This document shows, one piece after another, positions 1 to 64,000 of a stretch of DNA of 64,000 nucleotides. Below the pieces are notes generated by a model. That model did no database searches. It worked only from the letters and a program-made list of their open reading frames with translations, and had not been told where the DNA came from. Numbering within the stretch: position 1 is the first letter of the stretch; each line of letters begins with the position of its first letter. The position numbers and the translations under genes are program-made. Source of the DNA: Tahibacter aquaticus (GTDB lineage: Bacteria > Pseudomonadota > Gammaproteobacteria > Xanthomonadales > Rhodanobacteraceae); NCBI RefSeq assembly GCF_004363655.1, contig NZ_SNZH01000023.1, positions 1 to 64,000 on the forward strand, in the 5' to 3' direction.

Positions 1-162
1 TCCAAAGCCGCCGGCGAGCGTGCCGCCGCGATCATGAGCCTGATCGCCACCGCCAGGCAGAACGGCTATGAGCCTTACGCGTACCTCAAAGATGTATTGA
101 CCCGCCTGCCGACACATCCTGATCGCCGCATCGCCGAACTGCTGCCGCATCGCTGGCGCTGA
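1..162 (+). CDS. IS66 family transposase, C-terminal fragment
   Basis: This is the last 53 codons of a frame entering from the left. The product would catalyse transposition of the IS66 element through a DDE nuclease domain, which lies outside the window. What is visible is the C-terminal signature of IS66 transposases: an alanine-rich helix, then SLIATARQNG, EPYAYLKDVLTRLP, and a tail ending IAELLPHRWR before TGA (family tails usually read LLPW). The match, together with the adjacent terminal repeat, makes the assignment firm. Whether the whole element is intact cannot be seen. Confidence 0.85.
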   Translation, partial: SKAAGERAAAIMSLIATARQNGYEPYAYLKDVLTRLPTHPDRRIAELLPHRWR

Positions 163-212
163 CTATCGCGGCTGGTGGGGCTGTGGAGAAGGTGGTTGTG
201 CCGGACGCTTAC
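1..212 (+). mobile_element. Right end of an IS66-family insertion sequence
   Basis: The segment holds the end of an IS66-type transposase reading frame, followed 50 bp later by a terminal sequence that reads inward from position 212 as GTAAGCGTCCGGCACAACC. IS66-family elements are known to begin with GTAA and to make 8-bp target duplications, so 212 is very likely the outer edge and ACTCGCAT (213-220) the expected target duplicate. The rest of the element lies left of the window. The element interrupts the minus-strand gene at 213-581. Confidence 0.82.
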
Positions 213-581
213 ACTCGCATCGCGCGGGTTCGCCGCCATCTGCGAGCCGACGTCGTAGAGTTCCGCCGATACCAGCTCGCCGATCTGGTGGGCCGCCTGC
301 AGATGGCAGATGACTTCTGTCATCAGGTCTTCGATGCCCGCATCCGGGTCGACAACATGGTTGAGCCCCAGCAGCGCCACGCGGTCGACTTTGGTCGCTA
401 CGGTCGCGCCTCTTGCAGCAGCGCTGACGGGCTTGCCGTCCAGGTAGTCATTGTCGATGCGGCGCTGCATTGCGCGTCGCCCGGTGGACTGACGGGAATT
501 CTCGGCGGGAGGCGTTGCGGCTTTCTTGCTCGCTGGCTTCGTGGCTTTCGTCGAGCGACTGCGAGTGGCGCTGGCTTCCAT
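213..581 (-). pseudogene. Unknown basic protein, 3' end cut off by the IS66 insertion
   Basis: I do not recognise the family. The gene starts at ATG 581, chosen because AGGAGA lies 6 nt upstream; the frame opens further upstream only by reading through an intergenic palindrome. About 123 codons remain before the IS66 edge at 212; beyond that the frame continues about 46 codons into insertion-sequence DNA, so the natural C-terminus is missing. The N-terminal 45 residues are rich in Lys, Arg, Ser and Thr and probably disordered. They are followed by a more ordered acidic stretch (VDPDAGIEDLMTEVICHL, ELYDVGSQM). It is divergent from the Arc-type repressor gene and shares a 141-bp intergenic region with it, so co-regulation is plausible. 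Confidence 0.55.
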
Positions 582-647
582 TTCAATTCTCCTGTCTTCA
601 TGGGCTGCATTGCGCTGCATGACAAGGGCCAGAGAGACAAGATCTGC

Positions 648-677
648 CCAGTGGGCATAAAAATATATGCCCACTGG
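648..677. promoter_or_regulatory. Perfect 12-bp inverted repeat between divergent genes
   Basis: CCAGTGGGCATA (648-659) and TATGCCCACTGG (666-677) are perfect inverted copies separated by six A/T bases. The site lies 67 bp upstream of the unknown minus-strand gene and 46 bp upstream of the Arc-type repressor gene. Ribbon-helix-helix repressors usually bind short repeats in their own promoter, so this is a good candidate operator. It is an inference from position and symmetry only. A transcription terminator is unlikely because no gene converges here. Confidence 0.55.
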
Positions 678-700
678 CTATCATGTCAATGAATGCGTGT

Positions 701-720
701 TGGCCGATAGACTCCGGCCA
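701..720 (+). promoter_or_regulatory. Small hairpin directly before the Arc-type gene start
   Basis: TGGCCG (701-706) and CGGCCA (715-720) pair perfectly around an 8-nt loop, ending 2 nt before the ATG at 723. No clear Shine-Dalgarno sequence is present, so the hairpin may limit ribosome access, or the message may have a very short leader. Confidence 0.35.
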
Positions 721-722
721 CT

Positions 723-1184
723 ATGCCAAAGGCAAAAGATCCAAATCGCGATTCGCCAGCGTATCCCAGCAGGGATCTCAACAAGTTCATGCTGCGCCTG
801 CCTGACGGCATGCGTGAACGCATCGCCAAGATCGCCGAAACGGCTGGCAGATCCATGAACGCCGAAATCGTCCACCGCCTTGAGCAGAGCCTGCAAGGCA
901 CTGCACCCGGCGACGCCCCCTCGCCGACCCTGCTGCACTGGCTTTTCCTGCGTGCCCAACGCATCGACGTACAGACCGAACTCGATCAGCTGAAGCAGCG
1001 CCCGGCCTCTACCGCAACAGACGTGGACATCGGCAAAGCCAGCGAACGGCTGCTGGCAGTACGGCGGCTGATGGGCGAGCTGGAAACCAGTCCTGCGTTT
1101 GCGCAGGCGTTCGAGTCGGCAGCCGAATCGGGGCGGGAGGCCCGCGAATCCCCTCGCGCCGCCACGCGCAAGAAAGCACGCTGA
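723..1184 (+). CDS. Arc-type ribbon-helix-helix DNA-binding protein
   Basis: A 153-aa protein with an Arc-like DNA-binding domain at residues about 18-58. The beta strand FMLRLPDGM is followed by two helices, RERIAKIAETAGRSMN and AEIVHRLEQSL; the family inserts this strand as a dimer into the DNA major groove. Residues 60-153 are an unrecognised helical and basic extension ending RKKAR. It probably represses its own promoter and the divergent gene at 213-581 through the palindrome at 648-677. Arc-type proteins are frequent on mobile elements, which fits the IS66 end and repeat DNA on both sides. The ATG has no good ribosome site, so the exact start is less sure than the domain. Confidence 0.78.
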   Translation: MPKAKDPNRDSPAYPSRDLNKFMLRLPDGMRERIAKIAETAGRSMNAEIVHRLEQSLQGTAPGDAPSPTLLHWLFLRAQRIDVQTELDQLKQRPASTATDVDIGKASERLLAVRRLMGELETSPAFAQAFESAAESGREARESPRAATRKKAR

Positions 1185-1886
1185 ACCCGTGGTGTTCCGG
1201 TTAGGAGCATCATTGTTGCATCGTGGCTAAACGCCCTAACCGTGGTTGTTGTTCCCTCTATGGCGCCAGTGGATTGCGGCGGCGGCGCTGACCTAAGCCA
1301 ACTGCAGGCTGCCGCGCCAGCCAACGAGGGCTGCACAGGCCAGTCTCCACGGGTGCGCATGTGGTCGCCCGCCATCGTCACACCGGCCCTCGCCGGCGCC
1401 CGGCAAGGCCTGGCTGCTGGCTGGCAAGGGAACCAAACCCCCTTGCCGCTACCGCCCTGCGCAGCACCGGCGCCCCTGCCCTGCCACGCCACCACGGCGC
1501 CTGCGTTCCATCGATTTCCAGACGGAGCGCGGCATTTTCTCTCCGGAACGCGACGGCCGCGTGGCGTTCGGTAAAAATTGCCTTCCGTAGAGCCACCGTC
1601 ACCTTCCGCTCGGTAATTTTTACCGTCCGGAGAGTGACGGCCACTTTCCCGAGGCTCACCGTCGGTCTCCATTCGGTAAAAATTACCGAACGGAGACCGG
1701 CAATGGCTCTCTGGAGCATGACGTTTGCGCTCCGTTGACCCATTTTTGCTCAACGGAACGGGAAAATCGGGCAATGCGCACGAATGGGGGGCTGGAGCGT
1801 TCCGGACCTTCCTGGTCTCGGGCAATCGCAGGTCTCGCCCTGCTGACAGACGGTCTGTTGGTCGCGTCTGCTGACTGGAGTTCGCC
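1185..1886. other. Non-coding stretch containing a 21-bp repeat array
   Basis: No gene is supported here. Open frames on both strands from about 1361 to 1743 exist only because the DNA repeats every 21 bp, a multiple of three, and avoids stops. The array is described separately at 1500-1743. The remaining 1185-1500 and 1744-1886 show no recognisable gene or signal apart from GGAG before the gene at 1887. Confidence 0.6.
1500..1743. repeat. Degenerate 21-bp tandem repeat with embedded palindromes
   Basis: The DNA repeats with a period of 21 bp. Read on the minus strand, it encodes heptads of the form LR-x-V-x-x-T (LRSVIFT, LRTVKIT, LRKAIFT), alternating with ERKVTVA-like heptads. The motif CGGTAA recurs at 1569, 1611 and 1674, spaced by 42 and 63 bp, both multiples of 21. 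Three copies sit in palindromes: an imperfect one near 1569, a 15-bp one at 1611-1625, and a 37-bp one at 1663-1699 with one mismatch per arm. Copies are diverged, so the array is old. Neither strand has a convincing start or ribosome site, so I treat it as a DNA repeat and not as a protein. Confidence 0.65.
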
Positions 1887-2555
1887 ATGTTCACGGTTTC
1901 ACCGATCAAGCCCTGGTTTGCCTCCCCCGATTGGGGCGAGGCAGTCGAAACGGATTTCCGCGCGCGGTTGAAGCGCTCGCGCAAAAAGCGCGACTACCTG
2001 CGGGCCAAGGCTGGCGCATTGGCGCCTCGATGGCCACACGCCGCGCTGGGCTTGCTGGCTGAGTACCAGGCCATTGCGGGGGGCGATGCATTTGCCTCGC
2101 TGGCGCCGTACTACGAAGGCGTGGCGTACCGGGCGCTGGGCGACTGGGAGCGCGCAATCGACTGCTGGGCTCGGGCGCTCGCGATGGAATACGCGCCGGA
2201 CGCCGCCCTGGTCAAGAGCCCGGCGCGCCTGGACTACGTGTATTGGGTGGGCGCACTGGGCCTGGCCAGCCGCTTCGATCACGCACTGTCGCTGATCGGC
2301 CTGCCCGGCGAATTTCCAGTGTTTCCATCGGAGGTATTTCGCGAGACGGCCGGCGCGGCGCTGATGCTGCAGGCCCGTGGACAGCGAGCGATGGCCAAGG
2401 ACTTGGCACGGCAGGCGCTGGTGGCGGCCGCAGCAAAGACGTCCGGCTTTTATCATCACCCTGCGCTGGGACTGGTCAGTGGCGACCACGCCGACGTCTG
2501 CGCGCGCCTGGCGCAACTGGCCGCCGAAGACGCCCCGCCTCAGCCACTGGGCTGA
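1887..2555 (+). CDS. Protein of unknown function, TPR-like helical
   Basis: A 222-aa protein I do not recognise. GGAG lies 8 nt before the ATG. There is no signal peptide or membrane segment, so it is probably cytoplasmic. The N-terminus is basic (RLKRSRKKRDYLRAKAG). Residues about 50-210 are regular alanine-rich helices, including a TPR-like turn (ALGDWERAIDCWARAL) and a second helical pair (ARGQRAMAKDLARQAL), suggesting a tetratricopeptide-type scaffold. It ends 26 bp before a strong bidirectional terminator and converges on the gene at 2656-3126. It marks the right edge of the repeat-rich accessory segment. Confidence 0.6.
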   Translation: MFTVSPIKPWFASPDWGEAVETDFRARLKRSRKKRDYLRAKAGALAPRWPHAALGLLAEYQAIAGGDAFASLAPYYEGVAYRALGDWERAIDCWARALAMEYAPDAALVKSPARLDYVYWVGALGLASRFDHALSLIGLPGEFPVFPSEVFRETAGAALMLQARGQRAMAKDLARQALVAAAAKTSGFYHHPALGLVSGDHADVCARLAQLAAEDAPPQPLG

Positions 2556-2581
2556 AAATTTCCCGCACGGTCGACACGCAG

Positions 2582-2610
2582 AAAAAGCCCCGCGTCGCGG
2601 GGCTTTTTTT
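2582..2610. terminator. Bidirectional intrinsic terminator
   Basis: AAAAAGCCCCGC and GCGGGGCTTTTTTT form a perfect GC stem flanked by an A-run and a T-run, so it can end transcription in both directions. It lies between the convergent genes ending at 2555 and 2656. Confidence 0.9.
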
Positions 2611-2655
2611 CGGGTGAGGGCTGCGGCAATGGCTACGACGGCAGCCGCACAGTCG

Positions 2656-3126
2656 TCAGCTCTTCGGCTCTTCCGGCTTGACCTTGCGCCGCTTGGCAAA
2701 GCGTCCGGACAGGCCACGGTGCAGTTCTTCCAGGCCGCTGCCGGTGCCAGAGACGCGGATCAGGGCATAGCCTTCGCGCTGTACGGCATCGAGGTCGCTG
2801 CCCAGCACCATCAAGGTGTCGCTGCCGCGCTTGCGCAACTGGTTGAGGCGCGCCAGGCGCGGACGCAAGGCGTCGAGCGCGGCCAGGTCGGCCTTGGCTT
2901 CCTGCAGGTCGAGGGCGGGCGGAACAATCTGCGGATTTTGTTCGAGGATGACCAGGGTTTCGCGGCAATACCATTCGGAGCGTGCGCCCATCTTGTTCAG
3001 GGTTCGCACTTCGCTGGGCTGCAGCGATACCAGGCCAATCAGTTTTTCTTCGAGTGCGTTGAGCGCCGCGTCGATGGCGGCGAGGTCTTCGGGCGTGAAG
3101 CGGAGCGAGATCAGGTTCTGACTCAT
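2656..3126 (-). CDS. Conserved hypothetical protein, helical
   Basis: A 156-aa protein of unknown function. The start at 3126 (MSQNLISLRF) is preferred over an ATG 9 nt upstream because AGGAA sits at a usable distance only from the former. No signal peptide or membrane segment is present. The sequence is mostly helical: FTPEDLAAIDAALNALEEKL near residue 12, a central segment with MGARSEWYCRETL, and a basic C-terminus (GRFAKRRKVKPEEPKS). It probably acts in the cytoplasm. It stands alone and shares the terminator at 2582-2610 with the converging gene. Confidence 0.6.
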   Translation of the reverse strand: MSQNLISLRFTPEDLAAIDAALNALEEKLIGLVSLQPSEVRTLNKMGARSEWYCRETLVILEQNPQIVPPALDLQEAKADLAALDALRPRLARLNQLRKRGSDTLMVLGSDLDAVQREGYALIRVSGTGSGLEELHRGLSGRFAKRRKVKPEEPKS

Positions 3127-3371
3127 GCAGTGCATTTCCTAGGCAATTGCAATGAAAAGGCCATACGGCCGCTAACGTTCACCAGCGTAGGCAGGGCGCC
3201 ACGGGGCGGCGCGGCGCTGGTCAACGAGCACATTTTTCATTGCGCCGGCATTTTCAGCCTCTGCAAAAAATAACTTTAGAAAAATTTTAGCGGTGCTTCA
3301 GACGTTTTCTGCCGTTCGCCACCGGGAAGCAGAACCCCGCCGCGCCACCGCACGCCGCGCCCGTAGCCATG

Positions 3372-3612
3372 TCAGCCGGGCACCTGCGCTTTGACAAAAT
3401 CCACGAACGCCCGCGACGGCGCCGGCAGCCGCCGCCGCCCCGGGTAGTACAGGAACGGGCCGGAAAACGGCTGCCACCCGTCTTCGAGCAGGGCCTGCAG
3501 CGCGCCGCTGTCCAGATGCGGGCGCAGCCCGTCTTCGAACAAATACACAATGCCGACACCGGCCAGCGCGGCTTCCACGGCAAGATCCGCGGCGGCGAAG
3601 ATGCATCGTGGC
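3372..3612 (-). pseudogene. LysR-type regulator, 3' fragment
   Basis: Only the last ~80 codons of a LysR-family regulator remain. The end of the effector-binding domain is clear: AADLAVEAALAGVGIVYLFED, then LRPHLDSGALQALLEDGW and a closing FVDFVKAQVPG. The helix-turn-helix and most of the effector domain are missing. An ATG at 3641 keeps the frame open, but codons upstream of about 3612 are antisense to the neighbouring fragment and not LysR sequence. It abuts the 3' fragment of an aldo/keto reductase on the other strand. The two together look like the remains of a divergent pair that lost its middle. Confidence 0.72.
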
Positions 3613-3633
3613 GGCCGGCGTTTTCGCGCGACG

Positions 3634-3888
3634 AACGGCATCGGCTATGTGCCGTTCTTTCCGCGGGGTGGGTTCACGCCGCTGCAGTCGTCGACGCCGA
3701 GCGACACGGCGCAGCGGCTGGGCGCAACGCCGCTGCAGGTCGCGCTGGCCTGGCTGCTGCACCGCGCGCCGAATGTCCTGCTGATTCCGGGCACGTCATC
3801 GCTGCAGCATCTGCAGGAATACCTGGCCGCCGCCGGACTGACGCTGTCGGTGGAAACGCTGGCGCAGCGGGGCGCGAGCGCGGGTTGA
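3634..3888 (+). pseudogene. Aldo/keto reductase, 3' fragment
   Basis: About 84 codons of the C-terminus of an aldo/keto reductase (NADPH-dependent carbonyl reduction in intact members). Visible family motifs are NGIGYVPFFP, then ATPLQVALAWLLHRAPNVLLIPGTSS, which carries the cofactor-binding IPGTS loop, and HLQEYLAAAGL. The N-terminal two thirds of the barrel, with the catalytic Tyr and Lys, are absent. There is no start codon belonging to the gene, so the fragment is not functional. It begins within about 25 bp of the LysR fragment on the opposite strand. Confidence 0.75.
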
Positions 3889-3952
3889 GCGCATCGGCGC
3901 CGCGGCCGCGCTGGCGGCCGGCGGCGCCGGTATATCGGGTCAGGTCACCGCA

Positions 3953-4639
3953 TCAATCGACCGAGAAGCTCTGCAGGCTGACCGGTACCAGATTGCAGCC
4001 GGTGCCGGTGATGTTCAGGTCGAAGGTGCCGGTGGCGGCGTTGAAGCCGTCGATGATGACGAAATACTGCGTGCCCGCCACCGCGTTGAAGGTGACCGTC
4101 TCGGTGGTATTGGAAGCGCCGTCGTCGTCCATGGTGATGCACTGCGGGTCGGCCAGGGTCGGCAGCGCGGTACAGGCCGCGCCGGGCGCTGCCAGTACGT
4201 ACAGGGCCAAGTCCCAGTTGGTGCCGGTCGGGTCGGCAGAGACCGTCACGGAACAGTTCTGGTCGGTCACTACGCCATAGGCCACGTCCAGCGAGGCGCC
4301 GGTGCCGGCGAACAAGGTCTGTCCGACGCCGCAGGTCGTGGCGATGTCGTAGTTGTTGGTGGCGCCTAACGTGGTCGAGGAAATGGTGAAGGGGTTGACC
4401 GGTGCCGGCGACGCCGGCGTGCACACGTCGCCTTCGACCGGGCCATTGGGCACCGGCCAGGTGGAACTGATGGCGGAATACTGCGCCGCCAGGGCCTGGT
4501 CCAGCGCGCTGCGTACCGCCGGCGTCGCCGTCGGGTACTGCGCCTTGTAGCCATCGAGGTTGACGGGGTTCTGCGCCAGCGCGGCAGCGCCAGGCAACAG
4601 CACGAGCGTTGCCGCCAGGGCCAGGTTCTTCACGATCAT
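3953..4639 (-). CDS. Secreted protein with C-terminal PPC-like domain
   Basis: A 228-aa exported protein. Residues 1-22 form a signal peptide (hydrophobic LALAATLVLLPGAAAL, cleavage near ALAQ-NP). Residues about 25-50 are a helix (YKAQYPTATPAVRSALDQAL). Residues about 80-220 form a beta-rich domain resembling bacterial pre-peptidase C-terminal (PPC) domains, with ETVTFNAVAGTQYFVIIDGF and a following TGTFDLNITG strand. Cysteines at CTPAS, TTCGVG, QNCSV, AACTAL, PQCITM and GTGCN suggest disulfides outside the cytoplasm. No catalytic domain is present. The role is unknown; a surface or extracellular binding function is possible. Confidence 0.65.
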   Translation of the reverse strand: MIVKNLALAATLVLLPGAAALAQNPVNLDGYKAQYPTATPAVRSALDQALAAQYSAISSTWPVPNGPVEGDVCTPASPAPVNPFTISSTTLGATNNYDIATTCGVGQTLFAGTGASLDVAYGVVTDQNCSVTVSADPTGTNWDLALYVLAAPGAACTALPTLADPQCITMDDDGASNTTETVTFNAVAGTQYFVIIDGFNAATGTFDLNITGTGCNLVPVSLQSFSVD

Positions 4640-4951
4640 GGAAAAGTCTCCGCTGAGCTAGCAGCAGAACCCGCGCCGGTACAGCGAGCCGTGGTCACTG
4701 CCGATGAAATGGATTTTTGGAAAAGGATGGCCGCCCCTCTCTCCCAGAGGCGAGGTCTTACGTTCCATTAACCATACGCCATAGTCAAGTTGCGGACTCA
4801 GCAGGCGGCCGCCGGGACGCGCTCGCAAGGCTGGGGCACCCGGCGGTAACCTGCGGCGGCCTTCAGTTCAGGCTGAGCGGGCACCCGCCTCTGCCGCAAC
4901 ATCCGCTTGCCGGATCGGCGGCGGCAAAACGCAGGGCCGGCGACATCGTGC
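4640..4951. other. Intergenic region with nothing recognised
   Basis: 312 bp between the secreted-protein gene and the end of the MFS gene, both on the minus strand. It must contain the promoter of the secreted-protein gene, but I see no convincing sigma-70 boxes, repeat or RNA structure. Confidence 0.4.
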
Positions 4952-6118
4952 CTAGGCAGCCGATGCCAGCGACCGCGAACGCGGCTCGCGCAGCGCCAGC
5001 ACCAGGGCCAGGCCACAGGCGGCCATCGCCGCCCCGGCCAGCGCCACGGCAGGAAAGCCGAGACCGGTGCCGATCACCACCCCGCCCACTACCGCACCCA
5101 CGGCATTGCCCAGGTTGAACGCGCCGATGTTCATGGCCGAGGCCAGGTTGGGCGCATCGGCCGCCGCGGCCATCACGCGCATCTGCAGCGGCGGCACGAC
5201 GGCGAAGCTGGTCACGCCCCAGAGGAAGATCAGCAGCGCGGCAGGCACGGGCCAGCGCATGCCCACGGAGAACAGCAGCAGCAACAGCACCGTGCCGGCC
5301 AGGGTGACGATCAGCGTGCCGTCGATGGAGCGGTCGCCGTAGCGCCCGCCCAGCCAGTTGCCCGCGGTCAGGCCCAGCCCGTAGACCACCAGCATTGCGG
5401 CAACGAAACCTGTCGAGGCCTGCGTCTGCTGCAGCAGGATGGGCGCGAAGTACGTGAACACGGTGAACATCGCGCTGGAGGCGATCACGGTCATGGCCAG
5501 GGCCAGCAGTACCGGGCCGCGCCGCAGCACGCGCAGTTCGGCGCGCAGGTCGCTGCGTGCGTCGGCGGCGACAGCGGGCAGGGCCAGGCGCAGCGCGAGC
5601 ATGGCCAGCACGCCCAGCCCGGCGATGGCACCGAATACACTGCGCCAGCCGAACTGTTCCGCCGCCCAGGCCGCCAGCGGCACACCGCCGACGGTGGCGA
5701 TGGTCAGGCCCATGAACATGGCGGCGACCGCGCCGGCGCGCTTGTCCTCGGCCACCAGCCGCGCGGCGACGACCGCGCCGACGCCGAAGAAGGCGCCATG
5801 GTTGAGCGACGTGATCACCCGCGCGACCAGCAGGGTGAGGTAGTCCGTCGACAGCGCGGCAAGCAGGTTGCCGGCGGTGAAGATGGCCATGAGGACGATC
5901 AGCAAGGTGCGGCGCGGCACGCGCGCGGTGGTCAGGGTCATCAGCGGCGCGCCGATCAGCACGCCGAAGGCGTAGGCGCTGACCAGCAGCCCGGCAGTCG
6001 GTATGGAAATGCCCAGGTCGCTGGCGACGGCCGGCAGCATGCCCATGGGCGCGAATTCGGTGACGCCGATGCCGAAGGCGCCGACGGCCAGTGCCAGGAT
6101 GGCGGTATTGAGTTTCAT
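4952..6118 (-). CDS. MFS transporter, AraJ/YdhP-type exporter
   Basis: A 388-aa inner-membrane protein of the major facilitator superfamily, of the DHA1 sugar-efflux/drug-efflux type (AraJ, YdhP, NepI relatives). It has about 12 hydrophobic segments. The family opening AVGAFGIGVTEFAPMGMLP is followed by AYAFGVLIGAP and the loop TTARVPRRTLL between helices 2 and 3. The start at 6118 directly precedes the first helix, and the length is typical. The substrate cannot be read from sequence. It is divergent from a LysR regulator 104 bp away, an arrangement that usually means the regulator controls the transporter in response to the transported compound or a relative. Confidence 0.85.
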   Translation of the reverse strand: MKLNTAILALAVGAFGIGVTEFAPMGMLPAVASDLGISIPTAGLLVSAYAFGVLIGAPLMTLTTARVPRRTLLIVLMAIFTAGNLLAALSTDYLTLLVARVITSLNHGAFFGVGAVVAARLVAEDKRAGAVAAMFMGLTIATVGGVPLAAWAAEQFGWRSVFGAIAGLGVLAMLALRLALPAVAADARSDLRAELRVLRRGPVLLALAMTVIASSAMFTVFTYFAPILLQQTQASTGFVAAMLVVYGLGLTAGNWLGGRYGDRSIDGTLIVTLAGTVLLLLLFSVGMRWPVPAALLIFLWGVTSFAVVPPLQMRVMAAAADAPNLASAMNIGAFNLGNAVGAVVGGVVIGTGLGFPAVALAGAAMAACGLALVLALREPRSRSLASAA

Positions 6119-6222
6119 GTGCGTTCCCTGTTGAATCCGCGGCAAAGATAAAGGCAAGCCCCAACCCGCAGTAGTCGGCAATCCGGGCAAGCACCTTTGC
6201 GTTGAAATCACAGGTGAGGAAA

Positions 6223-7140
6223 ATGCGCGTAGACCGGGCCAGCGAGATGGAAGCCTTCGATGCGGTCGTGCGCAGCGGCAGCCTGTCGGCGGCGGGACGC
6301 GCGCTGGGCCTGACGCCGTCGGCGCTGAGCCGCATCCTGTCGCGCATCGAACAGCGCCTTGGCGTGCGCCTGCTGATCCGCACCACGCGGGCGCTGACGC
6401 TGACGCCGGAGGGCAAGGCCTATCACCTGGCGGCGCAGCGCATCCTGGCCGACCTGGACGAATCGGAAGGCGCCATCGCCTACCAGGCCGCACCGCGCGG
6501 CCGGCTGCGGGTCAGTGTGGGGCCGGCCTACGGGCGGCTGGTGATCGTGCCGCTGCTGGCCGAGTTCGTGGCGCGCTATCCGGAGATCCTGGTCGACATC
6601 AGCCTGAGCGATGCCCTGGTCGACATACTGGCCGGGCAGACCGACGTGGCCATCCGTTTCGGCCCGCTGGCCGACAGCCCGCTGACCGCGCGCCGCCTGG
6701 GCAGCAACGGCCGCACCATCGTCGCCTCGCCAGCCTACCTGGCCCGCGCCGGCACGCCGCAGGTGCCGCAGGACCTGGCCCGGCACAATTGCCTCAATTT
6801 CAATTTCCGCCGCGCCGAACCGAGCTGGCCGTTCCGCCAGGACGGCCGCGACTATGTGCTCGACGTCAGCGGCAACATCGAGGCGAACAACGGCGAGACG
6901 CTGGCGCAGCTGGCCTTGCAGGGCAGCGGCATTGCGCGCCTGGGCAGCTTCCATGTCGATGCCGAGGTGGCGGCGGGAAACCTGGTTGCCTTGCTGGAAA
7001 AGTACAATCCCGGCGATACGGAAAATGTACACGCGCTGTTCGTCGGCGGCGCCAGCACGCCGCGGCGGGTGCGCGTGTTTGTCGATTTCCTGCTGCAGCG
7101 GCTGGCGCCACCGGACGGGCCGGCCCCTATCGCCGGCTGA
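6223..7140 (+). CDS. LysR family transcriptional regulator
   Basis: A 305-aa LysR-type regulator. The winged helix-turn-helix covers residues about 6-65 (EMEAFDAVVRSGSLSAAGRAL, then SALSRILSRIEQRLGVRLL), and the effector-binding domain runs from about residue 90 to 295 (RGRLRVSVGPAYGR, VDILAGQTDVAIRFGPLADS). I chose ATG 6223 because AGGTGAGG lies 3-4 nt upstream; a TTG 21 nt earlier keeps the frame but has no ribosome site. It most resembles the subgroup that regulates adjacent MFS exporters or reductases. Its likely target is the divergent transporter gene, through the 104-bp shared intergenic region. Confidence 0.87.
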   Translation: MRVDRASEMEAFDAVVRSGSLSAAGRALGLTPSALSRILSRIEQRLGVRLLIRTTRALTLTPEGKAYHLAAQRILADLDESEGAIAYQAAPRGRLRVSVGPAYGRLVIVPLLAEFVARYPEILVDISLSDALVDILAGQTDVAIRFGPLADSPLTARRLGSNGRTIVASPAYLARAGTPQVPQDLARHNCLNFNFRRAEPSWPFRQDGRDYVLDVSGNIEANNGETLAQLALQGSGIARLGSFHVDAEVAAGNLVALLEKYNPGDTENVHALFVGGASTPRRVRVFVDFLLQRLAPPDGPAPIAG

Positions 7141-7503
7141 GGGCCGCGGACGCGTTCCCGCAGCCTGCAGACAGCGCTGCCACCACGCGCCGGTGCAGCC
7201 GGCAATGACCGGGAAAAAGCCGTCTGCAAGCCGTATTCCTGTTCTCTCCAAGCGCAATCCCAGGCACCCGCCTATCACCCTCGGCGACGGAATTCCGGCG
7301 CTTGTAAGCCTCGCGGGAAAGTTGATATTTTGCCCGCGGCATGGCGCGCCAATGCGCCTGCGGGCCGCCTGTCAGGGGATGGCGGGGCACCGGTCATGTA
7401 CACACGTCGATTCGTCGACATGTGCAATTCCCGCGCTGCGCACGCAGGGCGCATCGCCGCACGATCGCATCCACCAGCCCGTTGTATCAGCCAAAGGATC
7501 GCC
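7141..7503. other. Leader region of the ferritin-like/MNIO operon
   Basis: 363 bp without a supported gene. It contains an imperfect palindrome at 7399-7426 and a lower-GC patch near 7315-7335 (TTGATATTTTGCC). I cannot assign a promoter with confidence. The operon start codon at 7504 is preceded by AAGGA. Confidence 0.45.
7399..7426. promoter_or_regulatory. Imperfect palindrome upstream of the MNIO operon
   Basis: TACACACGTCGA (7399-7410) and TCGACATGTGCA (7415-7426) pair at 10 of 12 positions around a TTCG loop, ending 77 bp before the first gene. As DNA it could be a dimeric regulator site; as RNA it would be a stem capped by a stable UUCG tetraloop in the leader. The sequence does not decide between them. 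Confidence 0.4.
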
Positions 7504-9555
7504 ATGACCGACAGCCACAAGCACAGCGACCCGGTGCGGCCGCTTTCGCCCGCCGAGATCAAGCTGGTCGAGCATATCGACCGCAGCTGGACCCGCGAAC
7601 GCGCCCTGGCCGAGCTGAAGGAACACCTGCAGATCGCCATCGAGGTGGAACTCGCCACCATTCCGATCTATCTCTACACCTATTACTCGATCGACCGCAC
7701 GCCGGCTTCGTTTCCCGACTCGGCGCTGTCGCGCTTCGCCGACCAGGCCGGCGCGGTGATCATGAGCGTCGCGGTGGAAGAGATGCTGCACATGTCGCTT
7801 TCTTCCAATGTACTTTTCTCGCTGGGCGTGCAGCCGCAGCTCTACCTGCGCTCGCCGGCACCCTACCCGACCAACCTGCCGGGTCACCAGAAGCTCGGCC
7901 CCGATGCCAGGCCGCTGGCCCTGCCGCTGGCACCGTTCTCGCTGCAGCAGCTGTGGCAGTTCCTCGAGATCGAATACCCCGCCGCGTCCGACGCACCACC
8001 GCAGGGCGGCGCCTGGACGACCATCGGCCAGATCTATTCCTACGTGCGCTGCATCATCAGTTGCCGGCACATCACCGACGCGGATTTTCACCAGGGCGCC
8101 AGGCTGCGCCAGATCCAGTCGACCAACTATTCGCCGAACAATATCGACACGGTGTTTCCCGGCGGCAGCTTCGACAAGACCTGTCCGGTACCGGCGCCGG
8201 TGGCCGGCTCGGCCGCGACGGTCGCCGTATACCCCAGCCGCGGCGACAGCCATGCCGGCCGCGCCCAGCTGATCACCATCGATTCGCGCGAGACCGCGCT
8301 GCAGGCGATCCAGACCATCGACGCCCAGGGCGAGGGCTTCGGCACCAGCAAGTTCGACGATCCGTCGAAACAGGAAGAATCGCACTACTACAAATTCCTG
8401 AGCCTGCAGTCGCAGCTCGCCGGCTATGACGCGCAGCACGAGCACCTGCCGAAACACCCCAAGCCACCGGCGCCGGCAGCGCGGCAGTTCACGCCCGAGG
8501 AACTCGCCCAGGTGGTGTTCGACTTTCCCGACAACCCGGTAGCCTCGGCCTATCCGGCCGGCCGGCGCGAGCTGGCCAACGTGGTGAGCGGGCTGTACCA
8601 GTACATGCTGATCCTGACCGAGACCATCTTCCTGCAGGAGCCGGCCCGGCAGAAGCTGTACTTCAACCAGGCCCTGCACCGCTCGATGATCTGGATACTC
8701 GACAAGGTCATCCGCACCATGCGCGGTGTGTTCCTGCAGCAGAGCAGCAGCGTCACCGGCAACCCGCGCCTCGCGCCGACCTTCGAGAACCTTGACCTGG
8801 GGCCGCGCGACCAGGCCTTCGCCACGCTGGTGACGATGTGCAGCGAGCTGGATGCGCGCTACGGCAACGAACCCTGGTACAGCCAGGATCTGAAGTACTA
8901 CGTCGACATGGTGCCCAGCCTGCCCGACGTCAGCGCGTTCTGGGCCGCACCGGCGCAGCCGGGCTGCGATGTATCGAAGTACACAGGTGTACCGAAATTC
9001 CCGGCCAGCCCGCCGGCGACGGTGGGCGACAACGAAGTGCGTCACGCCTGCATGGGCCTGAACCACTGCGCCGGCCAGGGCCGCACGCGCGACAACGCCT
9101 GCGCCGGCCAGGGCTACTGCTCTACCGCGCTGGAATACAACTACGCCCAGCCCGCTTCGCCGACCGTTTCGGACCATACCTGCCACGTCAAGAACGCCTG
9201 CGCCGGCCAGGGCGGCTGCGGCCTGTACGGCACCGGCGAGGAGCAGAACGACCCGGGCCACAACCAGTGCGCCACGCTGGGCTCCTGCGCCACGCCGATC
9301 AATGCCGAGCGCTTCAGCACCGACGGCCCGAATCGCGGCAAGGGTGTCTGGCTCAGGGCGCGCGAAGTCTTTACGCAAAAGACCTGGCCGTCGCTGCGGC
9401 ACCAGCAGCCGAAACTGCCGGCCCAGCCGCCTGCGGTGCCGCATGCGCAACTGTTCCAGTACGGCCCGACCATCGAGTGGATTCAGGACTACAGCGGCGA
9501 AGGCATGACTGCCTGCGGCTCCAGCGGCATGAGCGGCGCCGGCAGCTGTGCCTGA
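7504..9555 (+). CDS. Ferritin-like protein with internal Cys-rich CAGQG segment; candidate MNIO substrate
   Basis: A 683-aa protein. Residues about 30-260 match the ferritin-like family seen in VioB/RebD-type proteins (PF12902 type): helix EVELATIPIYLYTYYS and the metal-binding E92-E93-x-x-H96 (VEEMLHMSL). A second helical region (about residues 340-490) contains GLYQYMLILTETIFLQEP. Residues about 515-600 are cysteine-rich, with three CAGQG motifs (NHCAGQG, NACAGQGYC, NACAGQGGCG) and further His-x-Cys pairs; the C-terminus ends with two more cysteines. CAGQ-type cores resemble those of bufferin-like peptides modified by MNIO enzymes. No signal peptide is seen with the ATG at 7504 (AAGGA upstream). 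Its last 8 nt overlap the MNIO gene. An enzyme role for the ferritin part is possible but unproven. Confidence 0.8.
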   Translation: MTDSHKHSDPVRPLSPAEIKLVEHIDRSWTRERALAELKEHLQIAIEVELATIPIYLYTYYSIDRTPASFPDSALSRFADQAGAVIMSVAVEEMLHMSLSSNVLFSLGVQPQLYLRSPAPYPTNLPGHQKLGPDARPLALPLAPFSLQQLWQFLEIEYPAASDAPPQGGAWTTIGQIYSYVRCIISCRHITDADFHQGARLRQIQSTNYSPNNIDTVFPGGSFDKTCPVPAPVAGSAATVAVYPSRGDSHAGRAQLITIDSRETALQAIQTIDAQGEGFGTSKFDDPSKQEESHYYKFLSLQSQLAGYDAQHEHLPKHPKPPAPAARQFTPEELAQVVFDFPDNPVASAYPAGRRELANVVSGLYQYMLILTETIFLQEPARQKLYFNQALHRSMIWILDKVIRTMRGVFLQQSSSVTGNPRLAPTFENLDLGPRDQAFATLVTMCSELDARYGNEPWYSQDLKYYVDMVPSLPDVSAFWAAPAQPGCDVSKYTGVPKFPASPPATVGDNEVRHACMGLNHCAGQGRTRDNACAGQGYCSTALEYNYAQPASPTVSDHTCHVKNACAGQGGCGLYGTGEEQNDPGHNQCATLGSCATPINAERFSTDGPNRGKGVWLRAREVFTQKTWPSLRHQQPKLPAQPPAVPHAQLFQYGPTIEWIQDYSGEGMTACGSSGMSGAGSCA

Positions 9556-10549
9556 GGCCACCGCAGCGAGCGGCGACAAGGCGGCAACGGCACAGCAGAA
9601 CAAAGGGACAAGGCCACAAAGCGCACTCGGCCTGGGCGTGGGACTGCGCAACACGCATTTCGACCATATCCTGGCCGAGCAGCCGGCGGTGGACTGGTTC
9701 GAGGCCATCTCGGAGAACTTCATGGACTCCGGCGGCCGGCCGCGCGCGGTGCTGCGCCAGATCGCGCAGCGCTACCCCCTGGTGCTGCACGGCGTATCGC
9801 TGTCGATAGGCAGCACCGATCCGCTGGACCGCGGCTACGTGCAGCGCCTGCGCCGCCTGGCCGACGAAGTGGATGCACGCTGGGTCAGCGACCACCTGTG
9901 CTGGACCGGCGTACTGGGCATCAACAGCCACGACCTGCTGCCGCTGCCGCTCAACGCAGAAGTGCTGGCCCATGTGACGTCGCGCGTACACGCCGTGCAG
10001 GAATGGCTAGGCCGGCCACTGGTGCTGGAAAACCCCAGCACCTATCTGCGCTTTCGCGACTCGACCCTGGGCGAACCGGATTTCCTGCGCGCACTGTGCG
10101 AAGCGACCGGCTGCCAGCTGCTGCTCGACGTCAATAACGTTTTTGTCAGCTGCTACAACGCCGGCACCGATGCCCAGGCCTACCTCGATGCGTTTCCGTT
10201 CGAGCGCGTGGTGCAGCTGCACCTGGCCGGACACCAGCACTGCGGCACGCATATCGTCGACACGCACGACCGCGCGGTCAGCGAGCCGGTGTGGCAACTG
10301 TTCCGCTGCGCCTGGCAGCGCAGCGGCGGCGCTGCGACCCTGCTGGAATGGGACGGCAACGTGCCTGCGTTTCCGCAGCTGCATGCGGAAGTGCTGCGGG
10401 CACGCCAGTTCATGCACGATGCCAGCCCCGCGCACGCGACGGCAGCAGCCCTGGCTGCAACACCGGCGGCTGTGGACGAGGGGCTGTCGACACCCGTCGA
10501 TTTTCTCGTTCCCGACGTGATGCAGCGCAGCCGGCTCCAGCCCGCATGA
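9548..10549 (+). CDS. DUF692 multinuclear non-heme iron oxidase (MNIO), BufB-like
   Basis: A 333-aa TIM-barrel protein of the DUF692/MNIO family. Known members (MbnB, TglH, BufB) use two or three iron ions to rewrite cysteines in ribosomal peptides. Family motifs are all present: WFEAISENF, HGVSLSIGS (H81), WVSDHLCW (D115, H116), ENPSTY (E161, N162), LLLDVNN (D194, N196), HLAGH (H225, H229), DTHD and LLEWDG (E267). The start is GTG at 9548, inside the last codons of the upstream gene, so translation is coupled. It is followed by a 4-bp overlap with the DUF2063 gene. The most likely substrate is the Cys-rich segment of the upstream protein. Residues 1-25 are a low-complexity extension. Confidence 0.88.
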   Translation: MPEATAASGDKAATAQQNKGTRPQSALGLGVGLRNTHFDHILAEQPAVDWFEAISENFMDSGGRPRAVLRQIAQRYPLVLHGVSLSIGSTDPLDRGYVQRLRRLADEVDARWVSDHLCWTGVLGINSHDLLPLPLNAEVLAHVTSRVHAVQEWLGRPLVLENPSTYLRFRDSTLGEPDFLRALCEATGCQLLLDVNNVFVSCYNAGTDAQAYLDAFPFERVVQLHLAGHQHCGTHIVDTHDRAVSEPVWQLFRCAWQRSGGAATLLEWDGNVPAFPQLHAEVLRARQFMHDASPAHATAAALAATPAAVDEGLSTPVDFLVPDVMQRSRLQPA

Positions 10550-11379
10550 GCGCGGCCCCGACGCTGCCGGCCTTGCAGCAGCGCCTGCTGCAGGCGCTGA
10601 TCGCCCCCGCGCCGGCCGACCGCGCCAGCGCCGCCGACTGGATACAGCCCGGTGCGCGTATCGACGCCGCCGCCTGCCTCGATATCTACCGCCGCAGCTA
10701 CGTGCTGCGCCTGCGCCGCTGCCTGGCCGAGCAGTTTCCCGCCACGCGCCACGCCCTGGGCGCGGCGCTGTTCGACGACTTTGCTGATACCTATCTGCGC
10801 GACTGCCCCTCGGACAGCACGACGCTGTACCAGCTCGGCCGCCGCTATGCCGACTGGCTGGAACGCAACCGGCCCGACCGCGACAGCCCTGCCGACGAAC
10901 GCGAGGACTGGATCGATTTCCTGGTCGACCTGGCGCGCTACGAACGTGAACTCTTCCACTTGTTCGACGCACCGGGCGCCGAAGACCAGCCCTGGCCCGA
11001 CGCATCAGCCGATGACAGCGAACTGGTGCTGCAGCCCTGCCTGACACTGGCGCAGTACCGCTATCCCGTCGCCGGGTATTACCACGAGGTGCGCGCCGGC
11101 CGCGATCCGGCGTTTCCGCCGCGGTCGGATTGCTGGGTCGTGGTACTGCGCCGCGACTACGACACGACGACGTTTCCGGTCAGCGAGCTGCACTTTCGCT
11201 TTCTCAGCCTGGTGCAGCAGCAGGCATCGATCGACGCTGCGCTGCAGGAGATCTCTGCCTGGACGGGGCGGACGCTGGATGCGGTAAGGCAATCGTGGCG
11301 GGCGGATGTCAGGCGGGCCTGGGTGGAAGCGGGCTTTTTCCTGAGACGCACTACCGGCGTACACGACAAGCAGCGATAG
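10546..11379 (+). CDS. DUF2063 MNIO partner protein, BufC/HvfC-like
   Basis: A 277-aa protein with an N-terminal DUF2063 domain (residues about 6-105). The domain was named for putative DNA binding but is now known as the usual partner of MNIO enzymes, where it helps recognise the precursor. Visible signatures are LQQRLLQALIAPAP, IYRRSYVLRLRRCLAEQFPATRHALG and LYQLGRRYADWLERN. The C-terminal half (about 110-270) is a less conserved mixed domain with FPVSELHFRFLSLVQQQ. The ATG overlaps the MNIO stop as ATGA, so the three genes are translationally coupled and probably made in fixed ratio. No membrane DoxX-type gene or separate small precursor follows. Confidence 0.85.
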   Translation: MSAAPTLPALQQRLLQALIAPAPADRASAADWIQPGARIDAAACLDIYRRSYVLRLRRCLAEQFPATRHALGAALFDDFADTYLRDCPSDSTTLYQLGRRYADWLERNRPDRDSPADEREDWIDFLVDLARYERELFHLFDAPGAEDQPWPDASADDSELVLQPCLTLAQYRYPVAGYYHEVRAGRDPAFPPRSDCWVVVLRRDYDTTTFPVSELHFRFLSLVQQQASIDAALQEISAWTGRTLDAVRQSWRADVRRAWVEAGFFLRRTTGVHDKQR

Positions 11380-11492
11380 GACGCAAGGGCATTTCCGATC
11401 TGGCTAAGCCAGGACAGGCGTTTGCGCCTGGGCGCGGCATAGGGCGGCGCAGGCCGCAGCGGACCGCTCGGCGAACCTGGTCTGCGCTGCGA

Positions 11493-11561
11493 CTACTGGC
11501 CTGTAATGGACAAATCGGTAGTGAGATCGCGAAGGACTGGCCGTGCAGGACGCCGCTGCGG
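11493..11561 (+). repeat. REP-like repeat, copy A
   Basis: About 69 bp beginning CTACTGGCCTGTAATGGACA and containing the imperfect stem GGACTGGCCGTGCAGGAC. It aligns end to end with copies at 11593-11660 (opposite strand) and 46582-46650. Copy A is the most diverged. Confidence 0.6.
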
Positions 11562-11592
11562 AGCGAGGCGAACAGCCCCTGCTATTGGCCGG

Positions 11593-11660
11593 GTCAGCAG
11601 CACGTCCTGCGCGGCCAGGACGAGTGAGCGGCTATCGATTTTTCCGTTGGCAGCCACTAC
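11593..11660 (-). repeat. REP-like repeat, copy B, inverted relative to copy A
   Basis: Read on the minus strand it starts GTAGTGGCTGCCAACGG and includes GTCCTGGCCGCGCAGGAC, identical over these 18 bases to the copy at 46582-46650. With copy A it forms a large inverted pair 31 bp apart, the BIME-like layout of REP elements. It overlaps the last 4 bp of the gene at 11657-12106. Confidence 0.65.
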
Positions 11661-12106
11661 CTACCGCGCTTGCGCCCCAGCTCGTCGTCCCAGCGCTCGA
11701 TGCGCCTGACGGCAAACGCCGCAAACGCTGTGTTGTGATTGGTCGCCAGCCGCGCGAGCGCTTGCTTCGCTTCGGCCGTACCGATATCCGCAAGCGCCCA
11801 TGTGCATTTGCGCACCAGCGCCAAGCCGCCGTCGTAGTGCAGCGCGGTGTGATCCGAGAGGGCCAAGTGCTCCAATACTGCAACCGCCAGTGGTGGACGA
11901 AGCTGCTGAAGTGCATGTACCACATCCTCATGCCGCGTATGCCAAGTTGCGTTCGCAGCGGCGATGAGGGGTTCGACCAGAGACTCGTGCAAACCTGTAC
12001 TGAAGGCGCGAACGAGCGCGTCATCGAACGCGCCGCCATCCATCGACTCGATGGCCGCCGTGATTTCGCGCAACGCATCGCGTTGTTCGGTGGAGAGCGG
12101 CGTCAA
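11657..12106 (-). CDS. HEAT-repeat-like hypothetical protein
   Basis: A 149-aa soluble protein made of helical pairs. Segments such as SLVEPLIAAANATWHTRHED, LRPPLAVAVLEHLALSDH and AEAKQALARLATNHNTAFAA resemble degenerate HEAT/ARM repeats, which usually mediate protein contacts. No catalytic motif or signal peptide is visible. The start codon overlaps the stop of the DUF3224 gene as ATGA, so the two are translated together. The stop lies at the edge of a REP-like repeat. The role is unknown. Confidence 0.6.
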   Translation of the reverse strand: MTPLSTEQRDALREITAAIESMDGGAFDDALVRAFSTGLHESLVEPLIAAANATWHTRHEDVVHALQQLRPPLAVAVLEHLALSDHTALHYDGGLALVRKCTWALADIGTAEAKQALARLATNHNTAFAAFAVRRIERWDDELGRKRGR

Positions 12107-12639
12107 GGTGCACCGGCCTGGTGCATGCCAGTGTCGAACCCGAACTCGAATTCATAGAAGTGTTTACCGCCTTCCTTGATCACAATCTTCATCACCCCGC
12201 CAAGCCCCTCCAGCTCGCCGGTGCCCGAATCGGGCACCACCTGCAAGGTCAATGTGTTCACGCCGCGCGTCGCCAGGCCGTAGTGCTGCAGGTAGAACGT
12301 ACCGCTGCGCCCCTGCAAGCTGCCGCTGACTTTTTCCAGGGCGACATAGCCGCCCGATCGGTTGTCCGCCGTGCGCACGCCCAGCATCTGGCCGCGGCTG
12401 GTCGCTTCCAGCTCGCCATGGAAAGCCTTGTCCAGCAGCAGCCGGGCGATGCCCGAGGGATCGTCCTTGTCTTCCTGTGGAACCAGCTTGACGTCGAAAG
12501 GCCCGCTGATGGGTGTGCTCATGCTGTTCTCCTTCGATGGGGTACCGGGCGCTGCGGCATGGGCCGCAAACAACGTGGCGCCGGTGAGGGCGGCAGCCAG
12601 CCATCTGCGCAAGACCAGTTTCCGCGAGGCATTGTCCAC
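12103..12639 (-). CDS. DUF3224 domain protein with possible signal peptide
   Basis: A DUF3224 protein, a single small beta barrel related to allene oxide cyclase folds, of unknown function. Family signatures are clear: DKAFHGELEATSRGQML, GYVALEKVSGSLQGRSGTF, LQVVPDSGTGELEGL and HFYEFEFGF. Two starts have good ribosome sites. GTG 12639 (AGGAG, 6-nt spacing) gives 178 aa with a signal peptide (WLAAALTGATLFAAHAAA). ATG 12522 (AAGGAG, 6-nt spacing) gives a 139-aa cytoplasmic form beginning MSTPISGPF, the usual length of the family. I report the longer form but both may be made. The HEAT-like gene follows with a 4-bp overlap, and an AraC regulator is divergent 92 bp away. Confidence 0.75.
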   Translation of the reverse strand: MDNASRKLVLRRWLAAALTGATLFAAHAAAPGTPSKENSMSTPISGPFDVKLVPQEDKDDPSGIARLLLDKAFHGELEATSRGQMLGVRTADNRSGGYVALEKVSGSLQGRSGTFYLQHYGLATRGVNTLTLQVVPDSGTGELEGLGGVMKIVIKEGGKHFYEFEFGFDTGMHQAGAP

Positions 12640-12731
12640 GGCAGGCTCCTGTTGAATGATTGCGCCGTCATTCAACCGGAACTGCTGCCCGCGATGATTG
12701 TAAAAACGCGACGCCTGTCTGTCGCCCGCCC

Positions 12732-13553
12732 ATGCTGAGACCGGCGCCCAGCGCCGCGCGCGGCATTCTGCGCCGGCAATTCGACACGTCGCCGATGCAC
12801 CACGGCCGCTATCTGCCGGATGCCGCGCTGGCTGCTTATGTCGAACACTACTGGTGCGTCAGCTGGGATCTGCGCGGACAGCCGCCGCGCCTGCAGGAAA
12901 CCCTGCCGCATCCGAACGTACATCTCGTCGCCGATGCGGCGGGCAGTGGCATCTTCGGCGTGCATACGCGCCGCTTCGCCACCGAGCTGGCCGGGCAAGG
13001 CCGCGTCTTCGGCATCAAGTTCCGGCCCGGCGGTTTCCGCCCCTTCCTGCGTGGGCCGGTGGCGTCGCTGGCCAACCGGTCGACGCCCATCGCCGCGGTG
13101 TTCGGCGCCGACGGCGAGGCATACCAGCACGACGTGATCGCCTGTGCCGATGTGGAGCAGTGCGTGGCATTCGCCGCCCAACTGCTGGCCGCCCACCTGC
13201 CAGCGCCCGATCCGACGGTCGAGCGCGTCGCCGGCATCGTGGCGCGCGTGGTGGCCGACCGCCGCATCAACACCGCCGAGGAACTGGCACAGAACAGCGG
13301 TCTGGGCCTGCGCGCGCTGCAGCGCCTGTTCAACGACTATGTCGGCGCCAGCCCGAAATGGGTGATCAACCGCTATCGCCTGCACGAGGCCATCGAACGC
13401 CTGGCCGCCGGCACCACGGTGGACTGGGCCGACCTGGCGCTGGCCCTGGGCTATTACGACCAGGCGCATTTCAACCGCGATTTCCGCAAGCTCGTGGGAC
13501 GCTCGCCGGGTGAGTTCTGCCGCGACGAGCAGGTCGGCGAGGGCAAGAAATAG
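12732..13553 (+). CDS. AraC family transcriptional regulator
   Basis: A 273-aa regulator. Residues about 22-155 form an N-terminal sensing domain of the DUF6597 type (LAAYVEHYWCVSWDL, ETLPHPNVHLVADA, GRVFGIKFRPGGFRPFL). Residues about 170-265 form an AraC-type double helix-turn-helix (INTAEELAQNSGLGLRALQR, then ADLALALGYYDQAHFNRDFRKLVGRSPGEF). ATG 12732 is used; an internal Met at 12795 would trim 21 residues. It is divergent from the DUF3224 pair and probably controls it, or itself, through the 92-bp spacer. The ligand is unknown. Confidence 0.82.
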   Translation: MLRPAPSAARGILRRQFDTSPMHHGRYLPDAALAAYVEHYWCVSWDLRGQPPRLQETLPHPNVHLVADAAGSGIFGVHTRRFATELAGQGRVFGIKFRPGGFRPFLRGPVASLANRSTPIAAVFGADGEAYQHDVIACADVEQCVAFAAQLLAAHLPAPDPTVERVAGIVARVVADRRINTAEELAQNSGLGLRALQRLFNDYVGASPKWVINRYRLHEAIERLAAGTTVDWADLALALGYYDQAHFNRDFRKLVGRSPGEFCRDEQVGEGKK

Positions 13554-13591
13554 CATCCGCACGAACGTGCGCCATCGCGGATCGCAGGCGG

Positions 13592-13641
13592 GAAACGGCG
13601 GGCGCCAGGAAAACGCGCCCGCACAATGTGCAGAACTATTT
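13592..13641 (+). terminator. Weak terminator candidate after the AraC gene
   Basis: GGGCGC and GCGCCC pair around a 9-nt loop, followed by a small GCAC/GTGC stem and, after a gap, seven T residues. The stem is separated from the T-run, so efficiency is doubtful. It lies between the convergent AraC and TonB-receptor genes. Confidence 0.3.
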
Positions 13642-13643
13642 TT

Positions 13644-16040
13644 TTACCAGGTGTAATTGAGCGACACGCCAATGATCCGCGGCTCGTTGTAGACCGCCGC
13701 CATGTAGTTCTCGATCGCGCCCTTGAGGTTCTTCTCGTTGGTGATATTGCGGCCGAACAGCGCGACTTCGTAGGCGCCGTAGCCACCGCTGTATCCCAGC
13801 TTCAGGCCGCCTTCGACATTGCCGTTGGCATTGAATTCCACCGAGTCGTACAGCACGAAGCTGGTGCGCCCCTGCTTGTTCCAGTCGGTCGCTATGAAGA
13901 ACGTGCCGCTGTCGCTGAGCGGAATGTCATAGCGCGCGGCCAGGTTGACGGTGTACTTGGGCGCGTTCGGCAGCGGGTTGCCGTCGATCTGGGCGAAGGT
14001 GTTCGCGCCGATGCGGAGGGTCGGGTCGTTGACCGTGCAGACCACCACGCCGTTGAGCGCGCAGACCTGCGCATACACGCGCTTGTCCTGGATTTCGCTC
14101 TTGAGCAGGCTCAGGCCCGCACTCAGCGCGAGGTTCGGTAGCGGGCGCCAGTCCAGGTCGGCTTCGAGGCCGTGGGCCTTGGCCTTGTCGGCATTGAACA
14201 GCACACCGTTGCCGTTGGAGTCGTTACCGTTGAGCTGGATGTCATCGACGCTATAGGCGAAGCCGGCGACGTTAAGGCGCAGGCGATTGTCGAGCAGGCT
14301 GGTCTTGATGCCCGCTTCCCAGGACAGGATGGTTTCGGAATCGGCCGTGGTGAAATCGGCATTGAATACCGCGGAACGGCCCTGGATGGTCGGCCCGCGG
14401 AAACCGCGCGCCACGCGCGCATACAAGCCCATTTCCGGACTGACGCTATACATGGCGCTCAGATCCCAGCTCGGCGTGCGGTCGGACAGGCTGACGTCGC
14501 GACGGCCGGTATAGGTCACGACGCCAGCCGCGGTATCGGCAGTCTTGAGCAGGCGCGTGCGCTTGCGGTCGTCGGTTTCGCGCACGCCGGCGGTCAAGGT
14601 CAGCGCGTCGCTGACCTGGTAGCTGAGCTGGCCGAACAGTGCCCAGGAGGTATTGCTGTTGCGCAGGCGCACCCAGTTGTTCGGATTGTTCGCCGGCGGC
14701 GTGAGAAACCAGGCGCGCTGGTAGAAATCGGTGGTGTCGCGGCCGTTGAAATAGAACGCGCCGGCCTGCCACTGCAGCGCAGTGTCGTTTTCGCTGGCGA
14801 GGCGAAACTCCTGCGTGTACTGGTCGAGATCGCGTACCTGCCCCATCGACTGGCCGTAGCCGTTGGGCAGGCCATTGACCGGGAAGTTCGCCGCGGCGCC
14901 GCCGTCGGTATCGCCGCGGCTATAGCCCGCGGTGCTCTCGTACGCGCTGATCGAGGTCAGCGAGATGCCGCCGAAGTTGTAGATCGCCTTGAGCGAGCCG
15001 CCGTGGGTCTTGTAGGCCTGCGGATTGTTGTTTGCCTCGTCGTAGGCCACTTCGTCGCGCGGCACGTCGACGCGGTTCGATCCCTTCACGATGGCGTTGC
15101 GCAGAAACAGCGTCGAGGTACCGTCGTAGTCGCGCGCATGGCCTGAAGCGAGCAGCGAGAAATTTTCCGACGGCTGCAGCAGCAGTTGCAGGCGCACATT
15201 GCGGTCGTCATAGCCGCCCATGGCATCGTCCTGCGGCGTGGCCGTGCCGTCGGCGCTGGGGCCACGGTAGCGATTGCTGACCCAGTCGTCGCGATGCTGG
15301 TACAGCGCCGACACGCGGAACGACGCGATGTCGCTGAGCGGACCGCCGACACCGCCGTCGAAGGAGAAAGAGCCGTAGCTGCCATAGCTCAGCTGGGCGC
15401 GGCCGGAATGTTCCTGGCCCGGCTTGATGCTGTCGAACTTGACGATGCCGGCCGTGGTATTGCGGCCGAACAGCGAGCCTTGCGGACCGCGCAGCACTTC
15501 CACCTGGTCGAGGTCGTAGACCGGGTTCGATTTCAGCACCACGTGTTCGAGCACGACGTCGTCCTGGATGATCGACACCGGCTGCGACGCGCCGAGATAG
15601 AAATCGATATTGCCCAGGCCGCGGATATAGAAGCGCGGGAAGATGCGGCCGGTCGTCGTTTCCGCGTACAGCGCCGGCACCCGGCCAGCCAGCGCCAGCA
15701 GGGTGTCGTCGCCGCCGGCGGTGTAGTCGCGCATCGCATCGCCCTGCACCACGCCGACCGAGACGGGCACTTCCTGCAGGTTTTCTTCGCGCCGCTCGGC
15801 GGTGACGGTCACGGTTTCCAGCGACGGGGTTGCGCCACTGGCCGAACCGCGCTGCGTCTGCGCATCGGCGACGGCCTCGGCTTCCGCGCTTTCCGCCGCC
15901 GACACGGCAACGGCCGCGGAGGCCAGCAACAGACTGGCCAAGGCCCGCACCAGCGCACGCCGGCGCGGCAGCGCAATCGAGGGGAAAGCGTGGTCGGCGC
16001 GACGCGGCGGCGCAGGGCGAAATGCAGGAAACAAAGACAT
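13644..16040 (-). CDS. TonB-dependent outer-membrane receptor
   Basis: A 798-aa receptor that would bind a ligand at the outer membrane and import it using TonB energy. An unusually long basic N-region (about 35 aa) precedes the signal-peptide core ALASLLLASAAVAVSA. A TonB-box-like LETVTVTAERREENLQEVP starts near residue 72. The plug domain follows (FYIRGLGNIDF, VEVLRGPQGSLFGRNTTAG), then a 22-strand-type barrel ending in the aromatic outer-membrane signal SLNYTW. Features such as QGSLFGRNTTAG and ENLQEVP place it with the Caulobacter/sphingomonad-like receptors, whose ligands range from iron chelates to oligosaccharides. The ligand here is unknown. No transport or enzyme genes adjoin. AAAGGA sits 9 nt before the chosen ATG at 16040. 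Confidence 0.88.
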   Translation of the reverse strand: MSLFPAFRPAPPRRADHAFPSIALPRRRALVRALASLLLASAAVAVSAAESAEAEAVADAQTQRGSASGATPSLETVTVTAERREENLQEVPVSVGVVQGDAMRDYTAGGDDTLLALAGRVPALYAETTTGRIFPRFYIRGLGNIDFYLGASQPVSIIQDDVVLEHVVLKSNPVYDLDQVEVLRGPQGSLFGRNTTAGIVKFDSIKPGQEHSGRAQLSYGSYGSFSFDGGVGGPLSDIASFRVSALYQHRDDWVSNRYRGPSADGTATPQDDAMGGYDDRNVRLQLLLQPSENFSLLASGHARDYDGTSTLFLRNAIVKGSNRVDVPRDEVAYDEANNNPQAYKTHGGSLKAIYNFGGISLTSISAYESTAGYSRGDTDGGAAANFPVNGLPNGYGQSMGQVRDLDQYTQEFRLASENDTALQWQAGAFYFNGRDTTDFYQRAWFLTPPANNPNNWVRLRNSNTSWALFGQLSYQVSDALTLTAGVRETDDRKRTRLLKTADTAAGVVTYTGRRDVSLSDRTPSWDLSAMYSVSPEMGLYARVARGFRGPTIQGRSAVFNADFTTADSETILSWEAGIKTSLLDNRLRLNVAGFAYSVDDIQLNGNDSNGNGVLFNADKAKAHGLEADLDWRPLPNLALSAGLSLLKSEIQDKRVYAQVCALNGVVVCTVNDPTLRIGANTFAQIDGNPLPNAPKYTVNLAARYDIPLSDSGTFFIATDWNKQGRTSFVLYDSVEFNANGNVEGGLKLGYSGGYGAYEVALFGRNITNEKNLKGAIENYMAAVYNEPRIIGVSLNYTW

Positions 16041-16286
16041 CGAGGGCAATCCTTTCGTAGTGCGCAGGGCGCGATGCGGTCCGGCGTGCAGTGCACTGAC
16101 GGCATCGTGGCGGAACGTTCCGCACCGCGGCACGCTAGGGGAAACGTATTGCAGCGCAGTTGCACAAGCGCGCCGATGCGGGGCAATTGCGCCGCAGCCG
16201 CCGCGCGCTGTGCACCGGCGCCAGGGCAGTCGGACATTCCGTTCCGTCGCGGGCACGAGGCCGCAGGGCAGCAGCAGGAGCAGCGC

Positions 16287-17672
16287 TCAGTCGTGCGCCA
16301 GTTGCCGCGCGGCAGCGAACAGTTCGCGCAGCGCCGCATCGGCCGCCGTAGTGACGTTGTAGCGCATGAAGCGGCTGGCACGCTGCGTGGGCGAGAACAG
16401 GCTGCCGGGTGCCAGCAGCAGGCCGCGTTCGCGGCCGCGCAGTGCAAGCTCGTTGGTATCGCAGGCCATGTCGACCCAGGCGAACAGGCCGTGCGCGGGA
16501 CGGCCGTAGACGGCGAAACCTTCGCGCTCCAGCAGCCGGAGCGCCTTGCGCCGCTGCAGGTCCAGCCGTTCGCGCAAGGCCGCGACATGCCGCCCGTAGC
16601 GGCCGTTGGCCAGCAGCTTGTGCAGCGCGCGCTCGTTGACTTCGGGCGTGGTGTAGCCGGTCAGCACCTTGGTATCGGCGAACGTGCGCGCCAGGTTTTC
16701 GCTGCAGGCGAGGTAGCCGACGCGCAGATTCGCAGCAAGGGTTTTCGAATAGCCGCCCGCGTAGATCACACGTTGCAGCCCATCGTACGCGGCGAGCCGG
16801 GGTAGCAGCGGATCGCACAGGTCGGCGTAGACGTCGTCCTCGATCACGTGAAAATCGTACCTTGCTGCAATCTGCACAATGCGCGCAACCGCGGCGGCAT
16901 CGAGGGCAAGGCCGGTCGGGTTCTGCACGACGCTGTTGATCAGCAGCAGGCGCGGCCGCGTTTCCCTGGCAATGGCGTCGAGCGCAGCCAGGTCGGGGCC
17001 GCCGGCGGCATACGGCACGCCGATCACGCGCGCACCGCGCAGCGCGAGCATGCCAAGTGCACCGAACCACGACGGGTCGAGCACGAGTACCGTGTCGCCG
17101 GGCATGACCAGGGTCTGCAGGACCAGGTGTATCGCATGCGTGATGCCGGTCGTCAGTACGATCTGCTCGGCATGCGCGGCGATGCCGAACGCAGCCAGCC
17201 GCCGCGCCAGCACTTCGCGCAGCGGCGCATAACCCTGCGCCGTACCGCCTTCGAGCAGGCGCCCCGGGCCTTCGCGGCCGATCGCACGCAGGGTGGCGCC
17301 GAGGGCATCGCCATCGAGCCAGGCCGCCGGCAGCACGCCCAGACCCGGGCCGCTCGCCGCGCGCCCGCTGTCGAGCATCTGCTGCATCAGCCATTTGAGG
17401 TCGACCTGCGCCGATGCCCGCGCCAGGTTCGGCACAGGCGCGGCCACTTCGCAGACGTAGTAGCCGGCACCGCGCCGCGCCGCGATCAGCCCGGCTGCGG
17501 CCATGCGCTCGTAGGCTTCGGCCGCCGTGAACGGCGAAACCGCCAGCGTGCGCGCCAGCGCGCGAATCGACGGCACGCGCGCACCGCCGGGAAATACGCG
17601 TCGGTCGATGCGTGCGCGCAGCCATTCGATGCAGGCGTCGACGCGGGATGAGGCGTGCGGGGCAGTGTCCAT
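16287..17672 (-). CDS. MocR/GntR-type regulator with aminotransferase domain
   Basis: A 461-aa MocR-family regulator. Residues 8-75 form a GntR winged helix (VPSIRALARTLAVSPFTAAEAYERM). Residues about 100-460 form a fold-type I aminotransferase-like domain holding pyridoxal phosphate. Cofactor motifs are present: TTGITHAIHL, N251-P-T-G, EDDVYAD, and the lysine K310 in GGYSKTLA. Such proteins usually sense PLP or an amino compound and do not perform transamination. It is divergent from a LysE-type exporter 95 bp away. Direct repeats of ACTGTACTG lie in the spacer, matching how MocR proteins bind. It likely controls the exporter and itself. Confidence 0.87.
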   Translation of the reverse strand: MDTAPHASSRVDACIEWLRARIDRRVFPGGARVPSIRALARTLAVSPFTAAEAYERMAAAGLIAARRGAGYYVCEVAAPVPNLARASAQVDLKWLMQQMLDSGRAASGPGLGVLPAAWLDGDALGATLRAIGREGPGRLLEGGTAQGYAPLREVLARRLAAFGIAAHAEQIVLTTGITHAIHLVLQTLVMPGDTVLVLDPSWFGALGMLALRGARVIGVPYAAGGPDLAALDAIARETRPRLLLINSVVQNPTGLALDAAAVARIVQIAARYDFHVIEDDVYADLCDPLLPRLAAYDGLQRVIYAGGYSKTLAANLRVGYLACSENLARTFADTKVLTGYTTPEVNERALHKLLANGRYGRHVAALRERLDLQRRKALRLLEREGFAVYGRPAHGLFAWVDMACDTNELALRGRERGLLLAPGSLFSPTQRASRFMRYNVTTAADAALRELFAAARQLAHD

Positions 17673-17680
17673 GCGGCTCG

Positions 17681-17724
17681 ACTGTACTGACCGGTTCGAC
17701 CGGAAGTGTATCGGTACTGTACTG
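17681..17724. promoter_or_regulatory. Direct repeats in the MocR/LysE intergenic region
   Basis: ACTGTACTG occurs at 17681-17689 and identically at 17716-17724, 35 bp apart start to start. An ACCGG-TTCG-ACCGG-like element lies between them. MocR regulators are known to bind direct repeats between themselves and the regulated gene, so these are candidate operators. Confidence 0.5.
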
Positions 17725-17767
17725 CCGCCGCGGCGTAGGCTGGAAGCCTGATCCTCTGGAGCCTGCG

Positions 17768-18376
17768 ATGATTGCCGAACTGTCCGCCTTCGCGGTGCTG
17801 GCATTCGTCAGCTGCATTACGCCAGGGCCGAACAACGCGCTGGCCGCAGCAACCGGTGCGCGCTTCGGCGCAGCCGCCGGTATCGCGCTCGCCTGCGGCG
17901 TCACGGTCGGCTGTACTGGCCTGGTGCTGCTGTCGGCGCTGGGCGTTGCCGGCGCGATCGCGACAACGCCGTGGCTGTCGCGCGTACTCGCGCTGGCCTC
18001 GGCCGGCTATCTGGCCTGGCTGACCTGGCGGCTGCTGCGCAGCGACGCCGGCCCGCGGCGCGACGCCGCACAGCCGCCGCGTTTCTTCGAAGCCGTTGCG
18101 CTGCAGCTGGTCAACCCGAAAGGCTGGGCAATGGCACTGGCCGGCACCGCGCTGGTGCTTGCGCCGCCCGACGCGCGCGCGCTGCGGCTGTTTGCGATGT
18201 GTGTGCTCGAAGCGGCGATCTGTTTTGCCAGCGTCATGGCCTGGCTGGCGCTGGGCGCGCGGCTGCAGCGCTGGCTGGCCGATGCGCGCCGGCGCCGCGC
18301 ATTCAATGCGGCGATGGCGCTGGGCCTTGCCGGCTGCGCCGTGGCGACACTCGCCGCCGCATTCGCAGCGCATTGA
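17768..18376 (+). CDS. LysE/RhtB family amino-acid exporter
   Basis: A 202-aa inner-membrane protein of the LysE/RhtB family, which exports amino acids or related small molecules. The N-terminal family signature is FVSCITPGPNNALAAATGARFG. Five to six hydrophobic helices follow, with the mid-region FFEAVALQLVNPKGWAMALAG typical of the family. Length is normal. Many MocR regulators sit next to such exporters, and the divergent MocR gene with repeats between supports inducible expression in response to an amino compound. The substrate is not readable from the sequence. Confidence 0.87.
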   Translation: MIAELSAFAVLAFVSCITPGPNNALAAATGARFGAAAGIALACGVTVGCTGLVLLSALGVAGAIATTPWLSRVLALASAGYLAWLTWRLLRSDAGPRRDAAQPPRFFEAVALQLVNPKGWAMALAGTALVLAPPDARALRLFAMCVLEAAICFASVMAWLALGARLQRWLADARRRRAFNAAMALGLAGCAVATLAAAFAAH

Positions 18377-18536
18377 ACAGCCGCCGCAACGGGCAACCGC
18401 AGTGCTGCTGCCGTGCGCCCGGCTGCCGCAACGCCGCCGCCGGCAGATGACCGCTCTCTCGCCGCCAGCGGACGGAAAAAATCTCGAACTGCTTTCCCAC
18501 CGATCCAGTGTTTCCACCGCCCGCCAGGAACTACCG

Positions 18537-19871
18537 ATGCGCAACTTTACCGCTCTGCTTTTCTGCCTCGGCCTCGCGCTGACAGCGCATGCCGATGACG
18601 CGCTGCGCACCGCGCAGCTCGCCGATCTTGCTGTCGTGCGCGACGACTACCTGCCCAAGGAACTTGCCTATACAGCCGCCACGCGCGCGCTTGCGCAGGC
18701 AAAACTGGGCGAACTCGAAGCCCGCGCCGGCAGCCTGTCGCCGGCCGAACTGCTGGTCGGCCTCGCCCAGGTCGGCGCGCTGACCGACAACGCCCACAGC
18801 GGCCTGCGCTATCGCGATCCGCGCGCCCTGCCGGCCGCGCGCCTGCCGCTACGCCTGCTCTGGTTTCCCGATGCACTGATCGTTGCGCGCGCCACGGGCG
18901 ACGCGGCCGACCTGGCCGGCGCGCGCGTGCTCGCCGTCGAAGGACTGGCACCGGCAGCGCTGTACCAGCGCACCCGGTCGCTGCAGGGCGGCAGCGAGAT
19001 CAATCGCCGCAAATACCTGCCGGGGCTGATCGAATCGCTGGGCGTGCTGCAGGCCATCGGCGTGGCGAAGGACGCCGACCGCATTGCGCTGAAGCTCAGG
19101 CTCGCCTCGGGCAGGGTCGTCGAGCGTGTAGTGGCGATGGTCGCCAACGACGCGGTAGCGCCAACCGCCGAGGACGAACGCCTGTGGCTGCCGCAGCCAG
19201 TAACCCATGAGGCAAAGTGGACAACGGCCATTAGCAACGATGCGCTGCCCATCTACCTGGCCGATGCAGGCGAGCCTTTCCGCACGGTGCCCCTGCCGGA
19301 AATCGATGCGCTGTATATCCAGTTCCGCTCCAACGAAGACGAACCCGGCCGTCCCATCGCCGAATTCACCGCCCGCGTCGAGGCGGAAATCGCCGCACAA
19401 AAGCCGCACAACCTGATTCTCGACCTGCGCTTCGACATCGGCGGCAACCTGCTCACGACGCTGCAGTTCATGCGCGCGCTGCCGGCCAAGGCCACCGGCC
19501 GCACTTATCTGCTGGTCGGCAACTACACCTATTCCGCCGGCATCGTCTCGGCCGCCGCGGTGAAGAAAGGCGGCGGCGAGCGTGTGACTGTCGTCGGCGA
19601 GGAACTCGGCGACCGCCTGGCCTTCTGGTCCGAGGGCGGCCGCGTGGCGCTGCCCAACTCGCATTTCGGGCTGCGCTATACCAACGGCACGTTCGATCTC
19701 AAGGACGGCTGCGCCGCGATACCGCAATGCCTGGACAAGCTGGTCGACGTGAACTTCGTCGCACTCGCCCCGCAGATCGCCGCACCGCTGACCAGCGTGG
19801 CCTACCTGGCCAAGCGCGATCCCGCGCTAGACGCGGTGCGCAAGGACATCGAACGCAAGCGCGACAAGTAG
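18537..19871 (+). CDS. Exported S41-peptidase-like protein
   Basis: A 444-aa protein with a signal peptide (LLFCLGLALTAHA). The C-terminal half resembles peptidase family S41 (C-terminal processing protease type): LILDLRFDIGGNLLTTLQF, then NYTYSAGIVSAAAVKKGGG, where the Ser of TYSAGI would be the nucleophile, and VVGEELGDRLAFWSEGG. The N-terminal region (about 20-200) is helical with a possible PDZ-like remnant (ARVLAVEGLAPAALYQRTRSL). It most likely acts in the periplasm. Substrate and activity are unknown, and divergence from canonical S41 sequences means it could also be inactive. CAGGAA precedes the ATG by 7 nt. Confidence 0.68.
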   Translation: MRNFTALLFCLGLALTAHADDALRTAQLADLAVVRDDYLPKELAYTAATRALAQAKLGELEARAGSLSPAELLVGLAQVGALTDNAHSGLRYRDPRALPAARLPLRLLWFPDALIVARATGDAADLAGARVLAVEGLAPAALYQRTRSLQGGSEINRRKYLPGLIESLGVLQAIGVAKDADRIALKLRLASGRVVERVVAMVANDAVAPTAEDERLWLPQPVTHEAKWTTAISNDALPIYLADAGEPFRTVPLPEIDALYIQFRSNEDEPGRPIAEFTARVEAEIAAQKPHNLILDLRFDIGGNLLTTLQFMRALPAKATGRTYLLVGNYTYSAGIVSAAAVKKGGGERVTVVGEELGDRLAFWSEGGRVALPNSHFGLRYTNGTFDLKDGCAAIPQCLDKLVDVNFVALAPQIAAPLTSVAYLAKRDPALDAVRKDIERKRDK

Positions 19872-20046
19872 AGCGCCGCTTTCCGCAAGGCGGCGCGGCA
19901 GGGGCGAAGCGGTCACGGCGAGCACGGTGTTCGCACACGCTGCGCTGCCTTGCAGCCCCTCCCTGCCCGCGCAGGCGTCACCGCGCTTTAAACGCTAGAC
20001 ACCGCTTCTGCATCCCTAGCTCACTCCCATCGCTTCGGATCACGAC

Positions 20047-21111
20047 ATGTACTTGCGCTGCGCTGCCCTTGGCCTGTTCCTCGCCCTTTCCGCCTTCGGC
20101 GCACAGGCGCAAAAACCGCTGCCGCAACTCGACCGGAAAATGCCCGGGCCACGCACGCAAGTGCTGGTACTGGGCTCGGTGCATCTGTCGCAGATCGAAA
20201 GAACCATCACGCCGGAACTACTGCAGCCGCTGCTGGCCCGGCTCGCCGCGTTCAAGCCCGACATCATCACGGTCGAAAGCCTCGGCGGCGAGCAATGCGA
20301 TCTGGTCGCGCGCCATCCCACAGTCTATCTGCCTGACAACCTGTCGCCGTATTGCGTCGATACCGCACCGGCCAAGGCCGCCACCGGCCTGGACGTGCCG
20401 GCGGCGATTGCCGAATTCCACCAGACGCTGAAAGACTGGCCGGCCCAACCCAGCGCGGTACAGCGCCGGCGTCTTGCCGCGGTATTTCTCGCCGCGGGCG
20501 AACACCCCTCGGCACTGGTGCAGTGGCTGCAATTGCCCGCCGGCGAGCGGCACGCGGGCGATGGTCTCGACGCGGTACTGGTAGCCCGGCTGGAAAAACT
20601 CGCCGCCAGCGCCAACGAGAGCTACAGCATCGGCGCGCGGCTGGCGGCACAGCTGGGACTGGCCCGCGTGTACCTGGCCGACGACCACACGGGCGACAAT
20701 GTGCAGATCGGCGACACGGAAGCCTTTGGCAAGGCCATGCAGGCGGCCTGGGACGCCGCTGCCGACAACGTCAAGGCCAATCGCGCGCGGGAAGATGCCT
20801 TGGCCAAGGGCGACGACCTGCTCGCGCTGTACCGCTTCATCAACCGGCCCGACGTGCTGCGCAAGGCCATCGACAGCGACTTCGGCGCGGCCTTGCGCGA
20901 TCCCTCGCCACAGCAGTACGGCCGCCTCTATGTCGCCGGCTGGGAGGCGCGCAACCTGCGCATGGTGGCCAGTATCCGCGTGGCCTTCGGCGAGCGGCCC
21001 GGTGCGCGCGTACTCGCCATCGTCGGCAGCTCGCACAAGCCCTGGTTCGACGGCCTGCTGGGGCAGATGCAGGGCGTGGATATCGTCGATGCCGAGAAAC
21101 AATTAAAATAG
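20047..21111 (+). CDS. Exported DUF5694 family protein
   Basis: A 354-aa protein with a signal peptide (LGLFLALSAFGAQAQ). It matches the DUF5694 family, related to the TraB/ChaN-like fold. The first strand is TQVLVLGSVHLSQI, followed by IITVESLGGEQCDL, and the C-terminal pair GWEARNLRMVASIRVAFGE and ARVLAIVGSSHKPWFDGLL. The GSxH and ES/GSSH motifs resemble the paired acidic/histidine sites of TIKI/TraB hydrolases, so a metal-dependent hydrolase is possible but unproven. It probably sits in the periplasm. It lies in the same direction as the S41-like gene, 175 bp downstream, likely with its own promoter. Confidence 0.75.
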   Translation: MYLRCAALGLFLALSAFGAQAQKPLPQLDRKMPGPRTQVLVLGSVHLSQIERTITPELLQPLLARLAAFKPDIITVESLGGEQCDLVARHPTVYLPDNLSPYCVDTAPAKAATGLDVPAAIAEFHQTLKDWPAQPSAVQRRRLAAVFLAAGEHPSALVQWLQLPAGERHAGDGLDAVLVARLEKLAASANESYSIGARLAAQLGLARVYLADDHTGDNVQIGDTEAFGKAMQAAWDAAADNVKANRAREDALAKGDDLLALYRFINRPDVLRKAIDSDFGAALRDPSPQQYGRLYVAGWEARNLRMVASIRVAFGERPGARVLAIVGSSHKPWFDGLLGQMQGVDIVDAEKQLK

Positions 21112-21353
21112 TTCACTTCTGTCTCCAGGCCGGCGGCTCGCCGCCGCCGGCGCAAACCCGGCTGCCGTGATCATCTTCAGCATGCGAGGTTTCCCTGCTG
21201 CTCGCCAGGCGGGTTTCCGCACCGGCCCGCCGTTGCCGGAGTGCGATGCTGCAGCGCGGAATGGCGCCGGTTTGATCGGTGGCGGGAAACACGCTAAAAG
21301 CGACGGGCGTTCCGCTCTTCGCCACTCCAGGTCTTCGACTCAGGAGAATCGCC

Positions 21354-21767
21354 ATGCCCAAGCTGCTGCGCAACGTGCTCGCCGTCCTCGCGGGCATCGT
21401 CGTCGGCGCCGTCGTCAACGGCGCGCTCATCACGCTCAGCCCGGCGCTGATTCCGCCACCTGCAGGTGTCGATGTCAGCAACGCCGAAAGCCTGGCCAAG
21501 GCCATGCCCCTGTTCGAGCCGCGGCATTTCATCATGCCGTTCCTGGCGCATGCGCTGGGCACCCTGGCCGGCGCGCTGGTGGCTTATCTGATCGCGGCCA
21601 GCCACAAGGCCAGATTCGCCTATGCGATCGGCGTGGCGTTTCTGTGCGGCGGCATTGCCGCGTGCTTCATGATTCCGGCGCCGGCGTGGTTCATGGCGCT
21701 GGATCTGCTGGTTGCCTATCTGCCGATGGCATGGCTGGGGATACAGATCGGCAAGCGCGTGAAATAG
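21354..21767 (+). CDS. Small four-helix membrane protein
   Basis: A 137-aa integral membrane protein with about four hydrophobic segments: residues 5-30 (VLAVLAGIVVGAVVNGALI), 60-82 (LAHALGTLAGALVAYLIAA), 88-108 and 112-130. AGGAGA lies 6 nt before the ATG, which fixes this start. The opening resembles small conserved inner-membrane proteins of unknown function found across proteobacteria. No charged catalytic residues stand out. It appears to be a single-gene unit. Confidence 0.65.
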   Translation: MPKLLRNVLAVLAGIVVGAVVNGALITLSPALIPPPAGVDVSNAESLAKAMPLFEPRHFIMPFLAHALGTLAGALVAYLIAASHKARFAYAIGVAFLCGGIAACFMIPAPAWFMALDLLVAYLPMAWLGIQIGKRVK

Positions 21768-22236
21768 CAGCCTTCCTTTGCCGGCAGCGCGCTTGTCCAC
21801 GCCGCACGGCCGGGCTGCGCCTGCGAAACGCGCGATACAAAGCGCTCGCTGCCTGAGCAGCGCAATTCGTCCCGGCGGCAGACAGGCAGCGTACCGCGAA
21901 AGCCACGGTCCGCAGCGAGCCGGCAAACCGCGCCGGGAGAATCGCCCCCGCTGCCGCACTTACTGAGTGCACGAACCTGTTCGGATGCAGCCGCGGCGGC
22001 ACTGTCGACGGGCAGCCAGGTTGCGCGGGCATAGCGCGCATCGCAAGACGCGCCAGTCGTGTTTTAGCCCCCGTTTCTGCGGCGTTTCTGCGCAGCCAGG
22101 TCGACGTACGCGGCCGTAACGGCACTTCGCTGCTGCGCGGTCGGCAGTGCGCATCGCTCCTGCGCCCGATCAAACGCAGGCAGCGTGTCCTTGCAGGGAT
22201 GCCGCGATAGTTCCCCGCCAACTGCCGGAGTATTCC
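21768..22236. other. Intergenic region with nothing recognised
   Basis: 469 bp between two small membrane-protein genes on the same strand. Reading frames here are arginine/alanine-rich artefacts of high GC. I see no terminator, repeat or promoter that can be defended. Confidence 0.4.
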
Positions 22237-22782
22237 ATGTCGCTACAAGCCATCGCAGGAACCGCATTCCAGCGGCTCAATCCGAATCAGCCCACCGTAT
22301 TCACCGCGGCGCAGACCGCTGCCCTGGAGTCGGCCAGGAAGGACGGAACCGCCACTCCAGCGCCCGGCTCGGCCGAAGCCAACGCAAAAAAAATCAACAA
22401 CTCGCTGGAGTTGCTCAAGCGCTATATCCCGACCGAACTGCTGGCCATCTACCTGCCCGTGGTCGCCATCGTGTCAGAACAGTTCAAGCCCGATGCAAGC
22501 CTCTATCTTCTCTGGAACTACCTCGGTTTTCTGGCCGCCACTCCCATCGTCATCTATGCGCTGTATGTCGCGAACGCGGCCGAAGCAAAGGCACAGCTGG
22601 GCTGGCACAACCTTCCCGTCATCGAGCTGCTGCTCGGAACCGCAGCGTTCACCGTCTGGGGCGCAGCGGTACCCACCGTGTTCGAGGGCCAGCAGTGGCT
22701 GATCGGCATTTTCGCCCTGATCAGCAGCGTGGCATTGCCATTGGCCGAAACGCTGATGCGCAAGCTGTCCAGCACGGCGTGA
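22237..22782 (+). CDS. Membrane protein of unknown function
   Basis: A 181-aa protein. Residues 1-65 are soluble and helical (TAAQTAALESARKDG, then AKKINNSLELLKRYIPTELLA). About four membrane helices follow: 66-84, 96-116 (YLGFLAATPIVIYALYVA), 128-146 and 150-168. The start was chosen at ATG 22237 with GGAG 8 nt upstream. The phrase RYIPTELLAIYLP resembles small bacterial membrane proteins annotated only as hypothetical. No partner gene is apparent. Confidence 0.62.
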   Translation: MSLQAIAGTAFQRLNPNQPTVFTAAQTAALESARKDGTATPAPGSAEANAKKINNSLELLKRYIPTELLAIYLPVVAIVSEQFKPDASLYLLWNYLGFLAATPIVIYALYVANAAEAKAQLGWHNLPVIELLLGTAAFTVWGAAVPTVFEGQQWLIGIFALISSVALPLAETLMRKLSSTA

Positions 22783-22923
22783 TCAAAACCGCTACTGACC
22801 ACGTACCTGCCCGTGGCGCAGCCACGCTGCGGCTGCGCCATCGGCCACAGGCTTTCTGCGATCAGCCCGGTGTGGCCTCGCCGAACCGCGGGCAGCGTTG
22901 CCCGCGGCAGGCGTGCGCAGCGG

Positions 22924-23394
22924 TCAGGGCACGACGGACGAATGGTGGCTGGTGATCAGCCATTGCGTGCCGGCCCAGCGATAGCTGAAGGAATAGCGCG
23001 CCTTGACGTACTGGCCATCGAGATTAAATGTATACAAACCGGAATTGACAGCACTGTTGCAGCCGATCTCGATGAACTCCAGGTCGATTTCGGCGGAGGG
23101 ATGGGCCCGCATGAGTTCCGTGAAATAGCCGATCTTCTCCTGCTGCGTGATGCGCACGGGGTAGGTTCGCGTCGGCAGCAGGATGGAGCGCGGCGCATAA
23201 ATAGCCACGATGAGCTCTGCCACGCCACCGCGCAACGCCGTATTCCAGCGCACGAACTCCTCGTGGATTTCCGCTTCGCTCGTGGGCTTGCACGTTTCCT
23301 TGCGCGCGTGGGACCGGTCGCCGTGGGCCGGATTGGTGCTGCAGCCGGCGAGGAACAGGGCGAAGAAAAGCCAAACCAAGGACATCGTCTTCAT
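22924..23394 (-). CDS. Lipoprotein with SnoaL/NTF2-like domain
   Basis: A 156-aa lipoprotein. The signal ends in the lipobox L-A-G-C (ALFLAGCSTNPAH), with lipidation on Cys18. The rest resembles the NTF2-like/DUF4440 fold used in SgcJ-type proteins: EAEIHEEFVRWNTALRGG, ELIVAIYAPRSILLPT, EKIGYFTELMRAHPSAEI, and closing strands VKARYSFSYRWAGTQWLITSHHSS. Members lack a common function; some bind small molecules. AGGAG precedes the chosen ATG at 23394. It lies downstream of the Lhr helicase gene on the same strand, but 368 bp separate them, so it is probably transcribed independently. Confidence 0.72.
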   Translation of the reverse strand: MKTMSLVWLFFALFLAGCSTNPAHGDRSHARKETCKPTSEAEIHEEFVRWNTALRGGVAELIVAIYAPRSILLPTRTYPVRITQQEKIGYFTELMRAHPSAEIDLEFIEIGCNSAVNSGLYTFNLDGQYVKARYSFSYRWAGTQWLITSHHSSVVP

Positions 23395-23762
23395 GAAACG
23401 CTCCTGGGGCAGTGGACAAGGTGGGCCGCCGGCAGCGCGGGGCGACACCTGGCCACGCCGCGGGCGGCCGATGCAGTGCACGGCCGGCGCGAGATCCTGG
23501 CTTCCCCTGGCGACAGCGCCCCAAAGCTGCCGGGCGCAACTATGAGCGTAAAGTTTACAAAGCGCAAAAGAAATTTGCGCAGCGAGGCACCGTCACCTCA
23601 AAGCGGAATGCGCGGAAATTGCCGCCCGGCGTGCAGCCACGCAATATCGATCGGCAGCGACACTCGCCGGGTTTTCCCACGCAGGCAGGTGGCCACGTGC
23701 AAAAGTTCTGCAAAAACAAAACCCCATTCCACCTCGTTGGGGAATTGCCTTGTCCGTAGCAG
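23395..23762. other. Intergenic region with two small palindromes
   Basis: 368 bp between the helicase gene end and the lipoprotein gene. GTAAAGTTTAC (23548-23558) and GCGCAAA/TTTGCGC (23562-23580, perfect 7-bp arms, 5-nt loop) form an AT-richer patch. It may mark the promoter region of the lipoprotein gene or a weak end for the helicase transcript; neither is certain. Confidence 0.4.
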
Positions 23763-26700
23763 TCAGGGCGGGGGGACCGCATACGCCGCGACTGCAGCAG
23801 CGGCATACGGTTCCAGGCCGCGCAACAGGCGCGCGGCTTTCTGTTCGTCCTGCGGCGACAGCGTTTCGAGCAAAGTCACTTCTCCTGCCACCAGTACCGC
23901 AACGGGCACGCCGTCGCGATACACCACGCGATGGCCCGGTATGCGCGCCACCTTGTCGCCGGCAAGCACGCTGCCCAGCAGATTGGCCGGATCGGTCGCG
24001 GCGACGGCGATCCACTGGTCTTTCTTTTCGTCGCGGCGCACGCGGCGCATGGCGGCGACCGCGTCGGGCAGGGCGAACTGTTCGCCGGGAATGCCGCTGA
24101 TGAAGCGGCCACCGCGGATTTCGCCGCGCGCTTCCAGGCGCTGGTAGACGCGCACCAGTTCGCGCCAGGGCGGCAGCCAGGCGGCTTCGCGTTCGAGCAG
24201 GCGCCAGCAGATCACGCCGTAGCGGCGCAGCAGAACGCGGGCGGCGTGCTCTGTCTCTTCGCCCTGCCCCGCTTGCGCAGACGGGCGGATCAAGGCCCAG
24301 CGCCCCGCATCGCGGATGCCGAACAGCGGCACCTTGCGCCGGCGCTGGCGCGAGCCGCTGCCGTCGCGTTTCGAGGCGGGTACCAGCAGCGCGCGCAACC
24401 CGCCAAAGCTGTCGCATTGCGCACGTCCGCGCACGACCAGCTCGGCCAGCGCATCTTCCAGCTCGGTGCGCAGCAGGTGGGTGGCATCGCCGATCTCGTC
24501 GAAGAACGAAGCGCCGTGTTCGGCCAGGTAGTCCGCCACGCGCTGCGCGCGCGAGCTGAGTTCCGGCGCCTCGTCCGGCCGGCTGGCCAGCCGCGTCCAC
24601 AAGGGCGCATTGCGCCGCGGCAGCAGAAGGATGGGCGTAGCGCGCAGCGAGGCATTGCCGCGCCCTGCCCCGTCGCCGGCGCTGGGCCGCAGCCGCGTCC
24701 ATAGCGTGCGCCCGGCGGTGCACAGCTCGTCCAGCCAGGTGATGGAGTAGTCGCGTACGCGCGCCGGCAGCAGGTCGGATTCCCAGGCCACGGCCGGCGC
24801 CTCGAAGCCTTCCAGCTGGCCCAGCACGCCGGCCAGCGCTTCCGGACCGCGCACGCGTTCGCCCTCGCCCAGGTGCTGCCAGTCGAACAGGAAGCGCTGG
24901 AAATCCCGCGGTGATACCGGCTCTATCTCGCGGCGCAATTGTTTCAATGTATAGCGGTGGATGCGGGCGAGCAGATGGCGTTCGCACCATTCCTCCGCCG
25001 TGGCATCCGGGCTGAAGCGCCCTTGCATGACATAGCCTTCAGCCTGCAGGGCCAGCAAGGCCGTCCCGATCTCGGCCAGCGGCAGGCCCAGCGACTGCGC
25101 CACTGCATCGGCCCGGGCCGGCCCCAGGCAGGTCAGGCGTGCGCGCAGCAGTTCGCGCAGGGCGGTTTCCCGCGACCACTCGGCCTGGGCGAACTCCTCC
25201 GGCACGTCGACCTCGGGCACGCAGACCGCTGCCGGCAACAACGTGCGCAGCAGCGGCAATTGCTCGGTCGCCGACCAGAGTTCCACTGTGGACACTGTTT
25301 CATCACCGCACAGGCGCGTGGCACGGCCGTCAACCGCCAGGGCCTGCAGCCAATCTGTCCAGCCGGCATTGGCCTGCGCTTCGTCGCCGCTGACAACACC
25401 GATGCCGACCAGCGCCTCGTGCATTTCGTCCGCGCTGCGCGGCTGCGGCCAGGCTTCTTCGCGCACCGCGGCGATGGCGGCCGCATCCAGCTTGCCCAGT
25501 TCGTCGGCCGATTCGGCTTCGCGGTACAGGCGGCTCTGCACGGCCTGGGTGCGGCGCTCTTCCAGCGGGGCGTCGTCGAGAAACGCGTAAGGCCGCGCGT
25601 TGATGATTTCCGCAGCCAGCGGCGACGGCAGCGGCAGGTCGCGGGCGATCACGCTGATCTCGCCCTGCTCCAGCCGGCGCAGCAGTTGCAGCCAGCCGTC
25701 GGCGTCCATGGCTTCGTGCAGGCAGTCGTGCAGGGTCTGGGCGACCAGCGGATGATCGGGAATCTCGCGTTCGCCGACGATGTTTTCCAGGCAGGCCACC
25801 TGGTCGGGAAATACCGTGGCGAGCAGGTCTTCGGATTTCATGCGCTGCAGCTGCGGCGGCACCTTGCGTCCACCGACGAAGCGCGGCAGCGCCAGCGCGG
25901 TGGTCGCGTTCCAGCGCCAGCGCACGCCGAACAGCGGCGCATCCAGCAGTGCCTGCACCAGCACGTCCAGTGCCGTGGCCGAATGCAGGTAGCGCGACAC
26001 TTCCAGCAACGGAAAGCTGTGGCTGGTCGACAGCGACAGGATGATGGCATCTTCGGTCGCCGCCGCCTGCAGCTCGAAATTGAACTGGCGGCAGAAGCGC
26101 TTGCGCAGGGCCAGGCCCCAGGCGCGGTTGAGGCGGCTGCCGAACGGCGAGTGGATGATCAGCTGCGTGCCGCCGGACTCGTCGAAGAAGCGCTCCAGCA
26201 CGATGCGCGATTGCGTCGGCAGCTCGCCCAGCGCGGCGATGGCCTTGCCCAGGTAGTCGGCTATCTGCCGCGCGGCTTCCTCGTCCAGGCCGGTTTCGTG
26301 CACCAGCCAGTGCAGGCCGGCGCTGGTGCCACCTTCGCCGATCGCGGCGGCGACGCCTTCGCGCAACCGCGCCACGCCGAACGACAGCTCGTCGCTGCGG
26401 CCCGGCGCCTCGCCCAGCCAGAACGGAATATTCGGCGGCACGCCCTTGGCGTCTTCCACCCGCACGCGGCCGGGTTCGATGCGCAGGATGCGGTAGCTCG
26501 CGTTGCCCAGCTGGAACACGTCGCCGGACAGGCTTTCGATGGCGAAGTCTTCGTTCACCGTGCCGATGGTGTGGCCTTCGGGTTCCAGCATCACCGCGTA
26601 GTCGCCGGTATCGGGAATGGTGCCGCCGGACATCAGCGCGGTCATGCGCGCGCCCTTGCGCTCGCGCAGGCGCCGGTTCACCGCATCGCGATGCACGTAG

Positions 26701-28109
26701 CCGGCGCGCGCGCCGCGGCGTGTGGTGAAGCCATCGGCGAGCATGCGCACGACGGTGGCGTAGTCGGCCTGGCTCAGCTGCGCGTAGGGCGCGGCGCGGC
26801 GCACCAGCGCGTACAAGGCATCCTCGTCCCAGTCGCGGGCGGACGTCTCGGCCACCAGCTGCTGGGCCAGCACGTCCAGGGGCGCGACGGGAATGCGCAG
26901 GGCATCCAGTTCGCCGCGGCGCACGCAGTCCAGCAGTGCGGCGCATTCGACCAGTTCGTCGCGCGACTGCGGAAACAGGCGCGCCTTGGGCACGCCGCCG
27001 ACCGCATGGCCGGAGCGCCCTGCGCGCTGCAGGAAGGCCGCGATGGAACGCGGCGTGCCGAGCTGGCAGACCAGGTTCACGTCGCCAATATCCAGGCCCA
27101 GTTCCAGCGATGCCGTCGCCACCAGCACACTCAGTGCGCCGCGCTTGAGCCGCTGTTCCGCATCCAGGCGCGCCTCGCGCGCCAGGCTGCCGTGGTGGGC
27201 GGCGACCGTGTCCCTGCCCAGCCGCTCGCCCAGGTGGCGTGCCGCGCGCTCGGCCATGCGCCGCGTGTTGACAAATACCAATGTGGTGGAATGCGCACGC
27301 ACTAGCCCGGCGACGCGGTCGTAGACCTGTTCCCACTGGTCGTTCGACATCACCGCGCCTAGCGGTGCCGGCGGCAGTTCCAGCGCCAGGTCGCGCTGCT
27401 TGCCGTAGCCAATGTCGACGATCTCGCAGGCCGGCGCGTCGATGCCGTCGCCGGCACCGACCAGGAAGCGCGCTACCGCGTCGATGGGCTTTTGCGTGGC
27501 CGACAGGCCGACCCGCACCAGCGGCTGCGGACACAGCGCCTGCAGGCGCTCCAGCGACAGCGCCAGGTGGCTGCCGCGCTTGCTCGCCGCCACGGCGTGG
27601 ATTTCGTCGACGATGACCGTGCGCACCGTCGACAACAGGCTGCGGCCCGATGCCGAGCCGAGCAGCACGTACAGCGATTCGGGCGTGGTGACGACGATAT
27701 GCGGCGGCTTGCGGAACGCTTTCTGCCGTTCTGCCGGCGGCGTGTCGCCGGTGCGCACCGCCGTGTGGATGTCCACATCGGGCAGGCCCAGCGCAGCCAG
27801 TTCCTCGCGGATACCGGCCAGCGGCGCTTCCAGGTTCAGGCGAATATCGTTGGACAGCGCCTTCAGCGGCGAGACATAGACCACGGCCGTTTCGTCCGGC
27901 AGGCCGCCGTGTTCCAGGCCGCGCCGCACCAGATCATCCAGCGCGGCGAGAAACGCCGTCAGCGTCTTGCCCGAGCCGGTAGGCGCGGCGACCAAGGTGT
28001 GGCGCCCGGCCTGGATCGCCGGCCATGCCGCGCGCTGGGCAGGCGTGGGGGCGGGGAAAGTCCGCTCGAACCAGCGGGCGACGGCAGGGTGGAAAGTGGC
28101 CAGGGGCAT
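23763..28109 (-). CDS. lhr: Lhr-type large ATP-dependent DNA helicase
   Basis: A 1448-aa superfamily 2 helicase of the Lhr family, which unwinds DNA or RNA:DNA hybrids and is linked to DNA repair. Helicase motifs are complete: a Q-like [14 protein letters not shown], Walker A PTGSGKT near residue 45, [24 protein letters not shown] (motif II), SATQKP (motif III), and a second RecA domain with [15 protein letters not shown] and QRAGRSGH (motif VI). The winged-helix and Lhr-core region follows, and the long C-terminal part (residues about 880-1448) is the Lhr-CTD of full-length bacterial Lhr. Length fits the family. It is not visibly in an operon with a nuclease or phosphoesterase, unlike many Lhr-Core genes. 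Confidence 0.93.
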
Positions 28110-28326
28110 GGGGCGATGCTAGCGATAAGCGCGGTCGCGGAGTGAATCCAGATAAGGCCGCAAGGGGCTGCCTCAAGCGAGGCCGTCTGCAAGCCGGCAT
28201 CCCACCGACGCGGCGTCGCTCCCCTTCCGCATCGCGAGCCGCCGCAAGCAAGCAGGCCGCTGCCGGCGCTGCTTGCGGCCGAGGAACATCGGGTAGAGTG
28301 CCGTCCCCCTCCAACGAATTCGCGCT

Positions 28327-29358
28327 GTGACGCTGAAGTTCTGGCTGCTGCAGGTGCCGGGCTGGTCGCTGTTCCTGCTGATCGCCTATTTCGCCCGCCC
28401 GAGCGAAGCGTCGGTACCGGACGCGCTTCAGTTCGCGGCAGTAGCCGCCGTGAGCGTGGGTGGAATGCTGGCCAGCCTCGGACTGCGCTGGCTGTACCGG
28501 GCCTTGCAGGCCGATGGCTACGGTGAATTGCGCTGGCTCGGCGTGCTGCTGGTGGCCAGCGTGCTGGCCGCACTCGGCGTCGACCTGATCTTCCACGCCA
28601 CGCTTTCGCTGCTGGCCGGCCTTTCGCCCGGCCTGGCCGCGCTGTACGACGCACAGCCGATGATCTCGCGTGCGGCGCTGCTGGCACCGGCCTTCGTCGC
28701 GTGGAGCCTGTTGTACCTCGCCATCAGCCGACAGACGCGGCTGGCAGAAGCCGCGCGCCATCAGAACGATTTGCGGCTGGCGCTCAAGGAAGCCCAGCTG
28801 CAACGCCTGCTCGGCCACATCAGCCCGCACTTCACCTTCAATACCCTCAACAATATTCGCGCCCTGATCCTCAAGGACCCCGAGCTGGCGCGCGAGCAGA
28901 TCACGCGCTTCGCCAGCATGCTGCGCTACCCGTTCGCAGCCGGCGAGGAAGCACTGGTGCCGCTGCAGGAGGAAATGGCCGTGGTGCGCGACTATCTCAG
29001 CCTGGTTGCACTGCAGCTCGGCCAGCGCCTGCGCTACCGCGAGCAGGTGGACCCGCTGGCGCTGCCACTGCCCGTGCCCCGCTTCTGCGTGCTGCTGCTG
29101 GTGGAAAACGCGATCAAGCACGGCCTGGGCCCCAGCAGCAGCGGCGGCGAATTGTGTGTCGATGCGGCGACGCAAGGCGGCGCGCTGCGCATCGACGTAC
29201 GCAACAGCGGCCGCCTGGCGACGGCCGATGGCAGCGGCACCGGCCTGGACAATCTGCGGCAGCGGCTGCAATTGTCCTTCGGCACCCGCGCGGGTTTGCG
29301 CCTGGACGAGCAGGACGGGTGTGTCCTGGCGCAGGTGTGGATTGGGAGCGTGGCGTGA
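28327..29358 (+). CDS. LytS/YpdA-type sensor histidine kinase
   Basis: A 343-aa kinase starting at GTG 28327. Residues 1-135 contain four hydrophobic segments with short loops and no large external sensor domain. The histidine kinase region has the H-box HISPHFTFNTLNN (H168), where other members usually read INPHFLFNTLN, followed by the ATPase motifs LLVENAIKHGL (N-box) and GTGLDNLRQRL (G-box). This is the LytS/AlgZ-type kinase family. Its last codons overlap the response-regulator gene as GTGA, so the pair is co-translated. The signal is likely membrane-derived, since little protein faces outward. Confidence 0.9.
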   Translation: MTLKFWLLQVPGWSLFLLIAYFARPSEASVPDALQFAAVAAVSVGGMLASLGLRWLYRALQADGYGELRWLGVLLVASVLAALGVDLIFHATLSLLAGLSPGLAALYDAQPMISRAALLAPAFVAWSLLYLAISRQTRLAEAARHQNDLRLALKEAQLQRLLGHISPHFTFNTLNNIRALILKDPELAREQITRFASMLRYPFAAGEEALVPLQEEMAVVRDYLSLVALQLGQRLRYREQVDPLALPLPVPRFCVLLLVENAIKHGLGPSSSGGELCVDAATQGGALRIDVRNSGRLATADGSGTGLDNLRQRLQLSFGTRAGLRLDEQDGCVLAQVWIGSVA

Positions 29359-30059
29359 TCGAAGCAGTCATCGTGGAGGATTCGGAGCTGGCCCGCTTCG
29401 AACTGGAACACCAGCTCAAGGCCTATCCGCAGGTGACGGTGGTGGGCCATGCCGGCGATGTGGAAGCCGCCATCGTGTTGATCGAATCCGCCGCGCCGGA
29501 TGTGGTGTTCCTCGACATCGACCTGCCCGGCGGCAGCGCGTTCACCGTGCTCGAACGCCTGACCCAGGTGCCGCGCATCGTCTTCACCACCGCCTTCGAT
29601 GCGTATGCGCTCAAGGCGTTTGCCTACAACACGGTGGACTACCTGCTCAAGCCGATAGACCCGCAACGGCTGGCACAGGCGGTATACAAGTTGACCGAGG
29701 CCATGCCGGCCACGCCGGCACGGCGCTCGATGGACAGCCCCATCTTCATCAAGGACGGCGAGCACTGCTTCCTGGTCAAGCCGCGCGATGTACGTGTGAT
29801 CGAGGCGGTCGGAAATTACAGTCGTATCTATTTCCACACGCATGCACCGCTGCTGTACCGCCCGCTCGGTGCCATCGAGACGCAGCTGGCGCCGGAGAAA
29901 TTCTTCCGCGCCAGCCGCAAGTACATCGTCAATCTCGACTACGTGGAGCAGGTCGCTCCCTGGAGCAACGGCGGGCTGATGCTCACGCTGCGCGGCGGCC
30001 TGGAGGTGGAAGTGTCGCGCCGCCAGAGCGCGCGTTTCAGGGAAGTGTTGAGCCTGTAG
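29355..30059 (+). CDS. LytTR-family response regulator
   Basis: A 234-aa response regulator paired with the LytS-type kinase. The receiver domain (residues 1-118) shows the acidic pocket EDSE, phospho-acceptor D54 in VVFLDIDLPG, and the conserved Lys in YLLKPID. The LytTR DNA-binding domain (about 130-234) shows FLVKPRDVRVIEAVGNYSRI, then FFRASRKYIVNLDYVEQV and the terminal RRQSARFREVL. LytTR proteins bind direct repeats and usually activate genes for virulence, competence or cell-surface functions. The GTG start overlaps the kinase stop. The 3' end overlaps the convergent beta-lactamase-like gene by 23 bp. Confidence 0.92.
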   Translation: MIEAVIVEDSELARFELEHQLKAYPQVTVVGHAGDVEAAIVLIESAAPDVVFLDIDLPGGSAFTVLERLTQVPRIVFTTAFDAYALKAFAYNTVDYLLKPIDPQRLAQAVYKLTEAMPATPARRSMDSPIFIKDGEHCFLVKPRDVRVIEAVGNYSRIYFHTHAPLLYRPLGAIETQLAPEKFFRASRKYIVNLDYVEQVAPWSNGGLMLTLRGGLEVEVSRRQSARFREVLSL

Positions 30060-31437
30060 CCGGTGCGGCCGCTGCAGCCGGTTCGCGCCGGCCGACGCTG
30101 TCGCCCATCAGGCGATCGTGCAGCGTCATCACCGCGCCGCCGTCGCCGGCCGTGGCAAAGCTCAGGTAATCCAGGCCGCCGTCCAGGTAGTAGCGGCCGT
30201 CGGCAGCGGGGCTGACCGCGACAGGCGCTTCTCCCTCGCGCTGCAGCTGCAGCTTGCCGGCGGCTTCCGACAGCAGCCGCACGTCGTCTGCGCCAAGTAC
30301 GTAGCGGCCCAGCCAGGCCTTGTCCTTCCCGCTCGCGGCGACCGCAGGCGCATAGGGTTTGCCCGCCGCGATGGCGGCCAGCCGCACGGTCAGCTGGCTG
30401 GGGTCGAGGAACTCCGCATTGGTCAGCACGGTAGCGAAGACGTCCGGCTCCTTCAGCCGCACCACGTAGCTGTTGAAGCCGTTGATGAAGCCACCGTGTT
30501 CCACATCGGACAGCCCCTGCACCTGGCCGATTATCCAGCCGAAGCCGTAAGGCGACGGCTTGCCGTCGGCCAGGATGGTCTTGGCCGTGGCCTGCGCCAG
30601 CACCGCAGCCGGCAGCAGCGCACCGTCGCGCCAGGCCCGATGCCAGATCGCCAGGTCGTCCGCCGTGCTGACCAGGCCCCCCGCGCCCTGCGGCTGCGAC
30701 ATGCTGATGAAATCGGCGTTCTGCAATTCGCCCTGCACGCGCCGATAGCCGTGCGCGCGTGCGGCGATGACGGCCAGATGATTGTCATAGCGCGTGTGCT
30801 GCATGCCCAGCGGCTGGAAGATCGCCTGTTGCAGGTAGTCGGCGTAAGACTGCCCCGACAGGCGCTGGATCAGATGCGTCAGCACGATGTAGTTGGAATT
30901 GCTGTAGCGGAAGCGCGTGCCCGCGGCGAACTCCAGCGGCAGATCCTTGAAGTAACCCATCAGGCCGGCCGCATCGGCTTCCTCCCGCCGTGCAGCTCGC
31001 GACGCCGGGATGCTGCTGATGTTCTTGATGCCCGATGTATGCGTGAGCAGTTGCTGCACCGTCACGCCGGACAAGGGCCCATTCAGCGCCGGGTCCAGCG
31101 ACTCCAGCGTCGCGCTCAGGCTCAGCTTGCCCGCCTGCACCAGCTGCAACACCGCCACGGCAGTGAACTGCTTGCTGATCGATGCCAGCCGAAGCGCCGC
31201 GTCCGGCCGCATCGCCACGCCGTTCTCGATGTCGGCCAGCCCGTAGGCCTGCCGCAGCAGCACCTCGTCGCCCCGCGTCACTAGCACCACGCCGCCGGGC
31301 TGGTGGCCCTTGAAGAACTCACCGGCCTCGCGCGCGAGCGCTGCTGTGGCGGCCTTTGCCGGCACGCCTTCCTTCGCCCCTGCCGCGCCAGCAGACGCCA
31401 GCGCCGTCGCCAGCAGCAGTATTCCGAAAATCCGCAT
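30037..31437 (-). CDS. Serine beta-lactamase-like hydrolase (class C/DD-peptidase family)
   Basis: A 466-aa exported protein with signal peptide (ILLLATALASAGAAGA). The beta-lactamase domain (residues about 25-350) has the nucleophile motif S86-I-S-K89, Y178-S-N180 and an HGG motif in VEHGGFING. This is the AmpC/DD-peptidase/esterase family; sequence alone does not show that it acts on beta-lactams. A C-terminal extension (about 360-466) resembles the DUF3471-type barrel found in esterase-like members (KAWLGRYVLGADDVRLL, DGRYYLDGGLDYLSF). Its end overlaps the LytTR gene by 23 bp tail to tail, which may cause antisense effects between them. Confidence 0.85.
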   Translation of the reverse strand: MRIFGILLLATALASAGAAGAKEGVPAKAATAALAREAGEFFKGHQPGGVVLVTRGDEVLLRQAYGLADIENGVAMRPDAALRLASISKQFTAVAVLQLVQAGKLSLSATLESLDPALNGPLSGVTVQQLLTHTSGIKNISSIPASRAARREEADAAGLMGYFKDLPLEFAAGTRFRYSNSNYIVLTHLIQRLSGQSYADYLQQAIFQPLGMQHTRYDNHLAVIAARAHGYRRVQGELQNADFISMSQPQGAGGLVSTADDLAIWHRAWRDGALLPAAVLAQATAKTILADGKPSPYGFGWIIGQVQGLSDVEHGGFINGFNSYVVRLKEPDVFATVLTNAEFLDPSQLTVRLAAIAAGKPYAPAVAASGKDKAWLGRYVLGADDVRLLSEAAGKLQLQREGEAPVAVSPAADGRYYLDGGLDYLSFATAGDGGAVMTLHDRLMGDSVGRREPAAAAAPATGSTLP

Positions 31438-31665
31438 GCACCCTCTCCTTCTGTGGACAGGGACAGCGTAGGACTGTCGCCGCGCATGACCGAGCGATAC
31501 GTGACCTGCGGTCGGCATGCACAGCCAGCGGTCGTCCGCACGGATAAGCGGTCAGCGGCATTGCGCGCCGTTGACGCCGTGCCGGCCTGACAGCGTTCCG
31601 GCGCAGCGACGTCGGGGCAGCCTGCCTGGCCGAAGGAGGCAACGCTGCACAGCAGGAATTCACAC

Positions 31666-32685
31666 TTATACGTTTGACGGTCCAGCCAGCTGCCGCCACT
31701 GCCCCGCCGTCCTGCCAAACCATCGCCGCGCCGCACGACTCAGGCTGCTGGCGTCGTGATAGCCCAGCTGCCGGGCGGCTTCTTCCAGCGGCACGCGCTG
31801 GCGCAGCAGGGTTTCCAGGGCCTCGCGGCGTGCCGCATCGACGAGCGAAGTCCAGGCCTGGCCTTCCTGCTGCAATTGCCGCTGCAGCGCCCGCACGCTG
31901 ATGCCCAGGGACTGGGCCAGGTCGCCGATACGCAGGGCGCCGCTGGCCCTGGCGGCCAGCCATTGCCGGGCAAAGGCACTGACTGAACCAGCCTGAGGCA
32001 GGCCGGCGAGCTGGCGGCCCAGCCACTCGCAATGGATGCGGTGCAGCTCGGCATCGGCCTGGGGCAGGCGGCGCGCCAGTTCGGCCGCAGGCAGGCGCAG
32101 TTCGTGCCCGGGTGCGTCGAACTGCACGGCACAGCGGAAGAATTCGCGATAGGTTTTTTCATCGCCCTGCCGCGCATGGCGGAAGGCCACGCCAGCCGGT
32201 ACCAGGGGGCGCTCGGCCAGTCCACAGGCGGTCACCCAGATACCGCCGATGATCGCTTCGACCTGCTGCGGAAACAGCTGCACGCGCTTGAGCTGTTCGG
32301 TATAGACGATGGCGACCTCGCCGCCGGCCCGGGGCTGCGCGCTCAGTGCACCGGATTCGCTGACCAGGCGGTAGTAGCGCAACATCACGCTCAGCGCGTG
32401 CTGCAGCGAGGTGCTGCTGGCCGCGGCGAGGCCCAGCGCACGAAACGTCGACGGCCGCGCCGCAGCGGCGACTTTCAGGCCGAGCAGCGCATCGCCGGTC
32501 AGCGCCAGGCCGTGCTGCCAGATGCGGTGCACGGTTTCCGGCGCGATGCGGCCATTCGGATCGTCGAGCAGACCGGCATCGACACCCAGGCCGGCAAGCA
32601 GCGCGGCCACGTCCACGCCCTCGGCGTCGAGCACACCGAGCAGCATTCGCACATAGGGATTGGAGACGGTACGCGGGTCGAGCAT
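31666..32685 (-). CDS. AraC family regulator, arabinose_bd/OruR type
   Basis: A 339-aa regulator. Residues about 10-200 match the Arabinose_bd N-terminal domain of the OruR/AraC-type subgroup (RMLLGVLDAEGVDVAALLAGLG, LGLAAASSTSLQHALSVMLRYYRLV). Residues about 240-335 form the AraC helix-turn-helix (RIGDLAQSLGISVRALQRQLQQEG, EEAARQLGYHDASSLSRAARRWFG). It is divergent from the fatty-acid-hydroxylase gene 173 bp away, the most likely target. This subgroup often responds to lipids, amino acids or aromatic compounds. Confidence 0.85.
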   Translation of the reverse strand: MLDPRTVSNPYVRMLLGVLDAEGVDVAALLAGLGVDAGLLDDPNGRIAPETVHRIWQHGLALTGDALLGLKVAAAARPSTFRALGLAAASSTSLQHALSVMLRYYRLVSESGALSAQPRAGGEVAIVYTEQLKRVQLFPQQVEAIIGGIWVTACGLAERPLVPAGVAFRHARQGDEKTYREFFRCAVQFDAPGHELRLPAAELARRLPQADAELHRIHCEWLGRQLAGLPQAGSVSAFARQWLAARASGALRIGDLAQSLGISVRALQRQLQQEGQAWTSLVDAARREALETLLRQRVPLEEAARQLGYHDASSLSRAARRWFGRTAGQWRQLAGPSNV

Positions 32686-32858
32686 GCGGGACTTCGCTCA
32701 GATTGGCGCGAAATGTCAACCCGGCGCAGGCTGCTGTCAATGCGCCGGCCTTGCCGTTGACTCATCATCGACCGCCACGCCGTTGGCGCAAACCACGCGG
32801 GTGGCGCCGTGCACGCAGCGCGGCGCCGCCACGCCGTGCAGAATCGCCGGAGTTCCGC

Positions 32859-33524
32859 ATGACCCACGACACCGCAGGCTTTCGCGCCCGCTATCGCGCC
32901 GGTATCGGCCGCTACTACAACGCCTGGCTGCACGGCGGCTTCGTGCTGGTATTCGGCGTGACGGTGCTGGCCGTGCTGCTGGCGAGCATCGACGCGGTGC
33001 GCGCCTGGCAATGGCTGGCGATTCCGCTGGGCCTGGTCGTCTTCAACGCCGGCGAATACACCGTGCACAGGCGCTACGGCCATCACAAGCATCGCCTGGG
33101 CGCGCTGTTCTACAAGCGCCATACCGGCGACCATCACAGCTTTTTCGTTGCAACGCAGATGCCGTACGAGCAGGCGCGCGACTGGCGCGTGATCTTTTTC
33201 CCGGCCTGGCTGATCGTGCTGTTCTGCGCCGCACTGCTGCCGCTGTACTGGGCCATCGCACTGGTCGATGCCAATGTCGCCGCGCTGTTCTGTGCCACCT
33301 TGCTCGGCGGCTACCTGAGCTACGAGATCTTCCATGCCTGTGAGCATCTGCCGCCACAGCACAGGCTGGCGAAATTGCCGTGGATACGGCATATGCGGCG
33401 TTTGCATCAATTGCATCATCGCCGCAACCTGATGCAGACGCGCAATTTCAACCTTGTGTTTCCGCTGACGGACTGGGTGTGCGGCACCTTGTACTGGGAA
33501 GCGGAAGACCCGCCGCCGCGCTGA
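32859..33524 (+). CDS. Fatty acid hydroxylase/sterol desaturase family protein
   Basis: A 221-aa membrane protein with about four helices and the histidine boxes that hold the di-iron centre of this superfamily: HRRYGHHKHR, KRHTGDHHSFF and a C-terminal LHQLHHRRN. The family adds oxygen to lipids, sterols or carotenoids using O2 and reducing equivalents. The substrate is unknown. GGAG lies 6 nt before the ATG. An SRPBCC-family gene follows after 36 bp, and the divergent AraC regulator probably controls both. Confidence 0.85.
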   Translation: MTHDTAGFRARYRAGIGRYYNAWLHGGFVLVFGVTVLAVLLASIDAVRAWQWLAIPLGLVVFNAGEYTVHRRYGHHKHRLGALFYKRHTGDHHSFFVATQMPYEQARDWRVIFFPAWLIVLFCAALLPLYWAIALVDANVAALFCATLLGGYLSYEIFHACEHLPPQHRLAKLPWIRHMRRLHQLHHRRNLMQTRNFNLVFPLTDWVCGTLYWEAEDPPPR

Positions 33525-33560
33525 CCGCCGCGCATCCGCTGCCACGACAGGAGCCTTGCT

Positions 33561-34013
33561 ATGCCTACCCATACCAGCCACACGCTGCTGGCCACCACGC
33601 CGCAGCAGGCCTACGACTACCTGACCATGCCCGCCTGCTGGCACGAATGGCATGCGGCCTCGCTGGGCACGATTCCGGATACGCGCGCAGCGCTGGGCAA
33701 GGACGCGGCATTCGAGGAAAACATCCGCACAGCGGGCTTCCGCCGCCGCCTGCACTGGCGCGTCACCGACGCGCAGCGGCCGGCGTACTGGCAGGCAACC
33801 GCGAGCATGGCCGACGGCAGCCGCGTGCGCCTGCGCTACGAGTTTGCCGCCGACGGCAGCGGCACGCTGTTCACGCGCACGCTCGACTACGCGGTGCAGC
33901 CACTATGGCTGCGCGCGGTCGATGCCGTGATCGGGCGCTGGCGCATCCGCCGGGAAACCGCACTGGCGCTGGGCAAGCTGCAGCAGCGTTTTGCCCAGCG
34001 CGGCCCGGTGTGA
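33561..34013 (+). CDS. SRPBCC/polyketide-cyclase-like protein
   Basis: A 150-aa soluble protein with the START/SRPBCC layout: an opening strand SHTLLATTPQQAYDYLTMPACWHEW, a middle with RLHWRVTDAQRPAYWQATASM and RVRLRYEFAADGSGTLFTRTLDY, and a long C-terminal helix RRETALALGKLQQRF. Such proteins bind hydrophobic ligands in a deep pocket. It follows the hydroxylase gene by 36 bp with AGGAG before the ATG, so it is likely co-transcribed and may carry that enzyme's substrate or product. The link is an inference from position. Confidence 0.75.
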   Translation: MPTHTSHTLLATTPQQAYDYLTMPACWHEWHAASLGTIPDTRAALGKDAAFEENIRTAGFRRRLHWRVTDAQRPAYWQATASMADGSRVRLRYEFAADGSGTLFTRTLDYAVQPLWLRAVDAVIGRWRIRRETALALGKLQQRFAQRGPV

Positions 34014-34064
34014 CATGCAGCGCGCGCCATCACGGGCGCGCGCTGTCGCTTTGTGGAAAACGGC

Positions 34065-37000
34065 TCAGGGCAGCTTGCCCGCCCCGACCGCCGCCGGCAC
34101 GCTGCTGCCCAGCGCAGGCGGATCGGCACTGACCGTATACGCGTAGGGCGGCTGCCAGGTACTCAGCGGCAAACCGTCGCAACCGGCCAGGAAGGCATCG
34201 ACCTGCTGCGGCGTCAGCGCCGAGGCATGGTCGCTCTGGAACCACAGCGCTTCGCCGCGGAAACCGCTGCCGCCGCCGTGGTTCATCACCAGCTTGCCGC
34301 AGATCTCGTTGCCGGCATTGAGCTTGACGCCCAGCACATGGAAGAAATTGCCGTGTGCGAGAATGTCGCCCAGCGTGCCCAGCGCCATGCCGCTGCCCCA
34401 TTTCTGGTTGGGCACCGAGGCAATGCTGCCCTGGTAGAAATTATTGTACAGGTGTACTTGTCCATAGCGCACGCGCGGCATGCGCGACTGGTTGAAATAC
34501 CAATGGTTGCCCGCCATGGTCACCTTGAGCCGGCCCTGGTCGCTCCAGGCGCGGCCGCTGTCGCCGTTGCCGATCAGGTTGGTCTTGTCGCTGGTCTCGA
34601 AGCGGCTGTTGGCCACGGTGACATAGTTCGAAGCCCGCACGATGTCGAGCGAACCGTCGCGCCGGGTAGCGGTATAGCTGCCGTTGTACTGGCCCGGCCC
34701 GACCGTCACATGGTCGACCCAGACCTGCTGCGCCCAGGACACGACGATGCCGTCGAACTCCGCATCGGCCGAGCCCGGGTTCACGTCCCAGGGATTCTCG
34801 ATGAGCAGGTTGCGCACGATCACGTTGCGCGTCCAGCCCGGATATTCCTCGGCCAGTCCGCCGTGGCTGATCCACGCTTCGTAGTTGGACTTGGGCTCGG
34901 GCACGGCGGGCGAGTTGGCATGCGGCGGCGAGAACTCGCGACCGATGGCGATCTGCGTGCCGGCAAAGCGCGCCGGCGCACCATCGCTGCCGTTGATGCC
35001 GACCAGGGTGGTATTCGACGGAATCACCACCGTGCCGCCCTGGTGCTGGTCGGCGAAGCTGGTGTATTCCTGGTAGACGCCGTTGGTGAAGCGGAAATCG
35101 ATCACGCCAACGACACGGACGATCTTGGGCTCGTTGCCGGCCTGCTGCAGCGCGGCGATCAGCTGTTCCTTGGTGAACACGGTATAGATGCGATCCGGCG
35201 CCGCCGCCGAGCCGCCGGTGACCAGCACCGGACCGTATTCCGACCAGGCATGCCAGCCGTTCGCCGGCGCGGTCTCGCGTTCGAAGCTCAGCACGCCGCC
35301 GGTCGGGTCGGCCGGCAGATTCTGGTAATGGTTCACATGTACCGGCGTGGGCGGCACCGCCACGAACGACAGATTGGTCGTCGGCGCCGAATAGGTGCGC
35401 ACGCCCATCGCGGCGGGCAATACATTGCCGACCGGCAGCAAGGCCGCATCGACGGGATTGCCGCTCGACGAGCTGGAACTGCTGGAACTGGAGCTGGAAG
35501 AACTGCTGGAACTCGACGAACTGCTGGAGCTGGACGAGGAACCAGAGCCCGCGCAGGTCGCGCTGCCCACTGCGCCATAGTCCACGCGCAGATTGTCCAG
35601 CACCACGCTGGCGCTGCTTTCCGTGCGCAGATGGAAGTACGAAGCAGCCGTACCGACGGTCGAAGTCACCGACTCCACACTGCCCGCTACCAGGCTGGTC
35701 ACCGCCTTGCTGTAGATGCGCGAGGCGGCGCCCAGCGGCGAGGTCGAGCCACTGGTCGTGGTGTTGTCCACCATCAGCTGCAGGTTGCCGCTGCCCGAGG
35801 CGGCGCGCACGCAGAACGACACGGTATAGGGCTGGCTCAGATCGAAGATGCCCGGCGGCGAAGTCGTCGTCGTCGACTGCACGCCGGGCTGGGTGCTGCC
35901 AATGGAGAAGCGCGCGCCGGCCAGGCCCAGACTGCCGTCGCCGATCGTGATGGCACTGGCGCCGCCGAGGGCGTAGTACATCTCGACCGCGGGCTGGGCC
36001 GGCAGCGAGCGATAGGCGGCGGTGCGGAAGGTCGCCGTGGTCGCCGCGTCGAAATCTTCGGCAAACGGAATGACGGCACCAGCGGAGCTGCTGCTCGAAC
36101 TGGACGAGCTGGACGAGCTGCTGGAGCTGGAACTCGACGAGCTGCTGCTTGAGCTGCTCGAACTCGAAGAACTGCTGGAACTGCTGGAACTCGACGAGCC
36201 GCCGCCCGGCAAGGCCAGACAGGCGTCGATGCGGCCCGTTCCCGAATTGGCCAGCACGTGGGCGCGCACCTCGGCTCCCGGCACGACGGTATACGCATAC
36301 GGCGGCACGTAGCTCACCGTCGAGGCAATCTGCCCGCCGTTCTGCACCGTGCCCGGCGTATTGCCCCAGGCACAGGGATTGCTGCTGCAGTTGGGCTCGG
36401 GCAACGTCGTCCAGGTCACATTCTGGAAAATGTTGTCGGCATTGGTGTCCCAGTAGCCGATCTGGCTGCTGTCCTGCGAGATCACCACATTGGTGGAATC
36501 CTCGAAGTGCGAGCTGTCGATGCGGATCTTCGCGCCCATGCGCGAGTTGACCGCGGTGCGCTGCACGTTGTGGTAGTAGTTGTTCAGCACATGGCCTTCG
36601 CCGAAGCGGAACAGCGGCAGGCGCGACATCACGTTGTCCCAGTGGTTGCCGACGAAGCTGATGCGGCGATTGAAATTGTCGCTGTCGCTGGAACCCCACA
36701 GCGAAGTTTTCCAGCTGTCGTGCAGGTAGTTGTACGAGATGGTGATGTTGTCGATATTGCCCTTGCCGCTGACCAGTTCGTCGTAGAAGTCCTGGTCGAC
36801 CTCCAGCGAGTTGTACATCTCGTTGTGGTCGATCCAGATATTCGAGGCCGGGCCGTCGATGCTGATCTGGTCCTTGTCGCCGATGTTGACGTAGCGCAAG
36901 GTCAGGTTGCGCAGGATGACGTTGTTGGCACGCCAGATCTTGATGCCGATGCCGTCGAACAGCGAGCCGGGCAAGCCGATGATCGAGACGTTGTTCATGT

Positions 37001-40000
37001 CTTTCACATCGAACTTGCTCACGCTGCCGCTGTTGGCTGGGGTGATGACGCCGCCGATGAAAATCGTCAGCGGCTGGGTGTTGCCGACCTGGCTGGCCAG
37101 TTCCGTCACCAGCTGCGCGCCGGTCGTTACCGTGACGGCGCGGCCGCCGGCACCGCCCGTCGTGCCGCCGCCCAGCGAGGCAAAGCCAGGCACCGTGTTA
37201 GCCACTTCGCAGCTGAGCGTGCCCGGGCCGCTGCTGGACGAGGAACTGCTGGACGAGGAAGAACTGGAACTGCTCGACGAACTGCTGCTGGAAGAACTGG
37301 AGCTGGATGAACTGGACGAACTGCTGGAACTGCCCGCGCCCTTGCAGGTGGCACCGGCAACCGTGCCGCGGTCGATGCGCAGATTGTCCATCACCAGCGT
37401 CGTGCCGCTGTTGGTGCGCAGCTGCAGGAACGAGGCCGCCGTACCGACAGTGCCGGTGACGGAATACACCGTGCCCGGCACCATGTCGGCGACCGGGAAT
37501 TCGCCCAGCCGCGATGCCGCACCCAGCGGCGAGTTGGCCGACGTGGTGGTGTTGTTGTCGATATAGACGTAGAAGAAACCCGTCTCCGAGCGCGACAGCA
37601 CGCAGAACGAAATCGTATACGGCTGGTCCAGGCCGAACACGCCGGGCGGTGCGCTGGTCGCGCTGCTCACCTGGCTGGGGATTGTGCTGCCGATGGTGAA
37701 GCGCGCGCCGGTCAGCGACAGGGTTTTTTCCGGCGTGAGCAGCAGGCCGCTGCCGCCGCCGGTCGCGACGTACATCGGTATCTGCGCCTGGCCCGGGATG
37801 GAACGGTAGGCCGGCGACCAGAAACTGCTGATGCTGCCGCCGCTGCCGGCACCAACCGTGGCATCGGCGAAGCTTTCCGTCAGCGGCAGGTTGCTGGCCG
37901 GGCCGGCCGCCGCGTCGAAGCCATTGGCGAATACGCGGTCGGCCGGACTGCCGTCGGCCAGGGGGTCCCATCCCGCGCCGCCGCCATAGGCGGAAAATAT
38001 TTGTGCACGTGTAGAGAACTCCGCCGCGACCTCGGCCGGCTGCAGCAGATAGCCGCCGACACGGCTGGCGAGATCCAGCGGTGTGCCGGACAGGTCGGTG
38101 CTGCCGTATTCGCGCCAGCCGCTGCTGGCCGTCGCTGTCGCCGGATTGGACGCCGGCTGGCCGTTCACGCCTGCCGCAGCCCAGCCCAGCCCGGCCACAT
38201 GAGCATCCATGCGCGTGTTGACGAACACCACGTTGTCGAAATACGCCGTGCTGCCGCCGCTGCGGGCCAGATACGTCGCGCCCGGCGGCACGTCGCCGGC
38301 GAGCGGACCGGGGCCGGGACCGTGGGTCAGCGCGCTGTTGAGGAAGACGAAGCCCTTGTCGCCGGCAGCAACGCTGCGTGCCTGCAGCACATAGCCGCCC
38401 TGGCTGGGGTTTTGCGTATCGCCCAGCGAGCGGATCTCGCTCTCCTCGAACAGGCTGACGCGGTTCGCGCCCCAGATGAAATCCACATTGCCTTCGACCA
38501 GGCAGCGATAGAACCAGGCGTATGACTTCAGCTGCAGCGTGTCCTGCTCGCTCTGGAAGCGTGCGTATTTGCCGATCAGGCGCTGCGTGCCGTCGCCGTT
38601 GAAGTACAGCGTCTCGGCCTGGCTGGCCGCCGCGGAGCGCAAGGTGGTGTTGCGCAGAGTGAGGTTTTCCAGCGTGAGCAGGTCGGCGTTTTCGATCAGG
38701 AATACGCTGCGCCCGCCATTGGCTGCGCCGGGGCCGGGTGCGCGGCTAGTGCCGGTGCCGCTGTTGAAGGCTTCGGAATTGCGGTAGTTCAGCACCACGC
38801 CGTCGCGCGTCTCGCCGATCAGCGAAAGACGGTTCTTGCCACGCAGGTACAGCAGCTCGCGGTAGTTGCCGTTGCCGATATGGATGTCTACCGGCGTATC
38901 GCCGGGGAACTGCTGCACGGCGAAATCGATGGCGGCCTGCACGGTGCGGAAATCGGCCAGGCCGTCATCGTCGACCATGAGCGGGCTGGACACGGCCGGC
39001 GCACTGCGCGTGGTGAAGCGCCAGCCGGCATTCGCGCCGATGCCGTCGAACGCCATGCCATGCAGCGTGGCACCGACGATCAGGCCGTTGTCGATCAGCA
39101 CGCGGTATTCGGTGTCGTAGGCCAGTGCATGGCTATGTGGCGCAATGGTCACGGCATTGCCGGCAACGCTGATGGCATCGCGCCTGATCACGCGCACGCG
39201 GTCCTGGCCCGGATAGCCCAGCGCATCGATGTCGCCGGCCAGCGCAATCGTATCGGCCACCACGCCGTCGCTGGCACGCACGATGCGCACGCTGCCCGCC
39301 GTGCCCAGGCTGGGCGGCACATCGAAGTGCAGGCGCAGGCGCGTGTCGGCGTGTACTCCGCTGGCCAGGGCCGGCGGCGATGCGACGCCGCTCAGGTCGT
39401 AGACCGTCGTCGATTCGGCCAGCACCGTGGCGGCGATGGTTTTCTGCACCGTCGCATCCGAGCCGCTGGTGAAGGTGATCGTGGCGTTGCCGGCAGCGAG
39501 CGGGCTCAGTGTCACGGCGCTGCCCTTGGCGACGGCGCTGACCACGGCAGGATTGCTCGATGCAACGCTGAAGGTGTCCGCGGTGCCGGCCGCCGTCAGC
39601 GCATTCACGCTGACGCCGTACGCGGCACCGCCGGCCGGTGCCGTCCAGCTGGCAGCGGCCGGATCGAGCGTGAGTTGCGCTTGGCCCGGCGCCGGACAGC
39701 TCGCGCTGCCACTGGCGCCGTAGTCGATACGAAAGTTGTCGATCACCACCAGCGCGCTGCTCTCGGCGCGCAATTGCAGGAAAGCGGTCGGCGAGCCGAC
39801 GCTGGAGGTGACCGAATACACCGTGCCCGCAGCCAGGCTGGTCACGGCGAGGTTGGCGATGCGCGAAGCATTGCCCAGTGGCGAGTTGGCCGCGCCGGTG
39901 GTGTTGTTATTGATATAGATCTGGAAATTTCCCGCACCGGAACTGCTCACCAGGCAGAACGACACGGTGTATTGCTGGCTCAGGTCGAAGATGCCGGCCG

Positions 40001-40316
40001 GCGCCAGGGCGGCCGTGGTCGTGACGCTGGTATCGGTATTGCCGATGCTGAAGCGGCCGTTGGTCAGGCTGAGCTGCCCGGCCGGGGTGATGGTGATATT
40101 GCTGCCGCCGCCGGTGGCGAAATACATCGGCCTGGCCGCGTCGCCCGGCAGCGCGCGATAGCCGGCGGTGGTGAAGGTGGCGGTCGTGGCCGTATCGAAA
40201 TTCTCGGCGAACGGCACGCTGGCCTGTGCCAGCGCGGCAGAGGGCGCAGCGCCGAACAGCAGGGCGATCGACAGCGCTGCCCTGCGGGCGGCGCGTTGCA
40301 GTGAGTTCACGACCAT
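34065..40316 (-). CDS. Exported multimodular pectin-degrading protein (pectinesterase + two PL1 pectate lyases)
   Basis: A 2083-aa secreted protein. Approximate order: signal peptide 1-31; beta-rich module A 33-200 (FAENFDTATTATF); Ig-like 210-435; pectinesterase 444-790 (SEQDTLQLKSYAWFYRCL, GNVDFIWGAN, catalytic Asp in DFIWG), ending in VFANGFD; module B 814-990; poly-Ser linker of about 40 residues; PL1 lyase 1033-1369 (ASNIWIDHNEMYNSL, WDNVMSRLPLFRFGEGHVLNN); poly-Ser; module C 1413-1586; poly-Ser; a second PL1 lyase 1619-2083 (QVWVDHVTVGPGQYNGSY, GNHWYFNQSRMPRVRYGQVHLYNN). Modules A-C are about 165 aa each, each with FDL-type and VYSVT-type strands, and look like carbohydrate-binding modules. 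Together they would de-esterify and then cleave pectin outside the cell. Start at 40316 precedes a good signal sequence. Confidence 0.9.
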   Translation of the reverse strand: MVVNSLQRAARRAALSIALLFGAAPSAALAQASVPFAENFDTATTATFTTAGYRALPGDAARPMYFATGGGSNITITPAGQLSLTNGRFSIGNTDTSVTTTAALAPAGIFDLSQQYTVSFCLVSSSGAGNFQIYINNNTTGAANSPLGNASRIANLAVTSLAAGTVYSVTSSVGSPTAFLQLRAESSALVVIDNFRIDYGASGSASCPAPGQAQLTLDPAAASWTAPAGGAAYGVSVNALTAAGTADTFSVASSNPAVVSAVAKGSAVTLSPLAAGNATITFTSGSDATVQKTIAATVLAESTTVYDLSGVASPPALASGVHADTRLRLHFDVPPSLGTAGSVRIVRASDGVVADTIALAGDIDALGYPGQDRVRVIRRDAISVAGNAVTIAPHSHALAYDTEYRVLIDNGLIVGATLHGMAFDGIGANAGWRFTTRSAPAVSSPLMVDDDGLADFRTVQAAIDFAVQQFPGDTPVDIHIGNGNYRELLYLRGKNRLSLIGETRDGVVLNYRNSEAFNSGTGTSRAPGPGAANGGRSVFLIENADLLTLENLTLRNTTLRSAAASQAETLYFNGDGTQRLIGKYARFQSEQDTLQLKSYAWFYRCLVEGNVDFIWGANRVSLFEESEIRSLGDTQNPSQGGYVLQARSVAAGDKGFVFLNSALTHGPGPGPLAGDVPPGATYLARSGGSTAYFDNVVFVNTRMDAHVAGLGWAAAGVNGQPASNPATATASSGWREYGSTDLSGTPLDLASRVGGYLLQPAEVAAEFSTRAQIFSAYGGGAGWDPLADGSPADRVFANGFDAAAGPASNLPLTESFADATVGAGSGGSISSFWSPAYRSIPGQAQIPMYVATGGGSGLLLTPEKTLSLTGARFTIGSTIPSQVSSATSAPPGVFGLDQPYTISFCVLSRSETGFFYVYIDNNTTTSANSPLGAASRLGEFPVADMVPGTVYSVTGTVGTAASFLQLRTNSGTTLVMDNLRIDRGTVAGATCKGAGSSSSSSSSSSSSSSSSSSSSSSSSSSSSSSSSSSGPGTLSCEVANTVPGFASLGGGTTGGAGGRAVTVTTGAQLVTELASQVGNTQPLTIFIGGVITPANSGSVSKFDVKDMNNVSIIGLPGSLFDGIGIKIWRANNVILRNLTLRYVNIGDKDQISIDGPASNIWIDHNEMYNSLEVDQDFYDELVSGKGNIDNITISYNYLHDSWKTSLWGSSDSDNFNRRISFVGNHWDNVMSRLPLFRFGEGHVLNNYYHNVQRTAVNSRMGAKIRIDSSHFEDSTNVVISQDSSQIGYWDTNADNIFQNVTWTTLPEPNCSSNPCAWGNTPGTVQNGGQIASTVSYVPPYAYTVVPGAEVRAHVLANSGTGRIDACLALPGGGSSSSSSSSSSSSSSSSSSSSSSSSSSSSSSSSSSSSSSAGAVIPFAEDFDAATTATFRTAAYRSLPAQPAVEMYYALGGASAITIGDGSLGLAGARFSIGSTQPGVQSTTTTSPPGIFDLSQPYTVSFCVRAASGSGNLQLMVDNTTTSGSTSPLGAASRIYSKAVTSLVAGSVESVTSTVGTAASYFHLRTESSASVVLDNLRVDYGAVGSATCAGSGSSSSSSSSSSSSSSSSSSSSSSSSSSGNPVDAALLPVGNVLPAAMGVRTYSAPTTNLSFVAVPPTPVHVNHYQNLPADPTGGVLSFERETAPANGWHAWSEYGPVLVTGGSAAAPDRIYTVFTKEQLIAALQQAGNEPKIVRVVGVIDFRFTNGVYQEYTSFADQHQGGTVVIPSNTTLVGINGSDGAPARFAGTQIAIGREFSPPHANSPAVPEPKSNYEAWISHGGLAEEYPGWTRNVIVRNLLIENPWDVNPGSADAEFDGIVVSWAQQVWVDHVTVGPGQYNGSYTATRRDGSLDIVRASNYVTVANSRFETSDKTNLIGNGDSGRAWSDQGRLKVTMAGNHWYFNQSRMPRVRYGQVHLYNNFYQGSIASVPNQKWGSGMALGTLGDILAHGNFFHVLGVKLNAGNEICGKLVMNHGGGSGFRGEALWFQSDHASALTPQQVDAFLAGCDGLPLSTWQPPYAYTVSADPPALGSSVPAAVGAGKLP
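35463..35545 (-). repeat. Poly-serine linker coding repeat 3
   Basis: A run of serine codons (AGC, TCG, TCC mixed) encoding about 28 residues between module C and the second pectate lyase. Mixed codons argue for selection on the protein and against simple slippage. Confidence 0.8.
36084..36209 (-). repeat. Poly-serine linker coding repeat 2
   Basis: About 42 serine codons between the first pectate lyase and module C, the longest of the three linkers. Confidence 0.8.
37225..37342 (-). repeat. Poly-serine linker coding repeat 1
   Basis: About 39 serine codons joining module B to the first pectate lyase. The opposite strand reads as an acidic Leu/Glu/Asp repeat, which is an artefact. Confidence 0.8.
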
Positions 40317-40931
40317 CGTGGAAATCCCCGGACAAAAGTGCGTGACAGGACTTGGGCGCCGCTTCGGGCAACCGGCCAACAGAATTTCTGGTGAACAACT
40401 GTATTTCTGGAAACAAACGCAGCGGGCCGGAACGCCTGCAGAGTCTGGCAACAGGCGCAATACGGACGCCATCGCCGCTATCCGCCGCTGGCTAGACCCG
40501 GGACTGTGCGCCGGCACGAAAAACCGCGACGGCAAGCGCCACGGATAGCGCCGTCATCGCCATCGATGACGCGCCGGCAAGGCAATGACACCGGTATCAT
40601 TTTTGGACAGACTTTTGCCGAGCAGTGCCGGCGAAACGCAGCAGCCAGCCGCACGCGATACCAACGGCCACGGACTCGTATGCAGGCCGCGCCGGGCAAC
40701 ACCGATTGCGACATCGGACGGTTGCTGGATGCACTTTTCTACAGGCATGGCCTGTCTCATGTCAGCCCTCCCAGACTGCACGAAATCCCGGATCCGTACG
40801 GGACGGATTCGTTGCGGCGGCGACGTTGACCGCTTCTGCCACCGGTGTCAATCTGCACTGCAGCGAAATGCAAATGTGCCTCGCCTTGTCCTGCGGGACA
40901 GGCGGGCAGCGCCTCTCCCACCGGGTGAAGA
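40317..40931. other. 615-bp region between the pectinase and glycosyltransferase genes
   Basis: Divergent promoter region without a supported gene. It holds a near-palindrome at 40584-40601 and two copies of ATTTCTGG 19 bp apart (40384-40391, 40403-40410) close to the pectinase gene. No sigma-70 boxes are convincing on either strand. Confidence 0.45.
40584..40601. promoter_or_regulatory. 18-bp near-palindrome, LacI-type operator candidate
   Basis: AATGACACCGGTATCATT is symmetric at 16 of 18 positions with a central CG. LacI-family regulators of sugar and pectin use typically bind palindromes of about this length with a central CG. It lies 268 bp upstream of the pectinase start and 331 bp upstream of the glycosyltransferase start. 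No LacI gene is in the window. Confidence 0.4.
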
Positions 40932-42467
40932 ATGACGCCAGCAAGCGAAACCGCAGCAGATCGGGCCGCAGTGGCGCCGGCAAAAACGCGCCGGCAGGAC
41001 TGGCTCGTTGCACTGGTGCTGCTGGCCTTGTCCACAATGAGCATAGGCACGCGCTACTGGCTGCCGGCCTCGCTGTTCTGGGACGAGAACTACCATGTCG
41101 CCTCGGCGCAGAAACATATCGACGGCGTCATGTACATGGAATCGCATCCGCCGCTGGGGAAGATGCTGATCGCCCTGGGCGAAGCCGCACTGGCGCGCAA
41201 CGCGGCGCTCGACACCAGCGCCCTGCTGCGCAGCGACCATGTGCAACAGGTACAGCTGCCGCCAGGCTATTCCTTTGCCGGCGTGCGGCTGGCTTCGGTG
41301 CTGGCGATGATTGCCGCCGTCATGCTGCTTTACGCCACGCTGCTGCTGATTACGCGGCAGCGCCTGCTCGCCTTCGTGTTTGCCGCGCTGCCGGCGCTGG
41401 ACAACGCCCTGGTCGTACACGCGCGCGCCGCCATGCTCGAAGGCATACAGCTCGCCTTCGCACTCGGCGCGATCGGCGTGCTCGCCTTCGCCCTGCGCCG
41501 CGGCGGCCGGGTACGGCTTTATCACTACGCCGCGCTGGGCACCCTGGTCGGCCTGAGCATTGCCGTCAAACTCAACGGCGCGGTGCTGCTGACCCTGCCC
41601 GTGGCCTTGTTCCTCGCCGAACAATGGCCGGTGCTGAACGAAGCACGCTGGCGCGCCGTGGCGCGGCGACTGTCCCGTGCTGTTCCCGCCTTCTGCCTGC
41701 CGGCGCTGCTGGTCTTCTTCGGCAGCTTCTATGTCTTCATTGCCACGGCGACCGAGGTCGTGCCGGGACATACCTACAAGGCCTCGGCCGAATACCTGCA
41801 GCACCTGCGCGAGCGCACGACCTGGACAGCAGCCGGATTCCGCGCCGGCCTGCGCGACCATCTGCGCTACATGGCCGAATACGCCGACGGCGTTCCGCGC
41901 CTGGATGTCTGCAAGCCTGGCGAGAACGGCAGCGACGCGACGCGCTGGCCGCTGGGTGGCAAGACCATCAACTACCGCTGGAACCGCGAAATGGTGCAAG
42001 GCGTGAGCTACGTCGAATACACCTACCTGGTATCCAATCCGGTGGTATGGCTGGGTGTGCTCGGCGCGATGGTGCTGTCGGTCGCGCTGCTGCTCGGGCG
42101 CGCGGTGTTCGGCCATGCCGTCGATCCCGCCCGGCGGCGCGACTTCTGCTGGATATTGCTTTTTAGCAGTCTGTACATTGCCTATTTCGCTGCAATCCTG
42201 CAGATCGAGCGCGTGATGTACCTCTACCACTATCTGCTGCCGCTGCTGTTCGGCATCGCCAACCTTGCCCTGGTCTGGAACTATCTGTTCGGCGCAGGGC
42301 TGGCCCAGGGCCACTGGCATGCGCGCGTCAATCTGCTGCTGTTTCTGCTGCTCGTGGCCGCGGGCTTTGTCTACTTCGCACCGCTGACCTACGGCTGGCC
42401 GCTGAGCACCACGCAGATGCAGCAGCGTGCGTGGTTCGATGTGTGGCAGCTGCAGCCGGTGCGCTGA
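40932..42467 (+). CDS. GT39-like phospholipid-carrier-dependent glycosyltransferase
   Basis: A 511-aa polytopic membrane protein with about 11-12 helices, of the protein O-mannosyltransferase/ArnT-like (GT39/GT83) superfamily. These enzymes transfer sugars from polyprenyl phosphates on the outer face of the inner membrane. The first loop carries the acidic pair D51-E52 (FWDENYHVASAQKHIDG), followed by YMESHPPLGKMLIALGE, both typical of PMT enzymes. A periplasmic loop (about 285-360) with LRYMAEYADGVPRLDV precedes the last helices. A PA14-like gene follows after 1 bp and is surely co-transcribed. The acceptor may be an exported protein or glycan. Confidence 0.85.
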   Translation: MTPASETAADRAAVAPAKTRRQDWLVALVLLALSTMSIGTRYWLPASLFWDENYHVASAQKHIDGVMYMESHPPLGKMLIALGEAALARNAALDTSALLRSDHVQQVQLPPGYSFAGVRLASVLAMIAAVMLLYATLLLITRQRLLAFVFAALPALDNALVVHARAAMLEGIQLAFALGAIGVLAFALRRGGRVRLYHYAALGTLVGLSIAVKLNGAVLLTLPVALFLAEQWPVLNEARWRAVARRLSRAVPAFCLPALLVFFGSFYVFIATATEVVPGHTYKASAEYLQHLRERTTWTAAGFRAGLRDHLRYMAEYADGVPRLDVCKPGENGSDATRWPLGGKTINYRWNREMVQGVSYVEYTYLVSNPVVWLGVLGAMVLSVALLLGRAVFGHAVDPARRRDFCWILLFSSLYIAYFAAILQIERVMYLYHYLLPLLFGIANLALVWNYLFGAGLAQGHWHARVNLLLFLLLVAAGFVYFAPLTYGWPLSTTQMQQRAWFDVWQLQPVR

Positions 42468-42468
42468 G

Positions 42469-43044
42469 ATGGATAGTCGCCGCCAGGATTGGGCACTCAG
42501 CGCACTGCTGCTGACCTGCGGCAGCGTGCTCGCCTGCGCCATGTGGCCGCAGCACGTGGCGCCGGTGCTGCGCCTGAAGCTGGAGCGCAATGCCAGCCCC
42601 GTCCTGCACCTGGACCAGGTGCGCCAGGTCATCGAATCGCGCGAGGTATTCGTCGATCGCCTCGATCTGTCGCAGGGCGGACGCCTGCGCCATGTGCAAC
42701 TCGGCGACATCGGCTACGCCGAGCATTTCTTCCTGAGCCTGCGCAAACGCTTCCGCGTCAACGCGGACGGCGACTATCGCTTCCTCGTCGGCAGCGACGA
42801 CGGCTTTTCGCTGCGCATCGACAACCGCCCGCTGTGTGCCGACCCGCGGCCACGGGCCATGGTGCCGCTGCAGACCTGTGGCATACGCCTGAATGCCGGC
42901 GAACACGAACTCGCCCTCGACTACTTCCAGGGCACAGGCCAGTCCGGCCTGTCGCTGCACTACGGACGGCAGGATCAGGGCCGCAACTTCGGGTTCGGCG
43001 AGGATTCGCCGTACTTCCGTTTCGCGCGCGAATCGCGCGACTAA
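42469..43044 (+). CDS. Membrane-anchored PA14-like carbohydrate-binding protein
   Basis: A 191-aa protein with one N-terminal membrane segment (WALSALLLTCGSVLACAMW) and a periplasmic domain that resembles PA14: RFRVNADGDYRFLVGSDDGFSLRIDN and ELALDYFQGTGQSGLSLHY. In PA14 domains the SDDG loop binds sugars with calcium. The gene starts one base after the stop of the glycosyltransferase gene, so the two act together. A plausible job is presenting or recognising the glycan used or made by the transferase. The hydrophobic segment may be an uncleaved anchor. Confidence 0.75.
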   Translation: MDSRRQDWALSALLLTCGSVLACAMWPQHVAPVLRLKLERNASPVLHLDQVRQVIESREVFVDRLDLSQGGRLRHVQLGDIGYAEHFFLSLRKRFRVNADGDYRFLVGSDDGFSLRIDNRPLCADPRPRAMVPLQTCGIRLNAGEHELALDYFQGTGQSGLSLHYGRQDQGRNFGFGEDSPYFRFARESRD

Positions 43045-43247
43045 GCGCAGTACAGCGCCCGCCGTCGCCGCGAGGCGGCAAAAATCGACAGGCGCTTTTC
43101 CGCGGCCGCCGCGATGCCGGCCGCAAGCCGATCGCTGCCCGCATCACCGTCTTTGCGCTGCCGTGATCCCTGCGCTGCGCTTCTGCGTACGTGTAGTCGA
43201 CACCGCCGGAAGCACCGGCACTCATCCACGATACGGAGGGTAAGACC

Positions 43248-44519
43248 ATGCAGTTCACGACGATTCGCGCAGCGCTGCTGCTGATGTTGGGTATGGGTTG
43301 CGCCGATGCGGCGCTGGCCGCCGGCGGCCGCACGGCCGAGGCGTCGCCGGACGGCGCCGACCTGGTTGTCGACGTCACCGCCGGCTTGCCGGGCGCAAAG
43401 GGCTTTACGCAGGAAATCTGGCGCCATGAAGGCACGGCGCGCTTCGCACCGGCCGATGCGAAATCGGCGGAAGCCGCCTGGGCCGAAGGCCGTGGCAGCG
43501 ACAGCGCCAAAGCCGGCAGCAGCGACGACAAAACCGTAGCCAGCGGCGACCAGTACTGGACCGCGGTCAACGCCCGCACCGGCGCCAAGTATCGCGTCGA
43601 GATGCCGCGCGAACTGGCGCATGAACTGCATCGTCTTGCCCTGCAATCGGGCGTCGCCGCGGGCGATACCAAAGGTGCCGGCGATGTGCTCGCCGAGGCC
43701 AGTGGTGACGCAGTACTGAAAGGCTGGAGCGACGGCGACGACACGCGTACCCGCCGCTACGACAACACGGCATTCCCGAACCGCGCGCTGGGCCAGATGG
43801 GCGGCGGCGAGAAATCCGGCTGCTCCGGCACCCTGGTCGGCCGCCGCCATGTGCTGACGGCCGCGCACTGCCTGTACGACCGCAAGGACGACTACTGGTA
43901 CCCGCTTTCCGCCACGCGCTTCCGTCCGGGCCGCGAAGGCGGCTGCAGCGGCGAAACCTGCGAGCCCTACGGTGCCCACGACGCGGTGTGGTACTTCACG
44001 CCCGATGCGTTCCGCTCCAGCGACAGCGACTGGACGTACGACTACGCGATCATGGTGCTGGGCACCGCACCCGGCGACGAAACCGGCTGGCTGGGCTATG
44101 TCGCCCTGGGCGAAGACAGCCTGCGCGACTATTGCGATGCCAACACCTTCAGTGCAGGCCAGTGCTACAACCGCGGCTATCCGGCCTGCGGCCTGTCGAA
44201 TGCGCCGGTACGCTATGAAACCTGCAAGCAGGGCTGGGCCTATCAGGACGTGAAGCCCTGCAATATCGGCAACTTCGGCAGCAAGGGCAGCGACGGCTGG
44301 AATGCGCGCTTCACCACCAACTGCGACCTGTCCGGCGGCCATTCCGGTTCGGCCATCTATACCAACCGCTGGGCCGGTGCCAACAACGTCGTCGTCGGTA
44401 TCGTCAGCACCCAGGTCTGCACCACTTGCTCGGCACAGGACGACTATCCCAACGGCATCCGCCGCCTGACACCGGATGTGCTCGACGCCATCAGCTACTT
44501 CAAGTCCACCTTCCCATAA
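43248..44519 (+). CDS. Secreted trypsin-like serine protease
   Basis: A 423-aa secreted protease of the chymotrypsin fold (S1 family; it resembles the bacterial glutamyl-endopeptidase/S1B group). Signal peptide residues 1-25 are followed by a propeptide to about residue 165. In the catalytic domain, H207 lies in VLTAAHCLYD, D265 in YDYAIMVLG and S366 in DLSGGHSGSAIY, completing the triad. Eleven cysteines, several paired by position (GCSGETCEP, VCTTCSAQ), suggest disulfides. It is a single gene followed by a strong terminator. It probably works outside the cell on proteins; specificity is not determined. Confidence 0.9.
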   Translation: MQFTTIRAALLLMLGMGCADAALAAGGRTAEASPDGADLVVDVTAGLPGAKGFTQEIWRHEGTARFAPADAKSAEAAWAEGRGSDSAKAGSSDDKTVASGDQYWTAVNARTGAKYRVEMPRELAHELHRLALQSGVAAGDTKGAGDVLAEASGDAVLKGWSDGDDTRTRRYDNTAFPNRALGQMGGGEKSGCSGTLVGRRHVLTAAHCLYDRKDDYWYPLSATRFRPGREGGCSGETCEPYGAHDAVWYFTPDAFRSSDSDWTYDYAIMVLGTAPGDETGWLGYVALGEDSLRDYCDANTFSAGQCYNRGYPACGLSNAPVRYETCKQGWAYQDVKPCNIGNFGSKGSDGWNARFTTNCDLSGGHSGSAIYTNRWAGANNVVVGIVSTQVCTTCSAQDDYPNGIRRLTPDVLDAISYFKSTFP

Positions 44520-44548
44520 ACCGCAGCTGCACTATTGCTGCCGACAAC

Positions 44549-44582
44549 GAAGCCGGGCGACTGTCGCCCGGCTTCACTTTTT
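44549..44582 (+). terminator. Intrinsic terminator after the protease gene
   Basis: GAAGCCGGGCGA and TCGCCCGGCTTC form a perfect 12-bp stem with a 3-nt loop, followed by ACTTTTTTT, 29 bp after the protease stop. Confidence 0.9.
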
Positions 44583-44758
44583 TGCATCGTGGAAACATAC
44601 ATAAGTTGCGGGTCGTCGTACGGCTGCTGCCGCGCCATTACCCCACGCCAGCCACGCCCGGCTCGATGACCGGCGCCTTGCTCGCTATCCGCCGGCATCG
44701 GCCGACAGACATGGCGAGACCCCGGCCGCCAGCCGGCGGCCCGCAGAGGCTGGAGCGT

Positions 44759-45346
44759 TCAGGCAGGTTCCGCCGCATGAAACCAGCCGGCAATGCTGTA
44801 GCGCCGGCCATGCGTCACCGGCAGCACTTCATGCGTGGTCTCGGCGCGAAAGGCGAGCAGGCTGCCGGCAGCCGGCGTGTGCCGGCTGGGCGCGGCGGCG
44901 CTGCTGTAGTGCGGATGGAAGACCAGCTCGCCGCCGCCGTAGCAGCCCTCCTGCGCCGTCAGCGAGGCATCGTTGAGCAGCAGCACCAGCGAGACACGCC
45001 GGCTCAGCGAGGCATCGCGCAGCAGCGGTGTATTGCCGTCCTGGTGGGCGACGAAGAAATCGCCGACTTCGTAGCGCAGGAACTGCGCCGGCTCGCAGCG
45101 GCCCAGCGCCTGGCCGAAATACGCCTGCAGCTGCGGCTGCAGGGCGCCCAGCAGCTGCATCGCCTGCGATTGCAGCGCTGCGGGTGGCTGCAGCCGCGCC
45201 ACGCGGCGTATCTGCGGCGCGACGCGGCCGCCGTAGGCCGGGTCCAGCACGGCCGCCGGCGCGGCCGTTGCATCGTCCAGCGCGTCGCACCAGTGCACGC
45301 ATTGCTGCGGGGTCAGCAGCGCCGGGATAGGCAGCAGGTCGATCAT
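44759..45346 (-). CDS. 2-oxoglutarate/Fe(II)-dependent oxygenase
   Basis: A 195-aa oxygenase of the prolyl-4-hydroxylase-like 2OG-Fe(II) superfamily. The metal triad is visible: H101-x-D103 (FFVAHQDGN) and H172 (TTHEVLPV), with R181/R182 in GRRYSIAGWF positioned to bind 2-oxoglutarate. The core strand RVSLVLLLND and the GGELVFH segment also fit. It hydroxylates a protein or small molecule; the target is unknown. The ATG overlaps the stop of the MmcQ/YjbR gene as ATGA, so the two are co-translated. Confidence 0.87.
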   Translation of the reverse strand: MIDLLPIPALLTPQQCVHWCDALDDATAAPAAVLDPAYGGRVAPQIRRVARLQPPAALQSQAMQLLGALQPQLQAYFGQALGRCEPAQFLRYEVGDFFVAHQDGNTPLLRDASLSRRVSLVLLLNDASLTAQEGCYGGGELVFHPHYSSAAAPSRHTPAAGSLLAFRAETTHEVLPVTHGRRYSIAGWFHAAEPA

Positions 45347-45702
45347 TCCAGCCCCAGTGCCTGGCGCCGGCGCCGGCTCAGTGCCAGCAGCGCATGCCGG
45401 TAGGACCAGTCCACCAGTTCGCGCAGATAGGCCGGCGGAAATTCTTCGACCTTGACGATGGTGATCCAGCGGAAGCGCGCCATGTAGCGCGCCGGCTTCA
45501 CGCCGGGCATGTCGGTGAGTTCGACGAAACGCTCGCTGCTGACCTTCAGGCTGAAGCGCCAGCGCTCCGGCTCGCTGGTCTTGAACCAGGCGAAATTACG
45601 ACCGCCGACGGAATACACCAGGATGTTGCTGGGTTCGCCCAGATCCCGCTCCTCGCTCGCGCGCAGACGCCGGCAATAGGCCTGAAGCTGTTGGCGGTTC
45701 AT
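45343..45702 (-). CDS. MmcQ/YjbR family protein
   Basis: A 119-aa protein of the MmcQ/YjbR family, a small alpha/beta fold with a CyaY-like surface, thought to bind DNA. Markers are NILVYSVGGRNFAWFKT, WRFSLKVSSERFVELTDMPGVKPARYMARFRWITI, and a C-terminal helix SYRHALLALSRRRR. It is first in a two-gene unit with the oxygenase downstream, overlapping by 4 bp. No functional link between the families is established. Confidence 0.85.
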   Translation of the reverse strand: MNRQQLQAYCRRLRASEERDLGEPSNILVYSVGGRNFAWFKTSEPERWRFSLKVSSERFVELTDMPGVKPARYMARFRWITIVKVEEFPPAYLRELVDWSYRHALLALSRRRRQALGLE

Positions 45703-45759
45703 TCGGATCGAGTGCAGCCCCGTGGGTCGAGCACCAAGCCTATAACACCTGCGAACCGC

Positions 45760-46455
45760 TCATGCGGCGCGGGAACCCGTTTGCGCAGCATCGCCTACCG
45801 CAGCGGCAAGTTCGACCAGGCAACATTCGGGATCTGACCGGCACGATCCGCCACTTGACGCACTCAGGCCGGCAGCTACAGCCGTCGCGACATGACTGGG
45901 CAGACGCGGCGCATCGTGCAGCGCGCGGCGGCGCAGTTCCTCGCGGTCATCCGTGCCGTCGAACGGCCGCTGTCCTGCGCACAGTTCGCACAGCAGCACG
46001 CCGAGCGCATAGATGTCGGTCGCCACGCTGGCCGGCTGTCCCAGGAACTGTTCCGGCGCCGCCGTCTGCGGCGAGAGGAAACGCTGCTCGTCGGCCTCGC
46101 CGTCGGCACGCGCCGCGTCTAGCGTGGTGGCGATTTCCTCGACCACGGCAAACGCGCCGAAGCGGCGGCCGCGTTCGACCTGCGGCCAGCGCTGCTGGAT
46201 GGCGCGGCGCACGAGCGGGCCCAGGCCGAGGTCTGCGGTCGTGCTGCGCTCCGTCGACAGCGCGTCGTTGGACCGCAGCAGCGCCTCGACGAATCGCCGC
46301 AAGGCCGCGTCGTCGCCGCAGCCCGCGTCGAGCAACGGCGCACGCTTGTCGGGCGGCAGCGCGACCACGGCAGCAAACAGTTCCTTCGCGCGCAGCCAGG
46401 CATCGGGCGGCACTGCAGCTGCGGGAGGCGTTGGGGACGGTTGCGGGATAGTCAT
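45760..46455 (-). pseudogene. Serine/threonine protein kinase with the catalytic core deleted
   Basis: A 231-codon frame with the N-terminal helical region common to Xanthomonadales-type kinases (AWLRAKELFAAVVALPPDKR, RFVEALLRSNDAL) to residue ~95, then the first kinase strand RRFGAFAVVEEI. The frame jumps directly to the post-DFG activation segment (TLDAARADGEADEQRFLSPQTAAPEQFLGQ) and subdomain IX (TDIYALGVLLCELCAGQRPF). The glycine loop, ATP-binding Lys, HRD and DFG are missing. The joint is near 46132. The frame also ends soon after subdomain IX, so the rest of the C-lobe and any sensor domain are absent. It cannot be an active kinase. Gene decay is more likely than a new role. Confidence 0.8.
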
Positions 46456-46581
46456 CGGCTCGTACTGCGCCGCTGTCGCAAGACACCCTGCCGGCGGGCC
46501 GCGCCTCGCTGAGGCTGCACGTTTACTACGCCGCCTTGCGTACTGGCAAGGCGCAGGCGGCGACCGGGGAAGCCGCCTGCC

Positions 46582-46650
46582 CTAGTGGCCTGTAACGGAC
46601 AAGTCGATAGCAGCTCAGTCGTCCTGGCCGCGCAGGACTTGCTGCTGCCG
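46582..46650 (+). repeat. REP-like repeat, copy C
   Basis: About 69 bp beginning CTAGTGGCCTGTAACGGACA and containing the hairpin GTCCTG-GCCGCG-CAGGAC (46621-46638). It matches copy B at 11593-11660 (opposite strand) closely and copy A at 11493-11561 more weakly. It lies between the kinase remnant and a lipoprotein gene. Confidence 0.65.
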
Positions 46651-46709
46651 GCGCAGCGGAAAACCCCTCGGCGCTGGCGGCGGCAGCCGATTCGCCGAGG
46701 GTACGGCCG

Positions 46710-47081
46710 TCAGCCGGATTTCTTGCCCGCTTCCGCGACGATCTGTTCGACCGCGGTGACACATTCGTCATGGCTGATGCGCGTTATATCGGCCACTTTC
46801 CACACCTCGTCGACCTTGAACACCACCGCCTGCAGATCGCCGGTGGGCTTGCCGTTGCCGCCCAGCGAATTAACGGTGAGGCAGGCAGCCTTGTGCTTGA
46901 TTTCCGTATAGGCACCGAACTGCGCCGTGTCGGCGGCGAGCAATTTGGCCAGGACGGCCTTGCGCGCCTCGGGTTCTGCCGAGCTGCATGCACCCAGCAG
47001 AACGGCGATGCCACTGACCAGGGCGATGCGGATTGCCTGGCTGGCGTTGCGCGTGAACGGCGTTACTGAAACATCCGGCAT
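46710..47081 (-). CDS. Small lipoprotein of unknown function
   Basis: A 123-aa lipoprotein. A basic n-region is followed by ALVSGIAVLLGACSS; L-G-A-C is a lipobox, giving a mature protein of about 90 residues. The mature part has a helix (KAVLAKLLAADTAQFGAYTEI), a strand pair with CLTVNSLGGNGKPTG and LQAVVFKVDEVWKVADI, and a closing helix. It contains two further cysteines. It lies downstream of the Rhs gene on the same strand, 469 bp away and past a terminator-like hairpin, so it is probably transcribed alone. A protective role against Rhs toxicity would be speculative. Confidence 0.65.
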   Translation of the reverse strand: MPDVSVTPFTRNASQAIRIALVSGIAVLLGACSSAEPEARKAVLAKLLAADTAQFGAYTEIKHKAACLTVNSLGGNGKPTGDLQAVVFKVDEVWKVADITRISHDECVTAVEQIVAEAGKKSG

Positions 47082-47550
47082 GTCTATCTACCCATCCTAG
47101 GTTGATTAAAGATTTTGCGGCATTTTTCACAGCCGCCGCCCCGCGAGGGGGGCGCGAGCTTCTCATGGCGCCGGATGGGGCGCAAACGTCCGCAGACCGA
47201 TGCGGGGAGCTGTATCGCGATGGAGCAAAGCATCGGCAACTGGCGCGACTGGCACCTGCGTCTCCGGCAGGCGATCTTCGGACAGGGGCAGGACCGGCGG
47301 CGTAGTGCCACCGGTCCTTCGCAGAAACGCATTGCAGGGCTGTAGCCGTGCAATGCGTGAGTGGAATGAATGCCTGGCGCTTTTTCGCTGCGGCAATGTG
47401 GAAAGGAGCCGGCAAATCATTGCCGGCTCCTGGTGCAGACAGTGCGGTCACCCAAGCCCGATCATCTGCAAATCGGCTCGGAAGCGATGGCCGGCTGCCG
47501 GCTCGGCACTGCCGTTGCGGCGGTCCTGGCAAACATGGTGCTGAATGAGC
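47082..47550. other. Rhs downstream region
   Basis: 469 bp between the lipoprotein gene and the Rhs gene end. It holds a strong hairpin at 47405-47430 but no gene that can be defended. Confidence 0.45.
47405..47430 (-). terminator. Terminator-like hairpin after the Rhs gene
   Basis: Perfect 10-bp arms GGAGCCGGCA (47405-47414) and TGCCGGCTCC (47421-47430) around a 6-nt loop. On the minus strand it is followed by TTTCC, a weak T-tract. It lies 121 bp past the Rhs stop. Confidence 0.6.
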
Positions 47551-50500
47551 CTATTCGCGCAGCTCTGCCGGCAAGGGAGGAACCACGATTCTTTCCTTGG
47601 GTACTGCCGGAGCCGGGCCGAACGCGGACCCGAGTTTTTGTTGATTGATCTTGACGGCGAGCCCCAGGAATCCTGTCTTGCCGCCGAACTCGACGTCCTT
47701 GCTGATCAGTTTTACCTGATGCCTGCCGTTGGTCTTGGCCGACACCGGACCAAGATTGCCGACAAAACCGCCTTCCCGGCGCTGACGATAATTCCGGTCG
47801 GGATTTCCCCCGCCGAACTCGTAGTTGTCGCGCACTTCTGCGGCTTCATAGCCCGCTTCGCGCTTGCCGACGCTGATCACAGCCGACGGGCCTTTTATTT
47901 CCTGGAAGAAGGTTCTTTCGTCGGAAAGTGTTCCGTTGAGACCAATCGTGGTGATGCTTGCCTGCTGGATCTTCAGCTTGGCGGCGCTGCCAAGCATGAC
48001 CTCGAAACCCGGGAAAAGACCCAGCTTGGCTTCGACAGCAATCGCATCGCCGACGGCTCTGACCCTACGCGTCAGATCACCCAGGAAGCCTCCGCCGTTG
48101 GCCGGCTTTTCCTGACGGCCATCGGCGTCGACAAACGTATAGGGATTGTTCGCCGCGTAGCGATACCTGTTGAAGTTGGAACCTGTCGCAGTGTCCGCGC
48201 TGACGGGATCGACACTCAGGAACCGGCCGACGCCCTGGTCGTAGTAACGCTGCTGCATATACGTCAGCCCCGTAGCACCGTCCATGACATGGCCGCCATA
48301 ACCGATGCCCGAATAGCCAGGCTGACCGATCACCGCGCCGTAGGGCTCGTAATCGTTCTGCCGGACAACCTGCCCGCTGGTATTGGTAACCGCAACCGGG
48401 CTGCCCAGTGCATCCGTGTGGTGGTATTGGGTGGCGATCACCGCATTGCTTGGCCAGTTGTGATCGACAGTGGCGACCAGGCTGCCGGCGAGGTAGATAT
48501 GCTCGCGCGTCTGCTGGTTCAGATAGTTCGCACCGTCCCAGGAACTGGAGAACAGCATCTGGCCGCCCTGGCTGTATTGCCAGACATTGGCGGCGCCGCT
48601 CGGCGCTTCGGACATGACCCGGCGGCCCAGCGCATCGTAGCGATAGCGCTCCTTGCCCGGTACGTTGCGCAGCCGGTTGCCGAAGTCAAAATCGTAGGCC
48701 TGGCCGTCTCTGCTTTGCAGATTGCCTTGCGCATCGTAGCCCAGGTTCATCACGGTCGCGCCCAGGCTGTTGCGGATCGAGGTCAAACGGTGGGTCTGCG
48801 CATCGTAGACATAGTCGGCATGGTCCTTGACGCCGGCGAGCTTCCACGACTCGATGTTGTCCAGCGCGTCGTAGGTGAAGCGATGCCAGTTGTCGCCACC
48901 GAATACGCCGGCACCGACGTCGGTCAGTCGATCCAGATCGTCGTAGACCATGCTGCGGCTGCGCACGCTGTAGGCAGGCCCTTTGGTCACATCCTTGATG
49001 CGGTCGATATTGCCGTTGGCATCGTAGTTGTACTCCAGATGCGACACGCCGACGGAGAAGCTGCCCAGCGGCAGCTGGCGCTCGTTCTGCTGCATGAGAT
49101 AGCTGACGCCGTTGCCATAGGTGAACTGCTTCAGCATGCCATTGGGATGGTACTGGGCGTTGCTGGCGTAGCTGCCGGCCTTGGTCGCCTGCCCCAGCGC
49201 GTTGGGCGCGTAGTCGATGCTCAGGCCGGTCGGATAGCTTTGCCAGGCAAGATTGCCGATACCGTCGTAGGAGTAACCGATGTTCCAGATATACCAGCCG
49301 GCCTGGTTGACCGATTCGTTGGTGAGCTTGCGCCGCTGGTTGTAGGTATAGCTCGTGGTGACCAGCGCCGCATTGGCGGGTTCGTTGCTCACCGCAGCGC
49401 TGGCTGGCAGGCCGTCGGGCGTATACGTCCAGTTCTGGTTGCCGCGGCCGTCGGGGAATACCAGGCTGCTCAGCCGGTTGAGCGCGTCATAGCTGCGCGT
49501 GACGCGCCGGCCGGAATCCCAGGCTTCCGCGTGAGTGCAGTTGTCGGCGTCGTACGTGCCACCGCTCAGCCCCGCCGCCGACCAGGCGAGATTCCCGCCC
49601 GCGTCGTAGCCCATCACCGTGGCGCCGGACTCGGGCTCGACAATTTTGCACAACTGCGCATTGCCGTCGTAGACATAGCGGCGTTCCTGCCGCTGCGCAT
49701 GATCGGCGCTGCGCTGCACGACGCGCAAAGGCCAGCCGAAGCGCGCATGGCGCTCGATCTCCACGACCTTGCCCTCGGGCAGGATGCCGCCCAGCGGCAG
49801 CGCGTAGTCCGGTTCGCCCCAGGCCATGTAGTTGCTGGTCGTGGCCAGGCCGCGCGGGTTGGTGACGCGCGTGCGCAGGCCGTCGAGGTGCTCGGTCGTC
49901 GTGGCCAGTACACCCCACTCGCTGTCGTGCTCGACGCGGATCGTCCGCCCCAGCGCGTCGTAGCTGGTGCGCGAACCGTTGCTCACATCGAGGTAGCTGC
50001 CCACGCCGCGCTGCGGATATGACACGAAGCTCGGCCGTCCCAGGGTGTCGTAGCGGCGGACCGTCTGGCTCAGGGTATCGCCGGCGTTGCTGTAGTCGAA
50101 CACCTCTTCCAGCACCGGCCGCCACATGGCGTCGTAGTAGGTGTAGGCGTGCTTGTTGCCTTCGTAGCGATGCAGGCGCCAATGACCAGCAGGCAGGCCG
50201 TGCTCGTCGGATGAGACCTGCTGGAAACCCAGGCTCACCGGGTTCCAGCCTGAGCCGTCGCATACACCGGGCTGGGTTTCCGACGGATAGATGATGCTGG
50301 CGATACGTCCCATCGCGTCGTAGGTGTAGCAGGTCCTGGCGCCGATCTCGTCGGTCGCCGAAGCAATCAGGCCGTCGTTGTCGACCACGGCAGAGGCAGT
50401 TGCTCCTGCCAGCGCCTCAGGCGTGGGAGGAAAGTGGATCAACTGGGGAATGCCGCGTTTCCAGTTCGACAGCGCGGTGACATTGCCGCCGCCGTCCGCC

Positions 50501-52647
50501 ACCGTGGCCAGCGTGCCGTCGGCACTGTAGGTCAGGGTCTGCTGCAGTTTTCCGAAGCGATAGGATTTCCAGGGCAAGGCCTGCGCGTCGTAGTCGGTCT
50601 GGCTGGCGACGAGGCCGGTATCGGCGTTGTACTGACGCTTGATCTGGCCTAGCACCCACTTGCCCAGGTCGTCGTGGTACTCGGTCGCGTCGCTGCGGTT
50701 ATAGCCCAGCGTATTCGACTGCTGCTGCAGGGTCGGGCGTGCAAAGCCGTCGAAACAGTACACGCCTGTGCCGCAGAGTTTGACTTCGGTCTTGAAGGTC
50801 ACGCCGCCCTGCAGTGTTTCGCTCGACAGCAGCGGCAGCTGCTTGCCCTGCATGGGATCGGGCGAGAACGCCCAGCCGATCTGCTTTGCAAACGCCTGCG
50901 TCGCCGGCGTAGCCGGATCGTAGTAGCGGTATTTCATATCCTTCATCAACGTGCCGGTCGCGCTGATCACCTGCTCGGCAAGCAGCATGCCCTCGTTCTG
51001 GCCATAGATCACGCCATGACGCTTGCGCACCTTGTCACCGGAAGGCAGGGTAATTTCCGTCCAGCGGCCTTCGCCGTCGATACAGCCGGATTCGGGGCAG
51101 GGGTCCTGGTTGCAGCGGACGCCGGTAATTTCACCGGTCTGGCTGTCGAACTGGTCGCAGTAGGGATAGACATCTTCACCGTAGGCATAGCGGGTCACGC
51201 CCGGCAACATGCCAGGCCCGGAAACAGTCCTTTCCTTGAGCGAGAAAACGCCGAAGTAATTCGGAACGCTGATTCGCGCATAACCCGACAGCTCGTAATA
51301 CTCTTCCGGCGGCGGGTCCATGTCCGGCAGAGTCAACATGTCCAAAAGCACTCCAAAATCCATTTGCCCATTATTGGATTCGAATAGATGCACAAGGGTC
51401 GCCCAATCCACGCTATTCGTTCCACGGAACATGCTGTGCAGATTGACGCGCCTCACCTGGTGATCGAAAAAGTCGATGACGCAGCCATAAGGCACTCTGC
51501 TGCGGGAGAACGTACGCCCTTCGAAGCCGAAATTCGCCACCGCGCCACTGGGGTGCTTGACGTTGAACGAGAACGTACCACCGTACGCGCTGTCGACGCT
51601 GAGACAAAAATTCTCCGGAACAAACGACAGAATATTGAGACCCTCATCGGCTGTCTGGGGGCGTGCCGCAGTGCCGCCCAGCGGAGAATAGGTCCAGGTC
51701 GACTGGTCCGGATTGGTTACCGTGGCCAGATGTCCATTCTGCAACCCATAGGTCCAGACCCGGCCATTGGCGCTGGCAGTTATCGTGTTTGTGCCGTGCT
51801 GCAGCGTGATCTGGCGTCCATCATTCGCACTGATACCGGTGAGCTTGCCGCTGGTGTATTGATAGTCGACGTAGTTGCCGAACCGGTCTTCGATACGCGA
51901 CGCCAGCAGGAAAATCCGCTTGCGCGGCATGCTGTATCCCGGCAGGTACTTTGGCCCTTTGCGCAGCGTCTGCAGTTCCCGCTCGACCGGATAGTCGAAG
52001 TAATACTTGGTGCCGTCCGTCAGTTTCAGGACGAAGCCTTCGCCGGGATAACCGTTCTTCAGCGTAGCCAGGCAGCTGAGCCTGGCCTGCGACTTCAGGA
52101 TCCAGGGATAGCTGACGCCATCGGCCGGATCGGTATAGGTATTCGCATCCTTGAGCAGCACCTCGTCGGTGACGCCGGGCACATGAATGTTGTATCCGTG
52201 CGAGACCTCGTCGACGCCGAAATTTACGCCTTCGATGACCGGCCGGCCTGCAATGGAGCAGCGCTTGTAGCGATTGGGAGAATTCGACGCAGCGACGGCC
52301 CAGCCGTTCAGCTTCGAGAATGTGCCTTCGATAAACGGCACGTCGATGTCCCAGTTGCCGATGCCACCCAATTCTTCCGGCACATAGCGTTGATCGACGA
52401 CCAGGCGCCTGCCGAGCTGCACAGGCAACGAGTTGTTGCCAGGGATGCTGATGTCGACATTGGTAAACACTGTCCTGCCGGTTGCATCGGACGTCGAGTT
52501 GCCGAATGAATCGTCCGTCAGCGCCGACAATTCGTTAGCCGCCCTGATTTTCTTCTGATACTCGTCGGCAGGAACAACCTGTGCCGAGGCCAGCGCCGGC
52601 ACAAGCAAGAATGTACTGAGCAAACCGATTGCGAATTCCAAACGCAT
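47551..52647 (-). CDS. Sec-exported Rhs/YD-repeat protein
   Basis: A 1698-aa protein. The signal peptide (FAIGLLSTFLLVPALASA) is followed by an N-terminal beta-rich region (about 25-500) with several cysteines. About 1000 residues of YD repeats follow (YDALGR, YDAQGNL, YDANGNIDRI types), and then the Rhs core end with LTYMQQRYYDQGVGRFLSVDP and NNPYTFVDADGRQ. The last ~187 residues are the variable tip; I recognise no toxin family in it, only beta-strand-like segments. YD repeats build a hollow shell that can enclose a C-terminal toxin. A Sec signal instead of a PAAR domain suggests surface or extracellular delivery independent of type VI secretion. ATG 52647 has AGGAG 8 nt upstream. Confidence 0.88.
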   Translation of the reverse strand: MRLEFAIGLLSTFLLVPALASAQVVPADEYQKKIRAANELSALTDDSFGNSTSDATGRTVFTNVDISIPGNNSLPVQLGRRLVVDQRYVPEELGGIGNWDIDVPFIEGTFSKLNGWAVAASNSPNRYKRCSIAGRPVIEGVNFGVDEVSHGYNIHVPGVTDEVLLKDANTYTDPADGVSYPWILKSQARLSCLATLKNGYPGEGFVLKLTDGTKYYFDYPVERELQTLRKGPKYLPGYSMPRKRIFLLASRIEDRFGNYVDYQYTSGKLTGISANDGRQITLQHGTNTITASANGRVWTYGLQNGHLATVTNPDQSTWTYSPLGGTAARPQTADEGLNILSFVPENFCLSVDSAYGGTFSFNVKHPSGAVANFGFEGRTFSRSRVPYGCVIDFFDHQVRRVNLHSMFRGTNSVDWATLVHLFESNNGQMDFGVLLDMLTLPDMDPPPEEYYELSGYARISVPNYFGVFSLKERTVSGPGMLPGVTRYAYGEDVYPYCDQFDSQTGEITGVRCNQDPCPESGCIDGEGRWTEITLPSGDKVRKRHGVIYGQNEGMLLAEQVISATGTLMKDMKYRYYDPATPATQAFAKQIGWAFSPDPMQGKQLPLLSSETLQGGVTFKTEVKLCGTGVYCFDGFARPTLQQQSNTLGYNRSDATEYHDDLGKWVLGQIKRQYNADTGLVASQTDYDAQALPWKSYRFGKLQQTLTYSADGTLATVADGGGNVTALSNWKRGIPQLIHFPPTPEALAGATASAVVDNDGLIASATDEIGARTCYTYDAMGRIASIIYPSETQPGVCDGSGWNPVSLGFQQVSSDEHGLPAGHWRLHRYEGNKHAYTYYDAMWRPVLEEVFDYSNAGDTLSQTVRRYDTLGRPSFVSYPQRGVGSYLDVSNGSRTSYDALGRTIRVEHDSEWGVLATTTEHLDGLRTRVTNPRGLATTSNYMAWGEPDYALPLGGILPEGKVVEIERHARFGWPLRVVQRSADHAQRQERRYVYDGNAQLCKIVEPESGATVMGYDAGGNLAWSAAGLSGGTYDADNCTHAEAWDSGRRVTRSYDALNRLSSLVFPDGRGNQNWTYTPDGLPASAAVSNEPANAALVTTSYTYNQRRKLTNESVNQAGWYIWNIGYSYDGIGNLAWQSYPTGLSIDYAPNALGQATKAGSYASNAQYHPNGMLKQFTYGNGVSYLMQQNERQLPLGSFSVGVSHLEYNYDANGNIDRIKDVTKGPAYSVRSRSMVYDDLDRLTDVGAGVFGGDNWHRFTYDALDNIESWKLAGVKDHADYVYDAQTHRLTSIRNSLGATVMNLGYDAQGNLQSRDGQAYDFDFGNRLRNVPGKERYRYDALGRRVMSEAPSGAANVWQYSQGGQMLFSSSWDGANYLNQQTREHIYLAGSLVATVDHNWPSNAVIATQYHHTDALGSPVAVTNTSGQVVRQNDYEPYGAVIGQPGYSGIGYGGHVMDGATGLTYMQQRYYDQGVGRFLSVDPVSADTATGSNFNRYRYAANNPYTFVDADGRQEKPANGGGFLGDLTRRVRAVGDAIAVEAKLGLFPGFEVMLGSAAKLKIQQASITTIGLNGTLSDERTFFQEIKGPSAVISVGKREAGYEAAEVRDNYEFGGGNPDRNYRQRREGGFVGNLGPVSAKTNGRHQVKLISKDVEFGGKTGFLGLAVKINQQKLGSAFGPAPAVPKERIVVPPLPAELRE

Positions 52648-53129
52648 TTCCAATCTCCTGTCTGGGGTGTGGCCGCACCCGCCGCCTTGTTTCTGTCAGG
52701 ATGAATGCGCGCATCGTCTGCAATCCCGGCAAGCGGGCAGGCATTGGGGCAAAGCATTCGCCGGGCGGTGCTGCTGCGCGAGTCGACACGACTGCGCCAT
52801 AGCCGGCAACGCCGATGTGACCGGCCACCGTTTTCGTGGTACGAACTGCACGCCGGAGTGGATAGACGGCACACGCTCCCGCACTGGCTCGGAGCGGGAA
52901 ATACGCAATGGCAACGATCGGTACCGGCAGTGCACCTGCCGCGGAACCGAAGGACAGCGGATCGCCGGTAGAACGGCTACATCGGTCAAACCCGGCCGCT
53001 GCGTGGCTGGGCGCTATTCGAGTGCCGAGGGTAAAAAACGCTTACCTGACTTGTTGACGATTATATTTTTCTTCGCCACTCCGGCGAAAAGGCGGCATGA
53101 ATGTCCGCAGCCTGCGGGACCACGGCGCC
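52648..53129. other. Rhs upstream region
   Basis: 482 bp between the sulfotransferase gene end and the Rhs start, both on the minus strand. It holds an exact TATAAT on the minus strand at 53060-53065, rare in such GC-rich DNA, without a good -35 box. A TTCGCC/GGCGAA stem at about 53072-53089 lies next to it. The Rhs promoter is probably in this region, possibly with a long leader. Confidence 0.4.
53060..53065 (-). promoter_or_regulatory. Possible -10 box for the Rhs gene
   Basis: TATAAT on the minus strand within an AT-rich patch (53058-53072), about 410 nt upstream of the Rhs start. No recognisable -35 element is at 16-18 bp, so this is tentative. Confidence 0.3.
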
Positions 53130-54674
53130 CTACCCCTGCAGCCCGCGCCGCAACGGCTCCAGCCAGTGGGCATAGGCCTGCCAACGCCCGATGCTGCCGC
53201 GGTTGACGCGGCTGCGCGCCTGCACGGAACTCAGCGTGTTGATGGAGCGTCCGCTCCAGCGCGCCGGATCGACCACGCCCTCGTCCCAGGCCAGGCCGCA
53301 GAAATCGAATACGCGGCGCGAGCTGGCCAGTGGGTCGGATACCAGGTCTTCGTAATCGATATCCAGCACGAAGCCCGGATAGGCCGCATGCCAGTGCGTC
53401 ATCAGATCCTGGTAAAGGCCGTGGTAGTGCACCAGATCGTCCATGTCGTTGGCGTGGGCGACGGCGCCGGAAAAATGTTCGCGCAGATTGGCAAAGCACA
53501 GGTCCATGGGGTCGCGGCGCAGATGCAGCACCTTGGCCTCGGGGAATGCGTGGCGGATCGCGCCGATCAACTGAAAATTGTCCGGCGTCTTTTCGCTGAC
53601 GTAGGCAGCATCGCCTGTCGCGTGGCGGCCTTCGGCCTGGAAGTGCGCACGCACGCCGCGATAGTCCAGATGCGGCAATCGCCGGGCCAGCTCTTCGTCG
53701 ATCATGGTCGGGCAGTGGTAGTCGGCCGCCTGGCGCAGCGCAGCGCCCAGGCGTTGCGATTCGCCATAGGTGTGCACCGACGCGTGGGCGCCGAGCATGC
53801 TTTCCAGCAAGGTGGTGCCGGAGCGATGCAGGCCGACGATAAAGAGGGGAACCTGATCGCCGGCGCGCGGCGGCGCAACAGGTACTGCGATCGGTTGCTT
53901 CAGTTGTTCGAACATGCGTTCATGCCGGGCACGATCGTAGGGCACGCGGGCGCGCACCGAGGCGCATGCGGCCGACAGCTCTTGCCAGGCGGCATCTATT
54001 TCGCCGAGGTCGTCGAGTTCCTTGAACAACGCGAACTGCAGCAGTTCGCGATCACGCCGGTCCAGCCCCTGCCGTTGCAGGCAGGCGCGCAGTACCGCGA
54101 CATGATTGGATTCGGCCGTCTGCCGGCGCAGGCGCGATTGCAGCCAATAGCCCATCGCCGACTCCTGCGGCGTGCCGAGTGCGTGCGCCAGATCGGCACT
54201 GGCCTGCGCGAACTCGCCGGCGTACTGGTGGATCAGCGCGCGATTGACGCGGCAGACGCCATCGCCGGGCGAGGCCGCCACGGCCGCATCGGCCCACTCG
54301 CGTGCCAGCGCATGGGCGCCGACCGCGCTGAGGGCCGCGGCAATGCGTGCCTGCTCGGCGCTGGGCAGCGCGGCACGCTGCGCGTACGCCTGCGCCCACT
54401 GCACCAGGGCATCGTGCGCGACGAACAGGCGCAGGCCTTCGACGACTTCCGCAGCAAGTGCCGGCGGCACGGCGCGTTCGCGCACGGCGGCCAGGAAACG
54501 CGCCCGCGCGGCGACGTAGTGGCCGCTGACCAATTCGACACGCGCACGCAGCAGTTCCGGTTCGAGATCGTGCGGCGCACTCGCCTGCCAGCTCGCCAGT
54601 ACAGCCAGGGCCGCATCGAGGCGGCCCTGGCTGACATGGCCGTCGAGACGACGGCGATAGCGTTCGGCATGCAT
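53130..54674 (-). CDS. TPR-containing sulfotransferase
   Basis: A 514-aa protein. Residues 1-260 are alpha-helical tetratricopeptide-like repeats (QGRLDAALAVLASWQASAP, AREWADAAVAASPGDGVCRV). Residues about 270-510 form a sulfotransferase domain with the 5'-phosphosulfate loop in LFIVGLHRSGTTLLESML, the 3'-phosphate region LHLRRDPMDLCFANLREHF, and SEKTPDNF. These enzymes move sulfate from PAPS to a sugar, peptide or small molecule. No signal peptide is present, so it acts in the cytoplasm. It follows the anchor-J gene by 20 bp on the same strand and is probably its co-transcribed partner. Confidence 0.87.
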   Translation of the reverse strand: MHAERYRRRLDGHVSQGRLDAALAVLASWQASAPHDLEPELLRARVELVSGHYVAARARFLAAVRERAVPPALAAEVVEGLRLFVAHDALVQWAQAYAQRAALPSAEQARIAAALSAVGAHALAREWADAAVAASPGDGVCRVNRALIHQYAGEFAQASADLAHALGTPQESAMGYWLQSRLRRQTAESNHVAVLRACLQRQGLDRRDRELLQFALFKELDDLGEIDAAWQELSAACASVRARVPYDRARHERMFEQLKQPIAVPVAPPRAGDQVPLFIVGLHRSGTTLLESMLGAHASVHTYGESQRLGAALRQAADYHCPTMIDEELARRLPHLDYRGVRAHFQAEGRHATGDAAYVSEKTPDNFQLIGAIRHAFPEAKVLHLRRDPMDLCFANLREHFSGAVAHANDMDDLVHYHGLYQDLMTHWHAAYPGFVLDIDYEDLVSDPLASSRRVFDFCGLAWDEGVVDPARWSGRSINTLSSVQARSRVNRGSIGRWQAYAHWLEPLRRGLQG

Positions 54675-54694
54675 CGCCGGCTACGGCGTTGCGC

Positions 54695-56386
54695 TTATCG
54701 GCGCGGTGCAGCGAGCGCGGCGCGCTCGCCTTGCCGGCGCGTGCTCGGCGAAGCCGTGCCAGCCGCAGGCGCGGCGTTCCGCGCGACCGGCGCGTCGCCG
54801 TGCAGTTCGAAATCGTCCTTGAACAGCGACACTTCGCTCAGCAGCGATACGTGCGGCACACGCTGGAAGGTGGGGCCGAAGTACGACAGGTTCTTCCAGT
54901 CGCCGGCCGGACTGGTCGGCCAGTTCACCCAGTTGGCCGTATCGACGTAGCGGTTCAGGCTGAGCTGCAACGGCATGGCGCCGCCCGTGCCGGTCGGTTC
55001 CACCACGCTGACGAAGTACGTGCCCGGCGCCAGGGTCTGCGGCCCGCCGACGAATTTCACGTCGTATACGCCGCCCCGGTACGAACTGACGATCGCCTCG
55101 GTGGTGGCGATAAGGCCTGCCGGCTTGCCGGTGCCGTCGGTCGCGCGCAGATTCGCCACGACGTTCTGTCCCGGCCAGGAAGAGGGCGGATCGGGCGGCG
55201 CCGGATCGGTCACCGTGCCCAGGCCGAAGCGGATGCCTTCGAACGACGCAGTCTGGCCCAAGGTGTACGACGTACCCAGCTCGCCGCCGTTGCCGGCACC
55301 GATGCCCAGCGTGCCGGTAACGGCGCCTTCGTGGCGGCTCCACTCGTTGCCGCCGATCGTGGTCAGGCTGGCCTGCAGCAGATTGTTGGCCGGATCGTTG
55401 TCCGCGGCGTTCTGGTCCGAGGTGACGGCATAGCTCACGCTCCAGGTGCCCGCCGTGCCCAGCGCGAACGCGGGCGTGAAGGCAATGTTCGCGGTGGCGC
55501 CCGGCGCCAGCGACGGCGCGCCGGATGCGGTCAGCGGCGAACCCTGCGGCGAACCGTTGAGTGCCGGCTGGGCGCTGCCCGCCACTGTGGTGAACGTCGT
55601 GGTGCCGATGTTGGACGCCACGACCTTGAAGTTCGCATCGACGCTGATTCCCGCCGGCACGCGCGGATAGTCCACGGCGAAGCCGGTTGCCGCCACGGCA
55701 GCCAGATCGGTCGTCGTGCTGATCACCTTGATGTCGTCGACGACGAGCAGGAACTTGTCGTTCGCGTTGTTGCGGAAGCCGATATAGATCGTCTGATTGG
55801 CGTAAGGCAGAAGATCCACGGTGTGGCTGGTCCAGACCGCCGCCTCGCCGGGCGTGGAAAACACCACGGTACTGTTGGTGATCTGGTTGCCGATCGTGCC
55901 GGTGCCGCCCGTGGGCACGGTCGGCGCGGCCATCACGCGCACTTCGTAGCCGTCGAGGTAGAGCGCGTCGTAGTTCTTGGCGCGCCAGGACAGTGCGCCG
56001 CCGCTGGCCGGGATCGGACCGATCGCCGGCGTCCACATCCAGTCGTTCGCGGCACCGGCCGGGGCGTACCACGAGGTGCTGAATGCCACGCAGTTGTTGA
56101 CGTCCAAACCGTCGCCACCGAAGTCCTCGCGCACTTCCCACGCCTCGTTGACGTAAGAAACGTTCGCCGCCGGTGTGCGGTTGTCGACATTGCGCAGCAG
56201 CCAGCCGGCCGGAAACGGATAAGTACCTGGACCGCCCGGACCCGAGCAACGCAGCACCGGCTGCTGGGTATCCGGATCGATACGGGTCTGGAAATCTTCG
56301 AGGAACAACGTGGCCGCCATCGACGACGACGAGAGTACGAGAGCAACAGCCGCAGCCAAGGCATGACGGCGCAACGATGTGGACAT
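54695..56386 (-). CDS. Secreted choice-of-anchor J domain protein
   Basis: A 563-aa exported protein. The signal peptide (AAAVALVLSSSSMAA) is followed by a choice-of-anchor J/cleaved-adhesin-like domain (residues about 25-215): TLFLEDFQTRIDP, FGGDGLDVNNCVAFSTSWY, WTPAIGPIPASGGALSWRAKNYD, IGFRNNANDKFLLVVDDIKV. An Ig-like domain (about 220-335) and another beta-rich domain follow. Near the C-terminus, SLFKDDFELHG is the short tail common on exported Xanthomonadales proteins, followed by about 30 low-complexity residues. It has no catalytic signature, so a surface or adhesive role is likely. The TPR sulfotransferase gene begins 20 bp downstream. Confidence 0.8.
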   Translation of the reverse strand: MSTSLRRHALAAAVALVLSSSSMAATLFLEDFQTRIDPDTQQPVLRCSGPGGPGTYPFPAGWLLRNVDNRTPAANVSYVNEAWEVREDFGGDGLDVNNCVAFSTSWYAPAGAANDWMWTPAIGPIPASGGALSWRAKNYDALYLDGYEVRVMAAPTVPTGGTGTIGNQITNSTVVFSTPGEAAVWTSHTVDLLPYANQTIYIGFRNNANDKFLLVVDDIKVISTTTDLAAVAATGFAVDYPRVPAGISVDANFKVVASNIGTTTFTTVAGSAQPALNGSPQGSPLTASGAPSLAPGATANIAFTPAFALGTAGTWSVSYAVTSDQNAADNDPANNLLQASLTTIGGNEWSRHEGAVTGTLGIGAGNGGELGTSYTLGQTASFEGIRFGLGTVTDPAPPDPPSSWPGQNVVANLRATDGTGKPAGLIATTEAIVSSYRGGVYDVKFVGGPQTLAPGTYFVSVVEPTGTGGAMPLQLSLNRYVDTANWVNWPTSPAGDWKNLSYFGPTFQRVPHVSLLSEVSLFKDDFELHGDAPVARNAAPAAGTASPSTRRQGERAALAAPRR

Positions 56387-56979
56387 GAGATCCCCTGAAA
56401 ATGAAGTGACGAACGTAGCAATCGACGCCTGCGCATGAGTCCGCGCCTGTTCCCTGCCAGCCCGTAAACGGCCACAGCAGGGACGAGCGGACCATTACGT
56501 CCGACGAGGACCATAGCAAAAAACACGGCGCCGCCGTATCGGACAAAAGACCTGATTCGCCATCGACGGGCGCAGAACATGCGCAGAAACGGCGATTCTC
56601 GCGGCGTTCGCCGCAGCGACTGCCGCCTGCTGCGGCAGACCCACCGAACATCCAAGCGCAGAGTCGTGTCTGCAGCAATCATTCGTTCCGTTCGATGAGC
56701 TGTCGATCTGGCGCAGAAGACGCACTTCGATGCCGTGACGTCCTACGCGATGGCCTGCGCCATGCGATCGACCGGCAGTGCCGTGGCGGTCCGATGCAAT
56801 AGCCAGCAAACCGCGGCGCCTCATCGCGCATCGAAGCGAAGGCGCCGACCGATCCGGCGCTAGCGGCTGCGCGCGTCGACGTCGACGGGAAACCGATCCA
56901 TCGATCGCCGGCAGGCATCTCCTGGCGCGCAGCAACCGTCAACCACCCTGTCAATGGCGAGTTCGCCGGAGGAAGATTC
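56387..56979. other. Divergent intergenic region with nothing recognised
   Basis: 593 bp between the anchor-J gene (minus) and the beta-lactamase-like gene (plus). No gene remnant, repeat or clear promoter is visible. GGAGGA before 56980 is the ribosome site of the plus-strand gene. Confidence 0.4.
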
Positions 56980-58098
56980 ATGCTGTCTGGAAAGTACCGC
57001 GCCACCGCGTTCGTCGTTGCGGCCTTGCTGCTGATTCCCGGCCTTTGCAGCGCGGCCGGCGACGTCGATGCCGCGAACGAACACACCCGGCAATTCGTCC
57101 GGCAGACGATGAAAGAGCAGCGCATACCAGGCCTGCAGATCGCCATCGTCAAGGACGCGCAGATCGTACTGTCGGAAAGCTATGGCCTGGCCAATGTCGA
57201 AGACCGCATCGCGACCAGCAAGACCACGCTGTTTCCCATCAATTCCGCCACCAAGTCATTCGCCGGCGTTGCCCTGATGCAGCTGGCCGAAGCCGGCCTG
57301 GTCGATCTCGATGCGCCGGTCTCGCGCTACCTGGACGATCTGCCCGAGGCATGGCGCGCGGTGCGGGTGCGCCAGTTGCTGGCGCATACCTCAGGACTTC
57401 CCGACATCGTCGGCGCGCAAGGCTTGATCGGCGGCGGCGGCGAAGCCGAAGCGTGGAAGGCGGTGAAGGCACTGCCCATGGATGCGCCCATCGGCGAGCG
57501 CTTCGCTTACAACCAGACCAACTATGCCTTGCTGGGCCAGATCATCGCCCGGCAGAGCAAGATGCCGCACGAGCGTTTTTTCGCCGAGCGCCAGTTCGCG
57601 CCGGCCGGCATGCACACCGCGACGTTCGGCGACGGCTATGACCTGGTCGCGAATGCTGCCTCGGTTTATATCTATTCCCGCTCCCGCCCGCTGGCAGCCG
57701 GCGACGGCGACCGCCTGGTGCATTGGTTCGACGATCTGCCAGGCGGCCTGCGCGCCGGCAGCGCGATGAAAACCACTGCCGACGAAATCGCGCACTGGCT
57801 GGTCGCACTGGACCAGGGCCGGCTGATCAGCACGGACAATGTCCAACGCATGTGGACATCGGAAAAGCTCAACAGCGGCGAGGACGCGGGCTGGGCCGCC
57901 GGGTGGCCGGTACTCGACACCACGCCCGGCAAGCGGCAGGTTGCCGGCATCGGCGGCGGCCGTTCCGCCTTCGTGGTGTTTCCCGACGACGGCCTCGCGG
58001 TCGTCGTGCTGACCAATCTGGTGGGATCGAACCCGCAGCGCTTCATTCCCAGCATCGCGGCATTCTACCGGACGGCGCAGAAGATTCCCGCACCGTAA
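56980..58098 (+). CDS. Serine beta-lactamase-like hydrolase
   Basis: A 372-aa exported protein of the AmpC/DD-peptidase/esterase family. The signal peptide is FVVAALLLIPGLCSAA. The catalytic motif is S89-A-T-K92 (INSATKSFAG); the second motif reads Y177-N-Q-T-N-Y, a common variant of YxN in non-lactamase members. The third motif region is GIGGGRSAF in place of HxG or KTG. These departures favour a peptidase or esterase over an antibiotic-hydrolysing enzyme. GGAGGA precedes the ATG by about 6 nt. It is a different subfamily from the 466-aa protein at 30037-31437 and lacks that protein's C-terminal domain. Confidence 0.83.
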   Translation: MLSGKYRATAFVVAALLLIPGLCSAAGDVDAANEHTRQFVRQTMKEQRIPGLQIAIVKDAQIVLSESYGLANVEDRIATSKTTLFPINSATKSFAGVALMQLAEAGLVDLDAPVSRYLDDLPEAWRAVRVRQLLAHTSGLPDIVGAQGLIGGGGEAEAWKAVKALPMDAPIGERFAYNQTNYALLGQIIARQSKMPHERFFAERQFAPAGMHTATFGDGYDLVANAASVYIYSRSRPLAAGDGDRLVHWFDDLPGGLRAGSAMKTTADEIAHWLVALDQGRLISTDNVQRMWTSEKLNSGEDAGWAAGWPVLDTTPGKRQVAGIGGGRSAFVVFPDDGLAVVVLTNLVGSNPQRFIPSIAAFYRTAQKIPAP

Positions 58099-58188
58099 GC
58101 CGTCTTTGGTTTTGCATCGAGCGGCCGAAACCGCGACGGAACCGCGACAAGGCGGCACCGTTCCGACACTCGGGCGCGTGGGCAGGCT

Positions 58189-58482
58189 TCAGCGATACAA
58201 CTCGACCACGCTCATCGTACCGCCGACCAGCATCACGCCATTCCACTGCAAGGTCTTGCCCGCAGGCGGCGCATCGCCTTGCAGGGTCAGCACAGGTTCG
58301 GCGGGGATGTGGTCGTCCACTTCGACAAAGGTCGCCATGTTCTTCGGCGTACCCGGCTTGTTCGAGGTCTTCAGCACCGTCACCTTGTTTTCCACAAATT
58401 TGGAACCGCCGGCTTCTTCGTCGGCGATCAGCGAGGCGATGGCGGCTACGGCGAGATTGGTCGGAATCGTGCGGTAGTACAT
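58189..58482 (-). CDS. Small protein of unknown function
   Basis: A 97-aa protein starting MYYRTIPTNLAVAAIASLIADEE, with a mildly hydrophobic N-terminal helix that is probably not a signal peptide. The remainder looks like a small beta domain (ENKVTVLKTSNKPGTPKNMA, then VMLVGGTMSVVELYR). GGAG lies 7 nt before the ATG. It sits 37 bp downstream of a lipoprotein gene on the same strand and is likely in one transcript with it. I do not recognise the family. Confidence 0.6.
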   Translation of the reverse strand: MYYRTIPTNLAVAAIASLIADEEAGGSKFVENKVTVLKTSNKPGTPKNMATFVEVDDHIPAEPVLTLQGDAPPAGKTLQWNGVMLVGGTMSVVELYR

Positions 58483-58519
58483 GGCAATCTCCGTCAGAGG
58501 ATGCGGCGGCGCAACGCGA

Positions 58520-59485
58520 TCACGGGCTGCAGTCGACCAGCACGCCGGCCCTGGCCAGCGCGGCATTGATGCTGGCCACGCCCTCGGGCGTCGCATCGCG
58601 ATTGAGCTGGCGGATGCGCTCGGCGATCTTGTCCGCATCGGTTTTCTCATCGGCCGGGACATCGATCTTCAACGCGGCCGCCGCGGTCAGCAGATTGGCC
58701 GCCGTGCGCTTGGCATTGCTGGCGAACAGGCTGCGCGTCGAGCAGGCCTTGCTGCCGCGCACACCGGGCGGCAGCGGAATGATGTCGCGGATCTGGCCTT
58801 CGGAAAGCTGCTGCGCTTCCTTGGCCGTGGCCTGTACGTAGCCGATGGCGGCGAGCAGGCTTCCGGCACGCTCGTAGGCAATCAGGTCGGCATAGGCGTC
58901 GCTGGCGGTGTATTCGGCCATGTCCTGATTCATGCCGCGCACTATCGTCAGGCGCACGGTGGCGCGGTTGGCGTCCATCGCCGATACCAGCGCCAGCACG
59001 GTCTGTTCGTAGTACAGCGTCTGGTCGACGATGGCACTGCCACCCGCCAGCAGCGTGCCGGCGGCGGCGTAGTTGGTTTTCGCCGCAACGCCGTCGGTCA
59101 GCGTGCCGGCCACGCCCAGGGCGAGACCGGCCAGGCCGGTGGCCAGATCGGTCAGCGTCTTTTCCTCGCGCAGGCCGTTGATGTAGGTGACATAGGCCTG
59201 GTCGATCATCATCAGGCGGCGATCGAGCAGAGCATTGCGCTGCTCGGGACTGGCCGCCGCCAGCAGTTCCTGGCCCGCCGCCGGCAGGCTGCTGGGCGTG
59301 CCCAGCGCCGCCTGGTTCAGCGTGCTGTGCGGCCCGCCGCGGATGGAATGGCCGCAGCCGGCCAGAATCCCGGCCAGCACCAGCAGCAGCGCAGACTGAA
59401 AAACACGCGCGCTCCAGTATCCGGCCCGTCGTGACCAGGCGTAGCAGCGCTGCTCGGCGGCGTGCGAAAGCAATCGATTTTGCAT
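58520..59485 (-). CDS. Lipoprotein of unknown function
   Basis: A 321-aa lipoprotein. A long basic n-region precedes the hydrophobic LLLVLAGILAGC; L-A-G-C is the lipobox with Cys44 lipidated. AGGAG lies 6 nt before the ATG, which supports the long n-region. The mature protein is helical: RRLMMIDQAYVTYINGLREEKTL, a glycine/alanine-rich hydrophobic pair (LATGLAGLALGVAGTLTDG, AGTLLAGGSAIVDQTLYYE), and a C-terminal helix TDADKIAERIRQLNRDATPE. The hydrophobic pair could insert in a membrane. It is first in a two-gene unit. Confidence 0.65.
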   Translation of the reverse strand: MQNRLLSHAAEQRCYAWSRRAGYWSARVFQSALLLVLAGILAGCGHSIRGGPHSTLNQAALGTPSSLPAAGQELLAAASPEQRNALLDRRLMMIDQAYVTYINGLREEKTLTDLATGLAGLALGVAGTLTDGVAAKTNYAAAGTLLAGGSAIVDQTLYYEQTVLALVSAMDANRATVRLTIVRGMNQDMAEYTASDAYADLIAYERAGSLLAAIGYVQATAKEAQQLSEGQIRDIIPLPPGVRGSKACSTRSLFASNAKRTAANLLTAAAALKIDVPADEKTDADKIAERIRQLNRDATPEGVASINAALARAGVLVDCSP

Positions 59486-59999
59486 GGCTGGCTCCTGAGT
59501 GACAGACCGGCGGCGTAGGCAATGCGGGGGTCTGCGCCTGCTCCACGCAGCCGGGCCGGCCGCGCCGGCCCGTCACCGTGCCGGACGATGCCGGGGTGCC
59601 GGACTACAGTGCTGGCCTTGCAGGCTGCGGCAGTTCCCCCTGCCCATGAAAACAGTATGCGGACGAAGAATAACTGCTCGGGTAGACAAAGCTACTTTCA
59701 TCGAAAAATATTTTTACGATGGCCTGCGGTGCGGGCCATTGCAGCCGGAAGTTCGTGCGCACGCCGGCACCGCGCAGGACAGGCGCACAAAATCGCTCGC
59801 CGCCCTGGGCGCCGGCCGACCCGCCGGTTGCCCGGCCCGCGACTGCCGCCGAACGGGTGCGCTGGGGCGCGCGAACCAGCGCGGGCTCGCCCTACCCTGC
59901 TCCGCGCGACAGCGGGAAAACGCGCTGAATCGGCGTACTGCCGCATCGCTGCCGCAGCGTCGCGGCAGGTGCCCGGGGCAGAAACAACCCCCTCGATCA

Positions 60000-60028
60000 T
60001 TAGCAATTTGTACATTAACGTTCATAAT
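60000..60028 (+). promoter_or_regulatory. Sigma-70-like promoter for the amidohydrolase gene
   Basis: TTAGCA (60000-60005, 4/6 to TTGACA) and CATAAT (60023-60028, 5/6 to TATAAT) are separated by exactly 17 bp in an AT-rich patch within GC-rich DNA. Transcription would start near 60035 and leave a leader of about 220 nt. Confidence 0.55.
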
Positions 60029-60200
60029 ACACTGCAACGTGCGCACAGCCGCGGTACTTCCGGCCGGCCACTACATATCGAGACCGCGATAGGAGGCAAC
60101 CTCGAATTCCGCTTGGTCTGCAAAATGGTGCCTATTGCCCAGACTTCCCTGCTGCATGCCTTGCCGGCCCGGCTGCATGCCGTCGCCGTTCGTCATCGCC

Positions 60201-60221
60201 ACAGGTGCACCCCGCACCTGT
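60201..60221 (+). promoter_or_regulatory. Perfect inverted repeat in the amidohydrolase leader
   Basis: ACAGGTGC (60201-60208) and GCACCTGT (60214-60221) pair perfectly around ACCCC, ending 32 nt before the start codon. It may be an operator or an RNA hairpin near the ribosome site. Confidence 0.4.
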
Positions 60222-60253
60222 GCCTGCCTACCCGAACCGAAGGACTTGCCGCA

Positions 60254-62071
60254 ATGCGAATCGCTGCTCTGTTCGTTGCCGTCCTGACAACCGCCGCCAT
60301 GCCGCCGGCGGGAAATTCTGCACCTGCCACGACCATCTACAGCGGCGGCAAAATCGTCACGATGAATCCGGCGCAGCCGAGCGCGGAGGCCGTCGTCGTG
60401 CAGGATGGGCGCATCGTCGCCGTCGGCTCGGCCGCCGATGCCAGACGCGATCATGCGGATGCGGAACTCGTCGACCTGGCCGGCAAGACCTTGCTGCCGG
60501 GCTTTATCGACGGCCACAGCCATTTTTCCCAGGCCGCCATCAGCCTGTCCTGGGTGAATGTGTCGCCACCGCCGATCAGCAGCGGCGCAGACGCAAAAAG
60601 CGTAGTCGATCTGCTGAAGAACAGCGCCGCCTACAAAGCCGTGCTGGCCGCCCGCGCAGCCGGCAACGCCAACGCGATACTGATGGGCTTCGGCTACGAC
60701 GACTCCATCGCCAGCATGCCCTGCTACGACAGTTCGTCGACGCCATGCCGGCGCGGACTGACCCACGACGACCTCGACGCCGCCTTTGCCGATATCCCGG
60801 TGATTCTCGTACATGTCTCCATGCACGGCGGACTGCTGAACAAGGCGGCACTGACCACTTCGTTCGGCGGCAAGCCGGCGATTGGACTCGCGCCCACCAG
60901 CCCGCTGTATGCCGATTCGCAGCGCAAACCGGCGCCCAACGACAAGGAGCTGGTCGGCATCCTGATGGAAACACCCTGGCTGGCGCTGGTTTCCAGCCTT
61001 CCGCCAATTACGCAGGACGCCTTCAGCGCCAGCCTGGACGGTGCCCAGCAGCTGTATGCCAGCTACGGCTATACCACGCTGCACGACTCGCCTATCGACC
61101 CGAATATCCTGCCGCTGTACTTCGTTGCGGCCGGCCAGAAAAAGCTCTATCTGGACCTGGTGGGCTACAGCGACCCGGTCACGTTCTTTCAACCGGCCAT
61201 TCTGCAGACCGATTTCCGCGGGCCCTACGCCAACCATTTCCGGCTGGCGGGCGTAAAGACCATCGTCGACGGATCGCCGCAGGCGCGCACCGCGCTGTTC
61301 CAGCAGCCTTATGTCGGCACCGGCCCATCCGGCCTGCCGTTCTGGCGCGGCAATCCGCCGAGTACCAACCAGCAGGAATTGAGCGTGCTGCTGTCCACCG
61401 CCTACCAGCACAAGGCGCAGGTGCTGGCCCACATCAACGGCGACGCCGCCGTGGAAATGCTGCTGATCGCCCATCGCGACGCCGGCGCGCCCAAGGGCAT
61501 GCGCACCACGCCGATCCATGCGCAATTCGTCAATCCCGCGCAACTGGCGCAGTTTGCCGAATACGAATTCACACCCTCGTTCTTCACCGCCCACGCCTAC
61601 TACTGGGGCGACATCCACCGCATCAATCTCGGCAGCAAACGCGCCGATTTTCTCAGTCCGATGAAATCGGGCAACCGCCTCGGACTGCACATGACCAACC
61701 ACAGCGACTTCATCGTCACGCCGCCGGATCCGCTGTTCATCCTGTGGAGTTCGCTGCGACGGGTTTCGCGCAGCGGCGCCGTAATCGGAGCGAGCGAACG
61801 GCTGACGCCGGCCGAAGGACTCAAAGCCCTAACCGCCGACGGCGCCTATCAGTATTTCGAGGAAACGACCAAGGGCACGCTGGCACCCGGCAAAGTCGCC
61901 GACTTCGTCATCCTCGACGGCAACCCGCTGGAAATGGCCGACCGGCCCGACGACATCCTGCGCATCGCCGTGCTGCAGACCGTCAAGGACGGCAAGACGG
62001 TGTTCACCTGCGCTACGCCGTGTGCGCCGCGGCGCGCAGTCGATCTGATTCTGGCGGGAATGAAAAAGTAG
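60254..62071 (+). CDS. Exported amidohydrolase, YtcJ-like
   Basis: A 605-aa metal-dependent hydrolase of the amidohydrolase 3 (YtcJ-like) family, with a signal peptide (IAALFVAVLTTAAMPPAG) suggesting periplasmic location. The metal-binding HxH is H88-S-H90 in LPGFIDGHSHF. Other family features are the N-terminal strand TTIYSGGKIVTMNPAQPSAE, the central KTIVDGSPQARTALF, HINGDAA, and the closing TKGTLAPGKVADFVILDGNP. The family cleaves C-N bonds in varied small molecules; the substrate is unknown. AAGGA lies 9 nt upstream of the ATG. A promoter is proposed at 60000-60028. Confidence 0.85.
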   Translation: MRIAALFVAVLTTAAMPPAGNSAPATTIYSGGKIVTMNPAQPSAEAVVVQDGRIVAVGSAADARRDHADAELVDLAGKTLLPGFIDGHSHFSQAAISLSWVNVSPPPISSGADAKSVVDLLKNSAAYKAVLAARAAGNANAILMGFGYDDSIASMPCYDSSSTPCRRGLTHDDLDAAFADIPVILVHVSMHGGLLNKAALTTSFGGKPAIGLAPTSPLYADSQRKPAPNDKELVGILMETPWLALVSSLPPITQDAFSASLDGAQQLYASYGYTTLHDSPIDPNILPLYFVAAGQKKLYLDLVGYSDPVTFFQPAILQTDFRGPYANHFRLAGVKTIVDGSPQARTALFQQPYVGTGPSGLPFWRGNPPSTNQQELSVLLSTAYQHKAQVLAHINGDAAVEMLLIAHRDAGAPKGMRTTPIHAQFVNPAQLAQFAEYEFTPSFFTAHAYYWGDIHRINLGSKRADFLSPMKSGNRLGLHMTNHSDFIVTPPDPLFILWSSLRRVSRSGAVIGASERLTPAEGLKALTADGAYQYFEETTKGTLAPGKVADFVILDGNPLEMADRPDDILRIAVLQTVKDGKTVFTCATPCAPRRAVDLILAGMKK

Positions 62072-62699
62072 CTATTGACACTCGTTGGAAACAGCACATC
62101 ACCGAATTGCAGCGGCAAGTGATGGCAGTGGCCGGGAGAGTGATCTCCCGGCCATTGCGGGAAACAGCAGCCTGCGATGGCGATATACCGCCAGGGTTGC
62201 GACGACGGAGAACCAAGCACTCCGCATACCCGACCGCACGTTCTGGCAGACGGCATTTTCTGGGTGCCGAAGTCATTGCCAATTGCCATACCCCGCCTGG
62301 AACGTTTTCGAGATCCGTTGTGATCACGCGAACGTATTGCCGTCGGGATGCGCGCATGCGCGCGTTGCGTTCCTGGCGGCGGCAGACAATACCGCATTGA
62401 TTACTTTAGCCACTATTGTGCCTATCGCGGTTTGTCATGACTGGGCTGCAAATGCCCGCACCGGCGTCTCTATGATGCCGCCCATCGGCCATTGATCGCC
62501 GCTTCGCCGTATCTGCGCCACGGATTTGCGGCATCACTCGCGCGCCGACCTCGCCTCGCCACCGCTGTGCCGTCGGATAGCGGTCGGAGACGCTCGCACG
62601 ACGAGGGCCGAGCCTGCCCGGCGCAGGGCGAGCGGCATCTGCAATCGCTCGCCAGATCCCCCTCCAACATCGACAAAACAGAAATTTTAGGAATTTGCT
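62072..62699. other. Amidohydrolase downstream region
   Basis: 628 bp without a supported gene. It holds a strong hairpin at 62129-62154. The long minus-strand frame across it and the next genes is antisense artefact. Confidence 0.45.
62129..62154 (+). terminator. Terminator-like hairpin after the amidohydrolase gene
   Basis: TGGCCGGGAGA and TCTCCCGGCCA form a perfect 11-bp stem with a GTGA loop, 57 bp after the stop. No T-run follows, so it may protect the mRNA end or act with Rho and may not be a full intrinsic terminator. Confidence 0.5.
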
Positions 62700-63311
62700 G
62701 TGGAACACACTGGAAAAAACTCGTTGCAAGATCTCAGTAGCATCGGCCGCGAAATCGGCACCGGCCGATTGCGCAGCGTGGCAACGGCAGTACGCGCCGT
62801 AATCGCCTTGGCTGCTGTGTTTGGCGCATCCAGCGCCATGGCCCAAGGCGGCATTTGCCTTAGCGACTGCGGCGATAGCTATCCGGGCGGCTGGGACATT
62901 TATGGCGGCGGAGGCGCAGGTGGCGGCACCGGCGGTATTGGCGGTGGCGATCCCTGCGGATGGGGTGGCTGCGGTGGCGGCGACGGTCCGTCGGACCAAG
63001 GAGGCGGCTACGGTCCCGACCTCATGCCGGTAGGCGGCGTCGTGCATTCCGTAGACAATAACCAGTACAGCCAGAATCCGGCCACTTGCCAATCCACGCC
63101 GGACGAACGCATGACCCACGCATCGCAGGACATCGCGCTCTACTACTCCGAACATCAGTTCAGTGTGCGCATCGGACACATCATGGAGGTCGAGTACGAC
63201 GACGGCAGCAAGGAGCGATACATCCTCACGTCGCGTCCCAATTCGACCATGGGCGAGATATGGCTGGAACGCGTTCCCGGCAGCATGAGCGGCTGCTCCA
63301 CCGGCGCCTGA
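62700..63311 (+). CDS. Exported glycine-rich protein of unknown function
   Basis: A 203-aa protein starting at GTG 62700 with AGGAA 8 nt upstream. An N-terminal stretch of about 30 residues precedes a signal-like core (AVIALAAVFGASSAMAQ). The mature region opens with cysteines (GICLSDCGDSY), then a glycine-rich low-complexity segment of about 40 residues (GGGGAGGGTGGIGGGD type). The C-terminal domain contains DIALYYSEHQFSVRIGHIME and DGSKERYILTSRPNSTMGEIW, which looks beta-structured. I know no family. The next gene, 60 bp downstream on the same strand, is also an exported or anchored unknown, so they may form a unit. Confidence 0.68.
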   Translation: MEHTGKNSLQDLSSIGREIGTGRLRSVATAVRAVIALAAVFGASSAMAQGGICLSDCGDSYPGGWDIYGGGGAGGGTGGIGGGDPCGWGGCGGGDGPSDQGGGYGPDLMPVGGVVHSVDNNQYSQNPATCQSTPDERMTHASQDIALYYSEHQFSVRIGHIMEVEYDDGSKERYILTSRPNSTMGEIWLERVPGSMSGCSTGA

Positions 63312-63371
63312 TGCGCTTCCTGCCCTGAAATAAGGCGCCGTCCATCCTTGGCCGGCGTCATCCGGATCATT

Positions 63372-64000
63372 ATGAACAAAGCTATTTTTTATTTTGCGGC
63401 CATCGCGGCACTGTTTGTCGTGTACTTCGTCTATCGCAACGACGTCGCGCTCACGCAGCCGGCGACGACAGCAGCGGGCCCGACGCCTGCGCATGTGCCG
63501 ACGCCACCGGCTTCGACTGGCATGCCGGCCAGTGTGCCGCCGCTCTCGCCGCGGGCCAGTGGCGTCGCTGCGTTCCTGAACGCGGCGGATACTCAGGCCG
63601 CACTGGAAGTGCAACAGCGCCTGGCAGTCGGACACCCGCCATTGGCGGCCGAAATGGCTGCAGAGTTGGGCGATGCCTGCTATCGGGTTTCGGTCGAAGG
63701 CAGCCTGATCGCCAAGACGCCTGGCAACCAGTGGGTGCTGGACCGGATCAAGCAATACTGTAGTGGCTACCGCAGTGACACCCCGGCGATCGAACTGCGC
63801 AAGCGTGCACTGGCCGTCGGCTCACGCGCGGCAGTAGAAAAGCAGCTTGCCGACATTGAAACCAAAGACGGCGTCGACGCAGCCAAGCGCGAGGCCGAAC
63901 AGATAATCCTGGCTGCGGCCGACCCCTATTCCATGGACGAGGCGCGCCTGTATCTTGCACGGCAGCCGGGCGGCTGGAGCCTCGGCGCAACGCTGCCCGA
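63372..64000 (+). CDS. Membrane-anchored protein of unknown function, partial
   Basis: The first 209 codons of a gene that runs off the right edge. Residues 3-21 form one hydrophobic segment (AIFYFAAIAALFVVYFVY), probably an N-terminal anchor. Residues about 25-65 are a Pro/Ala/Thr-rich linker. The rest is helical (NAADTQAALEVQQRLAVG, ELRKRALAVGSRAAVEKQLADIE) and may form repeat-type helical pairs, with two cysteines (DACYRV, QYCSGY). It lies 60 bp downstream of the glycine-rich exported protein. No family is recognised and the C-terminus is unseen. Confidence 0.7.
   Translation, partial: MNKAIFYFAAIAALFVVYFVYRNDVALTQPATTAAGPTPAHVPTPPASTGMPASVPPLSPRASGVAAFLNAADTQAALEVQQRLAVGHPPLAAEMAAELGDACYRVSVEGSLIAKTPGNQWVLDRIKQYCSGYRSDTPAIELRKRALAVGSRAAVEKQLADIETKDGVDAAKREAEQIILAAADPYSMDEARLYLARQPGGWSLGATLP

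Follow-up and report, generated by a model that had tools for sequence, protein, structure and literature searches.

The operon at positions 7504 to 11379 of the window (the whole 64,000-nucleotide stretch of Tahibacter aquaticus DNA analysed here) probably encodes a cytosolic bufferin-type modification system, one in which a ferritin-like protein carries the precursor domain as a putative thiooxazole metal module cooperating with the ferritin domain. Comparison with relatives makes the Cys-rich domain of this large protein very probably the substrate of the MNIO oxidase encoded downstream. Here a single chain unites an enzyme-like protein with the likely substrate of the modification; in most relatives found, the two have separate genes.

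The operon and its Cys-rich domain

The operon comprises a ferritin-like gene, an MNIO oxidase gene and a DUF2063 partner gene, with overlaps of 8 bp and 4 bp. Its features, with their basis, are:

7493..7498, +, putative ribosome-binding site AAAGGA upstream of the ferritin-like ATG (sequence reading)
7504..9555, +, fused ferritin-like/bufferin-like protein, 683 aa (ORF and translation, PF12902 match, full-length relatives)
7504..8958, +, ferritin-like module, residues 1-485 (conservation, AlphaFold2 model, best PDB match 3hl1)
7627..8409, +, PF12902 Ferritin-like match, residues 42-302 (Pfam profile)
8959..9042, +, variable linker, residues 486-513 (ranks lowest in conservation among four segments in 14/18 fused relatives)
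9043..9321, +, bufferin-2-like Cys-rich core, residues 514-606, proposed MNIO substrate (conservation, BufA2 comparison)
9049..9069, +, first Cys pair, C516-x3-N520-x-C522 (sequence comparison)
9094..9120, +, N-x-C-x5-C unit NACAGQGYC, C533 and C539 (sequence comparison)
9193..9219, +, N-x-C-x5-C unit NACAGQGGC, C566 and C572 (sequence comparison)
9262..9288, +, N-x-C-x5-C unit NQCATLGSC, C589 and C595 (sequence comparison)
9322..9552, +, C-terminal helix region and tail, residues 607-683, with C671 and C682 (model, conservation)
9548..10549, +, MNIO oxidase (BufB-type), 333 aa, GTG start, 8-bp overlap with the ferritin-like ORF (ORF, family profiles)
10546..11379, +, DUF2063 partner protein (PME-type 1), 277 aa, 4-bp overlap with the MNIO ORF (ORF, family profiles)

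The first-pass annotation had the three-gene operon right in its coordinates, lengths and overlaps, and all three family assignments pass their Pfam cut-offs: 129 bits against a gathering score of 22.3 for PF12902, 353.4 bits (cut-off 25) for PF05114, and 63.9 bits (cut-off 27.2) for PF09836/DUF2063, the PME-type 1 signature. The MNIO also passes the MNIO_BufB equivalog cut-off (NCBIfam NF050167, 353.1 bits against 310), and DUF2063 is matched at E up to 0.001 by 41/41 aligned partners (alignment A4, the window's and 40 of 69 others). The annotation's further claim, that there is no small precursor gene and that the large protein is the sole Cys-rich candidate, is borne out: with the Cys-rich HMM run against the 1062 window ORFs of at least 25 aa, only the ferritin-like ORF scores well (7.1e-80; next best ORF, E 0.051), and the scan found no further Cys-rich precursor of this type. 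The second MNIO of the same genome (L003) is no rival for the substrate by gene order, as its HvfA/EGKCG cluster includes a precursor of its own.

A chance or frameshift origin of the fusion is ruled out, as there is one open frame in 18 fused relatives and residues 514-606 are the most conserved segment, ahead of the ferritin part, in 18/18. From residue 514 on, comparison with the 88%-identical relative L045 finds 117 identical, 34 synonymous and 19 nonsynonymous codons (n = 170). Nine cysteines of the core (516, 522, 533, 539, 560, 566, 572, 589, 595) are conserved in 57/57 rows, and the whole Cys-rich part has 11 that are nearly invariant.

Sequence comparison shows distant kinship between the Cys-rich part and the bufferin BufA2, and the tail resembles a copper-buffering peptide. 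The window domain reaches 16 bits (E 0.011) against the BufA2 profile (NCBIfam NF050166), short of the curated cut-off of 60 bits; 36/40 Cys-rich members match it at E up to 1 (alignment A3 holds 39 of 54 separate Cys-rich rows and the window), the best at 3.8e-6, which implies well below 60 bits when judged against the window's score. In the reverse test the Cys-rich HMM picks up a true BufA2 (92.5 bits) at 1.7e-6 (Z 1000), and N-x-C-x5-C units are common to both. The residue after each of the four window N-x-C cysteines is Ala, against Lys in Cys-Lys precursors, and the window MNIO has Gly at the place where Cys-Lys MNIOs appear to have Asp; specificity or product may therefore differ from those systems.

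A hydropathy test (a crude test, not SignalP) found no Sec signal peptide in the window protein or in 54 separate precursors. Over the residues preceding the core, mean hydropathy does not exceed 1.33 in those precursors, with start codons picked by us and those having fewer than 15 residues ahead of the core taken as too short for a signal peptide, against 1.61-2.15 in controls L003, L135 and L136; the window N-terminus has 0.28. Export may occur for some of the separately encoded ferritin-like proteins, L092 and L094 among them, since their N-termini are as hydrophobic as those of the secreted controls.

The ferritin-like module is predicted by AlphaFold2 with pLDDT mostly above 90, and its best PDB match is 3hl1. 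Candidate metal ligands E49, E93, H96, E277, E291, H294 and H392 are kept in 58/58 alignment rows and E373 in 57/58 (alignment A2 holds the ferritin-like rows of 57 of 72 relatives, 38 of 54 separate Cys-rich rows, and the window). The Cys-rich part, with pLDDT mostly below 60 up to residue 600, is not placed relative to the ferritin site in this model; a separate 156-aa Cys-rich member is also poorly predicted (mean pLDDT 60.2), and comparing the Cys-rich domain model with the PDB gave no hit at E 0.001.

Distribution and gene association

A scan of 84,980 species genomes found 205 relatives, of which the best 80 loci were kept; the counts in this paragraph refer to those. The Cys-rich part is present in 72. 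It belongs to a fused protein ahead of the MNIO gene in 18, and in 54/72 it has its own small gene, which lies between those of the ferritin-like protein and the MNIO and encodes 155-263 aa with the chosen starts (L116, broken into several frames, is counted as a separate-gene locus and left out of these lengths). An MNIO gene accompanies it in 71/72 and a DUF2063 gene in 69/72; the missing genes (L061; L045, L107) are attributable to contig ends there, and at the sole MNIO-less locus the contig ends inside the Cys-rich ORF. The order ferritin, Cys-rich, MNIO, DUF2063 holds at 53/53 separate loci having MNIO. No neighbour family occurs in more than 9/72 loci, so a copper gene is not a regular neighbour; the top family, a protein of about 350 aa near 9/72, was not found in the window genome by a search run without a positive control.

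Conversely, at 14 PF12902 loci that lack the Cys-rich part, the available flanks contain no MNIO, DUF2063 gene or Cys-rich match (0/14). This negative set has 6 of the 80 loci and 8 fetched otherwise: 8/80 loci are without the Cys-rich part, of which L103 and L117, whose sequence stops at the match, were left out, and L124 extends only 1.7 kb behind the gene. The expectation that the Cys segment occurs only where the MNIO does thus agrees with both sets. The earlier proposal that the ferritin-like protein is the MNIO's substrate survives in part: the protein carries the likely substrate, but this would be a separable C-terminal domain, with its own gene in 54/72 of the loci above.

A PF12902 gene stands alongside the Cys-rich part in 72/72 of these loci, all retrieved via the ferritin-like protein, so that the set says little about Cys-rich domains elsewhere. 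The Cys-rich alignment alone, searched against 971 genomes, yields 9 loci (6 already seen, 3 new), 9/9 with ferritin-like gene and MNIO. Plasmids searched by tblastn with just the Cys-rich part gave no match; as this search missed the distant fused relative L134, reached through its MNIO, the empty result is no proof of absence. IMG/VR searched with the window protein gave two pattern matches and none confirmed, a single-protein query reaching close relatives only.

In its own groups the system is rare and patchy, with a full-length relative in 1/146 other genomes of the window's family, 0/368 of a class sample and 1/397 of a phylum sample. It nevertheless reaches at least Pseudomonadota, Bacteroidota, Myxococcota, Actinomycetota, Acidobacteriota and Cyanobacteriota, and identical gene order across several phyla means that the window arrangement is not due to chance. 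The MNIO-linked PF12902 proteins form one clade (SH-aLRT 99) in a ferritin tree that leaves out L045, L061, L085, L087, L109, L111, L115 and L116. In a quick MNIO tree with long outgroup branches, the 73 rows of the ferritin-linked system group apart (SH-aLRT 90); these are the window, 69 distinct relatives and 3 repeats (L125, L126 and L129, of L081, L053 and L068), against an outgroup of 7 plasmid BufB-like rows and one HvfB row. Omitted are L045, L085, L087, L107, L116 and the repeats L128, L130 and L132. A literature search found no paper on a ferritin-MNIO system.

Proposed function and alternatives

The MNIO and its DUF2063 partner would bind the C-terminal domain (residues about 514-683) and oxidise some of its 11 conserved cysteines, most likely those after an invariant N-x (C522, C533, C566, C589). 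Thiooxazole chemistry is described for BufB-type and FonB enzymes in PMC12452194 and PMC13097082, and the likeliest product, as from the nearest characterised MNIOs, would be 5-thiooxazole. The modified domain would be a metal-chelating module, most likely copper-binding, that stays in the cytosol and may cooperate with the ferritin-like domain, which keeps its full set of candidate di-metal ligands. More tentatively, a ferritin-like oxidase might rely on the MNIO-made thiooxazole metal site as an integral, protein-bound cofactor, the bufferin domain serving as the enzyme's cytosolic metal/redox module, in cis in 18 relatives and the window, or as a dedicated small partner in 54 others.

The ferritin-like domain could instead be a second tailoring enzyme acting on the MNIO's Cys-rich precursor, in cis in the window and in trans in the separate form. 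Its gene comes first in the operon (53/53 separate loci among the best 80 of 205 relatives), its fusion partner is the precursor and not the MNIO, its candidate metal ligands are nearly invariant, and PF12902 holds oxidases such as VioB. Borosin methyltransferases, fused to their own substrate, offer a precedent. We nonetheless consider this unlikely: the match to the VioB iminophenyl-pyruvate dimer synthase profile (TIGR04492) is weak, 25.4 bits against an equivalog cut-off of 1250, we know of no activity for the MNIO-linked PF12902 clade, and the model gives no sign that the Cys-rich part would reach the di-metal site.

A ferritin-like fold also invites the suggestion of an iron/redox helper that loads or protects the MNIO's multi-iron site, the fusion merely keeping helper and substrate together; MNIOs do use a multi-iron cofactor (PMC13419390). 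This is improbable given that the ferritin is fused with the substrate domain and not with the MNIO, and that a cluster of three genes only is enough for FonB and FonC to modify FonA in E. coli (PMC13097082). Least probable is that the Cys-rich part simply binds metal or forms disulfides without modification, with the MNIO pair acting on another target in the cell. Unmodified cysteines can bind metal and the window domain misses the BufA2 cut-off, but the domain is homologous to BufA2 and paired with MNIO in 71/72 loci (best 80 of 205 relatives), the MNIOs from these loci group together, and the genome's other MNIO has its own precursor.

MNIO enzymes are so far known for producing small peptides that bind metals, most of them exported. 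A cytosolic bufferin-like domain that accompanies ferritin-like di-metal proteins, and has been fused to them more than once, suggests that an enzyme can acquire a metal site through MNIO chemistry. The window fusion makes substrate, chemistry, stoichiometry and function measurable on a single protein, with the 54 separate-gene relatives as natural controls.

Comparison with known systems

Buf2 bufferins (BufA2-BufB2-BufC2) share with the window the order precursor, MNIO, DUF2063 partner, the N-x-C-x5-C repeats, a weak but repeated profile match and a BufB-type MNIO. They have 6 or 12 Cys, against 11 conserved in the window-type domain, which, unlike Buf2, is a 155-263 aa protein or fused to a ferritin-like one, with a PF12902 gene alongside. 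Bufferins usually carry a Sec signal peptide; the window-type family has none by the hydropathy test. MNIOs with DUF2063 (PME-type 1) partners have been correlated with signal-peptide precursors (PMC12452194), and the family is an exception to this link.

Captophorins/oxazolins (FonABC, HvfABC) likewise combine MNIO, DUF2063 (PME1) and a Cys-rich precursor; their EGKCG repeats are absent from the window domain, and the window MNIO reads LEWD-G where this Lys-Cys group appears to have Phe. An HvfA-type cluster occurs elsewhere in the window genome, and its MNIO has RD-F at that place.

Adjamnio-I putative precursors (122-293 aa, 8-21 Cys, no signal peptide, ahead of the MNIO gene; PMC12452194, Table 2) resemble, by published description, the separate Cys-rich form in size, Cys content, lack of signal peptide and position, and could be that form. 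However, they are listed with PME-type 2 partners, which have no DUF2063 signature (PMC12452194), against 41/41 scanned partners with DUF2063 here; ferritin is absent from that paper's main text.

Other PF12902 proteins (3HL1 CC_0557; VioB) share fold and motifs with the window's N-terminal module, and at the 14 loci examined such proteins, unlike the window's, are without Cys-rich part and MNIO. A ferritin-like fusion is absent among the bufferin fusions in section 14 of PMC12452194; those known (Buf1-cytochrome c-FGE-sulfatase, MerC-Buf1 and MerC-Buf2) join, as in the window, a bufferin domain to a larger metal-related protein. By the sequence comparisons above, the window operon is a fusion variant of the precursor-MNIO-partner arrangement, with a ferritin-like gene added.

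The operon and its genome

Three overlapping genes (ferritin-like protein, MNIO and DUF2063 partner) had been called in the first-pass annotation, with overlaps of 8 and 4 bp, and ORFs together with Pfam and NCBIfam matches confirm them:

7504-9555, + strand, gene for the 683-aa ferritin-like protein (ORF and translation)
9548-10549, + strand, MNIO gene (GTG start; 8-bp overlap with the ferritin-like gene)
10546-11379, + strand, DUF2063 gene (4-bp overlap with the MNIO gene)

All three products score above Pfam cut-offs: the window protein to PF12902 (Ferritin-like; residues 42-302, 129 bits), the MNIO to PF05114 (MbnB_TglH_ChrH; 353.4 bits) and the partner to PF09836 (DUF2063; 63.9 bits). Among NCBIfam models, the MNIO exceeds the MNIO_BufB cut-off (353.1 vs 310 bits), and the window protein matches VioB weakly (25.4 bits, cut-off 1250). 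Immediately upstream lies a divergent MFS transporter / LysR regulator pair (4955-7137), an ordinary arrangement with nothing tying the pair to the system. The translation of a large minus-strand ORF at 13644-16256 resembles, by eye, a TonB-dependent receptor.

The source genome (7.27 Mb, 82 contigs) encodes one PF12902 protein and two MNIOs, the second of which sits in an Hvf-type cluster having its own EGKCG precursor. This cluster (L003, G000:C1:194431-198240) joins the precursor, MNIO and a DUF2063-like gene in the Hvf/oxazolin manner; the precursor (996-1463) shows by eye an EF-hand-like stretch and an apparent signal peptide.

Fused and separate forms in other genomes

An alignment joining the window protein to two full-length relatives, run against genome_contigs (84,980 species), yielded 205 loci, of which the best 80 were kept; the two query relatives were recovered as L045 and L055. 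Among these best 80 of 205, ORF and HMM analysis finds the Cys-rich part in 72 loci, fused to the ferritin-like protein in 18, as in the window, and encoded by a separate small ORF in 54 (median 213 aa, with start codons chosen by the analyst). An MNIO accompanies it in 71 of the 72 and DUF2063 in 69, and the order ferritin-like, Cys-rich, MNIO, DUF2063 holds in 53/53 separate-gene loci that have an MNIO. Three loci (L061, L045, L107) are truncated by contig ends. L116 (Pseudoalteromonas sp. NBT06-2) is in pieces; its cassette is apparently broken, with ferritin-like, MNIO and DUF2063 matches spread over several short frames.

Eight of the 80 loci lack the Cys-rich part, two of which (L103, L117) stop at the match. 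The remaining six (L118-L122, L124) were joined by eight more PF12902 loci (L026, L027, L039-L044), of which four belong to the window's genus, one each to its family and class, and two to plasmids. In none of these 14 loci, each with 5-13 kb of sequence, do the Cys-rich, MNIO or DUF2063 HMMs find a match at E 0.001. Across the window organism's own groups the system is rare.

The converse search used the Cys-rich alignment alone in three families (347, 329 and 295 genomes) and matched 5, 2 and 2 genomes. A ferritin-like gene and an MNIO are present at 9/9 of these loci, with DUF2063 inside the short flank at 8/9, and no Cys-rich domain without ferritin-like gene and MNIO was found in the 971 genomes. 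Six of the nine loci, centre genomes included, are identical to first-scan loci (L127, L131 and L133 are new); the nine are related to one another, and their counts are not independent trials.

In 9/72 loci (L049, at 4805-5899; L050, L052, L053, L063, L065, L071, L081, L116) a gene for one family of ~350-aa proteins lies no more than a few kb from the cassette. Three of four members scanned show a weak, below-cut-off likeness to the THAP4 heme-binding barrel (best E 0.0047).

Nature and history of the Cys-rich part

Eleven cysteines are conserved, ten in 57/57 rows and C682 in 55/57. They fall into N-x-C-x5-C units, led by a C-x3-N-x-C pair; the window's part has three such units, as does every one of 38 separate precursors. 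NCBIfam BufA2 is matched by 36/40 members at E up to 1 (best 3.8e-6), the window's part scoring 16 bits, under the cut-off of 60; the CdeC exosporium model is matched by 14/40 (best E 0.0019), which is taken as reflecting Cys-rich composition. In reverse, the Cys-rich HMM is matched (E 1.7e-6 at Z = 1000) by a plasmid-borne Pseudomonas putida protein that is a true BufA2 (92.5 bits) and contains NGCKGQNDC and NACKGQGEC; a second BufA2 (L135) has one N-x-C-x5-C unit. Because profile matches run in both directions and the units are shared with BufA2, the Cys-rich part is best seen as a distant, expanded bufferin-2 relative. In L136 (1810-3447), on a Pseudomonas putida plasmid, the gene for an ISPa41 (IS5-like) transposase is found upstream of a BufA2 bufferin cluster.

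Modelled alone, the Cys-rich domain is poorly predicted (mean pLDDT 60.2; helical C-terminal part near 80), and no PDB structure matches it at E 0.001; a flexible substrate, or a fold that depends on metal, would be expected to behave in this way. A simple hydropathy test finds no signal peptide in it. The separate ferritin-like proteins of L092, L079, L093 and L094 reach N-terminal hydropathy of 1.6-1.8, near secreted controls.

In every one of the 18 fused relatives conservation is highest in residues 514-606, and in 14 of them it is lowest in the linker 486-513. A quick tree of 82 MNIO rows (three duplicating others) groups the system's MNIOs apart from BufB-like and HvfB rows (SH-aLRT 90; provisional, given long outgroup branches) and requires 5 fused/separate changes, few forced by strong branches. 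A quick tree of 80 ferritin rows places the 65 MNIO-linked proteins in a single clade (SH-aLRT 99) and requires 3 changes, all forced by strongly supported branches. Fusion or fission therefore probably occurred more than once. A far-diverged fusion adjoining MNIO and DUF2063 genes on a plasmid of Pseudoalteromonas sp. NC201 (L134, 1058-3427) has its ferritin part outside the MNIO-linked clade, on a long branch beside two proteins without MNIO, and may be a second, independent origin of the fused arrangement.

Proposed modification and comparison with known systems

The idea that the window protein is itself the MNIO substrate is strengthened by the near-constant pairing of Cys-rich part and MNIO and by the 14 loci lacking both, but its framing is corrected: the substrate would be a precursor domain of bufferin-2 type, to which a ferritin-like protein has been joined. 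We hold it very probable that the Cys-rich domain is the substrate; the explanation as a whole, in which the modified domain would also work with the ferritin-like one, we favour with moderate confidence. The BufB-type MNIO and its DUF2063 partner would most likely modify cysteines of the domain.

What the ferritin-like domain contributes admits three readings. For the window protein, AlphaFold2 (96-row alignment) gives a model that is confident over residues ~10-480 and of low confidence across most of the Cys-rich part (pLDDT 70-87 at ~610-650); the model's best PDB match is 3hl1, a Caulobacter ferritin-like protein (E 4.9e-7, TM 0.63 by target length). E49, E93, H96, E277, E291, H294 and H392 occur in 58/58 aligned ferritin rows and E373 in 57/58; from the fold and from ferritin motifs, these are candidate metal ligands. 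The domain may itself modify the tail, by analogy with borosins, or may help the MNIO; we prefer the reading in which the modified tail may serve it as a metal or redox module.

Among the matches listed by literature searches limited to open-licence papers, none pairs a ferritin-like protein with an MNIO, and "ferritin" is absent from the main text of PMC12452194. Adjamnio-I in Table 2 of that paper might be the separate form of the Cys-rich family. Thiooxazoles are the products in the nearest characterised relatives, bufferin Buf1 (PMC12452194) and captophorins (PMC13097082). The correlation given in PMC12452194, that PME-type 1 partners accompany signal-peptide precursors, has an exception here, where putative substrates without signal peptide are paired with DUF2063 (PME-type 1) partners (DUF2063 match in 41/41 aligned partners). 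Of the system's 72 MNIOs, at least 53 have Gly directly after the presumed catalytic-base Asp, whereas at this position, which a 3bww alignment suggests is equivalent to FonB-Phe250, PMC13097082 describes Phe in the Lys-Cys group and Asp in the Cys-Lys group; Gly is consistent with a substrate whose Cys is followed by Ala, Lys or Arg, and allows a different product.
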